A stretch of DNA of 46,090 bases from Myxococcota bacterium (GTDB lineage Bacteria > Myxococcota_A > UBA796 > CAJQPC01), in NCBI GenBank assembly GCA_023150775.1, contig JAKLKE010000012.1, positions 1 through 46,090 of the forward strand, given 5' to 3'. Shown here in pieces: positions 1 to 46,090 of the stretch. The position numbers and the translations under genes are program-made. Each line of letters opens with the position of its first letter. Position 1 is the stretch's first letter. The notes beneath the pieces are model-generated. The model was not told the DNA's origin. It made no database searches and saw only the letters and a program-made list of their open reading frames with translations.

Positions 1-1202
1 ACCAAGACGGCGACGGCGTCACCGCGTCGGCCTATGGCGGCACAGACTGCAACGACACAAACTCCAGCATCAAGCCCGGCGCGACGGAGACTTGGTACGA
101 CGGTGTGGATCAAGACTGCTCCGGCGGCAGCGACTACGACAAGGACGGCGACAGCTACACCAGCTCGGTGTACGGCGGCTCGGACTGCAACGACAACAGC
201 GCCGCGGTGAGCCCGGCCGCCACGGAGATCTGGTACGACGGCGTCGATCAGAACTGTGACAGCAAGAACGATTATGACCGCGACGCCGACGGCTACACCC
301 CCACGGCCTACGGCGGCAACGACTGTGACGACACCAAGTCTACGGTGAACGTCGGCGCCGCCGAGGTCTGGTATGACGGCGTCGATCAGAACTGTGACGG
401 CGGCAGCGACTACGACCAGGACGGCGACGGTGAGGAGTCCGACAGCCACGGCGGCGACGACTGTGACGACACCCGCGTTGACGTGAACACCTCGGCGACG
501 GAGGTGTGGTACGACGGCACAGACACCGACTGCGACGGCCTGAGCGACTACGACCGCGACTACGACGGCGACGACGCCAAGGCCTATGGCGGCACGGACT
601 GTGACGACGACGAGGCGACGGTGTACTCCGGCGCCACCGAGCTGCGTGACGGCCTCGACAACGACTGTGACCTGACCTGTGACGAGGGCCTGATCAGCGC
701 CGGTGACCTCATCGTGACCGAGGTGATGGTGAACCCCAGCATCGCCACCGACCCCAACGGCGAGTGGATTGAGCTGTACAACACCACCACCACCGACATC
801 GCCATCTGCGCGGGCTGGACCTTCGCCGACACCACCTCGACGGATCGTGCGGTGGACACGAGCTTCAACGTCCTCGTCCCGGCGAAGGGCTACGCCACCT
901 TGGCCTATGAGTCCAACACCGCGAGCAACGGCGGCCTGGTGATGGACGGGGAGTACCACTCCACGCTCAACTTCTCCAACAGCTCCGGCGACACGCTCAC
1001 GCTCAAGTTCAACACGGTCACCATCGACACCTTGACCTTCACCGGGACTTGGCCCTTCGGCACCGGCGAGTCGATGCACCTCAAGGCGTCCAAACACGAC
1101 GCGACGAGCAACAACACCGCCGCCAACTGGTGCAAGTCTACGACGGCGGCGGGCAACGGCGAGAAGGGCAGCCCTGGCGCGGCGGAGTCGGGCTGCCCCT
1201 GA
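1..1202 (+). CDS. MopE-repeat protein with C-terminal lamin-tail domain (5' partial)
   Basis: The reading frame is already open at the left edge, so the N-terminus lies outside the window. What is visible starts with five Asp/Cys-rich repeats of about 46 residues, each with a DC(N/D)D core, a WYDGVDQ(N/D)C block and a DYDxDGD loop. These are of the MopE / putative metal-binding type common in myxobacterial secreted proteins and probably bind calcium or another divalent metal. From about position 700 a beta-sandwich-like segment begins (DLIVTEVMVNP, GEWIELYN, then a glycine/serine-rich end); this matches the lamin-tail (LTD) family, which often sits at the C-terminus of bacterial extracellular proteins. 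The protein is likely secreted or surface-bound. No anchor is seen after the LTD; it ends 13 nt before the convergent lyase-like gene. Family calls are firm, the biological role is unknown. Confidence 0.85.
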   Translation, partial: QDGDGVTASAYGGTDCNDTNSSIKPGATETWYDGVDQDCSGGSDYDKDGDSYTSSVYGGSDCNDNSAAVSPAATEIWYDGVDQNCDSKNDYDRDADGYTPTAYGGNDCDDTKSTVNVGAAEVWYDGVDQNCDGGSDYDQDGDGEESDSHGGDDCDDTRVDVNTSATEVWYDGTDTDCDGLSDYDRDYDGDDAKAYGGTDCDDDEATVYSGATELRDGLDNDCDLTCDEGLISAGDLIVTEVMVNPSIATDPNGEWIELYNTTTTDIAICAGWTFADTTSTDRAVDTSFNVLVPAKGYATLAYESNTASNGGLVMDGEYHSTLNFSNSSGDTLTLKFNTVTIDTLTFTGTWPFGTGESMHLKASKHDATSNNTAANWCKSTTAAGNGEKGSPGAAESGCP

Positions 1203-1215
1203 GCCCCGGCGCGTC

Positions 1216-3360
1216 TCACTCGACGACGATCACCGCGTCGTCGCCCTCGGCGAGGGTCACCCCGTCGAGGGTCAACGACTGACCGTGCAGGATCAGCGCC
1301 AAGCCGCCGTCTTCGCTCCACAAAGCGAAGGCGGCGTCTGTGCGGATGACCCCACCGTCGGGCAGGGTGAACGACTCGGGCGCGTCGGGATCCCGGGAGA
1401 GCGCCCAGTGGGTCTCGTCGGCGAGCTGAACCTCGATCAGCGCCCAGCCCTCTCCTTGCGCCACGATGGTCACGGGGAGGGGGCCGTCCTCCTCCCCAAG
1501 CCCAGCGCCGACACGATAGGGCGCGAGCACGGCCAAGAAACCTGGCGCCACGGCGTTCACGACCCCGTCGAGCACGCTGTGGTGGGCCACGTCGCGGCTG
1601 AGGTTAAACTCATGAACGTAGGGCGCCTCAAACGACACAAACTCGGGCGTCGTCGGCGTCAGGCCCGGGGCGGTGGAGGCCAAGGTGACGCGCACCCCGG
1701 CGAGGGACCGCTCCCAGGTGGCGCCGTCGTCGTGCTGGGTGAAGGCGCCGCCGACCTCATCCGACGCCCAGCCGCCCACACGCCAGCGGTGCTCCCTTGG
1801 GCTCGTGGTATCGGGATCTAGGCGGTCCAAGACGATAAAATATCGACCGTCTACGGCGATCAGCGCCCGGCGCTGGTCGGTGTCCTCAAACCGCATCATC
1901 GCCTCGGCCAGCTCGACACGTTCGCCGTCGTGAAGCTGCTCAAAGGTCGCGTCGGTGTCGCCGAAGTTGGTGAGCAGGCCCTTCTCGGGGGCGCCGCGCC
2001 CGTCGATGAGCAGCACGTTGTGCGCATAGGGCTCGCTGGTGACGGCATTGTCGAGCTCGTTGGGTTTGTAATAGCCGGGGTCTACCAGCTCGGCGATAAA
2101 CGACACAAACCGCGCGTCGGCGTCCCAGCCCGAACGAAACACGGCCTCCCCGGCGACGGGCATCAGGCGCGTGAGGAACGGCGGCTCGGTAGGCGCCTCC
2201 TCGGAGACGTAGATGAGGTGATGGGGGATGAGGTTCTGTCCGTGGCTCATCTCCATCGGGCGCTCGGTGACGTTCTCCCAGTCCCAGCGGGTGTGAGGCG
2301 CGCCGCCGAAGCTGGTCAACAAGGCGCCGCCGTTCAGGGGGTTAAAGTAGCCGTCCTCTTTGGGGGCGCGTAGGCCCGAGGGCAGGCGTAGGGTGATCGA
2401 CCAGTCTACGGCGGCGTGAAACTGCGGGTCAAACAGGGGGTTCTGGAAGGTGAAGGGCGCCCCCTCGACGCAGCCGTGGCCGATCCAGGGGTCGATGTCT
2501 TGGCGGTTGCGGCAGTCAGACTCAAACACGGCGTCCGCGTCGAGGCTGTTGTGGGCGGCGATAAAAAACGCCATGGCCGCCGAGAGCCCGAAGCCGTAAT
2601 AAAACGGCCCCTCGGACACACCACCATCGGACTGCACATACTGCCCGGTGGGGCCCCAGAGGTAACTCAGCTCCGACACAGACCAGTTGAGCCACTCTTC
2701 AGCGTCGGGCGCGTCGGGGAAGGCCAAGGCGATCACGCCCACGGCGGAGGCGGTGCGGATGGGGTGATTGTTCTGGGAGACGCCGAGGGTGATCTGTCGC
2801 ATCACGTCCTCCTCAAGGTACTCGTCCCAGAACATCGTCGTGACCTTGATGAGCTTGGTCTCTAAGGCCAAGGCCTCGTCTTCAGGGATGCGCCCGGCGG
2901 CGAGGAGCAGGTCGTGGGCGCTGGCGTAGCCGATCAGGGGGCCGGGCATCCGGATGTTCACGTCCCAGTCGGAGTTGTCCTCAAAGTTGTCGTCAAACAC
3001 TGCCATCGCCGCGCGGCTGAGCTGGGCCGCCGCCTCGGCTTCAGCCTCGTCGTCGCTCAGATACGCGATGGTGGCGGCGCACTCGGCGACGGTGGCGTTG
3101 GCGCCGTGCGCGCCGCTGTCCCAGTCTCCGGGGGTGGGCTCACGAAGGGGCGCGGCGGCGCAGGTGGCCAGCTTCGCCCAGATGGTGGCCCAGGGCTCGT
3201 CGTTGAGGCGGGCGAGGGTGGCGGCGCGGCGGTCCTCGGTGAGCAATAGATGAGGGTGAACCAGGGGCTTGGCGCCCTCAGGCTTGGGCTCATCGCCCCC
3301 GGCGCAGGCCATGATCCCAAGGAGCGGGCTGAGATGGACGATTGTGTTGAGTCGGATCAT
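1216..3360 (-). CDS. Heparinase II/III-like polysaccharide lyase lipoprotein
   Basis: This 714-residue protein begins with a signal peptide ending in a lipobox (GIMAC), so it is probably a lipoprotein on the outer membrane or in the periplasm. After the opening LLLTEDRRAATLARL, typical of the N-terminus of alginate-lyase/heparinase-like proteins, comes a helical toroid-like half up to about residue 330 and then a beta-rich half starting near AGEAVFRSGWD, the heparinase II/III C-terminal pattern. The family cleaves uronic-acid polysaccharides by beta-elimination, leaving unsaturated sugar ends. The gene directly upstream encodes a GH105-like hydrolase, the enzyme class that removes such ends, and the two overlap by ATGA, so translational coupling is likely. 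The substrate cannot be read from sequence. A pectate- or alginate-type lyase of similar fold is an alternative. Confidence 0.75.
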   Translation of the reverse strand: MIRLNTIVHLSPLLGIMACAGGDEPKPEGAKPLVHPHLLLTEDRRAATLARLNDEPWATIWAKLATCAAAPLREPTPGDWDSGAHGANATVAECAATIAYLSDDEAEAEAAAQLSRAAMAVFDDNFEDNSDWDVNIRMPGPLIGYASAHDLLLAAGRIPEDEALALETKLIKVTTMFWDEYLEEDVMRQITLGVSQNNHPIRTASAVGVIALAFPDAPDAEEWLNWSVSELSYLWGPTGQYVQSDGGVSEGPFYYGFGLSAAMAFFIAAHNSLDADAVFESDCRNRQDIDPWIGHGCVEGAPFTFQNPLFDPQFHAAVDWSITLRLPSGLRAPKEDGYFNPLNGGALLTSFGGAPHTRWDWENVTERPMEMSHGQNLIPHHLIYVSEEAPTEPPFLTRLMPVAGEAVFRSGWDADARFVSFIAELVDPGYYKPNELDNAVTSEPYAHNVLLIDGRGAPEKGLLTNFGDTDATFEQLHDGERVELAEAMMRFEDTDQRRALIAVDGRYFIVLDRLDPDTTSPREHRWRVGGWASDEVGGAFTQHDDGATWERSLAGVRVTLASTAPGLTPTTPEFVSFEAPYVHEFNLSRDVAHHSVLDGVVNAVAPGFLAVLAPYRVGAGLGEEDGPLPVTIVAQGEGWALIEVQLADETHWALSRDPDAPESFTLPDGGVIRTDAAFALWSEDGGLALILHGQSLTLDGVTLAEGDDAVIVVE

Positions 3361-4508
3361 GGGGTCTCCGCGCGGGGTCGGCCATCGGCCTCGGCGAAGG
3401 CCAAGGCCACGGCGCCGACGCCTAAGATGATGTCGTCGAGCTGGGCGACGCTCAGGTAGTAGTCGTAATCGCCAGGGTTTGTGCCGAAAGACGTGCCCTT
3501 CACCACCCAGGCGCCGTCTTCATCTTGCTCCACACGCCCCAAGAGGCCGTCGAGCGCCCGGTCGATGGCGGGGTTTGTCTGTGTGGGGTCGAGCAGGCCG
3601 AGGTCTACGCCGCGCATCAGGGCGGTGACGATCAGGGCGGCGGCGGAGGTCTCGGTGTAGTTGTTGTCCTCGGGGGTGGCCGTGAGCACGGTCGGCCAGA
3701 GGCCGTCTTGGGCTTGGGTGCTGAGCACGGCCTCGGCGTGGGCCACAAACGCGACGCCGAGGGCCTCGGCCTGGGGGTGGCCTTGGGGCAGGCGGGCATA
3801 GGTCTCGACGGCCATCAACAGCGCCCAGGAGTTTCCACGGGCCCAATACACGGCCTCGGCGGGGATGTTCTCGCCTGTGGGGACGTCATAGGCGTGGCGA
3901 TAGAGGCCATCGTCTGGGTCTACGAGCAGCGCGACGAAGGCGTCGTGTTGGGTGAGCGCGCTCTGTAAGAACAGGTCATCGCCGGTCTGATCGTGTCGGT
4001 TGAGCGCCGTCACGCCGACCATAAACATCGAGTCTACCCAGACCTGATCGAGGTCCTCAAACACGCTGCCGTCGCCCCAATGTTGGATCGCGCCGTTCTC
4101 GGCGTAGCGGGCGACGCTGAGGTAACGGTCGGCGGCGTCTAGAATCGGGGTGTAGCGGCCGGTGGGCGCTAAGGTCTCTAGGGCGGCGGCGATCATCGCC
4201 GGAGACATTGAGTCCGAGGAGTTGAAGTCTTTGGGCGGGTCGGCGGTGAAGCGCGGCAGCTCGTCGTCCAGCCAGTCTTGGAGGTAAAGATCGACACCTA
4301 AGGACGGGTCAACCTCGTGAACCCCCAGCAGGCCCGTGGCCCACACGGTCTGCATCCAGTCCAGAGGCAGGCTCTCGGCGGGCCAGCGTGTCATGCCTTG
4401 GCTGGCGAGGGCCTGGGCGATGGGCAGGGTGTCGTGGGGCTTGGGCCCGTCTTGCGCCTCGGGGGGCGCGCAGGCGAAGAGCAGGGGGAGCAGGGCGGTG
4501 AGGTGCAT
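3357..4508 (-). CDS. GH88/GH105-like unsaturated glucuronyl/rhamnogalacturonyl hydrolase lipoprotein
   Basis: A 383-residue (alpha/alpha)6-barrel enzyme. WVDSMFM near residue 157 holds the likely catalytic Asp (D159), and YWARGNSWALLM plus ETSAAALI are standard GH105/GH88 landmarks. The family hydrolyses the unsaturated uronic acid that a polysaccharide lyase leaves at the non-reducing end. The start at 4508 gives MHLTALLPLLFAC, a compact lipoprotein signal; an upstream in-frame GTG at 4523 exists but overlaps a -10-like TACAAT that ends six nt before the 4508 ATG, so the downstream start is preferred and the mRNA may be leaderless. The stop overlaps the start of the lyase gene by 4 nt. Together they form a small uronan-degradation unit acting outside the cytoplasm. 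The family call is firm; the sugar specificity is not known. Confidence 0.82.
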   Translation of the reverse strand: MHLTALLPLLFACAPPEAQDGPKPHDTLPIAQALASQGMTRWPAESLPLDWMQTVWATGLLGVHEVDPSLGVDLYLQDWLDDELPRFTADPPKDFNSSDSMSPAMIAAALETLAPTGRYTPILDAADRYLSVARYAENGAIQHWGDGSVFEDLDQVWVDSMFMVGVTALNRHDQTGDDLFLQSALTQHDAFVALLVDPDDGLYRHAYDVPTGENIPAEAVYWARGNSWALLMAVETYARLPQGHPQAEALGVAFVAHAEAVLSTQAQDGLWPTVLTATPEDNNYTETSAAALIVTALMRGVDLGLLDPTQTNPAIDRALDGLLGRVEQDEDGAWVVKGTSFGTNPGDYDYYLSVAQLDDIILGVGAVALAFAEADGRPRAETP

Positions 4509-4514
4509 CTTGGG

Positions 4515-4520
4515 ATTGTA
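4515..4520 (-). promoter_or_regulatory. Putative -10 element (TACAAT) for the GH105/lyase pair
   Basis: On the minus strand GGTGTACAAT ends six nt before the ATG at 4508. The hexamer matches the bacterial -10 consensus at four of six positions, including both A/T anchors. This spacing would place the transcript start at or next to the ATG. No good -35 was seen. Confidence 0.4.
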
Positions 4521-4567
4521 CACCGGGACGGCGCGGGGAATCGGCGCGAAGGCGCAGAGTTTGCCCC

Positions 4568-5476
4568 TCAGCGCGTCAGCTCGACCACCCCGGCCTCGAT
4601 GAGACGCCGCATCAGCGCCTCACGGGCGGGCGGCAGCTCCTTGAGGGTCGGCTCGGCCTGAAGGGACTGAATGAGCGGGCCTTGGCGACCGGCGAGCTCC
4701 ACCCACAGATGTTTGACCTCGACGAGCGGCGAGAGCCCGCCGGCCCCGGCGCGCTCGTGGGACTGGCCGCTCACCACCCCCCGGCAGAGCAGGGTGACGG
4801 GCTGCTCTTCAGCGCGGGCGACGGTGATGAGGCGGTCGCGGCTCACCTGCCCGGCCTCGATCTTGGGGAAGACGTCCTCGGGGCCCACCCCACCCAAGGC
4901 GGCGCGGACAAGCTCGGTGGGCGCGGGCAGCTCGGCGACGAGCAGGTAAGGCGGCAGGCGCAGGCGCCCCCGCTTGAGCTGGGCGCTCGACGGCGGCGAC
5001 GGCGGGCCCGGCGCCTCAGCACGACCGGCGGCCTCACGCAAGGCGGCGGCGTTGTCCACCAAGGCGCGCTCGACGCTGAGCACGGCGCGGATGAGACGCC
5101 CGGCGACCTCGGGGATGTTGTCCTCTAAGGTGTCGAGCAGCGCGCTCAGGTGATCCCCAAAGCGGGCGCTGCGCTCGGCGAGGGGCAAAAAGAGCGCGGG
5201 GCCGCTCAAAAATCGAGAGAGCGCCCGGGGGTTGTCGGCGCCGATGGCGGCGGCGCTCAAGGGGTAAGCGCGGCAGAGCGCGGCCATGAGGTAACGGCGG
5301 CGCCCCTCAGCGTCGGCCTGCAGCCCGGCGAGGCTCATCGCGCAGAACCGCGCCCGATCCACCTCGGCGAGCCCGTGCTGATGCAACACAGAGTCGCGGT
5401 CGGCGGCGAAGGCGTCGCGCAGCTCCTCGTCAAACAGGAGGCGCTCGTAGAGCGTCCAGGCCGCTGTGGGGCTCAC
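4568..5476 (-). CDS. MNIO (DUF692) partner protein, LigA/Nif11-like N-terminus
   Basis: A 302-residue soluble protein with a GTG start inside the stop codon of the DUF692 gene (GTGA overlap), so the two are translationally coupled. The first 45 residues (YERLLFDEELRDAFAADRD, then VLHQHGL) resemble the short helical LigA/Nif11-type domain. The middle is helical up to about residue 150, followed by a Pro/Ala linker and a C-terminal mixed region ending in a winged-helix-like stretch (PPAREALMRRLIEAGVVEL). MNIO enzymes usually need a partner that binds the precursor peptide (MbnC, TglI-type); position, coupling and size fit that role. I do not recognise a named family, so partner function is an inference from context. 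No signal peptide or membrane segment is present. Confidence 0.6.
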   Translation of the reverse strand: MSPTAAWTLYERLLFDEELRDAFAADRDSVLHQHGLAEVDRARFCAMSLAGLQADAEGRRRYLMAALCRAYPLSAAAIGADNPRALSRFLSGPALFLPLAERSARFGDHLSALLDTLEDNIPEVAGRLIRAVLSVERALVDNAAALREAAGRAEAPGPPSPPSSAQLKRGRLRLPPYLLVAELPAPTELVRAALGGVGPEDVFPKIEAGQVSRDRLITVARAEEQPVTLLCRGVVSGQSHERAGAGGLSPLVEVKHLWVELAGRQGPLIQSLQAEPTLKELPPAREALMRRLIEAGVVELTR

Positions 5477-6384
5477 CGGGACTCCTGGGCCAGCTCGGCC
5501 TTGACCTTCTCGCGCAGCTCTGTAGACGCGGCGCCCAAGAGCACACGCTCCCGCGCCCGGCGGAGCAGCGGCAGGGCCGTAGACGCGGCGGCGCCTTCAC
5601 ACTCCACACAGACCGCCTTGAGGTTCTCACAGCGCGACAACAGCAGGCGAAACACCTGCCAGGTCTCGGGCAGGGGCGGGAGATCGTGGGCGTCGAGGTA
5701 GATCGGCTGGCCGTCGCGGGTCTGAATCACGCCCCCGGCGATGTGCAGCTCGACCACACGGGAGAGGTCCAAGGTGTCGAGGCCGTCGCCCAAGCCCGCG
5801 CCCCGGGCGAGCTGGTGGGAGACGACGTGCCCGGCGTCGAGCAAGAGGCCGCTGTCTGTGCGGCGGCTCAGCTCGGCCAAAAAGGTGAAGATGTCGAGCT
5901 CACCCAAGGTGAAGGTGACCGGCGCGGGCTCCAACAGAAGCGGCGCGTCCACGGCCTGCCGCACCTCCATCACCCGCATGACGGCCTCATCCAGAGACTC
6001 CGGGGTCAAGATCGGCGGCACAAAGTAGCCGAGCTGAATGGAGTAGCCCGGGGTGTCGCCGACAAAACAGACGGCCACGTCCTGCGCCAGCCAGGCCGAG
6101 CCCACGGCGCGCACATGGGCGCCCACGGCGTCGAGCCAGGGCCGAGGGTTGGGGTAGGGGCCGCAGAGGTTGAGGCAGCTCGGGTGGTAGAGCACGGGCA
6201 CACCCAGGCGGCGGAGCTCGGCGAGGGGGCGCTCCATGAAGCTGTGCTGCACGGCGCCCGCGTACTCGATGAACGCCGGGCCGCCTCGGGCGCGGGCCAA
6301 GGCCACGGGGTCGGGCTCGGCGCCGAAGCTCAGGCTGACGCCGACGCCGAGGGTGGGCAGGGACGCGGGGGTGAAGGGGGTCAC
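5473..6384 (-). CDS. DUF692-family multinuclear non-heme iron oxidase (MNIO)
   Basis: A 303-residue TIM-barrel-type protein of the DUF692/MNIO family, whose members (MbnB, TglH and others) use two or three iron ions and O2 to remodel cysteines or backbone atoms in peptides. Likely metal ligands are H67 (YHPSC), E152 (LLLEPAP), D183 and H186/H190 (LLDAGHVVSH), H214 (VELHIAGG), D231/H233 (LDAHDLP) and E261. The SEHL-type ligand motif expected near residue 100 reads AQDV here, so this is a divergent member. The GTG at 6384 is chosen because the family N-terminus (GVGVSLSF) starts right after it and a TAGACT -10-like element lies seven nt upstream. It is coupled to the partner gene downstream. 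No short precursor-peptide gene is visible nearby. Confidence 0.8.
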   Translation of the reverse strand: MTPFTPASLPTLGVGVSLSFGAEPDPVALARARGGPAFIEYAGAVQHSFMERPLAELRRLGVPVLYHPSCLNLCGPYPNPRPWLDAVGAHVRAVGSAWLAQDVAVCFVGDTPGYSIQLGYFVPPILTPESLDEAVMRVMEVRQAVDAPLLLEPAPVTFTLGELDIFTFLAELSRRTDSGLLLDAGHVVSHQLARGAGLGDGLDTLDLSRVVELHIAGGVIQTRDGQPIYLDAHDLPPLPETWQVFRLLLSRCENLKAVCVECEGAAASTALPLLRRARERVLLGAASTELREKVKAELAQESR

Positions 6385-6391
6385 GGCGGCC

Positions 6392-6397
6392 AGTCTA
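6392..6397 (-). promoter_or_regulatory. Putative -10 element (TAGACT), leaderless start of the MNIO operon
   Basis: On the minus strand GGTGTAGACT is followed by seven nt and then the GTG start at 6384. There is no Shine-Dalgarno sequence between them. A transcript starting 7 nt after this hexamer would begin on the start codon. Confidence 0.4.
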
Positions 6398-6447
6398 CAC
6401 CGCTTGGCGCCGGGCGGGTTAAAGGCGAGGGTCGCCAAGGAGCGCCT

Positions 6448-7299
6448 GTGCCGCGTGTGATCGTCTTCGACTTCGACGGGACCATGACCGACGCCGAGCG
6501 GGAGGGCGCGCCCTTTCGTGGCGGCTACCTGGAGGACCTCGCGGCGCTCACCGGCCTGCCCTTGGCCGAGATCGAGGCCAGCGCGGCCCGGTTTGAGGCC
6601 GAGGTCGCCGCGAACCCCCAGCGCTTCGGCTGGATCTTCGGCGGCCACATCGTCGCCCCGGCCATCGTCGATCCTTACCTGCGCATGATGCCCGTCGCCC
6701 GTCGTATCTTGGACGAGGCGGGCGCTTTTATGGTGGAGGCCGAGCGCAGCCGCCTGCTCGACGCCATCCTCTACAAGTACAACTACACGAAGACCCACAT
6801 CGCCTTTCGGGAGGGCGCCCGGGAGCTGCTCTTGGGGCTCCAGGGCCAAGAGGTCCACATCGTCACGAACTCCCACACCGACGCCGTTCAGCACAAGCTC
6901 AAGGTGCTGGGAACAGGCAACGACGGTGTTGACTCCTTGGCCTGGCTGCAGGCCCGGGTGGTGGGGCGGGCGCGTAAATACATCATCGACCCCAGCTTTG
7001 AGGCTGTGCCCGAGGCGCTCACGCTGCCCGGGCTCTCCAGGCCGGTGCTGCTGCGCCGCAAGCACTACCATGACGTGCTGGAGGGCATCCTCAACGCCGC
7101 CGGGGCGAGCTGGTCGGAGCTGACGGTGGTGGGCGACATCTTTGAGCTCGACCTGTGCTTGCCCGCGGCGATGGGGGCCACGGTGGCGCTGATCACCAAC
7201 CCCTTCACGCCGGACTACGAGCGGGCGTACCTCGCCTCGATCCCCAACGGGCGCCTGCTCTCCACGCTCAGCGAAGCGGCGCCGCTGGTGGCCGAATGA
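6448..7299 (+). CDS. HAD-superfamily hydrolase (phosphatase-like)
   Basis: A 283-residue cytosolic protein opening with VIVFDFDGTMTD, the HAD nucleophile motif DxDGT with D as nucleophile and the second Asp as general acid. Motif II is IVTNSHTD and motif III/IV lies in VVGDIFELDLCLPAAMG, which carries the Mg-binding acidic residues. HAD enzymes dephosphorylate small molecules or proteins; the substrate is not evident. The GTG start is set by a strong AAGGAG five nt upstream; the reading frame is open further 5' but that part is antisense to the MNIO gene. The gene is divergent from the MNIO operon (63-bp spacer) and overlaps the next gene by ATGA. Assignment to the superfamily is firm. Confidence 0.85.
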   Translation: MPRVIVFDFDGTMTDAEREGAPFRGGYLEDLAALTGLPLAEIEASAARFEAEVAANPQRFGWIFGGHIVAPAIVDPYLRMMPVARRILDEAGAFMVEAERSRLLDAILYKYNYTKTHIAFREGARELLLGLQGQEVHIVTNSHTDAVQHKLKVLGTGNDGVDSLAWLQARVVGRARKYIIDPSFEAVPEALTLPGLSRPVLLRRKHYHDVLEGILNAAGASWSELTVVGDIFELDLCLPAAMGATVALITNPFTPDYERAYLASIPNGRLLSTLSEAAPLVAE

Positions 7300-8015
7300 T
7301 CGCCGCGTGGGTGGTGGGTGGCTTGGCCTTCGCCGCGCCGCCGGAGGTGATCGAGCTGAATCGGGGCTACACCCACCTCTACGCCTTGGTCGGTGAGGGC
7401 GTGGTGATCGTCGACACCGGCTACCCGGGCGATGACAAAGCCGCGCTCAAGGGCCTCGCTGAGGCCGGGATCGCTGAGGACAAGGTGACGGCGATCGTGA
7501 TCACCCACGCCCACTCCGACCACACCGGCGGCGCGGCGGCGCTGGCGGCGCGGCTGCAGGTGCCCGTGTTGATGGGCGCAGGCGACGTGCCCGAGGCCGC
7601 CCAAGGCGTGAACGCCGAGGCCAGCCCCACCACCGCCCGGGCGGCGTTCATGAGCCGCTTCTTCCCCGAGACCTTCGACACCTTCACGGCCACACCCGTC
7701 ACCGCGCCGATGTCCCTCGCCGAGTACGGCGTAGACGCCCAGGTGAGCCCCGTCGGCGGCCACACCGAGGGCTCGCTCATCGTCACCGCCGGGACGACCT
7801 TGTTTGTCGGCGACCTCATCCGCGGCGGCATCGTGCGCCGCAAAGCGCCGCGCCTGCACTACTACCAGCTCAACATCGACGCCGCCCACGCCGCCCTCGG
7901 CGCGGCCTTGGGCCCTGAATTCACGGTGGTGCTCCCCGCGCATGGCGGGCCGCTCAGCCCCGAGGGCGTGCGGCGGTTTCTGGCGGACTACAGCGCGCGT
8001 CAGACCCCGAGGTGA
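7296..8015 (+). CDS. Exported metallo-beta-lactamase-fold hydrolase
   Basis: A 239-residue MBL-fold protein. The zinc signature THAHSDH sits at residues 70-76 (H71, H73, D75, H76), with further ligands in GGHTEGS, the VGDLI Asp and PAHGG. A short hydrophobic N-terminus ending AFAAPP looks like a cleavable signal peptide, so it probably acts in the periplasm. The family includes glyoxalase II-like thioesterases, beta-lactamases and lactonases; nothing here picks one, and the length is close to subclass B3-like or generic MBL hydrolases. The ATG overlaps the stop of the HAD gene (ATGA), indicating one transcript. Its 3' end overlaps the convergent channel gene by 16 nt. Confidence 0.85.
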   Translation: MIAAWVVGGLAFAAPPEVIELNRGYTHLYALVGEGVVIVDTGYPGDDKAALKGLAEAGIAEDKVTAIVITHAHSDHTGGAAALAARLQVPVLMGAGDVPEAAQGVNAEASPTTARAAFMSRFFPETFDTFTATPVTAPMSLAEYGVDAQVSPVGGHTEGSLIVTAGTTLFVGDLIRGGIVRRKAPRLHYYQLNIDAAHAALGAALGPEFTVVLPAHGGPLSPEGVRRFLADYSARQTPR

Positions 8016-9442
8016 ATCGGGTTCCGGCTGATCACCACGAGCACGTCGCCTTCGCGGATCACCTCCGCCGAGGGCGGGTTCACCATCACGTCGCGGTGGT
8101 GCCGTTTGCCCGAGCCCCGGCGCTCCAAGCTCACGAGGATCGCCTCGTGGTCCCGTTTGAGATCGGCGGAGGCCTCGCCGACGGTGCGCCCGATCCAGGG
8201 CCTGGGGCAGCCGACCTTATGAAAGGCGTTGCCGCGCTGGGCGGTGAGGATGTCGGAGAGCACGGCGACGAGGCCCTGGTTTCGCCCCACAGACGCCAAG
8301 ATCACCCCGGTGTACCAGTCGCCGATGACGATCTCCTCGACCCCCGACATCCGCAAGAGCCCCTCGTGCATGTCGCTGTTGAGCTGGGCGCAGCAGAAGA
8401 CCTCGGGCGCGAGGCGCTCGATGGTGAGCGCGGCGAGCACGGTGCGGGCGTCGCGGTCTGATGGGGGGCGCGGGCTGAGGTTGTCGTCGAGCAAGATCGC
8501 CGTAGACGCCCGGCGAACCCCGGCTTTCTCCAGAAGATCCACCCGCGTCCAGTCGCCCTTGAGGTGGTACACAAGCTCCATTTTTACCCCGGCTGTGGGG
8601 AAGTTGGCCGGCAGCTTGTCTTGTTCGGTGAGCAGCACCAAGGCGCGGTGGGGCTCGTGCATCGCCGAGAAGAACTCTTGCACGAGCGCGGGGCCCGCCT
8701 GGTTCCAACCACAGACGACGATGTGCTCATTGAGGTCATCTAGCTCCATCTCGGCGATCTCCATTCGTTTTCCGAGCACGGCCATCATGCCCGCGGACAC
8801 CGTGCCGACGAACACACCGAAGGTCGTCATGCCGCCGACCATCAACGCGAGGCTCACAGCCCGGCCGAGCTGGCTCTGGGGCACGCCGCCGAGGGGCTCA
8901 CCGCCCACGAGGGTGAACACGGCGAACCACAGACCCCCCTCGATGCCTTGGGTGTCAAGGCGCACGATCTCGGGGAACACATGAACGGTCACCGCCCCGA
9001 TGAGCGTGATCGTCAAGGTGAGGGTGATGAGCGCCGTGACCTCGTTGGACGTGCCCGAGAAGAGCCCGCCGTAGACGCTCATGCGGCGGCTGAGCAGGGT
9101 GCCCGCACGAAACAGCCGCAAGAGCAGCAGCACCCGCAACAGACGCAGGGGCCGAAACAGGGGCAAGAGCGCGATGAGATCGAGCAGGTGACGCCGCAAG
9201 AAGCGCCAGCGGTTCGGCGCGAGCCACCCCCGCAGGGCGAGCTCGACGGCGAACACGAGGGTGAGGGCGTCGGAGACGTTCTGTAAGGTGCGCCGGGCCA
9301 GGCTCCCCACGGGCAAGGCCAGCTCCACGAGCAGGCCCAAGACCGAGATGAAGATGAGCGCGACGATGCCCAGCTCCACCTTGGGGTGGTTGAGCACCTG
9401 GGCGACACGCTCCCGAAGGGGCCTCTTCGCCGCCAGACTCAC
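8000..9442 (-). CDS. Voltage-gated-type ion channel with RCK/TrkA-N domains, non-canonical filter
   Basis: A 480-residue membrane protein. Hydrophobic segments cover about residues 20-45, 55-72, 82-110, 135-158 and 195-222; RPLRLLRVLLLLRLFR at about 97-112 looks like an Arg-rich S4 voltage-sensor helix. The pore loop between the last two segments reads LWFAVFTLVGGEPLGG (171-186): the K+ filter TVGYGD is absent. From residue 240 a TrkA-N/RCK nucleotide-binding fold begins (IVVCGWNQAG), followed by a second RCK-like half. The layout resembles CASTOR/POLLUX channels, which also lack GYG. Ion selectivity is therefore unclear. The GTG start overlaps the upstream lipoprotein stop by 4 nt, making it the last gene of the operon that starts at 11684. 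Confidence 0.78.
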   Translation of the reverse strand: MSLAAKRPLRERVAQVLNHPKVELGIVALIFISVLGLLVELALPVGSLARRTLQNVSDALTLVFAVELALRGWLAPNRWRFLRRHLLDLIALLPLFRPLRLLRVLLLLRLFRAGTLLSRRMSVYGGLFSGTSNEVTALITLTLTITLIGAVTVHVFPEIVRLDTQGIEGGLWFAVFTLVGGEPLGGVPQSQLGRAVSLALMVGGMTTFGVFVGTVSAGMMAVLGKRMEIAEMELDDLNEHIVVCGWNQAGPALVQEFFSAMHEPHRALVLLTEQDKLPANFPTAGVKMELVYHLKGDWTRVDLLEKAGVRRASTAILLDDNLSPRPPSDRDARTVLAALTIERLAPEVFCCAQLNSDMHEGLLRMSGVEEIVIGDWYTGVILASVGRNQGLVAVLSDILTAQRGNAFHKVGCPRPWIGRTVGEASADLKRDHEAILVSLERRGSGKRHHRDVMVNPPSAEVIREGDVLVVISRNPIHLGV

Positions 9443-10512
9443 CGGGCGTCTCGGCGGCGTCCGCCTTTGGGGCCCTGCATGTTTTTGCCTTCGGCGAGGC
9501 GTAAGGTCTCGGCGACGAGGGGGTCTGAAGCGGCGGTGATCCTGGCCTTCACGGCGTCCGGCGGGGCGGTGAGGCCCCAGAGCTTCCAGGCCGTGAGCCG
9601 CACGGTGAGGCGGGGGTCTTCGTGAGACGCGGCGAAGGCCTCGGGCGGGGTGCCCTCGTTGAAGAACAGGGCCTCGATGACGGCGACGGTGAGGTCCTCC
9701 TCGACGTTGTCGCCGACGAGGCGGACGCCGCCGCCGAAGGTCGCCGCGTGGCGTCTCGTGCGGAGCCCCTCGGCGACGATGGGGCTCGTGTGGCGGCCCA
9801 CCCGGGGCCCCGGCGGGAGCGCCGCGCCGGAGGGCGCCGGGGACTCTCCTCGCCACACGGCGAGGGCGGCGGCCACGGCCTGCTCCGGCGGGAGCTTGGC
9901 GAGGCGCACAAACTCCAAGGCCCAGGCCGTGCGGGCGTGGGGGCCGTGCTCCCCCTCAGCGCCCTTGGCTGCGGCGGGATCGGCGCTGCCCGAGCCGACG
10001 TAGAGGTTAAACCAGGCCCGGCTGAGCAGGATGTCGACGCCTTCGCCCTGCACCCCCTGCGCCGCGCCGTTGAGCCCGGCGGTGTAGATGTTGAGCTGCT
10101 CGTCTAAGGCGGCGAGGGCGCGGGTGGGGTCGGCGGGGCTCAGGCCGGGCTCGGGCGGCAGGCCCCAGGCGGCGTGGGTGACGCAGTTTCGGGCGAAGTC
10201 CCCGGCCCGGGCGCAGAACCGTAAGGCGCGGTCGGTGTGCCCGGCTTTGCCCAGCTCCTCCCCAGCGCGAAAGTGGCACTCCTCCCGCCACAACCCCTCG
10301 GGCACCAAAGCGCAGGCCTCCTCAGCCAAGGCGACGTCTCCGGCTTTGCCCGCCTCGGCGGCCACGCCTACGCGGCAGGGGATCGCCAGCTCCGCGAAGG
10401 CGACCTCAGCGCAGGCCGCGAGGCTGCCCCCGGCGCGCAGGCCGTCTCCGGCGGGATCCACCGGAGACTCCGCGCCGCAGCCCCAGAGCGCCAGGAGGAG
10501 GGGCAGGCTCAC
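9439..10512 (-). CDS. Lipoprotein of unknown function, Cys- and helix-rich
   Basis: A 357-residue protein with a GTG start overlapping the previous stop (GTGA). MSLPLLLALWGCG is a short lipoprotein signal with Cys at residue 12. The first part (about 30-140) has regularly spaced Cys residues in short helical repeats (CAEVAFAELAIPCR, CALVPEGLWREECHF), reminiscent of Sel1/TPR-like helix pairs; the C-terminal third looks like a HEAT-type helical stretch. The preceding 113-residue lipoprotein has similar phrases (LVPEGVERDALIARLA against LVPEGLWREECHF), so the two may be related by duplication. I do not recognise the family. It sits between a crotonase and the channel, with all genes coupled. Confidence 0.65.
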   Translation of the reverse strand: MSLPLLLALWGCGAESPVDPAGDGLRAGGSLAACAEVAFAELAIPCRVGVAAEAGKAGDVALAEEACALVPEGLWREECHFRAGEELGKAGHTDRALRFCARAGDFARNCVTHAAWGLPPEPGLSPADPTRALAALDEQLNIYTAGLNGAAQGVQGEGVDILLSRAWFNLYVGSGSADPAAAKGAEGEHGPHARTAWALEFVRLAKLPPEQAVAAALAVWRGESPAPSGAALPPGPRVGRHTSPIVAEGLRTRRHAATFGGGVRLVGDNVEEDLTVAVIEALFFNEGTPPEAFAASHEDPRLTVRLTAWKLWGLTAPPDAVKARITAASDPLVAETLRLAEGKNMQGPKGGRRRDAR

Positions 10513-10850
10513 GGCTTGGTCTTCCGGGGGGCGCCGAGGTGGGGCCGCCCGAGCACCTGCTGGCACTTCTGCTGGCCTTCAGGGGTGGTCATCGCTTTAC
10601 ACAGCCGGGCGCCGCGCCGAGGGTCGGTCACCGCGAGGCGGGCGATGAGGGCGTCCCGCTCGACCCCCTCGGGCACCAGGGCCAAGGCGGCGTCGAGGGC
10701 CTTGGGATCTTCCAACAAGGGCGTTGTAAACTTGAGCTGGCAGTCGCCCCGGGCCACGGCGTCCGCCAGGGCGGCGCAGTCCTCAAGGCGTGTGGGCTCG
10801 GGCGCGGGGGCGCAGGCCGCGGCGAGCAGGGTGAGGAGCAGCGTCGGCAC
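10509..10850 (-). CDS. Small lipoprotein of unknown function
   Basis: A 113-residue protein starting at GTG, with signal MPTLLLTLLAAAC and lipidation Cys at residue 13. The mature part contains three further Cys (DCAALADA, GDCQLKF, LCKAMTT/QKCQQV) in short helical stretches like those of the next gene. It begins 3 nt after the enoyl-CoA hydratase stop and overlaps the following gene by GTGA, so it is an internal operon member. No known domain is recognised. Confidence 0.6.
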   Translation of the reverse strand: MPTLLLTLLAAACAPAPEPTRLEDCAALADAVARGDCQLKFTTPLLEDPKALDAALALVPEGVERDALIARLAVTDPRRGARLCKAMTTPEGQQKCQQVLGRPHLGAPRKTKP

Positions 10851-10853
10851 GGC

Positions 10854-11684
10854 TCAGTCCTCGTCCAGAAGCTCACGGCGGAAGCCCCACGGCGTCTCGC
10901 CGCCGTGGGTGATCGCGGCGAAGTTCTCCCGGCCGATGGCGGCCTCGCCGCTCTCTAAACACAGGCGATAGGCCCGGGCCTCTAAGGCCTGGCGGTCCTC
11001 AGCGGGGCGGCCCACGGCGCCGAGCACGGCGGTCTTGAACGCGGCGACGGCGGTGGGCGAGCGCCGGGCGACGAGCTTCGCCAAGGCCACGGCGCGCTCG
11101 ACGCCCTCTTCAGGGGTCTCGGTGATCTCTTCGATGAGGCCGATGCGGCGGGCCTCTTCAGCGCGGATGATCTCGCCGGTCATGCCCAGGCGCAGGGCCT
11201 GGTTGACGCCGACCACGCTCCACAGCTCGGCGCTGCCGCCGGCGCCGGGGATGATGCCCAGGCCCGTCTCGGGCAGGCCGAAGGTCGCCGCCCGGGCGCC
11301 GATGCGGTAGTCGCAGGTCAGCAAGAACTCGGTGCCCCAGCCCAAGGCCACGCCGTTCACCACGGCGACGTGGAACAGCGGCAGGCGGCGCAGGGCCACC
11401 AACATCTCCCGCTGGCGCTTCACATGGGCGGCCACCTCGGCGTTGGTCCAGCCCGCGCGCTCGGTGACGTTGGCCCCGGCGATGAAGATCGGGTTGCCCC
11501 GGGCGCTCATCCGGCGGGAGGTGGTCACCAAGGCCCGCAGCTCCGAGCCGCGCAGATCCTCGATGAGCGCCTCCCAGGCGGCGATCTGGGCGACGCCCAT
11601 CTCATTGGCTTTGCCGTGATCCAGCTCTAAAACAGCGATGTTGTCTTCGTACTGGAGCTGAAAACGAAAGGGCGTGTCGTCCAC
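10854..11684 (-). CDS. Enoyl-CoA hydratase/isomerase (crotonase) family protein
   Basis: A 276-residue cytosolic crotonase-fold enzyme. The oxyanion-hole region is IFIAGANV (about 66-73) and NGVALGWGTEF (110-120); the two active-site Glu positions of true hydratases are filled by E119 and E139 (GLPETGLGIIPGAGG). The substrate should be an enoyl-CoA thioester from fatty-acid or amino-acid breakdown; specificity is not readable. The GTG start has AGGAGGT four nt upstream, the best Shine-Dalgarno in this operon, so it is the likely first gene. It is followed at once by two lipoproteins and a channel, an unusual partnership with no obvious metabolic logic. Confidence 0.88.
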   Translation of the reverse strand: MDDTPFRFQLQYEDNIAVLELDHGKANEMGVAQIAAWEALIEDLRGSELRALVTTSRRMSARGNPIFIAGANVTERAGWTNAEVAAHVKRQREMLVALRRLPLFHVAVVNGVALGWGTEFLLTCDYRIGARAATFGLPETGLGIIPGAGGSAELWSVVGVNQALRLGMTGEIIRAEEARRIGLIEEITETPEEGVERAVALAKLVARRSPTAVAAFKTAVLGAVGRPAEDRQALEARAYRLCLESGEAAIGRENFAAITHGGETPWGFRRELLDED

Positions 11685-11738
11685 AGAGACCTCCTGCGGA
11701 GCGCCATAACCCGCCCAGAGCGCGGGCGGCGCGGCGCC

Positions 11739-13628
11739 TCAGTAGCTCACGAGGCTCGCGTCGCCCATGAGCGTGCCGCCCAGGGCGTTGGGGCCCTCGT
11801 CCGTCGCCGAGGACTCAAAGCTCCAGTAGCCCTGAAGGTCGGTCTCGGCGCCGGTGAGCGCGCTGCACATCGTCGACTGCACCTCGGCCTGGCTGCGCGC
11901 CGTCGTCCACAGCCGCACCTCGTCGAGCATCCCTTGCCAGTCGTTCCAGGCGGAGCCGAGCTGCAGGTAGGCCGGGGTGGTCACATCGGCGGTCTGGAAC
12001 TCGGCGGAGGTGGTGTAGCTGCCCGCGTCCTCGCCGTTGAAGTAGAACTGCACCGTGCCCGCGCTGCGGTCGCTGACGATGGCGATGTGAATCCACTCGC
12101 CGATGGCCATGCCCGAGCTCGACAAGCCCGTGCCGCTGATCGGGGCCGTGCGCGCCGCGTTCCAGCCGGTCACCTCCAGCTCCACCAGACCCGTGCTCTC
12201 GTAGACGTCGATGACCCACCAGGGGTTGGAGGGGTAGCCGCCGTTGGAGTGGTTGAGCAGGCGGGCCTGGCCGGGGGTGTTGGCCCCGGAGAGGTGCTCG
12301 GCGAGGGTCCACAGCTCGATCGTCCAGTCGCCGGTGCCCCAGGCCAAGGCGCTCGACGCGTTGACGTAGACGTAGTCGTCGCTCCCGGGCATGTCCAAGG
12401 CGCCGACGCCCATGTCGCGCACGCCGTCGAGGTCGAGGTCTACGTCGATGATCTCGCCGTCGCAGTCGTTGTCTACGCTGTCGCATAATTCGATGGCGCC
12501 GTCATACACGGCGGCGTCGAGGTCGTCGCAGTCGGCGCCAGCGCCGCTGAGGCTGTCTTGGCCGTCGCCGTCTTGGTCGTAGTCGCTGCCGCCGGAGCAG
12601 TCCTGATCGACGCCGTCGTACCAGGTCTCGGACGCGGCGGGGCTCACCGTGGCGTCGCCGTCGTCGCAGTCGCCCCCGGTGGTCGTGGTGCCCGAGGGCT
12701 GCACGCAGGCGACGCTCAGGCGGCCGTCGTCGCCGTAGCCGTCGTTGTCGTCATCGGCGGCGTAGGTCCCGGCGGTGCTGAGATCGAGGCTGGGGTCGGC
12801 GTCGTCGATGAGGCTGTCGCAGTCGTTGTCGCGGCTGTCGCACACCTCGCTGGCGTCGGGGTTCACCGTGGCGTCGCCGTCGTCGCAGTCTGTGGCGGCC
12901 TCGGCGTACCCGGCGCTGAGCGCGCAGGCGGCGTCGGGGTAGTCGGCGTCCCCGTGGCCGTCGCCGTCGCCGTCGCGGTAGTAGGTGGTCGTCACGCCCT
13001 CATCCACGGCGCCGTCGCAGTTGTTGTCTAAGGTGTCGCACACCTCCGTCCCGGCGGGGTTCACCGTGGGCTGGCTGTCGTCGCAGTCTTCACAGGCCGC
13101 GAAGCCGTCCGAGTCGGCGTCGTCGTAGCCGACGGAGCCGTCGCAGTTGTAGTCGTTGGGGTCGGCGCAGTCGGTCTCGGCGGCGCCGGGGTTGAACTGG
13201 GCGTCGGCGTCGTCGCAGTCCCCGGCGAGGGCGGCGTAGCCCTCGGGGGCCTCACAGGCGGCGAGGCCCTCGCCGTCAACCCCATAGCCGTCGCCATCTC
13301 CGTCGCGGTAGAAGGTGCTCGTCACGCCCTCGTCGATGGCGCCGTCGCAGTTGTTGTCGGTGTTGTCGCAGAGCTCGACGGCGCCGGGGTAGGCGCTCGG
13401 ATCGTTGTCGTCGCAGTCCTCGTCGGCGCTCACGCCGTCGCCGTCGTTGTCTGTGGGGGCGCTGGAGTCCCCGCCGCCGGAGTCATCGACGTCGGAGTCG
13501 CCGCCCGAGTCGCCCGCCCCGCTGTCGGCGCCGCTGTCTTGGCCCGTGAGGCCGGTCTCAACCGGTGTCTCATCTTTGGTGCGACATGCGACAAGAAGAA
13601 GGATCAGGGGCAGGGTGGTGAGGCGCAT
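11739..13628 (-). CDS. Lipoprotein with MopE-type repeats and LamG-like domain
   Basis: A 629-residue lipoprotein (MRLTTLPLILLLVAC). A Ser/Asp/Gly-rich stalk (20-60) leads into seven or so Asp/Cys repeats of the MopE / putative metal-binding type (DCDDxDxxxxPGAxExCDxxDNxCDGxxDEG) to about residue 400. The C-terminal 220 residues form a concanavalin-like jellyroll of the LamG type (TGDWTIELWTLAEH, GEWIHIAIVSD, LDEVRLWTTARS, LQGYWSFE). Such domains bind carbohydrates or proteins, so a surface adhesin or glycan-binding protein is plausible. GGAG lies just upstream of the ATG. It is 47 nt downstream of the DUF1501 gene and may share its transcript. Confidence 0.82.
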   Translation of the reverse strand: MRLTTLPLILLLVACRTKDETPVETGLTGQDSGADSGAGDSGGDSDVDDSGGGDSSAPTDNDGDGVSADEDCDDNDPSAYPGAVELCDNTDNNCDGAIDEGVTSTFYRDGDGDGYGVDGEGLAACEAPEGYAALAGDCDDADAQFNPGAAETDCADPNDYNCDGSVGYDDADSDGFAACEDCDDSQPTVNPAGTEVCDTLDNNCDGAVDEGVTTTYYRDGDGDGHGDADYPDAACALSAGYAEAATDCDDGDATVNPDASEVCDSRDNDCDSLIDDADPSLDLSTAGTYAADDDNDGYGDDGRLSVACVQPSGTTTTGGDCDDGDATVSPAASETWYDGVDQDCSGGSDYDQDGDGQDSLSGAGADCDDLDAAVYDGAIELCDSVDNDCDGEIIDVDLDLDGVRDMGVGALDMPGSDDYVYVNASSALAWGTGDWTIELWTLAEHLSGANTPGQARLLNHSNGGYPSNPWWVIDVYESTGLVELEVTGWNAARTAPISGTGLSSSGMAIGEWIHIAIVSDRSAGTVQFYFNGEDAGSYTTSAEFQTADVTTPAYLQLGSAWNDWQGMLDEVRLWTTARSQAEVQSTMCSALTGAETDLQGYWSFESSATDEGPNALGGTLMGDASLVSY

Positions 13629-13675
13629 CTTGGCTCCAATGGGTGTTTCAGGGGTCTTGAAGCGCTTGAAGGGGC

Positions 13676-14908
13676 TCAGCCCCGCCAGGCGGTGAAGGGG
13701 GTGACGCCGGGCAGCCAGGGCTCGGGATCGACGTCGAAGGCGCTGAGCACCCCGGCGAGCAGGGCGGGCGGGCTCAGGCGCTCGCCGCTGGCGCTCTGGG
13801 CGCCGGAGCTGAGGTCGATGGGGGCGGGGCCCAAGGTCTCCGTCGTCGCGCCCAAGGTGCGACCGCCGGAGACGCCGCCGCCGACCATCAAGAGTGAGGT
13901 CGTGGGCCAGTGGTCTTTGCCGCCGGTCTGGTTCATCAGGGGGGTGCGGCCCATCTCCGACATCGCCAACACCAGGGTGCTGTCCAAGAGCGTGCCACCT
14001 TGGGCGTCGGGGGTGGCCTCAAGGGCCTGAATCAGCTCGTGTAAGGCGCCGAAGCCGCGCTCGTAGCAGTCGGTCTGGTTGAGGTCGTTGCCTTGGTGAG
14101 AGTCCCAGCGGCTTCGCTCGGGCAACGGCGCCTCGATCATCAAGGCGCCGCAGAGGTCGAGCTGAAGCAAGGTGAGGCCCAATGCGACACGCTCATCGTC
14201 GGTCGGGTTGTCGGGCAGGCTGAGCCTGTCGGCGTAGAGATCGAGGGTGTCGAGGCGGGTGAGGGCGTCTTGGTGGCGCTGGAGGCGCGGGCGCTCACCG
14301 TTTGGGTCTAGCCGCTGGATCTCTTGTCGCAAATATTCCCGGATCAGGGCCTCACGGTCTTCAGAGTAGGCCGCGGACTCGGGCTGCTCACCGCGTAAGG
14401 TGCCCAGGGCCAAGGCGCCGACGTGGGTGAGGGTGCCGCCGAGCTCGCCGGGGAAGCGGGGGCCGCTCAGCGCGACATAGGGCAGGGGGCGCCCACGGCT
14501 CGCGCCGGAGGCCAACATGGCGCCCAGGTCGGGGGCCTCGGCGCGGCGGCCGGTGAGGGTGAGCCGCGCGCAGGCGTCGTGGCTGATGCTGCCCACGGCG
14601 AGGCCGTTCACCACGACGGCGCGGTCGGCCCAGGCGTCAAAGAACGCCTTCACCTGGGGGCGATCTCCGGCCTCAGCGACGGTCAGATCGCCGTAGGTGG
14701 CGCGGTCGCTGTCGGGGTCGCGGTCAATGATGTTCGCCTCAAAGTGGGGGTCAAAGACGTAGCTCGTGTCCCAGCCCCCGCCGGACCACCAGATGACGAG
14801 GCGCCGGGGTCCGGCGGCCCGGGCGCTGCGGTGGCCCAAGGCCGACCCGAGCACGGTGAGGGCGCCGGCGCCGTACAGCAAGGATCGGCGTGTGGGGAGA
14901 AGGCTCAT
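13676..14908 (-). CDS. DUF1501-family Tat-exported protein
   Basis: A 410-residue protein with a twin-arginine signal (TRRSLLYGAG followed by a hydrophobic core and ARAAG), so it is exported folded. The mature part has DUF1501 landmarks: WWSGGGWDTSYVFDPHF, GRRAEAPDLGAMLA, SRWDSHQGND and LVLAMSEMGRTP plus GGKDHWP, resembling the alkaline-phosphatase/sulfatase-like fold of this family. Its catalytic activity is not known. The ATG overlaps the CXXCH lipoprotein stop by ATGA. DUF1501 genes are typically found beside DUF1549/DUF1588 heme-motif proteins in Planctomycetes and myxobacteria, exactly as here. Confidence 0.83.
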   Translation of the reverse strand: MSLLPTRRSLLYGAGALTVLGSALGHRSARAAGPRRLVIWWSGGGWDTSYVFDPHFEANIIDRDPDSDRATYGDLTVAEAGDRPQVKAFFDAWADRAVVVNGLAVGSISHDACARLTLTGRRAEAPDLGAMLASGASRGRPLPYVALSGPRFPGELGGTLTHVGALALGTLRGEQPESAAYSEDREALIREYLRQEIQRLDPNGERPRLQRHQDALTRLDTLDLYADRLSLPDNPTDDERVALGLTLLQLDLCGALMIEAPLPERSRWDSHQGNDLNQTDCYERGFGALHELIQALEATPDAQGGTLLDSTLVLAMSEMGRTPLMNQTGGKDHWPTTSLLMVGGGVSGGRTLGATTETLGPAPIDLSSGAQSASGERLSPPALLAGVLSAFDVDPEPWLPGVTPFTAWRG

Positions 14909-15876
14909 CGCACCATCACCTTGGCCCGCCACTTGAGGTCGATGGGGAGCTGAAACTCGGCGCTGGTGAACAGCTCGGTGTTGCCGAGGTGGGTCATGTC
15001 GAGCTCGTCGCCCTCCACGGCGAAGGCGCCGGAATAAACGCGACGGATGAGCTGGCCTTGGCCGCCGAGGTGAAGCGCCAGGAGCTCGCCGGAGCTCGAC
15101 CCGGCGAAGCGCGCCTCGGGGTTGGGCTCTAAGCTGCGGGGGTCCACGTCGATCGCTGGGCCGAGGCTCACGGTCCACTCCTCCTCGACGCCTGTGAGCC
15201 CTGTCGCATCCTCTGTGAGGCGCTCCGTAACGATAGACCAGTCGGTCTGTCCGGCCCGCCACAGGGTCAGCGGGGGCTCAAACGAGATTCGGCTCCGCCA
15301 GGCGCCCGAGGCGTCCCAGACCTCACGCGAGACCAAAGATGCTTCAGACGGGCTCACGCTCCAGACCTCGACGAAGGCCAGGCCCTCGGTCCAGCCGAGC
15401 CGCGCGGCCTCGATCTTCACCTGGTCGGGCTCGTCGCCAGCGACCACGGCCTCCTCTTGATCCCAGCTCTCCTCAGGGGCCTCGGCGGGGGTCGTCGTCG
15501 GCCACACGAGCTCGTCCCCGGGGGCGCCGCAGCGGAGCCACTGCAGCAGCCGCGCCCGTTTGGCCTCGGGCACCCCGCCCGCAGGGGGCATGTCCCCGGC
15601 CTCGATCCGCAGGATCACGCGGTCAAGGTGCTGTCGCACCCCAGCGACGCTCTCCAGATCCACGCCGAGGGGCGCCCCGGCGCGGTCCTCGGGCTGGATC
15701 AGCGAGGAGTGGCAGGCGGCGCACCAGGTCAACATCTCCGGCAGGCCGTCTCTCTCCCAGGTGAGGCCGTCACAGCCCTCCGGCGGCGCGCTGTCTTCAC
15801 GGGCGTCGTCTTTGGGCGACGCGACGTCGTCACGGCCGCAGGCGTAGATCAGCAGGAGGAGGAGGGGCTGTCGCAT
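14905..15876 (-). CDS. Lipoprotein with cytochrome c-like CXXCH motif
   Basis: A 323-residue lipoprotein (MRQPLLLLLIYAC). One heme-attachment motif CAACH lies at 52-56, followed at residue 96 by a candidate axial Met in AGDMPPAGG, the arrangement of planctomycete-type cytochrome c domains. The remaining 200 residues are beta-rich (ISFEPPLTLWRAG, EEEWTVSLGPAID) and resemble a copper-type-II ascorbate-dependent monooxygenase-like or generic jellyroll domain, which I cannot name with confidence. The ATG overlaps the upstream stop by one nt (TAATG) and the stop overlaps the DUF1501 start. It is probably a periplasmic electron-transfer subunit of the DUF1501/DUF1549 unit. Confidence 0.72.
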   Translation of the reverse strand: MRQPLLLLLIYACGRDDVASPKDDAREDSAPPEGCDGLTWERDGLPEMLTWCAACHSSLIQPEDRAGAPLGVDLESVAGVRQHLDRVILRIEAGDMPPAGGVPEAKRARLLQWLRCGAPGDELVWPTTTPAEAPEESWDQEEAVVAGDEPDQVKIEAARLGWTEGLAFVEVWSVSPSEASLVSREVWDASGAWRSRISFEPPLTLWRAGQTDWSIVTERLTEDATGLTGVEEEWTVSLGPAIDVDPRSLEPNPEARFAGSSSGELLALHLGGQGQLIRRVYSGAFAVEGDELDMTHLGNTELFTSAEFQLPIDLKWRAKVMVR

Positions 15877-17474
15877 TAATACAGCCTCCCCATCGGGTGT
15901 CGCAACAAAGCCTCTAAGCAGGTTGTCCAGGCGGTCTCAGGGTCGGCGGCGCCCCCGGCGGCGGACCACAAGGCCCAGAGGGCGTCTACGCTGGGGTCGC
16001 TCTGGGAGACCTGCTCGGAGAGGAGCCGCTGGTGCCAGCGCACGAGCACCTGCCGGGCGTTGACCTCGTCCGTGGGGTAGGGGGCCCCGGCGATCCAGAG
16101 GATACGCGCCTCGGGCTCCCGCTCGGCGTCTTGGGTCAGCGCCAGCGCCGCCACGGAGCGCGCCAGCCAGGCGTCGCGGAGGGCGTGGCCAACGCCGGGC
16201 TGGTCTACGTCGTCGGGGGCGGTGTGGTCGTCCCCGCCGCCGCCGAGGCGCCGGTGCTCCAGCGTCCAGATGAGGCTCATGAAGGTCTCCCCCTCAGCGC
16301 TGAGGCCGAGGGCCTGGGCCAATGAGGAGCTCAAGGCGTCGATGGGCAGGGCCCGCTCGTCGTCGCGGCGGTATCGCTCAGAGGTGACGACGGCTCGGGC
16401 GACGGCGCGTAGGCTCATCCCGCCGCTCAAGAGCGCGTCGTGGTAGGGGCCCAGCGCCTCGTCTAGGGGCTCGCCGATGAGGCCCTCGGCCAAGGTGCGC
16501 GCGGCGCAGCGCCCGAAGCGTGGATCGGCGGCCATCGTGGCGCCGAGCTCGCTGAGGTTGCCCACGGGCCGCCCGAAGTAGGCCGGAGCCCGCCAGCCCA
16601 GCGCCCACTCCGCCCGCCACGGGCTGTAGACCGTGAGGCGCGACAGCTCGGCCTGGTCGCTGCGCTCGGCGAAGCCCCCAAACAGGGCCGCGAGGGGGTC
16701 GAGCCCGGCGTGACAGGTGAGGCAGGCCGGCTGGGTGCGCACGGCCTCCTCCATCGCGGCGAGCTCCTCGACGCTGAGGTCAAAGTCGAAGGCGGCCTCG
16801 CGGCTCAAGAAGTCGTCACACAAGAACATCGTCGAGACGGCGTTCGCCCGGCGGCGGTTGTGGTTCGTCGCGTCCCCATCGACGACGAGCCACAAGCTCG
16901 TGCTTGCGAGCAGGCCCGCCGGGGGCCGCGCGTCTTCGTGGGCGCTCATCACCCAAGCCGCGCCTTGTCCTGGGGCCGTGAGGCCGAAGGCGGCGGCGAG
17001 GTCATCATTCAACGGGAGCGTTGTGTTTGTGACCAAAGCCGTCACCGGCTGATCTTCGGCGACGATCCACGCCACCAAAGCCAGAGGCGCGAAGCCCGCG
17101 GCCTCCTTCTGGGCCTCGCTGAGCGCTTGGTAACCGCGCAGGGTCGTGCTCTTGAAGTTGAGCGCGGTTTGCAGGCGATCGTTCCAGGTCCAGGCCGCGC
17201 GGTCTGCGAAGCGGGGGTCATCGACGAAGCCCAAGATCAGGGCCTCGGCGGCGGCGGGGTCGGCGGCGACGGCGGCGAGCTCCGAGGCTGAAGGCCGCAC
17301 GCCGCGAAGGTCCAGAGACGCCCGTGTGAGCCAGGCGGTGGCCGAGAGCTGACCTTCGCCGGGGGCTTTGGCGGCGGGCTTGGCCGAGGTCGGGGCCTCA
17401 GGCGCAGAGGGTCGCTCCGCGGCGGGGACACCGCAGGCCATGATCATCACGAGGGGGAGGAGCCGTCCTGGCAC
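15876..17474 (-). CDS. DUF1549/DUF1588-like lipoprotein with CXXCH motif
   Basis: A 532-residue exported protein; MPGRLLPLVMIMAC looks like a lipoprotein signal. Residues 45-100 (TRASLDLRGVRPSASELAAV, DDPRFADRAAWTWND) match the DUF1549 opening pattern, and CLTCHAGLDPLAALFGGF at 251-268 carries one heme-binding motif in the DUF1588 style (CxxCHxxxDPxG). A C-terminal part (SLRAVARAVVTSERYR) resembles DUF1592/1553-like helical segments. The family works outside the cytoplasm with DUF1501 partners and its chemistry is unknown. The GTG start lies six nt after a CAGACT hexamer; an ATG further in (MIMAC) would shorten the signal too much. Likely first gene of the 17474-13676 operon. Confidence 0.72.
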   Translation of the reverse strand: MPGRLLPLVMIMACGVPAAERPSAPEAPTSAKPAAKAPGEGQLSATAWLTRASLDLRGVRPSASELAAVAADPAAAEALILGFVDDPRFADRAAWTWNDRLQTALNFKSTTLRGYQALSEAQKEAAGFAPLALVAWIVAEDQPVTALVTNTTLPLNDDLAAAFGLTAPGQGAAWVMSAHEDARPPAGLLASTSLWLVVDGDATNHNRRRANAVSTMFLCDDFLSREAAFDFDLSVEELAAMEEAVRTQPACLTCHAGLDPLAALFGGFAERSDQAELSRLTVYSPWRAEWALGWRAPAYFGRPVGNLSELGATMAADPRFGRCAARTLAEGLIGEPLDEALGPYHDALLSGGMSLRAVARAVVTSERYRRDDERALPIDALSSSLAQALGLSAEGETFMSLIWTLEHRRLGGGGDDHTAPDDVDQPGVGHALRDAWLARSVAALALTQDAEREPEARILWIAGAPYPTDEVNARQVLVRWHQRLLSEQVSQSDPSVDALWALWSAAGGAADPETAWTTCLEALLRHPMGRLY

Positions 17475-17544
17475 CCGGTCAGTCTGCCACAGAAAGGGCG
17501 GGACCGGCGGCCCGATTCGCCCTCAGCGGTCTAGGCGCCGAGCT

Positions 17545-18585
17545 TTAGAGCGGCGCCTCCCACACGACGGGGCTGAGCTGGGTGAAGTAGCCCATGTAGA
17601 GCTGGTAGATCGTCCCGAAACCGTAATCACCGGTGTAGCGGTAGCCGTAGCTCGCGCTGTACTGGGTGGACCAGGCCGTCGTGGTGGTGTCGTAGCGGCT
17701 GATCTCGTAACGATCCGTGAAGAAGCCGAGCTGGGCGACGGGCAGCTCCGAGACAGGGCATTTGCCGCGCCACTGGAGCCCGCCGTTGGCGACGGTGGCG
17801 GTCATCTCAAAGCGGTAGTCGCAGCCGTCGCAGTCGCCGCCGACGTAGTCGATCTTGCCATACCCCGCGCCGTAGAAGCCCGGAAAGGCGTACAGCGCGC
17901 CGGTGCAGGTGAAGCTCGGTCCCGTTCCGTCTACGGTGGCGCCGTAGAGCAGCACGTCACCGTACAACAGACCGGCGGCCGCCACGCCGTAGTAGCTGCT
18001 CAGCCCGTCACCCCAGATGAGGCGCCCGAGCTCTAGGTTGACCTTCGCCTCCAACGAGAACAGCGAGGGGCAGGCCTCAGCGCCTTTACACTCGTCGTCG
18101 TCGCAGTCGATGGCGCCGTCGGCGTCGTTGTCAACAGTGTCGCTGCAATCTTCGACGCAGGCGTCTAAGCAGTCGTCGTCGGCGCAGTCGGCGAGGCCGT
18201 CTTGATCGTTGTCGAGGGTGTCGCCGCAGTCCTCGACGCAGGCCTTGGCGCAGTCGGAGTCTAAGCAGTCGATGTCGCCGTCGGCGTCGTCGTCGGTGAG
18301 GTTGGCGCAGTCCTCCACACAGTAGGCGGTGCAGTCGGGGTCTTGGCAGTCGGCGAGGCCGTCCTTGTCTTCGTCGCCGACCCCTAGACAGTCCTCCTTC
18401 TGGGCGTCGGAGTCGGCGTCCCCATCGGCGTCCGTGTCGCTGTCGGCGTCGGCGTCGGCGTCGGCGTCCCCTTCGGTGCGGCTGTCATCGGTGGGCTCCT
18501 CGTCGTCCCCTCCTTTGCAGGCCGTGAGGCTGAGGGAGGTCATCACGAGCAGGGCGGGGAGGGAGATGACGCGGGAGAGGTGCAT
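17545..18585 (-). CDS. Lipoprotein with Asp/Cys calcium-type repeats and novel C-terminal domain
   Basis: A 346-residue lipoprotein: the signal ends at SLTAC (Cys 23), then an Asp/Ala-rich stalk (DADADADSDTDADGDAD) and four repeats of the form C(A/G)DxxDNDxDGxxDCxDxDC up to about residue 170. The loops look like EF-hand-like calcium sites paired with disulfides. The last 170 residues are Tyr- and Gly-rich (LWYY-type pattern, YGYRYTGDYGFGTIYQ) and probably form a beta domain; I do not recognise it. The same architecture occurs at 44578-45801. TGGAG lies eight nt before the ATG, with a -10-like TATCCT 24 nt upstream of it. Divergent from the TSP3 gene. Confidence 0.75.
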   Translation of the reverse strand: MHLSRVISLPALLVMTSLSLTACKGGDDEEPTDDSRTEGDADADADADSDTDADGDADSDAQKEDCLGVGDEDKDGLADCQDPDCTAYCVEDCANLTDDDADGDIDCLDSDCAKACVEDCGDTLDNDQDGLADCADDDCLDACVEDCSDTVDNDADGAIDCDDDECKGAEACPSLFSLEAKVNLELGRLIWGDGLSSYYGVAAAGLLYGDVLLYGATVDGTGPSFTCTGALYAFPGFYGAGYGKIDYVGGDCDGCDYRFEMTATVANGGLQWRGKCPVSELPVAQLGFFTDRYEISRYDTTTTAWSTQYSASYGYRYTGDYGFGTIYQLYMGYFTQLSPVVWEAPL

Positions 18586-18609
18586 GGGCTGGCTCCAGGG
18601 ACGCGGCTC

Positions 18610-18615
18610 AGGATA
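18610..18615 (-). promoter_or_regulatory. Putative -10 element (TATCCT) for the 18585 lipoprotein
   Basis: On the minus strand TATCCT lies 24 nt upstream of the ATG at 18585, within the 202-bp divergent spacer. It would give a short leader that includes the TGGAG ribosome site. The same hexamer precedes the gene at 32063. Confidence 0.3.
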
Positions 18616-18657
18616 GCGCGGTTGCTTGGGGATCGGCGCCTCCTGCGCGCTCGAAAG

Positions 18658-18687
18658 TTGATCTCAGACAGAGCGCCAAAGTAGGAT
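18658..18687 (+). promoter_or_regulatory. Putative distal promoter of the TSP3 gene
   Basis: TTGATC (18658-18663) and TAGGAT (18682-18687) are separated by 18 bp in an A/T-richer part of the divergent spacer. This is the best two-box housekeeping-type match in the spacer. The leader would be about 95 nt. Confidence 0.35.
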
Positions 18688-18752
18688 TATTGGTGATCTT
18701 TCACGCATCTACAAAGCGCCATTGTGGGCTCACCAGGGGCCATAAACGGTGT

Positions 18753-18758
18753 TAGAGT
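18753..18758 (+). promoter_or_regulatory. Putative proximal -10 element (TAGAGT) of the TSP3 gene
   Basis: CGGTGTTAGAGT resembles the GGTGTANNNT motif found before other genes here. It would start the transcript about 24 nt before the ATG at 18788, just ahead of the TGGAG ribosome site. Confidence 0.3.
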
Positions 18759-18787
18759 GGCGGCCCCCCCAGGCACCTGGAGCCTCT

Positions 18788-21700
18788 ATGACGACCCCGA
18801 CTCGGCGGCGCGCTCTGCGCGCGGCCGCGCTCCCCGCTACGCCCCTGCTCCTCCTGCTGATGATGCCCTCTGTGGTCAGCGCAGCCGGAGATGGATCCCT
18901 CAGCGTCACCTCCTCCGGCGTGGTGGTCAACGCCTACGCCCAGGTCGATCGTGACATCACCGCCGGCTCTACCTCGGTGCGTGTGGCCGACATCGACGAC
19001 CTCGACTCGCCCGCCACCGGCATCTTCGCCACGACAGACCTCGCCGCCGGCGACCTCGTGCTCATCGTGCAGATGCAGGGCGCCAGCTACACCTCAACAA
19101 ACACCTTGTCTTTTGGTGAGGTGACCGCCCTCAACGGCGCGGGCAACTACGAGCTCGCCGAGGTGGCGAGCATCTCCGGGCGCACAATCACCCTGACCGC
19201 GGGTGTGGCGAACACCTATGACTCTGACGACCGCGTGCAGCTCGTCCGGGTGCCGCGCTACGAGTCGGTGACGGTGAGCGCCGCGGGGTCGATCACGGGC
19301 GAGCCTTGGGACGGCGAGGTGGGGGGCCTCATCGTCATGAGCGTGAGCGGTGACGTCACCCTGAACGGCACCATCGACGCCGACGGCCTCGGCTTCGCGG
19401 GCGGCGTGAAGGAGAACTCTTCAGGCAGCACCAGCACGTCGAGCGCCAACACCTACTACTTCGACAACACCGCCTCCGATGGCGCCGAGAAGGGTGAAGG
19501 CATCGGCGGCAGCGGCGACGACTACGACGCCAACAGTTGGCTCTACGGTCGCGGCGCCATCGCCAACGGCGGCGGCGGCGGCAACTCCCACAACGCCGGC
19601 GGCGGCGGCGGCGCCAACGGCGACAACGGCAACACCTGGACCGGCCAAGGCGTGATGAACACCGCCTCGGGCTGGAAGCTCGACCCCGGCTACATCGCCG
19701 CGGGCGGCCCCACGAACAGCTCCGGCGGCGGGCGCGGCGGCTACACCTACGCCTCCAGCAACGCTGACGCGCTGACGGTCGCGCCGGGCAGCTCCTCTTG
19801 GGGCGGCGACGGCCGCGATGAGGTCGGCGGCCTCGGCGGTCGTCCCCTCGACCACGTCCCGCTCACCCGCCTCTTCTTGGGCGGCGGCGGCGGCGCGGGC
19901 GACGGCAACAACAGCGGCGCGGGCTCAGGCGGCGCGGGCGGCGGCGCCGTGCTGCTCTTTGTGCAGGGCGACCTCACGGGCACCGGCACGGTGAGCGTAG
20001 ACGGTGACGCCGGCGAGAACACCTCGGCGGGCGGCAACGACGGCCCCGGCGGCGGCGGCGCGGGCGGCAGCTTCATCCTCGTCGCGGACGGCGCCTCGGG
20101 CGTGAAGGTCACCGCCGACGGCGGCAAAGGTGGCAACCAGTCGATCAGCACCGCGGAGTCTGAAGGCCCCGGCGGCGGCGGCGGCGGCGGCTACGTCGCG
20201 CTCCCCACGAGCGCCTCGCTCACGGTCACCGTCTTGGGCGGCTCCGGCGGCACCAGCAACAGCTCGTCGGTCACCGAGTTTGTCGAGAACGGCGCGACGA
20301 TGGGCGCCACGGGCGAGCAGGGCAGCTCGCCGGATTACCTCGACTACGGCCTGTGTATGTTCATCGCCTGTGACGCCGATGGCGACGGCCTGGACGACCT
20401 GGAGGAGGTCGGCTTAGGCACGGACCCCCTCGACGCCGACACAGACGGCGACAGCCTGAGCGACGGGGATGAGGTCAACACCATCGGCTCCGACCCCCTC
20501 GACACCGACACCGACGACGACGGCCTAGACGACGGCGTCGAGGTGAACACCGAGGGCACCGATCCCACCGACGCCGACACTGACGACGACGGCTTAGAGG
20601 ACGGCGAAGAGGTTAACACCTACGGCACGGATCCTCTGGACGAGGACACCGACGGCGAGAGCCTCAACGACGGCGACGAGGTCAACACCTACGGCACCGA
20701 CCCCAACAAACGTGACACAGACGGCGACGGCCTCTCCGACTACCGCGAGACGATCACCGAGGGCACCGACCCGCTGGACACCGACACCGACGACGACGGC
20801 CTGAACGACGCCGACGAGGTCCGTGTTTACAGCACCGATCCCCTCGATCCCGACACCGACGCTGATGGCTGCAACGACGGCGACGAGGTGGCCGCCGGGA
20901 CGGATCCCGCCGTCACCGACACAGACGGCGACGGCCTCGGCGACTGTGATGAGATCGCCGACGGCACCGACCCCACCGTCGGCGACAGCGACGGCGACGG
21001 CCTCGATGACGGCGACGAGATCGACCTCGGCACGGATCCGGCTGATCCCGACACCGACGGCGACGGCCTCGACGACGGCGAAGAGATCGATCTCGGCACC
21101 GACCCGACCGACACCGACAGCGACGGCGACGGCCTGGAGGACGGCGATGAGGTCGACAACACCGGCACCGACCCGGCTGATCCCGACACCGACGGCGACG
21201 GCCTCGACGACGGCGAAGAGCTCGACTCGACGGGCACGGATCCTCTGAATCCTGACACCGACGGCGACGGCCTCGACGACGGCGACGAGCTCGACACCTG
21301 GGGCACCGACCCCCTCAACACCGACAGCGACGGCGACGGCCTAGAGGACGGCGACGAGGTCAACACCACCGGCACCGATCCCACCGACACCGACAGCGAT
21401 GACGACGGCCTCGGCGACGGCGACGAGGTGAACACCATCGGCACCGACCCGACGAACCCCGACACCGACGGCGACGGCTTAGACGACGGCGTCGAGGTGA
21501 CCACGACGACGACGGATCCTCTGGACACTGACACCGACGACGACGGCCTGAGCGACGGCGACGAGGTGAACACCATCGGCACCGACCCCCTCGACGTCGA
21601 CACCGACGACGACGGCCTCAACGACGGCGACGAGGTCAACACCTACGGGACCGACCCGCTCAACCCCGACAGCGACGACGACTTCTTGACGGACGGCCAA

Positions 21701-22462
21701 GAGGTCAACGAGACGGGCACGGATCCTCTGGATGAGGACACCGACGACGGCGGGCGCAGCGACGGTGAGGAGGTCACCCGCGACGGCACCGACCCGTTTG
21801 ATCCCAGCGACGACGTGGCGGACAGCGACGATGACGGCCTCACCGACGCTGAAGAGATCACCTTCGGGACCGACCCCGACGACGCCGACAGCGACGATGA
21901 CGGCCTGCTCGACGGTGAAGAGGTGTTTGAGGAGTCCACCGACCCGCTCAACCCCGACACCGACGGCGACGGCCTCGTGGACGGCGAAGAGGTGCTCACC
22001 GAGGGCACGGACCCGCTGGACACCGACAGCGACGACGACGGCCTGACGGACGGCGACGAGGTGCTGAGCGTCGGCACCGACCCGCTGAACCCCGACACCG
22101 ACGGCGACGGCCTCAACGACGGTGACGAGGTCAACACCCACGGCACCGACCCGCTGGACACCGACAGCGACGATGACGGCCTCACCGACGGCGACGAGGT
22201 GCTCACCCACACCACGGACCCGCTGAACCCCGACACCGACGGTGGCGGCGTGCAGGATGGCCAAGAGGTGAGCGACGGCACCAACCCGCTGGACCCCAGC
22301 GACGACGTGCCGACCGGCGGCGACACCGGGGACACCGGGGACGACGGCATCGGTCTGCCCAAGGGCGGCGGCGGCATCGCCTGCGCCACGAACGAGGCGC
22401 CGACCGGCGGCTTGTTGGCTGGGCTCTTGGCCTTGGTGGGCCTGGCCCGTCGCCGTCGTTAG
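18788..22462 (+). CDS. Giant surface protein: Gly-rich domain, about 28 TSP3 repeats, MYXO-CTERM-like tail
   Basis: A 1224-residue exported protein. The signal peptide runs to about residue 37 (LLLLLMMPSVVSAAG). Residues 40-200 are beta-rich, about 200-500 are strongly Gly-rich (GGGGGNSHNAGGGGG, then GGGGGAGDGNNSG) as in myxobacterial beta-helix-like proteins. From about residue 530 there are 27-28 tandem thrombospondin type-3 repeats of 22-23 residues (GTDPxDxDTDGDGLxDGdEVNT), each a calcium-binding DxDxDG loop; two late units are degenerate (DDGGRSDGEEV, DGGGVQDGQEV). The C-terminus has a Cys, a hydrophobic helix and RRRR, the MYXO-CTERM sorting pattern. A rigid calcium-stabilised stalk on the cell surface is likely. 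ATG is preceded by TGGAG. Confidence 0.88.
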   Translation: MTTPTRRRALRAAALPATPLLLLLMMPSVVSAAGDGSLSVTSSGVVVNAYAQVDRDITAGSTSVRVADIDDLDSPATGIFATTDLAAGDLVLIVQMQGASYTSTNTLSFGEVTALNGAGNYELAEVASISGRTITLTAGVANTYDSDDRVQLVRVPRYESVTVSAAGSITGEPWDGEVGGLIVMSVSGDVTLNGTIDADGLGFAGGVKENSSGSTSTSSANTYYFDNTASDGAEKGEGIGGSGDDYDANSWLYGRGAIANGGGGGNSHNAGGGGGANGDNGNTWTGQGVMNTASGWKLDPGYIAAGGPTNSSGGGRGGYTYASSNADALTVAPGSSSWGGDGRDEVGGLGGRPLDHVPLTRLFLGGGGGAGDGNNSGAGSGGAGGGAVLLFVQGDLTGTGTVSVDGDAGENTSAGGNDGPGGGGAGGSFILVADGASGVKVTADGGKGGNQSISTAESEGPGGGGGGGYVALPTSASLTVTVLGGSGGTSNSSSVTEFVENGATMGATGEQGSSPDYLDYGLCMFIACDADGDGLDDLEEVGLGTDPLDADTDGDSLSDGDEVNTIGSDPLDTDTDDDGLDDGVEVNTEGTDPTDADTDDDGLEDGEEVNTYGTDPLDEDTDGESLNDGDEVNTYGTDPNKRDTDGDGLSDYRETITEGTDPLDTDTDDDGLNDADEVRVYSTDPLDPDTDADGCNDGDEVAAGTDPAVTDTDGDGLGDCDEIADGTDPTVGDSDGDGLDDGDEIDLGTDPADPDTDGDGLDDGEEIDLGTDPTDTDSDGDGLEDGDEVDNTGTDPADPDTDGDGLDDGEELDSTGTDPLNPDTDGDGLDDGDELDTWGTDPLNTDSDGDGLEDGDEVNTTGTDPTDTDSDDDGLGDGDEVNTIGTDPTNPDTDGDGLDDGVEVTTTTTDPLDTDTDDDGLSDGDEVNTIGTDPLDVDTDDDGLNDGDEVNTYGTDPLNPDSDDDFLTDGQEVNETGTDPLDEDTDDGGRSDGEEVTRDGTDPFDPSDDVADSDDDGLTDAEEITFGTDPDDADSDDDGLLDGEEVFEESTDPLNPDTDGDGLVDGEEVLTEGTDPLDTDSDDDGLTDGDEVLSVGTDPLNPDTDGDGLNDGDEVNTHGTDPLDTDSDDDGLTDGDEVLTHTTDPLNPDTDGGGVQDGQEVSDGTNPLDPSDDVPTGGDTGDTGDDGIGLPKGGGGIACATNEAPTGGLLAGLLALVGLARRRR
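20380..22310 (+). repeat. Tandem coding repeats (66-69 bp) for TSP3 units
   Basis: Around 28 consecutive 66-69-bp units encode the TSP3 repeats. They are diverged at the nucleotide level, mostly at third positions and in the linker residues, with no identical long blocks. Phase is kept throughout and no frameshift was found. Confidence 0.85.
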
Positions 22463-23241
22463 CGCGCGCCCCGGCGCTTGCCCTCCTCCACCGGCGCCGC
22501 TGGTGGGGGAGGCGCCTGCGCCGGTGGGGGAGGCGGCGGCGCCATCTTGGGCGCCACGGCGCGCTGCAGGCTCAGCCGCGCTTGGCCCTCGGGCAAAGCG
22601 GCGGCTTGGGTCTCGGCGTAGACCTGCAGCGCGGCGCGTTGGCTTACGTCCAGGCGATCTTGGAGCGGCGCGTAGACGGCGGAGAGCTCGCTGATCGCGT
22701 CGAGTAAGGTCCCTTCATGCAGGCCGCGCTGGGCGGCGATCAGGCCGAGGTGCGCGGCCAAGGCGTTCGCGGTGCCGCTGCGGGCCCGGGCCACGGCGGC
22801 GGCGCGGCTGGGGGAGTCGGCGGGCGCGCTCTTGAGCAGCACGTCGAGGCTCTCCCACAGCCAGCCCATCTGGCGCAGGGTCAAGGCGCTGAGCGCGAGC
22901 TGCTCGGCGCCGAGGGACGACCCGGCGGCGCTGGCCTCGGCGTACCGTTGGCTGAGCGCGCGGTTGTGCTCCATCAAGAGGGTCAGCTCCCCCAACAACG
23001 CGCCGGGATCGGCGTTGTTGGGTCGGTTGTCCAACGAGAGCCAGCGCTGAAGGTGGGGGTGGTCTAAGCGTGGGAGCTGGTCGAGGGGCAGCTCCTCCAG
23101 CACGAGCCGGGCGCGCTCGTAGTCCATCGACGTCCAGGGCTTGTTCGTGGCCGGCGCGCCGCGCTGCACCAAGGCCATCGGATCCGGCGCCTCGGCGGCC
23201 AAGCCCGGGGCGATGAGAATCCACAGAGCGAGGACCAGCAC
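22459..23241 (-). CDS. Exported helical protein with Pro-rich C-terminus, unknown function
   Basis: A 260-residue protein with a signal peptide (LVLALWILIAPGLAAEA). The mature part is almost entirely alpha-helical with many Ala/Leu/Arg (LTLLMEHNRALSQRYAEA, AHLGLIAAQRG) and ends in a Pro-rich tail (APPPPPPAQAPPPPAAP) before a basic end (GKRRGAR). I recognise no family; a periplasmic scaffold or coiled-coil-like protein is possible. GTG at 23241 is chosen because AGGAGG lies four nt upstream and the signal peptide follows directly; the frame is open much further 5' but without any protein-like sequence. The stop overlaps the TSP3 stop by 4 nt on the opposite strand. Confidence 0.6.
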   Translation of the reverse strand: MLVLALWILIAPGLAAEAPDPMALVQRGAPATNKPWTSMDYERARLVLEELPLDQLPRLDHPHLQRWLSLDNRPNNADPGALLGELTLLMEHNRALSQRYAEASAAGSSLGAEQLALSALTLRQMGWLWESLDVLLKSAPADSPSRAAAVARARSGTANALAAHLGLIAAQRGLHEGTLLDAISELSAVYAPLQDRLDVSQRAALQVYAETQAAALPEGQARLSLQRAVAPKMAPPPPPPAQAPPPPAAPVEEGKRRGAR

Positions 23242-23267
23242 AAGACCTCCTGCGACGTGCTTTGAGC

Positions 23268-23273
23268 ACCGTA
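23268..23273 (-). promoter_or_regulatory. Putative extended -10 element (TGCTACGGT)
   Basis: On the minus strand TGC precedes TACGGT, giving an extended -10 about 26 nt before the GTG at 23241. The intervening leader contains the AGGAGG ribosome site. Confidence 0.3.
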
Positions 23274-23460
23274 GCACCCGGCAAGGGGCCGTCCTTCCGC
23301 CCTCGAAGAAGCGCCGGTTTAACTTGGTATCTTCGTCACTTCGATTGAAGAACCCCACATCAGCGCCCGGCGCGACAAGAACGCAGCGAGTTTGTTGTTT
23401 CTGTGGGCGCCCCCCAAACCTGTACACTTGGGCCCGCACCTCACACCCCGGCAGGACGCC

Positions 23461-23922
23461 TTGGCGCGGCAGCCCCTCCTGGTCACCCTGATCGTCGTGG
23501 TCGCCCTGGCGGTGTTGGTGCAGGGCTGGGCGATGCCCTCGATGCTCGTGCTCGACAGCCTCGGGCTCAACGACCCGGTGATCGCCCACTTCGGCCTCCA
23601 CGTCACCCCCCGGCGGATGGCCCATGAGCGTCGCCCGCCGCCGGGCTACGTCGAGTGTTTTCAGGCCAACGTCACCTTAGGCCTCGCCGTCGAGGACGCC
23701 GCCACCGGGGCGCTCCTCGACGTGATGAGCACCCCCGCTGGGTATCGGGAGCGCCTCGACCTCAGCGCGCCGGGCCTGCCCCTGCCGGGCCGTTGGGCGG
23801 GCAAGCCGGGCCTTCGTGCGCGGGCGGTGGCCTTGGTGCTGGAGCGAGCGGCGCCGCTCACCGAGGCTGAGCTCGCCCGCTGCGCGGCCTGGCGCCCCGA
23901 CGACTCAGGCCCAACGCCGTGA
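23461..23922 (+). CDS. Small membrane-anchored protein of unknown function
   Basis: A 153-residue protein if translation starts at TTG 23461: one N-terminal membrane helix (PLLVTLIVVVALAVLVQGW, residues 5-23) and a 130-residue domain outside with no recognised family. A TGTACACT -10-like sequence at about 23421-23428 supports a transcript start near 23435, downstream of the other in-frame start at 23392. CAGGA lies just ahead of the TTG. Start choice is uncertain, and the gene itself is supported mainly by codon usage typical of its neighbours and by the clear membrane segment. Its 3' end overlaps the convergent esterase by 18 nt. Confidence 0.5.
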   Translation: MARQPLLVTLIVVVALAVLVQGWAMPSMLVLDSLGLNDPVIAHFGLHVTPRRMAHERRPPPGYVECFQANVTLGLAVEDAATGALLDVMSTPAGYRERLDLSAPGLPLPGRWAGKPGLRARAVALVLERAAPLTEAELARCAAWRPDDSGPTP

Positions 23923-24648
23923 GAAGTGGTGGTTGATCTGGCGTTTCCACCAGGTCCAGTGATGCGCCGAGTCCCGGCCCCACACGTCGCGCTCGTGGGG
24001 GATGTTCTTCTGGGCGAGCAGAGACGCCATGGTGAGCGTCTCTTCGATGCAGCCGCCCTCGTGGGGCCCCAGGCCCACGACGAGGGTGAGGCTGGTGTTC
24101 TGCCGCACCTTGTCCAAGGCCTCGCCGCTCATGTTGGGCACGTAGGCAACGGGATGGTTGTAATACACGTCGAGGTCGCTGTAGCCGCCCAAGAACCGAT
24201 CCGTGCGGTACCGGCCGGAGAGGCACAGGGCCCACTGGAAGATCTCGGGGTGTTTGAGCGCCATGTTCGCCGCGTAGAAGGCGCCGAGGCTGCACCCCAC
24301 GGCGCTCACGCGGATCTCCGGGCTCTGGCAGTCTTGGCGGATGTACGGGACGAGCTCGTCGATGACGAAGCGCTCATAGGCCTGATGACGGGCCACCCGA
24401 AGGCGCGGATCGTCGTCGCGGCGGCTCCAGCTCTCGGAGCAGTTGGTCTCCGGGCAGTAGAGCTTGATGCGCCCGGCCTCGATCAAGGGGCGCAGAGTGT
24501 CGATGGCGCTGGCGGCTTGCCACTCGTGGGCCATGCCCGAGGCGCTGGGGAAGATGATGACCGGGTCGCCCCACCAGCCATAGGTCCACATGTGGACGCG
24601 GCGGTTGAGGGAGCGGCTGGGGAGCTGTTGATAGCGGGCGTTGAGCAT
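23905..24648 (-). CDS. Alpha/beta-hydrolase esterase (esterase D/PHB depolymerase-like)
   Basis: A 247-residue cytosolic alpha/beta hydrolase. The nucleophile elbow is GCSLG (S120), a candidate catalytic His is H229/H230 in DSAHHWTWWKRQI, and the acid is probably an Asp/Glu after the LTLVVGLG strand. HMWTYGWWGDPVIIFPSASG near the N-terminus is typical of the bacterial esterase group related to esterase D (PF00756-like). The substrate is unknown. Two ATGs lie six nt apart: TAAAGT abuts the first (24654) and stands six nt before the second (24648). By analogy with other starts in this window the second is preferred, giving a leaderless mRNA. No signal peptide. Confidence 0.8.
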   Translation of the reverse strand: MLNARYQQLPSRSLNRRVHMWTYGWWGDPVIIFPSASGMAHEWQAASAIDTLRPLIEAGRIKLYCPETNCSESWSRRDDDPRLRVARHQAYERFVIDELVPYIRQDCQSPEIRVSAVGCSLGAFYAANMALKHPEIFQWALCLSGRYRTDRFLGGYSDLDVYYNHPVAYVPNMSGEALDKVRQNTSLTLVVGLGPHEGGCIEETLTMASLLAQKNIPHERDVWGRDSAHHWTWWKRQINHHFSRRWA

Positions 24649-24654
24649 CTGCAT

Positions 24655-24660
24655 ACTTTA
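24655..24660 (-). promoter_or_regulatory. Putative -10 element (TAAAGT) of the esterase gene
   Basis: On the minus strand GGTGTAAAGT touches the first ATG and is six nt from the second. A weak TTCCGC lies 17 bp further upstream as a possible -35. Confidence 0.4.
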
Positions 24661-24694
24661 CACCGACCCGCGGCCCCGCGGAACAGCACGCCGG

Positions 24695-27559
24695 TCAGGG
24701 CGCGACGCTCGGGGTCGGCGCGGGCGCGTCCTCCTGACGCCAGCCCTCACCGTCCACAAACACGAAGCGCTGGGTGGGCCAGTAGGCAAGATCGAGCTTC
24801 AAGGTCTTCACCTCGGTCTTGTCCTCCAAGTCCACGAGCGTGAGGCGCACGGCGTCGCGGTCTTGTTTGGTGCTCACCACCGCCAAGAACGAGGCGAGAT
24901 CGGGGGTGGGCTGACCGTCGACCTCGATGATCCGCCGCGTGGGGCGCAGGCCGTAGCGGTGCGCCGGGCTGCCGTACCAGAACCAGGTGACGTACACGCC
25001 CTCGGGCTCGAAGCCGCGCTGGGAGGCGACCTCTAGGTGCGGGGCGTGCAACAACATGCCCGCCCAAGACACCACTTCAGTGACCCCTTGGCCGCTGAGG
25101 CTGGCCGTCTCGACGACGAAGTTCTGCTCCATCCCGTCGCGAAACACCGTGAGGGTGACCGACGGCGCCTGGCACAGCGCCTCGACCTCATCAAAACGGG
25201 TGACCACCTCTTGGTTGACGGCGAGGAGGAGATCGCCGCCCTTGAGCGCCGCCGCCGCCGGGGTGCCCGCGGTGAGGCGCCCGACGTAGAGCACCTGGCC
25301 CCCGGTCTGATCGTGGGCCTGGAGGCGGCTGAGCCAAGCCTCGGGCAGGCCACGGTCGCGGGCGTCGGCCAAAGGCAGGCCATACAGCTCAACGCCCAAG
25401 GCGCGGTAGGCCACGTCTTCACCGGCCTGCAGCGGCTCGACGACGCTCTGGGCGACCTCGATGGGCAGGCCATAAAAGGCCGAGCTGCGCCCGCCGCCTT
25501 CGCTCGACGCGAAGGACGCCCAGGTGGCCACGACCCGCCCGCGCCGGTCGGTGATCGCCCCGCCCACAGACGAGAGGCCGTCGCTGAGCGTGAAGATCTC
25601 CTGGTTGGCCTCGCGGAAGCTCGGAGGGTCGGGCAGGGGCAGGTAGAGCGGCGTCACCCGGCCCACCCGGGCGCGCTGGGCGACGACCTGATGGCTGCCG
25701 GTGAGGCCCACCTGGTACAGCTTGTCGCCGGGCTTGACCTCTTTGTCGCGCAGCCGGGCGCTCTTGACCGGCGTGGCGCCGATGTCCGCCGGGTCGTACT
25801 TCACAACGGCGACGTTGTGCAGCGGGTGGATGCTGACGATCTCTCCGGGCACCCGCAAGGAGCCGCCGAAGGTCAGCTCTAGCTCACCCAGGCCTACGGG
25901 CACGGTGTCGCGGTCCACAACGACGAGGCCCCGCTCGGCGTCCACGATGAGCCCGGCCCCGGTGAAGCGGGTGCTGCTGACCCCTTCGGTGCGGTACGGC
26001 ACGCGGTACTCAACCATCACCAACGACCGGCTGAGCCGACGTTGGGCGCGGCCGCCCGTGCGCACGAAGCTCGCCTCCCCGGCGGCCTCAGCCAGGGGTT
26101 TGGTCGGCGCCGGGCTCTCGACACAGGGCCAGCCGCCGGTGGTGTCGTCGCGCGCGCAGCGCTGCATCGGGAACCACAGGCGGTCCACCTGAATCACGGC
26201 GACCTGGTCTTGGCGGGGGTCTTGAATGGGGAAGTACCGCACGGGCACCCGGGCGCCGTGGGGGTGGGCGGCCAAGGCGGCCTCGACCTCCTCCAGGGTG
26301 TTCACCGGCTGGCCGTCAATCGCCGTGAGGATTGCGCCCTCGGGGATGCCGCCTTCAGTGAGCGCGTAGCCCGTCGCCGCCACATAGACGCCCTTCACCG
26401 GGACGCTGTGGTTGCGGGCCTGGTGGTAGCTCAGCTCGTTGAGGATGCCGCCGCCGAACTCTAAGTAGGTGTCGGGGCTGATGTCGTGCAGATCCCCCAC
26501 GGCGAGGGTCACGGTCAAGGTCTGCCCGCCGCGCTCGATGGTGAGCATGACTGAAGCGCCCACCTGCTCATCCAGCCGCGCCTCCAGAGGCACGAAGGCG
26601 TTGAGCGGCGCGCCATCGACGGCGAGCAGCACGTCACCGGGGCGCAGGCCGCCGTCCGCCGGGCCGCCGGGGACCACCTCGGCCACGACCAACAGCCCCG
26701 TGCCGTCAGGAAAGCCCGCGCGCACCGCCGTCTCGCTCTTCTCCGAGAGGCCCAGGCGGCGCAGCTCGTCATAGGGCGTGTGGACAAACACCGTCTGTAA
26801 GGTGCCGCGGGTGACGGGCTGCCCGGCCTGGATCAGCTCCAGAGCGCGCACGACGCGGTCGAGCGGCAGGTAATAGCTCGACGCGGCGTTGCGCCGTCCG
26901 CCCGCGTTCAGCGCGACGACCTTGCCCGAGAGGTCCAGCACCGGAGAGCCAGACGAGCCCCCGGACGTGCCCGAGGCGGCCTGGATGTAGAAGGTGTTGA
27001 AGTCGTTGTAGGTGTTGTCGCCATAGACCGGCGCCTCGCGGTCGAGGCGGGCCAAGGTGCCGTCGAGGATGCTGATCTTCTCTCCGGCGTCGTTGCCCAC
27101 CACCCGCACGTTGACGCCGACCTTGGCCCCGGCCGGGTCCAGCGTGAGGGGCTTGACCTCCATAAACCGCACCGCGGAGGGGTCGAAGCGGTAGAACCCG
27201 AAGTCGTGGACCGGGTCGCGGTAGACGGCCTGGAGCGGGATCTCCTCGTGGTTGTACAGCACGGCCTCAGCGACGACGGGCCCGGCGTGGACCATGTGCC
27301 GGTTGGTGAGGATGAGCCCCCGCTCGGCGTCGACGATGAACCCCGTGCCCACGGACGACGAGGCCGCCTCGGTGTCGAAGCTGCGGGTGCCCACCACGCG
27401 GATGGCCACCACCGAGGGCACCGCCGTCTCTAAGGTGGCCTTCCACAGATCCGCCTCAGGCGGCGGCGCCGGGGCCTCGGCGGGCGGCCGACCCTTGGAC
27501 TGCGCGAAGGCGAGAGAGGGGGAGGCGAGGAGGGCGAAGAGGACGATCAGAGCGCGCAT
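24695..27559 (-). CDS. Double HtrA-type protease resembling eukaryotic Nma111/DEG7, with PDZ domains
   Basis: A 954-residue exported protein (signal peptide about 1-19). The first trypsin-like domain (about 45-240) has an intact triad: H88 (LTNRHMV), D119 (DPVHDFGF), S203 (TSGGSSGSP). A PDZ domain follows (about 280-370) and a second PDZ-like segment (375-470, IPEGAILTAIDGQPVN). Residues 525-715 are a second trypsin-like domain whose triad is lost: His is Asp in VVVDRDTV, Asp is Asn in PLHNVAVV, Ser is Val in SSVGGAI. Two more PDZ-like parts end the protein. This active-plus-dead double layout and phrases such as RDPVHDFGF are those of fungal Nma111 and plant DEG7. It probably performs periplasmic protein quality control. 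The ATG follows an AAGGGGGTGG stretch. Confidence 0.88.
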   Translation of the reverse strand: MRALIVLFALLASPSLAFAQSKGRPPAEAPAPPPEADLWKATLETAVPSVVAIRVVGTRSFDTEAASSSVGTGFIVDAERGLILTNRHMVHAGPVVAEAVLYNHEEIPLQAVYRDPVHDFGFYRFDPSAVRFMEVKPLTLDPAGAKVGVNVRVVGNDAGEKISILDGTLARLDREAPVYGDNTYNDFNTFYIQAASGTSGGSSGSPVLDLSGKVVALNAGGRRNAASSYYLPLDRVVRALELIQAGQPVTRGTLQTVFVHTPYDELRRLGLSEKSETAVRAGFPDGTGLLVVAEVVPGGPADGGLRPGDVLLAVDGAPLNAFVPLEARLDEQVGASVMLTIERGGQTLTVTLAVGDLHDISPDTYLEFGGGILNELSYHQARNHSVPVKGVYVAATGYALTEGGIPEGAILTAIDGQPVNTLEEVEAALAAHPHGARVPVRYFPIQDPRQDQVAVIQVDRLWFPMQRCARDDTTGGWPCVESPAPTKPLAEAAGEASFVRTGGRAQRRLSRSLVMVEYRVPYRTEGVSSTRFTGAGLIVDAERGLVVVDRDTVPVGLGELELTFGGSLRVPGEIVSIHPLHNVAVVKYDPADIGATPVKSARLRDKEVKPGDKLYQVGLTGSHQVVAQRARVGRVTPLYLPLPDPPSFREANQEIFTLSDGLSSVGGAITDRRGRVVATWASFASSEGGGRSSAFYGLPIEVAQSVVEPLQAGEDVAYRALGVELYGLPLADARDRGLPEAWLSRLQAHDQTGGQVLYVGRLTAGTPAAAALKGGDLLLAVNQEVVTRFDEVEALCQAPSVTLTVFRDGMEQNFVVETASLSGQGVTEVVSWAGMLLHAPHLEVASQRGFEPEGVYVTWFWYGSPAHRYGLRPTRRIIEVDGQPTPDLASFLAVVSTKQDRDAVRLTLVDLEDKTEVKTLKLDLAYWPTQRFVFVDGEGWRQEDAPAPTPSVAP

Positions 27560-27653
27560 ACCACCCCCTTAGCCGCAACGGGGCGAGGTCGCCACGGGGG
27601 GTTTTGGCCTCTTGCGCGGGAGCTGTCCGAGGGGGGCGAAGGGGCGGCGGGGC

Positions 27654-28337
27654 TCAGCGTTGAGGCCCCTGCGGCGGGCTCACCGGGGTGAACTGGAGGT
27701 CGAACCAGAAGGAGCGGGGGTCGTCGTCGCAGGCGTCCTCGGCGGGCATGACCCGCTCGTCGGGGCCGCCGACGATGTGGAAGATCTGCGCTTCGTAGTC
27801 TTCGTTGTCGGGGGTGGGCAGGGGGAAGTCGCCGATGAGGCTCATTGTCCAGTTGAGGGTGGGGTCTTGGAGTTGGGCTTCGTTGAGGGCCACCACGTCG
27901 TCGCCCCGACCACGCAGGGTGATTCCTTGGAGCTGAACATATTCGTAGAGGATCTCGGGCTCAATCGTGATGCCAAAACTTAACGCACAGTCATAACCCC
28001 GACTTCTAAGGGTACCCCTCGGGAACTTCGGGCGATAAGTGAGCGCGGAATAATCAGTGGCTCCAGACATATACACGCTGAGTTGGCTCAGTTCACCCGC
28101 GGTGTCAAACATCCCGCTCTCCGTGGTCCACTCATCGCCTCTAAGATACGGAAAGGCGTGCAGGGACCCATCCTCGCCGTCGCTCAGCTCATACACGAGG
28201 GTAGAGCAATCTTTGGGACATGGAGACTGTAGCTCAATCACGTCCACCTTGTACTTCAGATTGGGAGGTAACTGATAAGCACCAAATATATCACACCCCG
28301 CCAAACCAAGGGCGGGCAGCAGGGCGAGCGCGCGCAT
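27654..28337 (-). CDS. Tandem paralogous lipoprotein, copy 3
   Basis: A 227-residue lipoprotein (MRALALLPALGLAGC, then DIFG). The mature part opens with LKYKVDVIELQSPCPKDCS, has a variable Tyr-rich middle and ends with DACDDDPRSFWFDLQFTP. No known family is recognised. The next gene upstream is a close paralogue whose 5' and 3' ends are nearly identical at the DNA level while the middle has diverged. CCGGAG stands six nt before the chosen ATG; an ATG 30 nt upstream overlaps the previous stop by ATGA and is also possible. Last gene of a three-gene tandem. The middle part is visibly lower in GC than the surroundings. Confidence 0.68.
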   Translation of the reverse strand: MRALALLPALGLAGCDIFGAYQLPPNLKYKVDVIELQSPCPKDCSTLVYELSDGEDGSLHAFPYLRGDEWTTESGMFDTAGELSQLSVYMSGATDYSALTYRPKFPRGTLRSRGYDCALSFGITIEPEILYEYVQLQGITLRGRGDDVVALNEAQLQDPTLNWTMSLIGDFPLPTPDNEDYEAQIFHIVGGPDERVMPAEDACDDDPRSFWFDLQFTPVSPPQGPQR

Positions 28338-28511
28338 CGTAGGCTCCGGTGAGGGGGTGGTGGTCATGGAGCACCATATGGATGGATCGGGGTGAACTGG
28401 AGGTCGAACCAGAAGGAGCGGTGGTCGTCGTCGCAGGCGTCCTCATTGGGGACAGCCCGCTCGTCGGGGCCGCCGACGATGTGGAAGATCTGCGCCTCGT
28501 AGTCCTCATTG
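27686..28511. repeat. Near-identical duplicated gene ends (about 701-704 bp offset)
   Basis: The 3' part of the lipoprotein gene at 27686-27810 recurs almost base for base at 28387-28511, and the 5' part at about 28290-28360 recurs at 28994-29068. The intervening 400 bp or so is diverged. This is the mark of a fairly recent tandem duplication with later gene conversion at the ends or fast change in the middle. Confidence 0.7.
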
Positions 28512-29041
28512 TGCTGGGTCGGCACGGGGAACTCTCCGACCACCGCCATCGTCCAGTTGAGGTCGGGATCTTGGAGCTCAGACTCGTCCCAGTTGAGCAC
28601 CTCCTCCTCCCGCCCGCGCCGTGTCACGCGGGCGAGGCGAACGAAGCTCCCGGCGGGATCTCCATCTACCGACAAGGCGAAGTCCAGAACACAGTCGTAG
28701 CCTCGGCGCCCGAGGCCACCTCTGGTGTGTGTCCTGCGCTGATTTCCATAACGATAGCTGGAGCCGGGACTCTCCAGCAAGAGCGGACGTACATCACCAC
28801 CGGAGTCAAACAGCCGAGAGTCTCTCGGGTTCCATTGACCATTCGCAGGGTAAGGCCAGACGAACAGCCCCCCATCTTCGCCATCGCTGAGCTCATAGGC
28901 CAGCGTGGAGCATTGGTTGGGGCAAGGAGTCTGCAGCTCGATCACATCCACTTTGTAGGTCAGATCCGGATGAAGAATGTAATCACCGAAGATGTCACAC
29001 CCCGCCAAACCGAGGGCGGGCAAGAGGGCGAGGGCTCGCAT
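28364..29041 (-). CDS. Tandem paralogous lipoprotein, copy 2
   Basis: A 225-residue lipoprotein nearly identical to its downstream neighbour at both ends: MRALALLPALGLAGCDIFG at the start, LTYKVDVIELQTPCPNQCS next, and DACDDDHRSFWFDLQFTP at the end. The middle (LYDSGG-type, RTHTRGGLGRRGYDC) differs. Two paired Cys near the N-terminus and two later Cys probably form disulfides. CCGGAG precedes the chosen ATG; an ATG at 29071 overlaps the previous gene's stop (ATGA) and is an alternative. Function unknown; a secreted or surface lipoprotein under diversifying or conversion-driven change is an inference. Confidence 0.68.
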   Translation of the reverse strand: MRALALLPALGLAGCDIFGDYILHPDLTYKVDVIELQTPCPNQCSTLAYELSDGEDGGLFVWPYPANGQWNPRDSRLFDSGGDVRPLLLESPGSSYRYGNQRRTHTRGGLGRRGYDCVLDFALSVDGDPAGSFVRLARVTRRGREEEVLNWDESELQDPDLNWTMAVVGEFPVPTQHNEDYEAQIFHIVGGPDERAVPNEDACDDDHRSFWFDLQFTPIHPYGAP

Positions 29042-29067
29042 CGTAAGCTCCGGTGAGGGGGTGGGGG

Positions 29068-29772
29068 TCATTGCATGTGGTACGGAAGCAGGGGGGTGAG
29101 GCGCAGATCGAAGCGGAGCGAGCGCAGGTCATCCGTGCAGGATTCGGGGTCGGCCTCGATGTACTCATCGGGATAACCGACGAGGTGAAACTCTTGTTGC
29201 TCGTAGGATGGATCGTAGTCGGAGGCCGGGAGCGGCATCGGGAATTCGCCGATGAGCTCGAAGTTCCAGCCGTCGTCTTGGGTGGACCGTGTGAAGAAAA
29301 GGAGGGGTGCGTCCTCTGGTTCGGCTGAACTGGAGCCCATTCTCAGCATGTAAAGGTAAACCGTAGGCCGTACGGCGACTTGAAATTGAAGGTAACAATC
29401 ACACTCCGTCTTGCTGCCACAGGTTGGGCGCCATCGGGTCGCCTCATGGGAAGGGAATGGGCCGTTGACCATCATCTCCTCGTCTTCCCAATCTCTTTCG
29501 CCCAAAACACGCTGGTCATTATAGTTATGTGACGAGACAACGTCACCAATATTGCTGTACTCGTCGAACGGAAGCACGCTACAACGTGAAGGACAGGGAG
29601 ACCTGAAATCCTCTACGACAATCTCATAAGGAAACTTTAATCCAGCAGGCTCATCAGTACCCCAGGCGTCACAGCCGCCCAAGCCCAAGAACCCGAACGC
29701 CCACCCCGCCCCAACGAGGGCCAAGCGCCACAGTCGCTGCGTGGCTGGGGAAATCAGCGATCGTGTTGGCAT
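29068..29772 (-). CDS. Tandem paralogous lipoprotein, copy 1 (most diverged)
   Basis: A 234-residue lipoprotein with a longer signal (ALVGAGWAFGFLGLGGC). It shares the family frame with the two downstream copies: a Tyr/Val strand followed by EDFRSPCPSRCS, an ExEFHLVGYPDE block matching their QIFHIVGGPDE, and CTDDLRSLRFDLRLTPL at the end. The middle is unrelated by eye. AAGGAG stands ahead of the ATG. Overlapping ATGA junctions join all three genes, so this is probably the promoter-proximal member. The 29340-29680 part has more A/T than the rest of the window. Confidence 0.68.
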   Translation of the reverse strand: MPTRSLISPATQRLWRLALVGAGWAFGFLGLGGCDAWGTDEPAGLKFPYEIVVEDFRSPCPSRCSVLPFDEYSNIGDVVSSHNYNDQRVLGERDWEDEEMMVNGPFPSHEATRWRPTCGSKTECDCYLQFQVAVRPTVYLYMLRMGSSSAEPEDAPLLFFTRSTQDDGWNFELIGEFPMPLPASDYDPSYEQQEFHLVGYPDEYIEADPESCTDDLRSLRFDLRLTPLLPYHMQ

Positions 29773-29859
29773 CGGGCTCTCCTTAGGCGTCTATCCAGGC
29801 TTGCACAGCTTTTGAGGCCTGTCAACCAAGCCCGAAGAGAGCGCCACCTCGGCGCTCCC

Positions 29860-30210
29860 CTACCCCCAATCCGTCCGCGCCCAAGTCATCACGTCGCCCT
29901 CCGGCGGGCACTCAATCTTCAGGGTAGGCGTGCCGTTGTCATCATACGTCGTCGCCGCGCCCTCATTGGGCTGGAAACACTCGATCAGCCCCTCAGCGGG
30001 GTCGCCGTAACACCAGAACACGCCCTTGAGGGTCTGTCCGGGGTAAATGGGCGTGTTCAGGGCGCTGCCCGGCGCGCACGCCGCCATGTGCGACTCTCGG
30101 GCCTGGCCGTCGGGGATGGGGTCGGGCAAGGACGTGTCTTCGCAGGCGGGCTCGTCACAGGAGGCGAAGGGCAGGAGGAGGAGCGGCAGGAGGCGAAAGG
30201 AGCGGCTCAT
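29860..30210 (-). CDS. Small lipoprotein of unknown function
   Basis: A 116-residue lipoprotein; MSRSFRLLPLLLLPFASC is a clean signal with Cys at residue 18. The mature part has five or six further Cys (PACEDTS, MAACAPG, FWCYGD, IECFQ, KIECPP) that could form disulfides, and looks beta-rich. No family recognised. The ATG overlaps the stop of the upstream polytopic membrane protein gene (ATGA), so the two are coupled and possibly work together at the envelope. Confidence 0.65.
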   Translation of the reverse strand: MSRSFRLLPLLLLPFASCDEPACEDTSLPDPIPDGQARESHMAACAPGSALNTPIYPGQTLKGVFWCYGDPAEGLIECFQPNEGAATTYDDNGTPTLKIECPPEGDVMTWARTDWG

Positions 30211-32063
30211 GAGGTAGATCCGGTGAGGGCGGCGGGGCGCTCTGTCCCCTGGTTGGGCCCGCTCCCAGCGGCGCTTGATGGGTTTGTGTCGTCAGCGGGA
30301 GCGTTGCGGGCCTCCCACAGAAACCAGGCGATCATCAGGAGGCTGTACATCGCGCACAGTCTCCCCAGCCAGCCCATGTGGATCACCCGGAACTCGCTGG
30401 TCTCATCGTTCTGCTGCAGGGCGTTGAGGGCCACCTCGATGCCGAACAAGAAGATGAGGCCCACGGCGTTGCGTAGGCGGCTGAGATCACCCGCGTGGGT
30501 GACGATCATGGTGCTGCGCACGATGTAATAATAGTAGCTCGCCGTGGTCAACAAGAAGAAGGGGATGAAGCCCATGGACAGAGCCTCGTGGTCTTTGGCC
30601 CGGCGTAGGCCCCAGCCCAAGAGCAGCACCAGGGCGAACGCCAGGGGGTTTCGCCACGTCTTCTGGTTCTTGACGCGCATTCGGCGCACGTCGTCCATTC
30701 GTTTGACGTCGGTCTCACCTTGGTAGGCCACGGCGATGGCGAAGCCTTGGCGCATGGACGAGAGGTTCTTCTCGGTGGTGTGGGTGAGCAGCTTCTCGAC
30801 GTGCCAGATCGCCCGGCCTGGGCCGTACTTCACCGCCACGGCGCCATAGAGCAGGGCCAGGCAGGCCACGAAGCCGAGGGCGATCTTGAGCAGGCCTCGG
30901 TTGATTTGGCGCAGAGAGACAAGCTCCCACAGCCCCTTCATGGCCGGGCCGTAGAGCCACACCGCCGGGAACAGCCGGAAGGCCGCGCCCACGCCCACGG
31001 CCGCGCCCGCCCAGCCGGGCAGGCCCCGCTTGAGCAGGCCCACGGACATGATCAGCACGGCGACATAGTCGTCGCGGCCAAAGGCCCAGGTGTAGGTGGG
31101 CCAGCGGGCGCTGTAGGTGGTGAACAGGAAGATGACCAGAAACAAGGCCGTGGGGCCACCAAAGGCCCACCAGGTCACGGCGACGGCGAGGCTCAGCCAG
31201 AGGAGGTCGATGTAGCCGAGGAGCTTCACGGATTCGACGGGCACGGCGTTCGCCAGGGGCTCGGCGAAGACCACCCAGGCCGGGGAGCCGTTGAAGCCGT
31301 GGTCCCACAACATCTGAATCCACAGGTCGTTGGTGAACCCGACCATGTCGCGCTGCAAGTAGATGAAGTCGTGTTTGAACGCCGCCCAGCGCTCGGGGCC
31401 AAACTTGGCGCGGATGCGGTCGTGCCACTCGGTGTCCCGGGCGAAGGCCTGGGTGTCGACCATGTAGTAGTCTTCTTCGTTCTGGGTCTGGAAGGTGGGC
31501 GGCTGGCGGCGGTAGTGGCGGCCCTCCTCTAGGTCTGCGAGCACGATGGCGGGGTAGAGGTCGAAGTAGCCCAGCTCTTTGTAATACTTGGAGTTTAAGT
31601 AGTAGTGGCTGAGGTCGTAGGTGTCGACGCGCTCCACCCAGACGTAGGTGCTGTCGAGGCGTGAGTAGTTGAGGAAGCTCAAGGTGGCGAGCAGGCCGAG
31701 GCCGAGGGTGATCGCCCCTCGGGCGCGGCTGGCGAGGGCGTTGGCCTTGGGCTCTAGGTGGCGGTGCCAGAGGTAGGTCAAGGCGGCGAGGAGCGCGGCG
31801 CCCCCGGCGAGCCAGATCTTGTTCTCCTCGGTGCCGTCGCGGTGCAGGGGCTTCGCGCCGCCTCGGGCGAGGTCGACGACGATGAGCAGGGCGGTGAGGC
31901 CCGCCAAGGTGGCGAAGGTGCCGAGCACCCGGGCGGCCAGAGGCTGCTGCTTGCGGTCGAGGCCGAGGCCCGCCGCGCCCAGGGTGAGGGCGATGAAGAG
32001 CGCGATGAGGGCGTGGTGCCACGCGGCCTCAAGGGCCGGACCAGGAGCGAGGGGGAAGAGCAT
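30207..32063 (-). CDS. Polytopic membrane protein, possible GT-C/GT87-like glycosyltransferase
   Basis: A 618-residue protein with roughly 11-12 membrane helices. After the third helix comes a large loop (about residues 145-250) rich in Tyr, His and Asp (TYDLSHYYLNSKYYKELGYFD, 21 residues shortened here in meaning: an Asp/His-rich loop), then helices containing FGRDDYVAVLIMSVGL and AAFRLFPAVWLYGP, a phrase typical of GT87/DUF2029-like mannosyltransferases. Whether it transfers a sugar from a polyprenyl donor is an inference. The ATG at 32063 has no Shine-Dalgarno; TATCCT lies eight nt upstream, suggesting a leaderless mRNA. It is coupled to a small Cys-rich lipoprotein downstream and is divergent from the lipoprotein gene at 32154. 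Confidence 0.65.
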   Translation of the reverse strand: MLFPLAPGPALEAAWHHALIALFIALTLGAAGLGLDRKQQPLAARVLGTFATLAGLTALLIVVDLARGGAKPLHRDGTEENKIWLAGGAALLAALTYLWHRHLEPKANALASRARGAITLGLGLLATLSFLNYSRLDSTYVWVERVDTYDLSHYYLNSKYYKELGYFDLYPAIVLADLEEGRHYRRQPPTFQTQNEEDYYMVDTQAFARDTEWHDRIRAKFGPERWAAFKHDFIYLQRDMVGFTNDLWIQMLWDHGFNGSPAWVVFAEPLANAVPVESVKLLGYIDLLWLSLAVAVTWWAFGGPTALFLVIFLFTTYSARWPTYTWAFGRDDYVAVLIMSVGLLKRGLPGWAGAAVGVGAAFRLFPAVWLYGPAMKGLWELVSLRQINRGLLKIALGFVACLALLYGAVAVKYGPGRAIWHVEKLLTHTTEKNLSSMRQGFAIAVAYQGETDVKRMDDVRRMRVKNQKTWRNPLAFALVLLLGWGLRRAKDHEALSMGFIPFFLLTTASYYYYIVRSTMIVTHAGDLSRLRNAVGLIFLFGIEVALNALQQNDETSEFRVIHMGWLGRLCAMYSLLMIAWFLWEARNAPADDTNPSSAAGSGPNQGTERPAALTGSTS

Positions 32064-32071
32064 AACGGAGG

Positions 32072-32077
32072 AGGATA
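32072..32077 (-). promoter_or_regulatory. Putative -10 element (TATCCT), leaderless start at 32063
   Basis: On the minus strand TATCCT is separated from the ATG by eight nt. No ribosome site fits in that gap. A convincing -35 was not found. Confidence 0.35.
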
Positions 32078-32153
32078 ACCCACCTTCCGGGCTTTGACGC
32101 TTGCCCCGGCGCGCTCAGCGGGTGAGGTGCAAGGGTCAACCGCTGGAGACCCC

Positions 32154-34595
32154 ATGCGCTCGCTGCTCGTCCTGCTCGCCCTCGCCCTCGGCTCCTGCGC
32201 CCCCGCGGCCAACGCGCCCCAGGCGCGCATCGTCGCCTATGGCCCGACGCCCCAGGCCCGGCATGAGAACGCGCTCAGCCAGGCCGGCGGCGCGGTGATG
32301 AGCGAGCGCATGATGCTCGACCTAGAGAAGCAGACCGGCAAGATCGCCACGGACCTGCCCGAGCGCGTGAAGGGGCTCCCCGTGGGCCTCAAGGCCGTGC
32401 CGCTGTGGGAGAACGCGGAGTCCGCCGCCTTGTGGTGGGGCCGGGACGAGGCCGCCGTCGCCCAGCGCCTCTTGGACCAGGGCGTGCAGTATGTGCTCCT
32501 GCGCCGGGACGTGGCGCCCAGCGTCGATCGGGGCGGCGCGACGATCTCCCGCCTGTACCACGATGACGAGCGCGCGCGGTTCATGCTCGTGTCGGCGGAC
32601 TCGGAGTACCTGCTCTACGCCGTCTCCGACAAGGCCGCGAGCCTCGCCCCCCAGGCCGCCACCTTCATCACCTCCAGCCTACGCACGATGCTCAAGGGCG
32701 AGAAGCCCCGGGGTTTCCCCAGCATCAAGGCGCCTCGGGGCAACAAGTGGCACCTCATGGCGACGCTGCGCCTGCCCGGCGGCCGTGAGCTGGCCTATGG
32801 CTTGTGTGTGCGCGAAGAGCTCGGCGAGTGTGTGGTGGAGCTGGCGAACGATCTGGAGCGGGAGCACCGCCGCTACGCCGAGTGGTACGGCCTGCCCAAG
32901 CTCGCCTCGTCCGTCGACAACATGCTCTTGGAGCTGCACCTCATCACCGACCGGGCGAAGATCTACGCCACGAGCGAGGACGACCTCAACGAGTTCTGGG
33001 AGATGGGCATCGACGGCGGGCTCATCCTCAACCGCGAGACGGGGGAGGTGGCGATGATCCCCGGCTCGGTGAGCTACACCCGGGCCTATCGCGACGCCGA
33101 CAAGCTCCTGCGCACGGCGGCGCGGGAGGGCCACATGGACAGCCTGCGCCCCTGGCGTGACCCGGGCTACGACCTGGAGAAGATCCGCACCCAACACTAC
33201 CTCGACTGGCCGGGCCGGGGCCTCATCCCGCTCTACCGGGGTGTGCCCCCGGTGCCGATGGAGGTGGTGGACATTCAGTCCATCGAGCGCAGCATCTTGC
33301 TCTCCGGCGAGTGGTATTTACGGAACCTGCACCCCAACGACCAGCCCATCCCCTTCTACAAGCCGGGCCAGGTCACCTACAAGATGTGGCCCGCCGAGAA
33401 CCGGTATTCCGACGAGTACAACATCGTGCGCCACGCGCTCACGACCTGGAACCTCGTGCAGGCCTACCAGATCGATCCTCGGCCCGAGTTTATTGAGGGC
33501 GCCCGGCGGGCCCTGGGCTACACGCTCTCGTTCCGCAAAGACGAAGAGAACCGCTCGTACATTGAGCACGACAACAACGTCAAGCTCGGCACCGTCGTCA
33601 TCGCGATGATGGGCATGATCGACCTCGCCCGGGCCACGGGCACGAAGGAGTATGACGAGCTGCTCAACCGCTTCGGCGAGTTCACCGTGTTTATGCAGGA
33701 GCCCACGGGCCGGTTTGATCCGTACTACGTCGAGGACGATCACCCCTACGCCGATGAGGTCAACGACATCGTCCCCGGCGAGGCGGCGCTGGCTTTGGTG
33801 ATGCTCTATGACTACACCGGCGACAAGAAGTGGCTGGCGCCCCTGCCCAAGTTCTTCGAGTATTACAAGCCGTGGTGGAAGGAACGTGTGGAGAAGATCC
33901 GCCCCGAGGCGCCCTCGCCCCACGAGACATACAACACAGACGATCGGCTAGAGTTGGTGCAGTTCGGCCCCTGGTCGGTGATGGCGGCGAACGCTTACCA
34001 CCGCGTCACCGGCGACGCCGAGGTGGCCAAGTTTGGCCTAGAGGTCGCCCGGTGGATGGTCGAGACCTATGAGTACACCGGCGAAGACTCCCCCTGGCCA
34101 GACTACGTCGGCGGCTATTACAAGCTCCCCGGCGAGCTGCCCGCGATGCAGGCCTTCTGTTATGGCGAAGGCACGGCGGCCGCTTACGCCTTGGCCCTGC
34201 GCGCCGACCCGTCCCAGGCCCCGTTCTTTGAGAAGGCCACCCGGGAGACCGTGCGGTTTGGCCTGATGATGCAGTTTGATGACCTGCAGATCTACCCCTT
34301 CACCCGGGGCGACGAGGTGCGCGGCGGCACCCGCTACACGATGAACGAGACGAAGGTGCGCATCGACTACGTCTACCACGCGCAGTCCACCCTGGTGCAG
34401 TACCGCGACGCCGCGCTCACCGACCCGAACCTGCCGCCGGAGGTCAAACGTTCGCCCCTGCGGGATGAGCTGGAGGCCGCGCAGAAGAAGCAGGCTGAGG
34501 CGGCTGCGGCGGCGGCGGCGGCGGCGGCCGGGACGAGCCCCAGCGAGACCCCGCCGACGATCCCCGGGACGGGCCTCGCGCCCAAGGCGCCATAA
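32154..34595 (+). CDS. Large lipoprotein with (alpha/alpha)-barrel glycosidase-like C-terminal half
   Basis: An 813-residue lipoprotein (MRSLLVLLALALGSC, Cys 15). Residues 20-330 are a mixed alpha/beta region I cannot name. From about residue 420 to 770 helix pairs follow the six-hairpin glycosidase pattern (NIVRHALTTWNLVQAYQID, EGARRALGYTLSF, LGTVVIAMMGMIDLARATG, PGEAALALVMLYDYTGDKKW), as in GH-type enzymes, lyases and glucuronyl epimerases that act on polysaccharides. The tail has a run of about 11 Ala (near 34496-34530) and a Ser/Thr/Pro end. TGGAG precedes the ATG; the frame is open 60 nt further upstream but the lipobox signal fixes this start. Probably periplasmic polysaccharide processing. 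Confidence 0.65.
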   Translation: MRSLLVLLALALGSCAPAANAPQARIVAYGPTPQARHENALSQAGGAVMSERMMLDLEKQTGKIATDLPERVKGLPVGLKAVPLWENAESAALWWGRDEAAVAQRLLDQGVQYVLLRRDVAPSVDRGGATISRLYHDDERARFMLVSADSEYLLYAVSDKAASLAPQAATFITSSLRTMLKGEKPRGFPSIKAPRGNKWHLMATLRLPGGRELAYGLCVREELGECVVELANDLEREHRRYAEWYGLPKLASSVDNMLLELHLITDRAKIYATSEDDLNEFWEMGIDGGLILNRETGEVAMIPGSVSYTRAYRDADKLLRTAAREGHMDSLRPWRDPGYDLEKIRTQHYLDWPGRGLIPLYRGVPPVPMEVVDIQSIERSILLSGEWYLRNLHPNDQPIPFYKPGQVTYKMWPAENRYSDEYNIVRHALTTWNLVQAYQIDPRPEFIEGARRALGYTLSFRKDEENRSYIEHDNNVKLGTVVIAMMGMIDLARATGTKEYDELLNRFGEFTVFMQEPTGRFDPYYVEDDHPYADEVNDIVPGEAALALVMLYDYTGDKKWLAPLPKFFEYYKPWWKERVEKIRPEAPSPHETYNTDDRLELVQFGPWSVMAANAYHRVTGDAEVAKFGLEVARWMVETYEYTGEDSPWPDYVGGYYKLPGELPAMQAFCYGEGTAAAYALALRADPSQAPFFEKATRETVRFGLMMQFDDLQIYPFTRGDEVRGGTRYTMNETKVRIDYVYHAQSTLVQYRDAALTDPNLPPEVKRSPLRDELEAAQKKQAEAAAAAAAAAAGTSPSETPPTIPGTGLAPKAP

Positions 34596-34655
34596 AACGG
34601 CGCCGCGTCCTGGGGGCCGGGATGGTATCGTAGCGCACGGAGGCTTCAACCCCCC

Positions 34656-35954
34656 GTGCTCACCTCGCTCCTGCTGATCACCCTCGGGCTCACCGGCTCC
34701 GACGCCTACGCGGCGACGACGGTGCGCCTCGTGCTCGATCGCCCCCTGGACACGATCCCCGCGGGCGCCACCGCCGAGGCCCTGCCCGATGGCCCCTTGC
34801 CCAGCGGTGAGGAGTTTGTGCTCACCGTGGACCTGCCCCCCGGGGTCTCGGCCACCGCCGCGCTCAGCGTGTGGCCCGCCCAAGGCCAGGCTTGCGCCGC
34901 CGCCCCGCCCGCCGACGGCCCCCAGCGCCACACCGTCGGCATGGCCCCGGACGGAGACGTGCTCAGCGGCCGGGTGCCCGCGCTCCAGGTGGGCCAGACC
35001 TACTGCCTGAGCCTCGCGCCGCGCCTGATCTTGGGCGAAGAGGGCATGGCCCGCCTCGCCGAGCAGGCCGCCGCCGAGCTGACCCTCCGCCTGCCCGACG
35101 CCCGCTCTTGTGATCTGGACTCGGGCTGGACCCACTTCGCGAAGGCGCTCTCCGGGGGCCTCGCCGCCGCCGGGTTTGGCGCCGCCGACGCCTCGTCGTT
35201 GGAGGCCGCCGCCCGGGAGGCCCAGAGCCGCTATCGCCGGGGGCCTGGCCCAGACGCCTGCGCCGCCCTCGTGAGCGCCCAGGGCGAGGCCCAGGCGCTC
35301 CAGAGCATCCTCGACGCCGAGGGCGCGCGCCTGCCGGGCGCTGACCGCGCGTCGATGACCCAAGACGTGCTCTCGGCGCTCCAGACCGCGCAGTCCCAGA
35401 CCGCCACCCTCAACGACGCGCTCACCGAGGCCCTGAACGCCACCTCGGTGCGCCAGCGTATCGTCGTCGCCACGGGGCCGGTGACCTTAGGCGCCCAGAC
35501 CGCGACCGCCGCCACCCGAGACGCGGTGAACTTCGCCGTGCCCGCCGCCGGGGCGTCGTTTGTGTGGTGGCCCGATCAGTCCCCGGCCTTGGTCGGCTGG
35601 GGCGGGGTGTCGTTTTATTCGACCGCCGTAGACCGTGACGTGCCGCTCAATGAGCTGGCGGGCGCCCCCGGCGACGTGTTTCGCCAGCGCGTCTCGCTCA
35701 CCGTCGCCGTGGCGCGCTCAACCCCGGCGCTGCCCGGCTACAGCACCACCCCGGCCTTGGGCAGCCTGAGCCCGCTCATCACCGGGGGCCTGCGCCTCAC
35801 CCACTACGCCCAGCTCACCGCCGGGGCGGTGTTTGTGCGTGTGGACGACCCCAACCCCGCCTCGGCGGCGTCAAGCCTCCACGCCGCGCCGGTCGTGGGC
35901 CTCTCCGTCGATCTCGCCCTCGTCTCGCTGTTCCAGACGCTCCAGAGCCCCTAA
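34656..35954 (+). CDS. Exported protein of unknown function
   Basis: A 432-residue protein with signal peptide (LLLITLGLTGSDAYAA). Residues 20-140 are beta-rich and proline-rich, 150-290 contain a long helical stretch (AQGEAQALQSILDAEGARL, LSALQTAQSQTATLNDALTE) and the last 130 residues alternate in hydrophobicity (FVWWPDQSPALVGWGGVSF, LRLTHYAQLTAGAVFVRVDD) as in outer-membrane beta-barrel strands, though no terminal Phe is present. GTG start with GGAGG about 11 nt upstream; a TATCGT extended -10 lies at 34627-34632. First of a three-gene set (34656, 35968, 36273) with short spacers. Function not recognised. Confidence 0.62.
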   Translation: MLTSLLLITLGLTGSDAYAATTVRLVLDRPLDTIPAGATAEALPDGPLPSGEEFVLTVDLPPGVSATAALSVWPAQGQACAAAPPADGPQRHTVGMAPDGDVLSGRVPALQVGQTYCLSLAPRLILGEEGMARLAEQAAAELTLRLPDARSCDLDSGWTHFAKALSGGLAAAGFGAADASSLEAAAREAQSRYRRGPGPDACAALVSAQGEAQALQSILDAEGARLPGADRASMTQDVLSALQTAQSQTATLNDALTEALNATSVRQRIVVATGPVTLGAQTATAATRDAVNFAVPAAGASFVWWPDQSPALVGWGGVSFYSTAVDRDVPLNELAGAPGDVFRQRVSLTVAVARSTPALPGYSTTPALGSLSPLITGGLRLTHYAQLTAGAVFVRVDDPNPASAASSLHAAPVVGLSVDLALVSLFQTLQSP

Positions 35955-35967
35955 GCAGGAGTCCGCC

Positions 35968-36276
35968 GTGGCCTTGCGCCTGATGATCCCCGACGCCGCC
36001 CTGGTGGGCCGCCCCGTCATCCTCGCCCTGCGCGTGACGGGCGCGACGCCCGGCGCCCGCGTGACGCTCATCGTCGAGCTGGACCGCGGCCAAGGCCAGC
36101 GCGCGCCGCTCTCGCAGTCCGAGCTGCTCGCCCAAGACGACGGCGCCGCGGACGCCACGGTGAGCGTCACGCCGCCGTTCACCGACGACGCCGAGGGCCT
36201 CATCGTCGCCACAGCCCGGGCGGAAGACGGCGCCTTCTTGGGCGTGGCCACGGGGCTGCTGCGGGTGATGGCGTGA
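35968..36276 (+). CDS. Small hypothetical beta-rich protein
   Basis: A 102-residue protein with no signal peptide. The sequence alternates short strands (LMIPDAALVGRPVILALRV, ARVTLIVELD, ATVSVTPPF, GLIVATARAED) and may be a single Ig-like domain. GTG start with AGGAG seven nt upstream and 13 nt after the previous stop. The frame is open upstream within the preceding gene, but only from 35968 does a ribosome site precede it. It overlaps the next gene by GTGA. No family recognised. Confidence 0.6.
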   Translation: MALRLMIPDAALVGRPVILALRVTGATPGARVTLIVELDRGQGQRAPLSQSELLAQDDGAADATVSVTPPFTDDAEGLIVATARAEDGAFLGVATGLLRVMA

Positions 36277-36980
36277 TCCTCCTCGCGCTCTTGCAGCTCT
36301 TCGCCTGCGCCTTACCGCCCCAGCCGGAGGAGGGCGAGGTGCTCACGCTCTCGTTCTGCCCCGAGGGCCTGCCCTGCGCCTTGGTCGCCGACGGACAGAG
36401 CCTCATCACCGTGGAGGGCTGCGTGCCGGACACGGTGGAGCTTGTGGCGGACGACCTCAGCCTGAGCCTCGTCACCTCGGGCGGCGCGTGGATCGACGGC
36501 GCACAGTCGAGCCTGACCGTGCCGCTGGGGCCCGACCGCTGCGCCCGCCCCGCGCTGACCGCGCCGACCCACGGGCCGGACCTCCTCATCGAGGGGAGCT
36601 TGGCCGAGGTGGGCGTCTCGGCGTCTGCGCTGCTCACCCCAGCGAGTTTTGGTGGCCTCGCCCTCACGCCGAGCCCGGCGATCCTCAACACACAGTCGCC
36701 GAACCTGATCGTGCTGACGGTAAACGCCTGGGGTGAAGATGGCGCCAGCGTGAGTGAGGGCAGCCTCGCCGCGGTGACTGTGCAGGACTCTGAGGGCTCC
36801 GACGTCGTGGTCACCCCCAGCGAGCGCCTGCTCGACACAGACGGCGAGGCCACGTTCACCGTCACGAGCGCCGGGGGCCTCACCGAGCTGACCCTGCGGG
36901 TGGTGCTGAGCGCCCCGGCCTGGGAGGGCGTGAGCCGCCCGGCCAACCTCAGCGAAGACCTCACGCTCAGCGGGGGGTGA
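36273..36980 (+). CDS. Lipoprotein with beta-sandwich-like domains, unknown function
   Basis: A 235-residue lipoprotein: MILLALLQLFAC with Cys 12. The mature part has four further Cys in the first 80 residues (LSFCPEG, PCALVAD, EGCVPD, DRCARP) and two beta-rich halves, the second (LIVLTVNAWGEDGASVSEG, EATFTVTSAGG) resembling an invasin/Big-1-like Ig fold. The GTG overlaps the upstream stop. Its own stop lies one base before the insertion sequence, so the IS sits directly against its 3' end; the C-terminus (EDLTLSGG) appears intact but the original downstream sequence is gone. Confidence 0.65.
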   Translation: MILLALLQLFACALPPQPEEGEVLTLSFCPEGLPCALVADGQSLITVEGCVPDTVELVADDLSLSLVTSGGAWIDGAQSSLTVPLGPDRCARPALTAPTHGPDLLIEGSLAEVGVSASALLTPASFGGLALTPSPAILNTQSPNLIVLTVNAWGEDGASVSEGSLAAVTVQDSEGSDVVVTPSERLLDTDGEATFTVTSAGGLTELTLRVVLSAPAWEGVSRPANLSEDLTLSGG

Positions 36981-36981
36981 G

Positions 36982-37000
36982 GGGCATACGCGCTAACATA
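36982..37000 (+). repeat. IS left inverted repeat
   Basis: GGGCATACGCGCTAACATA, the exact reverse complement of 38325-38343. The stop codon of the shifted transposase frame lies within it. Confidence 0.9.
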
Positions 37001-37196
37001 AACCTCCCCAAGGCCCTCCCGGGGTAACCTGAAAGCGTCGTCTTCGACGGGACTCCAGCAGGTGTTCCCGACTCGGCGCATCCGCGCGCCGAATGTGTCT
37101 CGGACTGAGGTAGCCCATGACGGCCATGGAGATGTTGTGTACTGCGCTACTCCAGACACGCCAGAGGCCGATCCCCAATGGGGACGCCGTAGGGGG
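36993..37196 (-). pseudogene. Frameshifted C-terminal part of the IS4 transposase
   Basis: This is the continuation of the transposase in the +1 frame, from the C-run to the stop inside the left inverted repeat. Its helix GIGLWRVWSSAVHNISM and its Arg-rich end resemble the C-terminus of IS4 relatives. It has no start codon or ribosome site of its own. Confidence 0.65.
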
Positions 37197-38289
37197 AAAA
37201 AGCCCGCCATTGGCGAGCGATCGTGTCGGCGAGGACAACACCGATGAGCTTGGCGTAGATGTACGCTCGGGCCAGGTTGGGGTCGTCGGCGCGGAGCTGG
37301 TCGATTCCAAGCAGAGACTTCCACCGCTTGAAGGCGAGCTCAATCTGCCATCGGAGGCGGTAAAGCTCCGCCATGGTGGCGTCGTCGGCCTCGCTGGCGG
37401 GGATGCTGGTCAGCAGAAATGCGAAGCGCGCCGCGGCGAGAGTCCGCGCGGTGGGCTGCTTTCCCTTCCTCTGCGCCTCTCTGTTGATGGTTGTTTGAGC
37501 GCGTGTGGTGGCGTCTACGGACTTCCTCACCACGACCAGCCGCATGGGCTTGGCGCGCTGCTTGTCGGAGCGGAGGTACACCACGACCCCCTCTACGCGA
37601 GGCGGTCTTCCTGCACGAGAGCGCCGGCGCATGGCGAACTTCATCGGGTCGATTGCCTCTCCGTTGGCGTCTATGAGGGGAACAGCGCGATGCCCGATGC
37701 GCACGAGCACGTCCGCGCCAATCTCAAGCGTCTCGCGAATACGCGCCTCGTGCGCATACCCCCGATCGGCGACCACGAGGTCTCCCTTGGCGAGCGGGAC
37801 GCGCCCGAGGTGCTCCCCGCCGCGTCCATCGGTGAGCTCGACGGCGTCCACAGTACCCGTCGAGAGGTCATAGCTGGCATGGAGTCGCCAATCGGCGCCA
37901 GTTGAGCCAGGAGCAGAGAGCGTCGTGGCGTCCACGAGACGAACACGGCGCGGGAGGTCCGAGACGGGCCGCGCGGCGACTTGGCGGGTCAGCATCGCCT
38001 GGAATACCGCCTCCAAGAACGGCCAACCACGCCGAAGTCGCCCCAAGACCGCGACATCCGAGAGCTGGCCGAGGCCATGATCCGCGCTCCACGCCGCGAC
38101 GGAGCGCAACGAGAGGTCGAGGAGCCCATACGCCAGCGCGAGGCGGAGGAACTCCAACGGCGACTGAATCGCCCGACGACGTTGGAAACCGCCGCTCTTG
38201 GCGGCGAGCGCGTCGAGATCATGGGGCAGCCATGCGGTGAGGTCTTCCCAGGCCGCGGACGAGAGCAGGGCAGAGATGGAGCGTGACAT
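37147..38289 (-). CDS. IS4-family transposase, C-terminus displaced by +1 frameshift
   Basis: A 380-residue DDE transposase. The three acidic residues lie in RLVDATTL, VVADRGY and the Y(2)R(3)E(6)K signature YRLRWQIELAFKRWK, the mark of the IS4 family. After FSPYGVPIGDRPLACLE the frame stops at 37147, but the +1 frame after the T5C5 run (37192-37201, complement) continues for about 65 more residues (GIGLWRVWSSAVHNISM, then an Arg-rich HLLESRRRRRFQ) to a stop at 36993 inside the inverted repeat. That is what a full-length IS4 transposase C-terminus looks like. The gene is therefore either inactivated by one extra base or read by +1 recoding at UCC-CCC-U. A sequencing error in the homopolymer is the third option. 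Confidence 0.85.
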   Translation of the reverse strand: MSRSISALLSSAAWEDLTAWLPHDLDALAAKSGGFQRRRAIQSPLEFLRLALAYGLLDLSLRSVAAWSADHGLGQLSDVAVLGRLRRGWPFLEAVFQAMLTRQVAARPVSDLPRRVRLVDATTLSAPGSTGADWRLHASYDLSTGTVDAVELTDGRGGEHLGRVPLAKGDLVVADRGYAHEARIRETLEIGADVLVRIGHRAVPLIDANGEAIDPMKFAMRRRSRAGRPPRVEGVVVYLRSDKQRAKPMRLVVVRKSVDATTRAQTTINREAQRKGKQPTARTLAAARFAFLLTSIPASEADDATMAELYRLRWQIELAFKRWKSLLGIDQLRADDPNLARAYIYAKLIGVVLADTIARQWRAFSPYGVPIGDRPLACLE

Positions 38290-38324
38290 GCGCCATCTTT
38301 ATCCGATGCTGATCATGTGTCCAC

Positions 38325-38343
38325 TATGTTAGCGCGTATGCCC
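38325..38343 (-). repeat. IS right inverted repeat
   Basis: TATGTTAGCGCGTATGCCC on the plus strand, pairing perfectly with 36982-37000. It also supplies in-frame ATG codons to the truncated gene that follows. Confidence 0.9.
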
Positions 38344-38730
38344 ACCCACGCCTCCTGGGTGAAGGGGACCGACTTTCCGATCGGGCTCTTCGTCTTCCAC
38401 GACCCGACAACCTGCCAGGGCACCCTTGAGGACCACATCGAGCCTGCGCTGCGCGGTGACGCTGTGTGGAAGGACCGACTCGACGGCGCGGAGGCCTATC
38501 TGACGAGCCTGGAGGCGGCTGGGGACGACGTCAAAGACAGCCCGAGCGAGCGCGCAAAGGCGCGGCTGACGATCGCCGGGCAGTTCAACAACGCCGGGGA
38601 GTCTCTGGGCCAGCTCATCCGAAGAGGCAAGCCGCCGAAAGGCACGCAGCCCACCATACCCGACTCGGTGTTTCAGACCCCGGCGGCCCAGGCGCTCGCC
38701 ACCTTCTTGACCTCGGCGCCCTGGACCTAG
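38338..38730 (+). pseudogene. 5'-truncated DUF3226-like gene
   Basis: A 130-residue remnant whose frame runs back into the IS inverted repeat, which provides the only ATGs. The sequence IGLFVFHDPTTCQGTLEDHI (acidic Leu-Glu-Asp block) and the C-terminal AGQFNNAGESLGQLI plus AAQALATFLTS fit the C-terminal part of DUF3226/Toprim-like proteins (GMLEDFLL, PLGQAI, FVAWL pattern). Those proteins often accompany OLD-type or AAA ATPases in defence-like loci. The N-terminal half, including the expected Toprim acidic core, is missing, and it is not present on the other side of the IS. It is almost certainly non-functional. Confidence 0.6.
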
Positions 38731-39209
38731 GCGCCCCGTCACCTCTGAGGGCACCCCAGCCACCCCACGCTGCCCAGCGCGCAGGCGCGAGCGACCTCCG
38801 CAGAAGGGGTAGCGTCAGCATTCGGGGAGGCTGTGTTCAGGAATCGCCACCCCAACCGACCTCCCCAACCCCTCCGTGTTCAGGAATTGGGGGCACAAAT
38901 CGCCCTCACCCACCCCCCAGCGTCAGCCTCTCGCCGCGCAACGTCAGCCATCTCCCCTGCTCCGTCAGGGTCTGCCCGCTTGATCCGAGCCTGAGCACCC
39001 TCCTCTGACCGACCTTGCCCACCAAGACCGCCCTCCCCCACCCCCAAACCCTGACGGTGGGCCGCCGATCCCTGAACACAGCCCTCTCCCTCTCACGAGT
39101 CCGGGCGCTGATCCTTAGACACAGCACCCTCGGAAAGCTGAGTCCGGGCGCACGATCGAAGACAGCCTAGCCTCAGATCCTGCACCCAGTCCGCCGATCC
39201 CTGAACAGC
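38731..39209. repeat. Non-coding region of short repeated phrases
   Basis: No gene is supported in these 479 bp, which lie between two convergent 3' ends. The plus strand is pyrimidine-rich. Short phrases recur: GTGTTCAGGAAT at about 38833 and 38876; its near-complement GCCGATCCCTGAACA at about 39063 and 39193; CGTCAGC three times (38813-38948) plus CGTCAGG; GAGTCCGGGCGC at about 39097 and 39140; and GATCC(C/T)TxxACACAGC twice. Direct and inverted copies are mixed and not evenly spaced, so it is neither a CRISPR nor a simple tandem array. A terminator or relic of small mobile repeats is possible. Confidence 0.5.
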
Positions 39210-40292
39210 TCAAGGCGCAATCCAACACCACTCCGGCAGGTAGCTCGGCAACGCCCCGTCCGCCTGGTAAGGCGACACCCCCGCGTCGAGGTCATAGGGG
39301 TGGTCAAACATGAACGACCACATGCCGTAGAACAGCGTCTCCCCCTCCGGCGGCTCAAACGGGGGGACGGCGTGGCCTTGGTCGTGCTCGCAGCCGACGA
39401 CAAAATGATCATCCGCGCGGAGCTCGTCGATGTAGCGCTGGCTGGCGGCGTAAAAGTCTACGGCGAGCCAGTCGGTCGGGCCGCCGTTGAGCACGAGCGC
39501 CGGGAACTTTCGCTCCTGCGGGACGTACTCCATCTCCCACAGTCCGAGCACCTCGCCCAGGCCGCCGGAGAGGCTCATCACGCTGGCGAAGGGGGTGACC
39601 TCCTCTGTGGTGGAGATGTAGGTGAGCCACAGCGCCCCGGCGCTCACGCCGACGCCGTGGACTTGATACGGATCGATGTTGTATTGACCGCTCACGCAGG
39701 CCAGCAGGTCGTTGAAGAAGAGCAGCTCTTGCTCGACCCCCCAAACCTCTACAAAGGGCCAGTTGAAGAAGTAGGCGTCCTCGATGTCGTCGGGGAAGAG
39801 CGCGATGAAGTCCATCTCCTCTACGGCGCGCTCAAGCTCACCATCCCGCACAAAGCTGGAGGACGAGGCGTTCATCCAGTGCCAGCCGATCACCAGGGGG
39901 AGCGGGTGGCTGCCGTCGTAGTGGGACGGCACCATCAGGCGGAAGCTGCGCTCGTTGCCGCTGGAGAGGAAGCCTTCGTTCACCGCGAGATCGCTCACGT
40001 TGGAGCCGATGAGCGTGGGGCAGAGGCCCTCGCTGTAGTCGGGCCAGTCGGGCGGGATCGTGGAGTGGCTGGGCTCGGGCGGGGCGGTGTCCTCAGGCGG
40101 CGACGTGTCCTCGGGCGGGGACGTGTCCTCAGGCGGCGTCGTGTCTTCAGGCGGGGCGCTGTCTTCGGGGGGCGTCGTGTCTTCGGGTGGCGCGCTGTCG
40201 GTGGCGGCGGGCTGGGTGTCGGGGGGCGCGCTCTCGGCGGACTTGGGGGGCGTCGAGCCGCAGGCGACGGCGAAGAGCAGGATCACGGACAT
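39210..40292 (-). CDS. Lipoprotein alpha/beta-hydrolase (esterase/PHB-depolymerase-like) with PPEDT stalk
   Basis: A 360-residue lipoprotein (MSVILLFAVAC). Residues 20-75 are a Pro/Glu/Asp/Thr stalk made of six-residue SPPEDT-type repeats, a surface spacer. The catalytic domain carries the elbow GVSAG (S217 in VHGVGVSAGALW) and a likely catalytic His in EHDQGHAVPP near residue 310; SFRLMVPSHYDGSHPLPLV is the usual opening of polyhydroxybutyrate-depolymerase/feruloyl-esterase-like proteins. It probably hydrolyses an ester polymer or polysaccharide side chain outside the cell. Start chosen for the signal and a GAGGTG site eight nt upstream; a further 75 nt of open frame lies 5' without a ribosome site. 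Confidence 0.78.
   Translation of the reverse strand: MSVILLFAVACGSTPPKSAESAPPDTQPAATDSAPPEDTTPPEDSAPPEDTTPPEDTSPPEDTSPPEDTAPPEPSHSTIPPDWPDYSEGLCPTLIGSNVSDLAVNEGFLSSGNERSFRLMVPSHYDGSHPLPLVIGWHWMNASSSSFVRDGELERAVEEMDFIALFPDDIEDAYFFNWPFVEVWGVEQELLFFNDLLACVSGQYNIDPYQVHGVGVSAGALWLTYISTTEEVTPFASVMSLSGGLGEVLGLWEMEYVPQERKFPALVLNGGPTDWLAVDFYAASQRYIDELRADDHFVVGCEHDQGHAVPPFEPPEGETLFYGMWSFMFDHPYDLDAGVSPYQADGALPSYLPEWCWIAP
40085..40200 (-). repeat. 18-bp coding repeats for the PPEDT stalk
   Basis: Six to seven imperfect copies of an 18-bp unit (TCCTCAGGCGGCGACGTG-like on the plus strand) encode the SPPEDT linker of the lipoprotein esterase. Such units expand and contract readily, so stalk length may vary between strains. 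Confidence 0.7.
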
Positions 40293-40407
40293 CGGGCACC
40301 TCGGGGGCTGGTCGGTCAGTGTAGCAGATCCTGCGCTCGCGCAGAGCGGAGCACGTTCGGCGCTCAACGAGGGGGGCCTGATCCGCCCGACCCCACCCGG
40401 GCCGGTG

Positions 40408-40413
40408 TAGACT
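40408..40413 (+). promoter_or_regulatory. Putative -10 element (TAGACT) of the GT-C gene
   Basis: CGGTGTAGACT is identical to the sequence in front of the MNIO operon. The expected transcript start (about 40420) leaves a leader of about 12-20 nt. Confidence 0.35.
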
Positions 40414-40431
40414 CCCGGGCTGTCTTCGTGT

Positions 40432-42321
40432 GTGGATTCGATGTTCTGGAAGATGATGGATCGTTATGGGCAGCTCGTCTGGGCCAACGGCGCCGCGCAG
40501 CTCGCCGTCTTGGTGTTGGGCCTCGGGCTCTTCGCAGCGCTGGGCGCCTTGGTGGCGCGGGGGCGCGTCTCGGCGCGGCTCACCTGGGGCCTGGGCCTCG
40601 GCGGGATCGTGCTCGCGGCGCTCATCGGCGCCTTGGCGCAGGCGTCCGTGGTGGACGACGCCTTCGTCTCCTTTCGTTACGTCAACAACCTCCTCCACGG
40701 CCACGGCCTCGTCTGGAACCTCGATGAGCGGGTCGAGGGCTACACAAACCTCCTGTGGGTGCTGCTCCTCGCGGCCCTGGGCGCGCTCACGCCCTTTGAG
40801 CTGCCGCTTCTGGCCTTGGGGCTGAACCTCCTCACCTTCGGCCTCACGCTCATCACCTTGGCCCGGGCCGAGGCGCGGCTCAGCCCGGCGGCCTGGGCCC
40901 TGCCCCTCGCGCCGCTCTTGCTCGCGGCCCAGTCTGTGAGCTTAGAGCACGCCACCACGGGCCTTGAGACCTCCCTCGCCGCCTTGATCGTGAGCCTCGG
41001 CTTGGCCTTGATGTGTACGCCGCGCCCGAGGCCTCTCGCCCTCGGCTGCGTGCTCATCTTGGGCGTGTTCACCCGGCCCGACTTCGCCTTGTTGTGGGCG
41101 GCGGCCGGCGCGGCGCTCACCTTGGACACGATCCTCTCCAGCGACGGCGCCTGGCGCGAGCGCCTGCGGGCGGCGATCACCGTGGCCGCGCCTTACGCGC
41201 TCAGCGCCTTGCCTTACGCCCTCGTGCTCTTCTGGCGCCATGAGTATTACGGCGACTGGGTGCCAAACACCTACCACGCGAAGTCGGCAGACCTGCCCTA
41301 CTGGCGCCAAGGCGAGAGATACGCCTTGACCTTTCTGTTCGGCACCCACCTCTGGCTCACCCTGCCCTTGGGCCTCTTCGCGCTGTGGACGGCCCTGCGC
41401 GACGCGGCGATGCGCGGCTTGGGCCTGTTTGTGGCCTTCGCCCTGCCCCTGCACATCCTCTACGTCATGCGGGTCGGCGGCGACTTTATGTACGGTCGCT
41501 TCTTTATTGTGCTGCTGCCGATCTGGATGTTGTTGTTGGCCCTCGGCGTGGCCCGGCTCAGCGGGCGCTGGCGCTGGGCGGCCTTGGCGCTCACCCTGCT
41601 CACAACCCGGGGCGTGCCGATCATCGGGCCCGGGGTAGAGCGCTGGCACATCACGACTGAAGGGGCGGTGTACCCCGTGACGGCCTTCTGGCCCAAGGTG
41701 GTGATTGAGCACCACAACTGGCGCGCGGCGCAGAGCTTGGCGAGCCTAAGAGCGCGCGGCCTCACGCCGATCATCGCCACCTCGGGCATCGGCATGGTCG
41801 GGTATTACAGTGAGCTGCCGCTCATCGATCTGCGCGGCCTCACCGACGCGCACACCGCGCGCCTGCCCGTGGGGCGGCGGGGCAAACCCGGCCATGAGAA
41901 GTGGCCGTCTCATCGGTATCTGGCCGAGCGGGGCGTGTTGCTCGCGCGGTTCAACACCGCCCACCCCGAGCGCTGGCGGCCCATGACGATGGTGAATCTG
42001 GGCCCGGGTGTGCCCGGGGAGTGGGGCTTCTTTCAGTACGACGCGGCGCTGGCCAAGCAGCTCCGCGCCGAGGCGCCAGAGATACGGTTCTTTGATCCCC
42101 GCTCACGCTTTGACATCTGGTTCAGACAGTCGGCGCGCCTCACAGACGAGGAGCTGCTGCGTGACGTGGCGTTCTGGCGATTTTATTACCTGGAGCGTAA
42201 CCCCGACCCCACGCGGGCGGCGAAGCTCGACGCCGCCCTGGCGGGCCGAGGCTTACACCTCGAGCCCGACACAGACGGCCACCCCTACAGGATTAAGGCT
42301 GCGCCAACGCCATCTCAATGA
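40432..42321 (+). CDS. GT-C family glycosyltransferase, AftB/TfpW-like
   Basis: A 629-residue polytopic inner-membrane protein with about ten membrane helices in the first 400 residues and a soluble C-terminal domain. The loop after the second helix reads VVDDAFVSFRYVNNLL, followed by GHGLVWN and RVEGYTNLLW; this DD-containing phrase is typical of the AftB arabinofuranosyltransferase-like group (also TfpW of pseudomonad pilin glycosylation), which uses polyprenyl-phosphate sugars. D75/D76 are the likely catalytic or metal-binding pair. The sugar here need not be arabinose. GTG at 40432 or ATG at 40441 are both possible starts. It overlaps the convergent SRPBCC gene by 29 nt. Confidence 0.78.
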   Translation: MDSMFWKMMDRYGQLVWANGAAQLAVLVLGLGLFAALGALVARGRVSARLTWGLGLGGIVLAALIGALAQASVVDDAFVSFRYVNNLLHGHGLVWNLDERVEGYTNLLWVLLLAALGALTPFELPLLALGLNLLTFGLTLITLARAEARLSPAAWALPLAPLLLAAQSVSLEHATTGLETSLAALIVSLGLALMCTPRPRPLALGCVLILGVFTRPDFALLWAAAGAALTLDTILSSDGAWRERLRAAITVAAPYALSALPYALVLFWRHEYYGDWVPNTYHAKSADLPYWRQGERYALTFLFGTHLWLTLPLGLFALWTALRDAAMRGLGLFVAFALPLHILYVMRVGGDFMYGRFFIVLLPIWMLLLALGVARLSGRWRWAALALTLLTTRGVPIIGPGVERWHITTEGAVYPVTAFWPKVVIEHHNWRAAQSLASLRARGLTPIIATSGIGMVGYYSELPLIDLRGLTDAHTARLPVGRRGKPGHEKWPSHRYLAERGVLLARFNTAHPERWRPMTMVNLGPGVPGEWGFFQYDAALAKQLRAEAPEIRFFDPRSRFDIWFRQSARLTDEELLRDVAFWRFYYLERNPDPTRAAKLDAALAGRGLHLEPDTDGHPYRIKAAPTPSQ

Positions 42322-42778
42322 GCTGATCCAGCGCGGCGTTCCAGCCGTGGTGGAAGCCCATCTCTTCGTGCTGCTGCCGGGTCTCGGCCTTGCCGTGGCG
42401 GGCGACGGCGATGTAGCGGGTGCCTTCGCCTTCAGGCTCCATGATCACGATGGCGGACATAAAGCCCGAGCCCGTGGGGCGATAATCAGGGCCGAGGCCG
42501 TCGGTGAACATCAAGCGGCGCTCGTGCACGACCTCCAAGAAGCAGCCAGCCTCCGCGGGCATCGCGACGCCGTCTGGGCCGGCCATCTGGGTGTAGAACT
42601 CGCCGCCGGGGCGCAGGTCGATGCGGCAATCCACGACCTTCCAGGGCCGGGGGCAGAACCACTGCATCAGCTCCTCAGGGCGGGTCCAGGCGCGCCACAC
42701 GCGGGCGGGCTTCACGGGGACGTAGCGGCTGAGGACGAGGTCAAGCTCAGGGTTGATGTTCAGGTCGTCGAGGGTCAT
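42293..42778 (-). CDS. SRPBCC/AHSA1-like domain protein
   Basis: A 161-residue cytosolic START-fold protein of the AHSA1-like group. Characteristic phrases are VPVKPARVWRAWTRPEELMQ (start cut to key residues R, W, T, P, E), WFCPRPW, DLRPGGEFY and a C-terminal GFHHGWNAALDQLIEMA helix that closes the ligand pocket. Members bind hydrophobic ligands or act with chaperones; the function of those paired with ArsR regulators is poorly known. The ATG overlaps the ArsR stop (ATGA), a very common two-gene arrangement in which the regulator controls its SRPBCC partner. Confidence 0.88.
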   Translation of the reverse strand: MTLDDLNINPELDLVLSRYVPVKPARVWRAWTRPEELMQWFCPRPWKVVDCRIDLRPGGEFYTQMAGPDGVAMPAEAGCFLEVVHERRLMFTDGLGPDYRPTGSGFMSAIVIMEPEGEGTRYIAVARHGKAETRQQHEEMGFHHGWNAALDQLIEMALAQP

Positions 42779-43125
42779 TCGTCAGGCTCCTGGATGTACA
42801 GCAGGTAATGATCGAGCTGGTCGAGACGCCTCGTCCAGAGGTCTCGCTGCTCGGCGAGCCAGCCCTCCACAGGCTTGAGGGCCTGGGGAGCGAGGGCGTA
42901 AGTGCGGACACGACCGCTCTTCCGAGAGGTCACGATCCCCGCGTCTTCGAGCACCCGAAGGTGCTGCACAAACGAAGGCAAGGCCAGGTCATACGACGCG
43001 GCGAGCTCGCTCACAGACGCGGGGCCCCGCCCGAGGCGCTCCACCACGCCACGCCGCGTCGTGTGCGCCAAGGCGAGGAGCACGGCGTCGAGGCGGGCGG
43101 GTGAGGAGGGCTGGACGGTCTGCAC
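42775..43125 (-). CDS. ArsR-family winged-helix regulator
   Basis: A 116-residue DNA-binding protein. ALAHTTRRGVVERLG and SVSELAASYDLALPSFVQHL (helix-turn-helix, about 36-56) with the wing RKSGRVRTYAL follow the ArsR/SmtB layout. No metal-binding Cys cluster is present, as is normal in the SRPBCC-linked subgroup. The C-terminal helix is probably for dimerisation. The GTG start is the last base set of an 8-bp inverted repeat, so the protein likely represses its own transcription by binding over the start. First gene of the pair. Confidence 0.88.
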   Translation of the reverse strand: MQTVQPSSPARLDAVLLALAHTTRRGVVERLGRGPASVSELAASYDLALPSFVQHLRVLEDAGIVTSRKSGRVRTYALAPQALKPVEGWLAEQRDLWTRRLDQLDHYLLYIQEPDE

Positions 43126-43152
43126 AACACTTAGGTAACAAACGAAGTGTTG
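43125..43152 (-). promoter_or_regulatory. Inverted-repeat operator at the arsR start codon
   Basis: CAACACTT and AAGTGTTG are perfect 8-bp arms around a 12-bp centre (AGGTAACAAACG on the plus strand). The arm nearest the gene includes the first base of the GTG at 43125. A TTACCT -10-like hexamer lies inside the repeat, seven nt before the start, so a bound dimer would block both polymerase and a leaderless start. Size and symmetry fit an ArsR dimer. Confidence 0.6.
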
Positions 43153-43200
43153 GGTGACGAGGCGCCGTGAAAAAAAGAGCGCGGCGAGCCTGGGCCCGAG

Positions 43201-44490
43201 TCAGCGCCCGTCGAGATCCATCTCTGCGGCGACGCCGAAGCCGTGCTCATGCACCCAGCGCCAGGCGCCGATGACCTTCACGCCGCGGTAGTCGGCGTAG
43301 CCGTTGACGTCTTGGCCGTCGTGGCCCAGAACAGCGTCGGCGGCCATCTTGGTGAGGGCGTGGCGCTCGGGCTCGACGACCAAGAGGCGGCGTGGGGTCT
43401 GCTCACCCGCGTCGGCCGGGAGCAGGCCCAGGCGCCGGAGCTGATCGGGGAAGCGGCTGTTGGAGAGCATGAGGCCCTCGGCGTCAAAGGCGTAGGTCTC
43501 CGTGGACGCCGTGGGGCCGGGCTGGGCGAGGATTCGCAAGAAGTCGCGGCGGGCGTCGAGGGTGAACACCAAGGCGCCGTGGGCGTCGTTTGGGCCGTCT
43601 ACCCGAGCGCCGACCAGCATGACGCAGGCGCGGTGGGCGGCGTCGTCTTGGGGGTGCAGAGGCAAGGAGATCGCCGCGCCGTCGTGAATCACACGCTCCA
43701 TGAACGCCGCCCGGGCGTGATCGTCTCGGGCGCTGAGGCCCTCGCTGAAGATCGGCGCGCCGTCGAGCTCCAAGGCCACGCCCAAGGCCCCGAGTGCCCG
43801 CTGGTGCTCCCGAAGCTCAAGCTCCAGACGTGACCGCACCCGCCCAGCGCTTGAGCGGGGGGACTCCGAGGGGCGGTGGCTGTGGGCCAAGGCGAAGAGC
43901 GCGTCCTCAACCCCGGCGCTCACCACGATCTGCGCGGCGGCGGCGCGGCGCTGGGACATCCACAGGCGCAGGGCGTCTACCCGGGCGTTGAGCAGGCTGG
44001 TGAGCTGGTCGAGGCCCTCGACGGGGTGGCTGGGCGCGTCTTGGCGGCGGCGGGGCGTGAGGCGCGGCGGCGTCTGGGCGCGGAACATCACCACGGGGCA
44101 AGGCGCTTGGGTGGCGAGGCGCTCGCCGAGATCTCGGGAGAGCACCCGGCGCAGGGCCGAGCGGGGGCGGCGCTCGATGACGATCAGCGCCGTGTGCTCG
44201 CGGCGGGCCACCTCCAAGGCGCAGGTCTCCGGGTCGCCGACTTCAAGCAGGTGCACATACGGCACGCTCGGGTCCGCCGGGGCGAGGCGGTGAAGGGCGC
44301 GCTCGGCGGCGCCGCTCGCCAGATCCACCGTGGTGTGCAGCATCCCCTCGCCGTCTTCGACACGCAGGGGCACGACGTGGAGAATGAGCAAGGTCGCCGC
44401 GCGCTCGGCGGCGAGGCGGGCGGCCACGGCGAGGCCGCCGTCGAGGTCACCGGTGAGATCGGTCACGAAGAGCACGGTGGGCTCAAGCAT
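43201..44490 (-). CDS. Universal stress protein domain fused to Cache-like sensor domain
   Basis: A 429-residue protein without membrane segments. Residues 1-135 are a Usp fold (TVLFVTDLTGDLDGGLAVAA, ILHVVPL, IVIERRPRS, CPVVMF), but the Usp nucleotide motif GxxGxxxxxxxxxG(S/T) is not recognisable (SALRRVLSRDLGERLA instead). Residues 160-429 contain a helical linker and a Cache/PDC-like sensor: TYAFDAEGLMLSNSRFPDQL and DVNGYADYRGVKVIGAWRW, the latter typical of dCache domains fused to kinases in planctomycetes and myxobacteria. Cache domains are normally extracytoplasmic, so a cytosolic Usp-Cache fusion is odd. ATG 44490 follows AGGAGGT by eight nt. Confidence 0.75.
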   Translation of the reverse strand: MLEPTVLFVTDLTGDLDGGLAVAARLAAERAATLLILHVVPLRVEDGEGMLHTTVDLASGAAERALHRLAPADPSVPYVHLLEVGDPETCALEVARREHTALIVIERRPRSALRRVLSRDLGERLATQAPCPVVMFRAQTPPRLTPRRRQDAPSHPVEGLDQLTSLLNARVDALRLWMSQRRAAAAQIVVSAGVEDALFALAHSHRPSESPRSSAGRVRSRLELELREHQRALGALGVALELDGAPIFSEGLSARDDHARAAFMERVIHDGAAISLPLHPQDDAAHRACVMLVGARVDGPNDAHGALVFTLDARRDFLRILAQPGPTASTETYAFDAEGLMLSNSRFPDQLRRLGLLPADAGEQTPRRLLVVEPERHALTKMAADAVLGHDGQDVNGYADYRGVKVIGAWRWVHEHGFGVAAEMDLDGR

Positions 44491-44511
44491 CGGAGCGCAC
44501 CTCCTCTCCTG

Positions 44512-44517
44512 AGCATA
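44512..44517 (-). promoter_or_regulatory. Putative -10 element (TATGCT) of the Usp-Cache gene
   Basis: On the minus strand GGTGTATGCT lies 21 nt before the ATG at 44490. The short leader contains AGGAGAGGAGGT. Confidence 0.35.
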
Positions 44518-44577
44518 CACCCTCCCCAAGAGTGGCCGCTCAGAATCTCCAACACGGCGAGAGGACGCCGAAGCTCC

Positions 44578-45801
44578 TCAGGGGCTCCAGTGGGCGGTGG
44601 TGGGGTTGAGGACGGGGATCTCCATGCGGTAGCGGTGGGTCGTCGTCTTGTAATAATAGTGCCCCGAGAAGAGCACCGTGGCCTCGCCGGAGTACCAAGG
44701 GCCGCCGGAGGAGTAGAGCTGCTCCAGGCCGCCGACGCTTGAGGGCATCGAGGCGCCGATGATGCGTGCGGGGAGCACGGCGTCGCCGGGCAGCGGGCAG
44801 CCAGCGCCGAGGATCACCGAGTCCGCGACGTGATCGGCCGTGCTCGTGATGATCGGCCAGTACGCGTTGGAGGTGGAGCTGGTCTCATTGTAGAGGGAGC
44901 GCTCGGTCTGACGCTCCAGCAAAAACTCAGCCCGGGGCACCGACCACGGGCACTGAATCACCCCGTCAGGACCGCTGAGCTCGATGGAGCCCGAGAGCGA
45001 GCGGGCCTCGCCGACGATCGTCGTCCCGGTGAAGGAGGAGCCCCAGGTGATGTCCGAGTAGTTCCAGAGGGTGTGGGTGTAGGTCAAGGCGCCGCCGTGG
45101 AGCTTGTTGGTGACCTTCACCCCACAGCTCGCCCAGCAGTCGTCATCGAGACAGTCCACGAAGCTGTCGCCGTCACCATCGACGCCGTCTGTGCAGTCCT
45201 CTACACAGGCCGAGGCCGTGGCGCAGTCGCCGTCTTCACAGTCGATGAGCGCGTCGAGATCGTTGTCGAGGCCGTCCGCGCAGTCCTCCAAACAGACGCT
45301 CGCCGAGGCGCAGGAGCTGTCGGCGCAGTCCATGGCGCCGTCACAGTCGTTCTCTACGCCGTCATCGCAGCGCTCATACGCGCCGGGGTGGGCGTCCGCG
45401 TTGCTGTCGTCGCAGTCGAGGTCGCCGAAGAAGCCGTCGTTGTCGGCGTCCACTGGGCCCTCGTCGCTGTCGTCAGCGGCGCTGTCGTCGGAGGCGCTGT
45501 CGTCGGTCGCGCTGTCGTCGGTCGCGCTGTCGTCGGTCGCGCTGTCGTCGGCGGCGCTGTCGTCGGCGGCGCTGTCGTCCACCTTCGAGTCCTCGCTGTC
45601 GTCCGCCGTCGAGTCCCCGCTGTCATCCGTCGCGCTGTCATCCACGGCGCTGTCGTCGGCCTTTGAGTCCCCCTCCACCCTAGAGTCTTGAGGCGGCTCA
45701 ACGGGCGGATCCTCCTCTTTGGCTCCGGCGCAGGCGACGAGGGCCCAGAGCAGCAGCGGTGACGAGGCGAGGCGGAGGTCGCTTAAAGGTCGGGTAAACA
45801 T
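44578..45801 (-). CDS. Lipoprotein with Asp/Ser stalk, calcium-type repeats and unknown C-terminal domain
   Basis: A 407-residue lipoprotein (LLLWALVAC, Cys about 24). An unusual stalk of DDSA(T/A) five-residue repeats (about 45-110) is followed by one MopE-type block (DCDDSNADAHPGAYERCDD) and three CxDxxDxDxDxxxDCxDxDC units to about residue 225, then a 180-residue beta domain ending IPVLNPTTAHWSP. The same domain end occurs in the gene just upstream (IPVLSPTSARW) and a similar layout in the lipoprotein at 17545. Probably surface-exposed and calcium-stabilised. The ATG at 45801 lies inside the 3' end of the upstream gene (19-nt overlap), so the two are co-transcribed. Confidence 0.75.
   Translation of the reverse strand: MFTRPLSDLRLASSPLLLWALVACAGAKEEDPPVEPPQDSRVEGDSKADDSAVDDSATDDSGDSTADDSEDSKVDDSAADDSAADDSATDDSATDDSATDDSASDDSAADDSDEGPVDADNDGFFGDLDCDDSNADAHPGAYERCDDGVENDCDGAMDCADSSCASASVCLEDCADGLDNDLDALIDCEDGDCATASACVEDCTDGVDGDGDSFVDCLDDDCWASCGVKVTNKLHGGALTYTHTLWNYSDITWGSSFTGTTIVGEARSLSGSIELSGPDGVIQCPWSVPRAEFLLERQTERSLYNETSSTSNAYWPIITSTADHVADSVILGAGCPLPGDAVLPARIIGASMPSSVGGLEQLYSSGGPWYSGEATVLFSGHYYYKTTTHRYRMEIPVLNPTTAHWSP
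45470..45660 (-). repeat. 15-bp coding repeats for the DDSAT/DDSAA stalk
   Basis: A 15-bp unit (GCTGTCGTCGGTCGC or the GGCGGC variant on the plus strand) recurs about ten times, three of them identical in a row. It encodes the Asp/Ser stalk of the lipoprotein at 44578-45801 and is a likely length-variable site. Confidence 0.75.
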
Positions 45802-46090
45802 GGTGTGTCCGTCATTGAGTTGGTGAGCAGGCAGTTGCCCCAGCGGGCGGAGGTCGGCGAGAGGACGGGGATGCTGCCCTCGGAAACACAGTCTCCGCCA
45901 TGCCAGCCGCCGTCGTGACAGGTCTGGCTGCGCAGGCTCACCGTGCCGACGTACCACCCGCCTCGGGCGGTGCCGGCCCCGCCGCGGCGAATGGCGCGAA
46001 GCATCGGCGGGAGCACGGGGAGGTCTGTCCGGGGGCAGGCTGAAGAGAGCTGCGCGCTGTAGGCGCCGTGGGCGCCGTCATAGAAGGTCT
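45783..46090 (-). CDS. C-terminal end of a paralogous secreted/lipoprotein (5' partial)
   Basis: The frame is open from the right edge to a TAA at 45783. The visible 101 residues include FYDGAHGAYSAQLSSAC, a GGWYVGTVSLRSQTC strand pair and SIPVLSPTSARWGNC; the last two align with the end of the neighbouring lipoprotein (GGPWYSGEATVLFSG and IPVLNPTTAHW). It therefore encodes the same unknown C-terminal beta domain, with added Cys. The N-terminal part lies outside the window. Its 3' end overlaps the next gene's start by 19 nt. Confidence 0.6.
   Translation of the reverse strand, partial: TFYDGAHGAYSAQLSSACPRTDLPVLPPMLRAIRRGGAGTARGGWYVGTVSLRSQTCHDGGWHGGDCVSEGSIPVLSPTSARWGNCLLTNSMTDTPCLPDL

Follow-up and report, generated by a model that had tools for sequence, protein, structure and literature searches.

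An MNIO gene overlapping a partner gene

The window, by which we mean the whole 46,090-nucleotide stretch of DNA analysed here, carries on its reverse strand the gene for an MNIO (DUF692) enzyme, followed by the gene for a 302-residue partner protein. The features of the pair are listed below.

5473..6384, (-) strand: MNIO (DUF692, PF05114) enzyme, 303 aa, with a GTG start at 6384
5473..5476, (-) strand: GTGA stop/start overlap of the MNIO and partner genes, read from the sequence
4568..5476, (-) strand: putative MNIO partner of divergent DUF2063-RRE type (PME-type 2), 302 aa (hhalign, AF2 model, weak PDB match)
5312..5476, (-) strand: N-terminal ~55 aa of the partner, NHLP/Nif11-leader-like helices (Os1348 NHLP model in the best family member; 6lk7)
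5024..5302, (-) strand: partner residues 59-151, DUF2063-like helical region (hhalign match from R59; AF2 helices H56-69 to H123-151)
4571..4987, (-) strand: partner residues 164-302, C-terminal beta/HTH region, RRE-like (AF2 secondary structure; weak fold match to 3dee)
6079..6081, (-) strand: codon of D102, in place of a His ligand (TglH H107 / MbnB H91) in alignments to TglH, 3BWW and MbnB
5827..5829, (-) strand: codon of H186, in place of the site-3 Asn ligand (TglH N187) in the same kind of alignment

Both reading frames, and the GTGA overlap that couples them, are as an earlier note on this DNA had described. The enzyme scored 79.2 bits with PF05114, for which the Pfam gathering cut-off is 25, so that the DUF692 profile match whose absence would have counted against an MNIO was found. 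A phmmer comparison matched it to TglH (8hci, E 1.2e-8) and to 3BWW. None of the NCBIfam equivalog cut-offs for MbnB, ChrH, ApyH, BufB and HvfB was reached, the top scores being 68 bits of 400 for ApyH and 65 of 310 for BufB. Assignment to a characterised MNIO equivalog was rejected on these scores, in agreement with the earlier description of the enzyme as a divergent DUF692/MNIO protein.

The fold was assessed using an AF2 model of L041, a naturally fused ortholog 61% identical to the window enzyme, built from an alignment of fused and MNIO rows only. The MNIO half of this model was mostly confident and the partner half poor (whole-model mean pLDDT 71.6, pTM 0.62). Foldseek returned chains of TglH, 3BWW and MbnB as the top seven PDB matches, followed by xylose-isomerase-like barrels; sugar epimerases were also among the lower-ranked matches. 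The ortholog model supports, for the window MNIO, a TIM-barrel fold closest to MbnB and TglH.

A fixed two-residue change in the iron-site ligands

The iron ligands of TglH are H71, H107, E151, D184, N187, H216, D229, H231 and E258 (PMC10880893). In the alignment these correspond, in order, to H67, D102, E152, D183, H186, H214, D231, H233 and E263 of the window enzyme, which keeps seven of the nine residues of the canonical H-H-E-D-N-H-D-H-E set, with Asp at TglH H107 and His at N187. The segment W98-L-A-Q-D102-V aligns with the SDHL/NHC motif and puts D102 at the ligand His of TglH (H107), 3BWW and MbnB (H91). The AQDV sequence that had been reported in place of an SEHL-type motif is therefore real, with Asp in place of a ligand His; that most metal-ligand motifs are present also stood, and the second swap, at H186, had been missed. 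The loss of metal ligands, which was to tell against an MNIO, was checked through the alignment and the fold match, and neither refuted the assignment.

Twelve positions (E40, H67, N72, D102, E152, D183, H186, H214, D231, H233, E261 and E263) show no variation in 47/47 homologs across the phylum, among which overall identity falls to about 30%. His and Asn occupy the D102 and H186 columns in the aligned structurally characterised MNIOs (3BWW, TglH and VcMbnB) and in seven outgroup MNIOs of the same bacterial class. In described enzymes, the substrate Cys is bound by the iron of site 1, which has two His ligands (PMC13419390), and it follows from the alignment that D102 would lie at this substrate-binding site. 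By its aligned residues the window site is a variant ligand set and not the canonical one. No description of an Asp ligand variant was found in the MNIO literature searched, and absence there is no proof.

The missing catalytic-site His, together with the lack of a substrate gene, could mean that the locus is a remnant, or encodes a catalytically dead MNIO that only binds. This is very improbable, given that the twelve active-site positions, D102 and H186 included, are unchanged in every homolog. Such invariance despite low identity points to selection on the active site.

The partner resembles DUF2063-RRE proteins

The partner had been called unfamiliar. A Pfam search with the window protein gave nothing above cut-off, and PF09836 (DUF2063) matched none of the 22 partner family members. 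In a profile comparison, hhalign aligned the partner profile to that of bona fide DUF2063 proteins, members from the same class found by PF09836, with a probability of 94, an E-value of 1e-7 and a score of 59 over 187 collinear columns. Twenty column-shuffled controls scored at most 15.9, and at most 17.3 when one reversed and one unrelated profile were included. The AF2 model of the partner (pLDDT 93.4, pTM 0.90) has an all-helical N-terminal half and a beta/helix-turn-helix C-terminal part. Its best PDB match in Foldseek was the DUF2063-RRE protein NGO1945 (3dee), a weak match (E 0.18, prob 0.77, TM 0.41 on the target). Profile and model together indicate a divergent MNIO partner of DUF2063-RRE type, and thus of a familiar kind.

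The name PME-type 2 was given to such partners by Antoine et al. 2025, whose examples include a 276-aa protein of Plesiocystis pacifica (Myxococcota) (PMC12452194). As in that type, the window partner is encoded directly after an MNIO gene, has no DUF2063 signature and is remotely homologous to DUF2063-RRE proteins by hhalign, with the weak 3dee match alongside. Like PME-type 2 proteins, which measure about 260 aa (PMC12452194), it is laid out as a helical part and an RRE. The window family differs in the NHLP-leader-like character of its first 55 residues and in being sometimes fused to the MNIO; the likeness to the Plesiocystis protein is one of published description. The claim that the partner is larger than usual holds only in part, since split family members have partners of 227-302 aa, against about 250-260 aa for known PME-type 1 proteins (PMC12452194).

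For the N-terminus, described earlier as LigA/Nif11-like, NHLP-leader-like is the better label. NCBIfam NHLP models gave low E-values in 4/22 members (best 3.4e-8, Os1348 NHLP), with the window partner under every cut-off, and PDB 6lk7 matched the partner N-terminus with an E-value of 0.0012. The window partner also matched IniB_NTERM (E 0.0015). A LigA domain was rejected, its PF07746 match being sub-threshold (E 0.19).

Linkage, fusion and phylogeny of the pair

A protein search of 71 genomes of the class recovered orthologs at 94% (same genus, genome G004), 61% and 58% identity, and a larger set near 35%. The partner profile matched 60/379 Myxococcota genomes. At 47 of the 52 partner-domain loci, an MNIO is encoded directly 5' of the partner or fused to it, so the two are conserved together in relatives, as the earlier note had proposed to check. 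Most split relatives share the same four-base overlap, while seven loci (L040, L041, L046, L050, L053, L055 and L103) encode both proteins in one natural open reading frame, and the tree requires at least five changes between split and fused states. High activity is reported for an artificial HvfB-HvfC fusion, and the mixed-valent state there depends on the partner (PMC13419390); the natural fusions therefore fit an MNIO-partner holoenzyme. Four partner homologs stand without an adjacent MNIO (L102, L104, L105 and L107; a further one, L106, is at a contig edge), so that the partner may also have roles independent of an MNIO.

In the tree, clade W, a rare group, comprises the window enzyme and three others, clade B 43 members spread over the phylum, and clade T3 six. 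Together they split from canonical MNIOs (SH-aLRT 99-100 for each), in a tree where long branches meet and which does not fix the branching order among the three.

Ordinary pairs were also seen: the window's genome has a separate MNIO-DUF2063 pair on contig C315, and canonical MNIO-DUF2063 pairs with His/Asn ligands in the same class (L125, L126 and L128) are likewise naturally fused. Beside the MNIO-less partner homologs L104 and L105 lie a BoxB-like protein, recognised by eye, and a Cys-rich lipoprotein.

Gene neighbourhood and the missing precursor

The neighbours agree with those first reported: a HAD protein (PF00702), an exported MBL-fold protein (PF00753), a GH88 protein (PF07470) and a heparinase II/III-like protein (sub-threshold). 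The GH88 gene (3357-4523) is on the strand of the partner, about 45 bp downstream of it, and overlaps the heparinase-like gene; on the other side, the gap between the MNIO start and the HAD GTG (read at 6449) is 64 bp. These gaps leave hardly any space for an overlooked precursor next to the pair. The HAD, MBL and polysaccharide neighbours are not common to family members outside the genus, and for this reason say little about function. At 1-1202 and 11739-13628 the window encodes secreted proteins carrying DxDxDG...DCDD repeats of a calcium-binding-like kind; such proteins also occur at related loci.

The close spacing of GH88 to the partner gene, and the sugar epimerases and isomerase-like barrels among the lower-ranked PDB matches, would suit a sugar or small-molecule enzyme with a xylose-isomerase-like TIM barrel, accompanied by the downstream GH88 and heparinase-like lipoproteins. 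We give this reading little credence: the PF05114 match is specific, the ligand positions are those of a full MNIO set, the seven best fold matches are all MNIOs, the partner is of DUF2063-RRE type, and outside the genus the sugar genes are not adjacent to the pair.

No precursor gene had been noticed near the pair, and none is visible at the window or across the family. In an all-against-all comparison of neighbouring reading frames (at least 30 aa, blastp E<1e-4, below which a very short or variable precursor could slip), no precursor or other gene was widely shared around the 47 loci. The arrangement thus differs from a RiPP gene cluster, in which a precursor gene accompanies the enzymes. 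Since a RiPP precursor may be small and lack annotation, a nearby one could be lineage-specific and too short or variable for a comparison with these limits. We consider this unlikely, as the gaps flanking the window pair are narrow, upstream neighbours in other loci are unrelated, and a precursor-like gene was easily found in clade T3.

Modification in cis, with the MNIO acting on its own partner or on itself, would explain both the absence of a separate precursor at 47 loci and the seven natural fusions, and the earlier note had offered the partner as a possible substrate. Only six columns of the partner family are at least 90% conserved (D16, D55, R59, F89, E136 and R147), and column conservation revealed no Cys or other obvious target residue, the conserved positions being scattered and probably structural. 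In addition, a recognition role of a known type already accounts for the partner, and a cis substrate is accordingly hard to credit.

The most recurrent neighbour is a TANGO2/NRDE gene, present at six loci that all belong to one bacterial family. In L081, L086, L088, L089 and L096 it is the gene directly upstream of the clade B MNIO, at 0-14 bp, and in L085 it is nearby. TANGO2 was rejected as a substrate, being absent from the window's genome and not tracking the pair.

A candidate substrate family in clade T3

Clade T3 shows the same Asp/His ligand swap as the window family, and its partner, which is PME-type 2-like, has a profile that matches that of the window partner family. Directly upstream of the T3 MNIO in four loci is a gene for a lipoprotein with NCYGPC and PYCYNLPC motifs, listed here as a candidate new MNIO substrate family.

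L143:1680-2246, L144:366-932, L132:4658-5242, and L145: lipoproteins encoded upstream of the T3 MNIO

The family has no Pfam or NCBIfam match, and a search of the window's genome and genus for its members gave no match. The position of this conserved lipoprotein suggests that, in T3 at least, enzymes with the Asp/His ligand set probably act on proteins. By analogy, the enzymes of clades W and B may also act on proteins, encoded in trans.

Comparison with known systems

The pair resembles TglHI, which makes 3-thiaglutamate (8hci/8hi7), in joining a TIM-barrel MNIO to a partner with a helical N-terminal and an RRE C-terminal domain, and the ligand positions align. It differs from TglHI in having Asp and His at TglH H107 and N187, and in lacking a counterpart of the TglA precursor found in the Tgl cluster. 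BufBC and HvfBC (bufferins, oxazolins) have the same gene order, an MNIO followed by a DUF2063-RRE partner, and similar partner profiles. A further likeness is that HvfBC works as an artificial fusion. However, the window partner does not match the DUF2063 model, the enzyme falls far short of the equivalog cut-offs for BufB and HvfB, and no Cys-containing precursor with a Sec signal lies in front. ApyHI (aminopyruvatide) offers the closest NCBIfam MNIO model, ApyH, and, together with an RRE partner, targets a residue other than Cys; the window enzyme is nonetheless far under the 400-bit cut-off, and no ApyA, P450, B12-rSAM or methyltransferase was seen nearby.

MNIO enzymes, PME-type 2 partners and protein substrates of MNIOs are already known. 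In the literature searched we found no description of the fixed swap of two ligands, of the orphan arrangement across the phylum, or of the recurrent partner fusions.

Proposed function

The fold, the conserved ligand positions, the partner type, the linkage and fusion of the two genes and the lack of a shared neighbour are consistent with an active MNIO-partner holoenzyme that acts in trans to oxidise a peptide or protein, using a re-tuned substrate-binding iron site; we regard this as the likely function of the pair. The protein encoded at 5473-6384 would be an oxidase built on a TIM barrel, with two or three irons in its metal site. Its DUF2063-RRE-type partner (4568-5476) would capture the peptide or protein substrate and offer a single residue of it to the iron site. 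There a mixed-valent iron pair would activate O2, as it does in MbnBC and HvfBC of the same enzyme family. Because no substrate gene is nearby, the substrate would be supplied in trans. Iron binding, activity, substrate class and chemistry are thus inferred for the pair.

With the His-to-Asp change, site 1, the iron that binds substrate, would lose one of its two expected His ligands, and site 3 would be altered by the change from Asn to His. As both are fixed, they suggest that the substrate binding mode or the reaction has changed relative to Cys-modifying MNIOs. Speculatively, the Asp might bring down the redox potential or make the site better suited to a substrate that is not a thiolate.

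A wider proposal, which we put forward tentatively and with some doubt, is that W, B and T3 form a Myxococcota MNIO superclade whose fixed Asp-for-His/His-for-Asn iron site has its own chemistry, with W and B as trans-acting, stand-alone protein-modification machines outside RiPP clusters. If this were true, the W and B clades would be enzyme-partner machines acting on a cellular protein encoded elsewhere. A widespread Asp subfamily with natural fusions and without a local substrate offers a system for asking how the reaction is governed by the iron site, and whether ordinary proteins are among the trans substrates of MNIOs. Being single chains, the natural fusions sidestep the weak enzyme-partner binding that hampered work on HvfBC, and the T3 relatives offer a testable substrate for the Asp/His ligand set.

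Other possible substrates encoded beside MNIO genes

In the window's genome (G000), contig C159 encodes three tandem twin-arginine-signal-like proteins with an end motif of the CGMGHVxxWxxRYLYWN type (L136:6124-8642 and 8689-9149), preceding an MNIO gene cut by the contig end. A similar protein lies before an MNIO at L135:5062-6312. These twin-arginine proteins are possible Tat-exported MNIO substrates.
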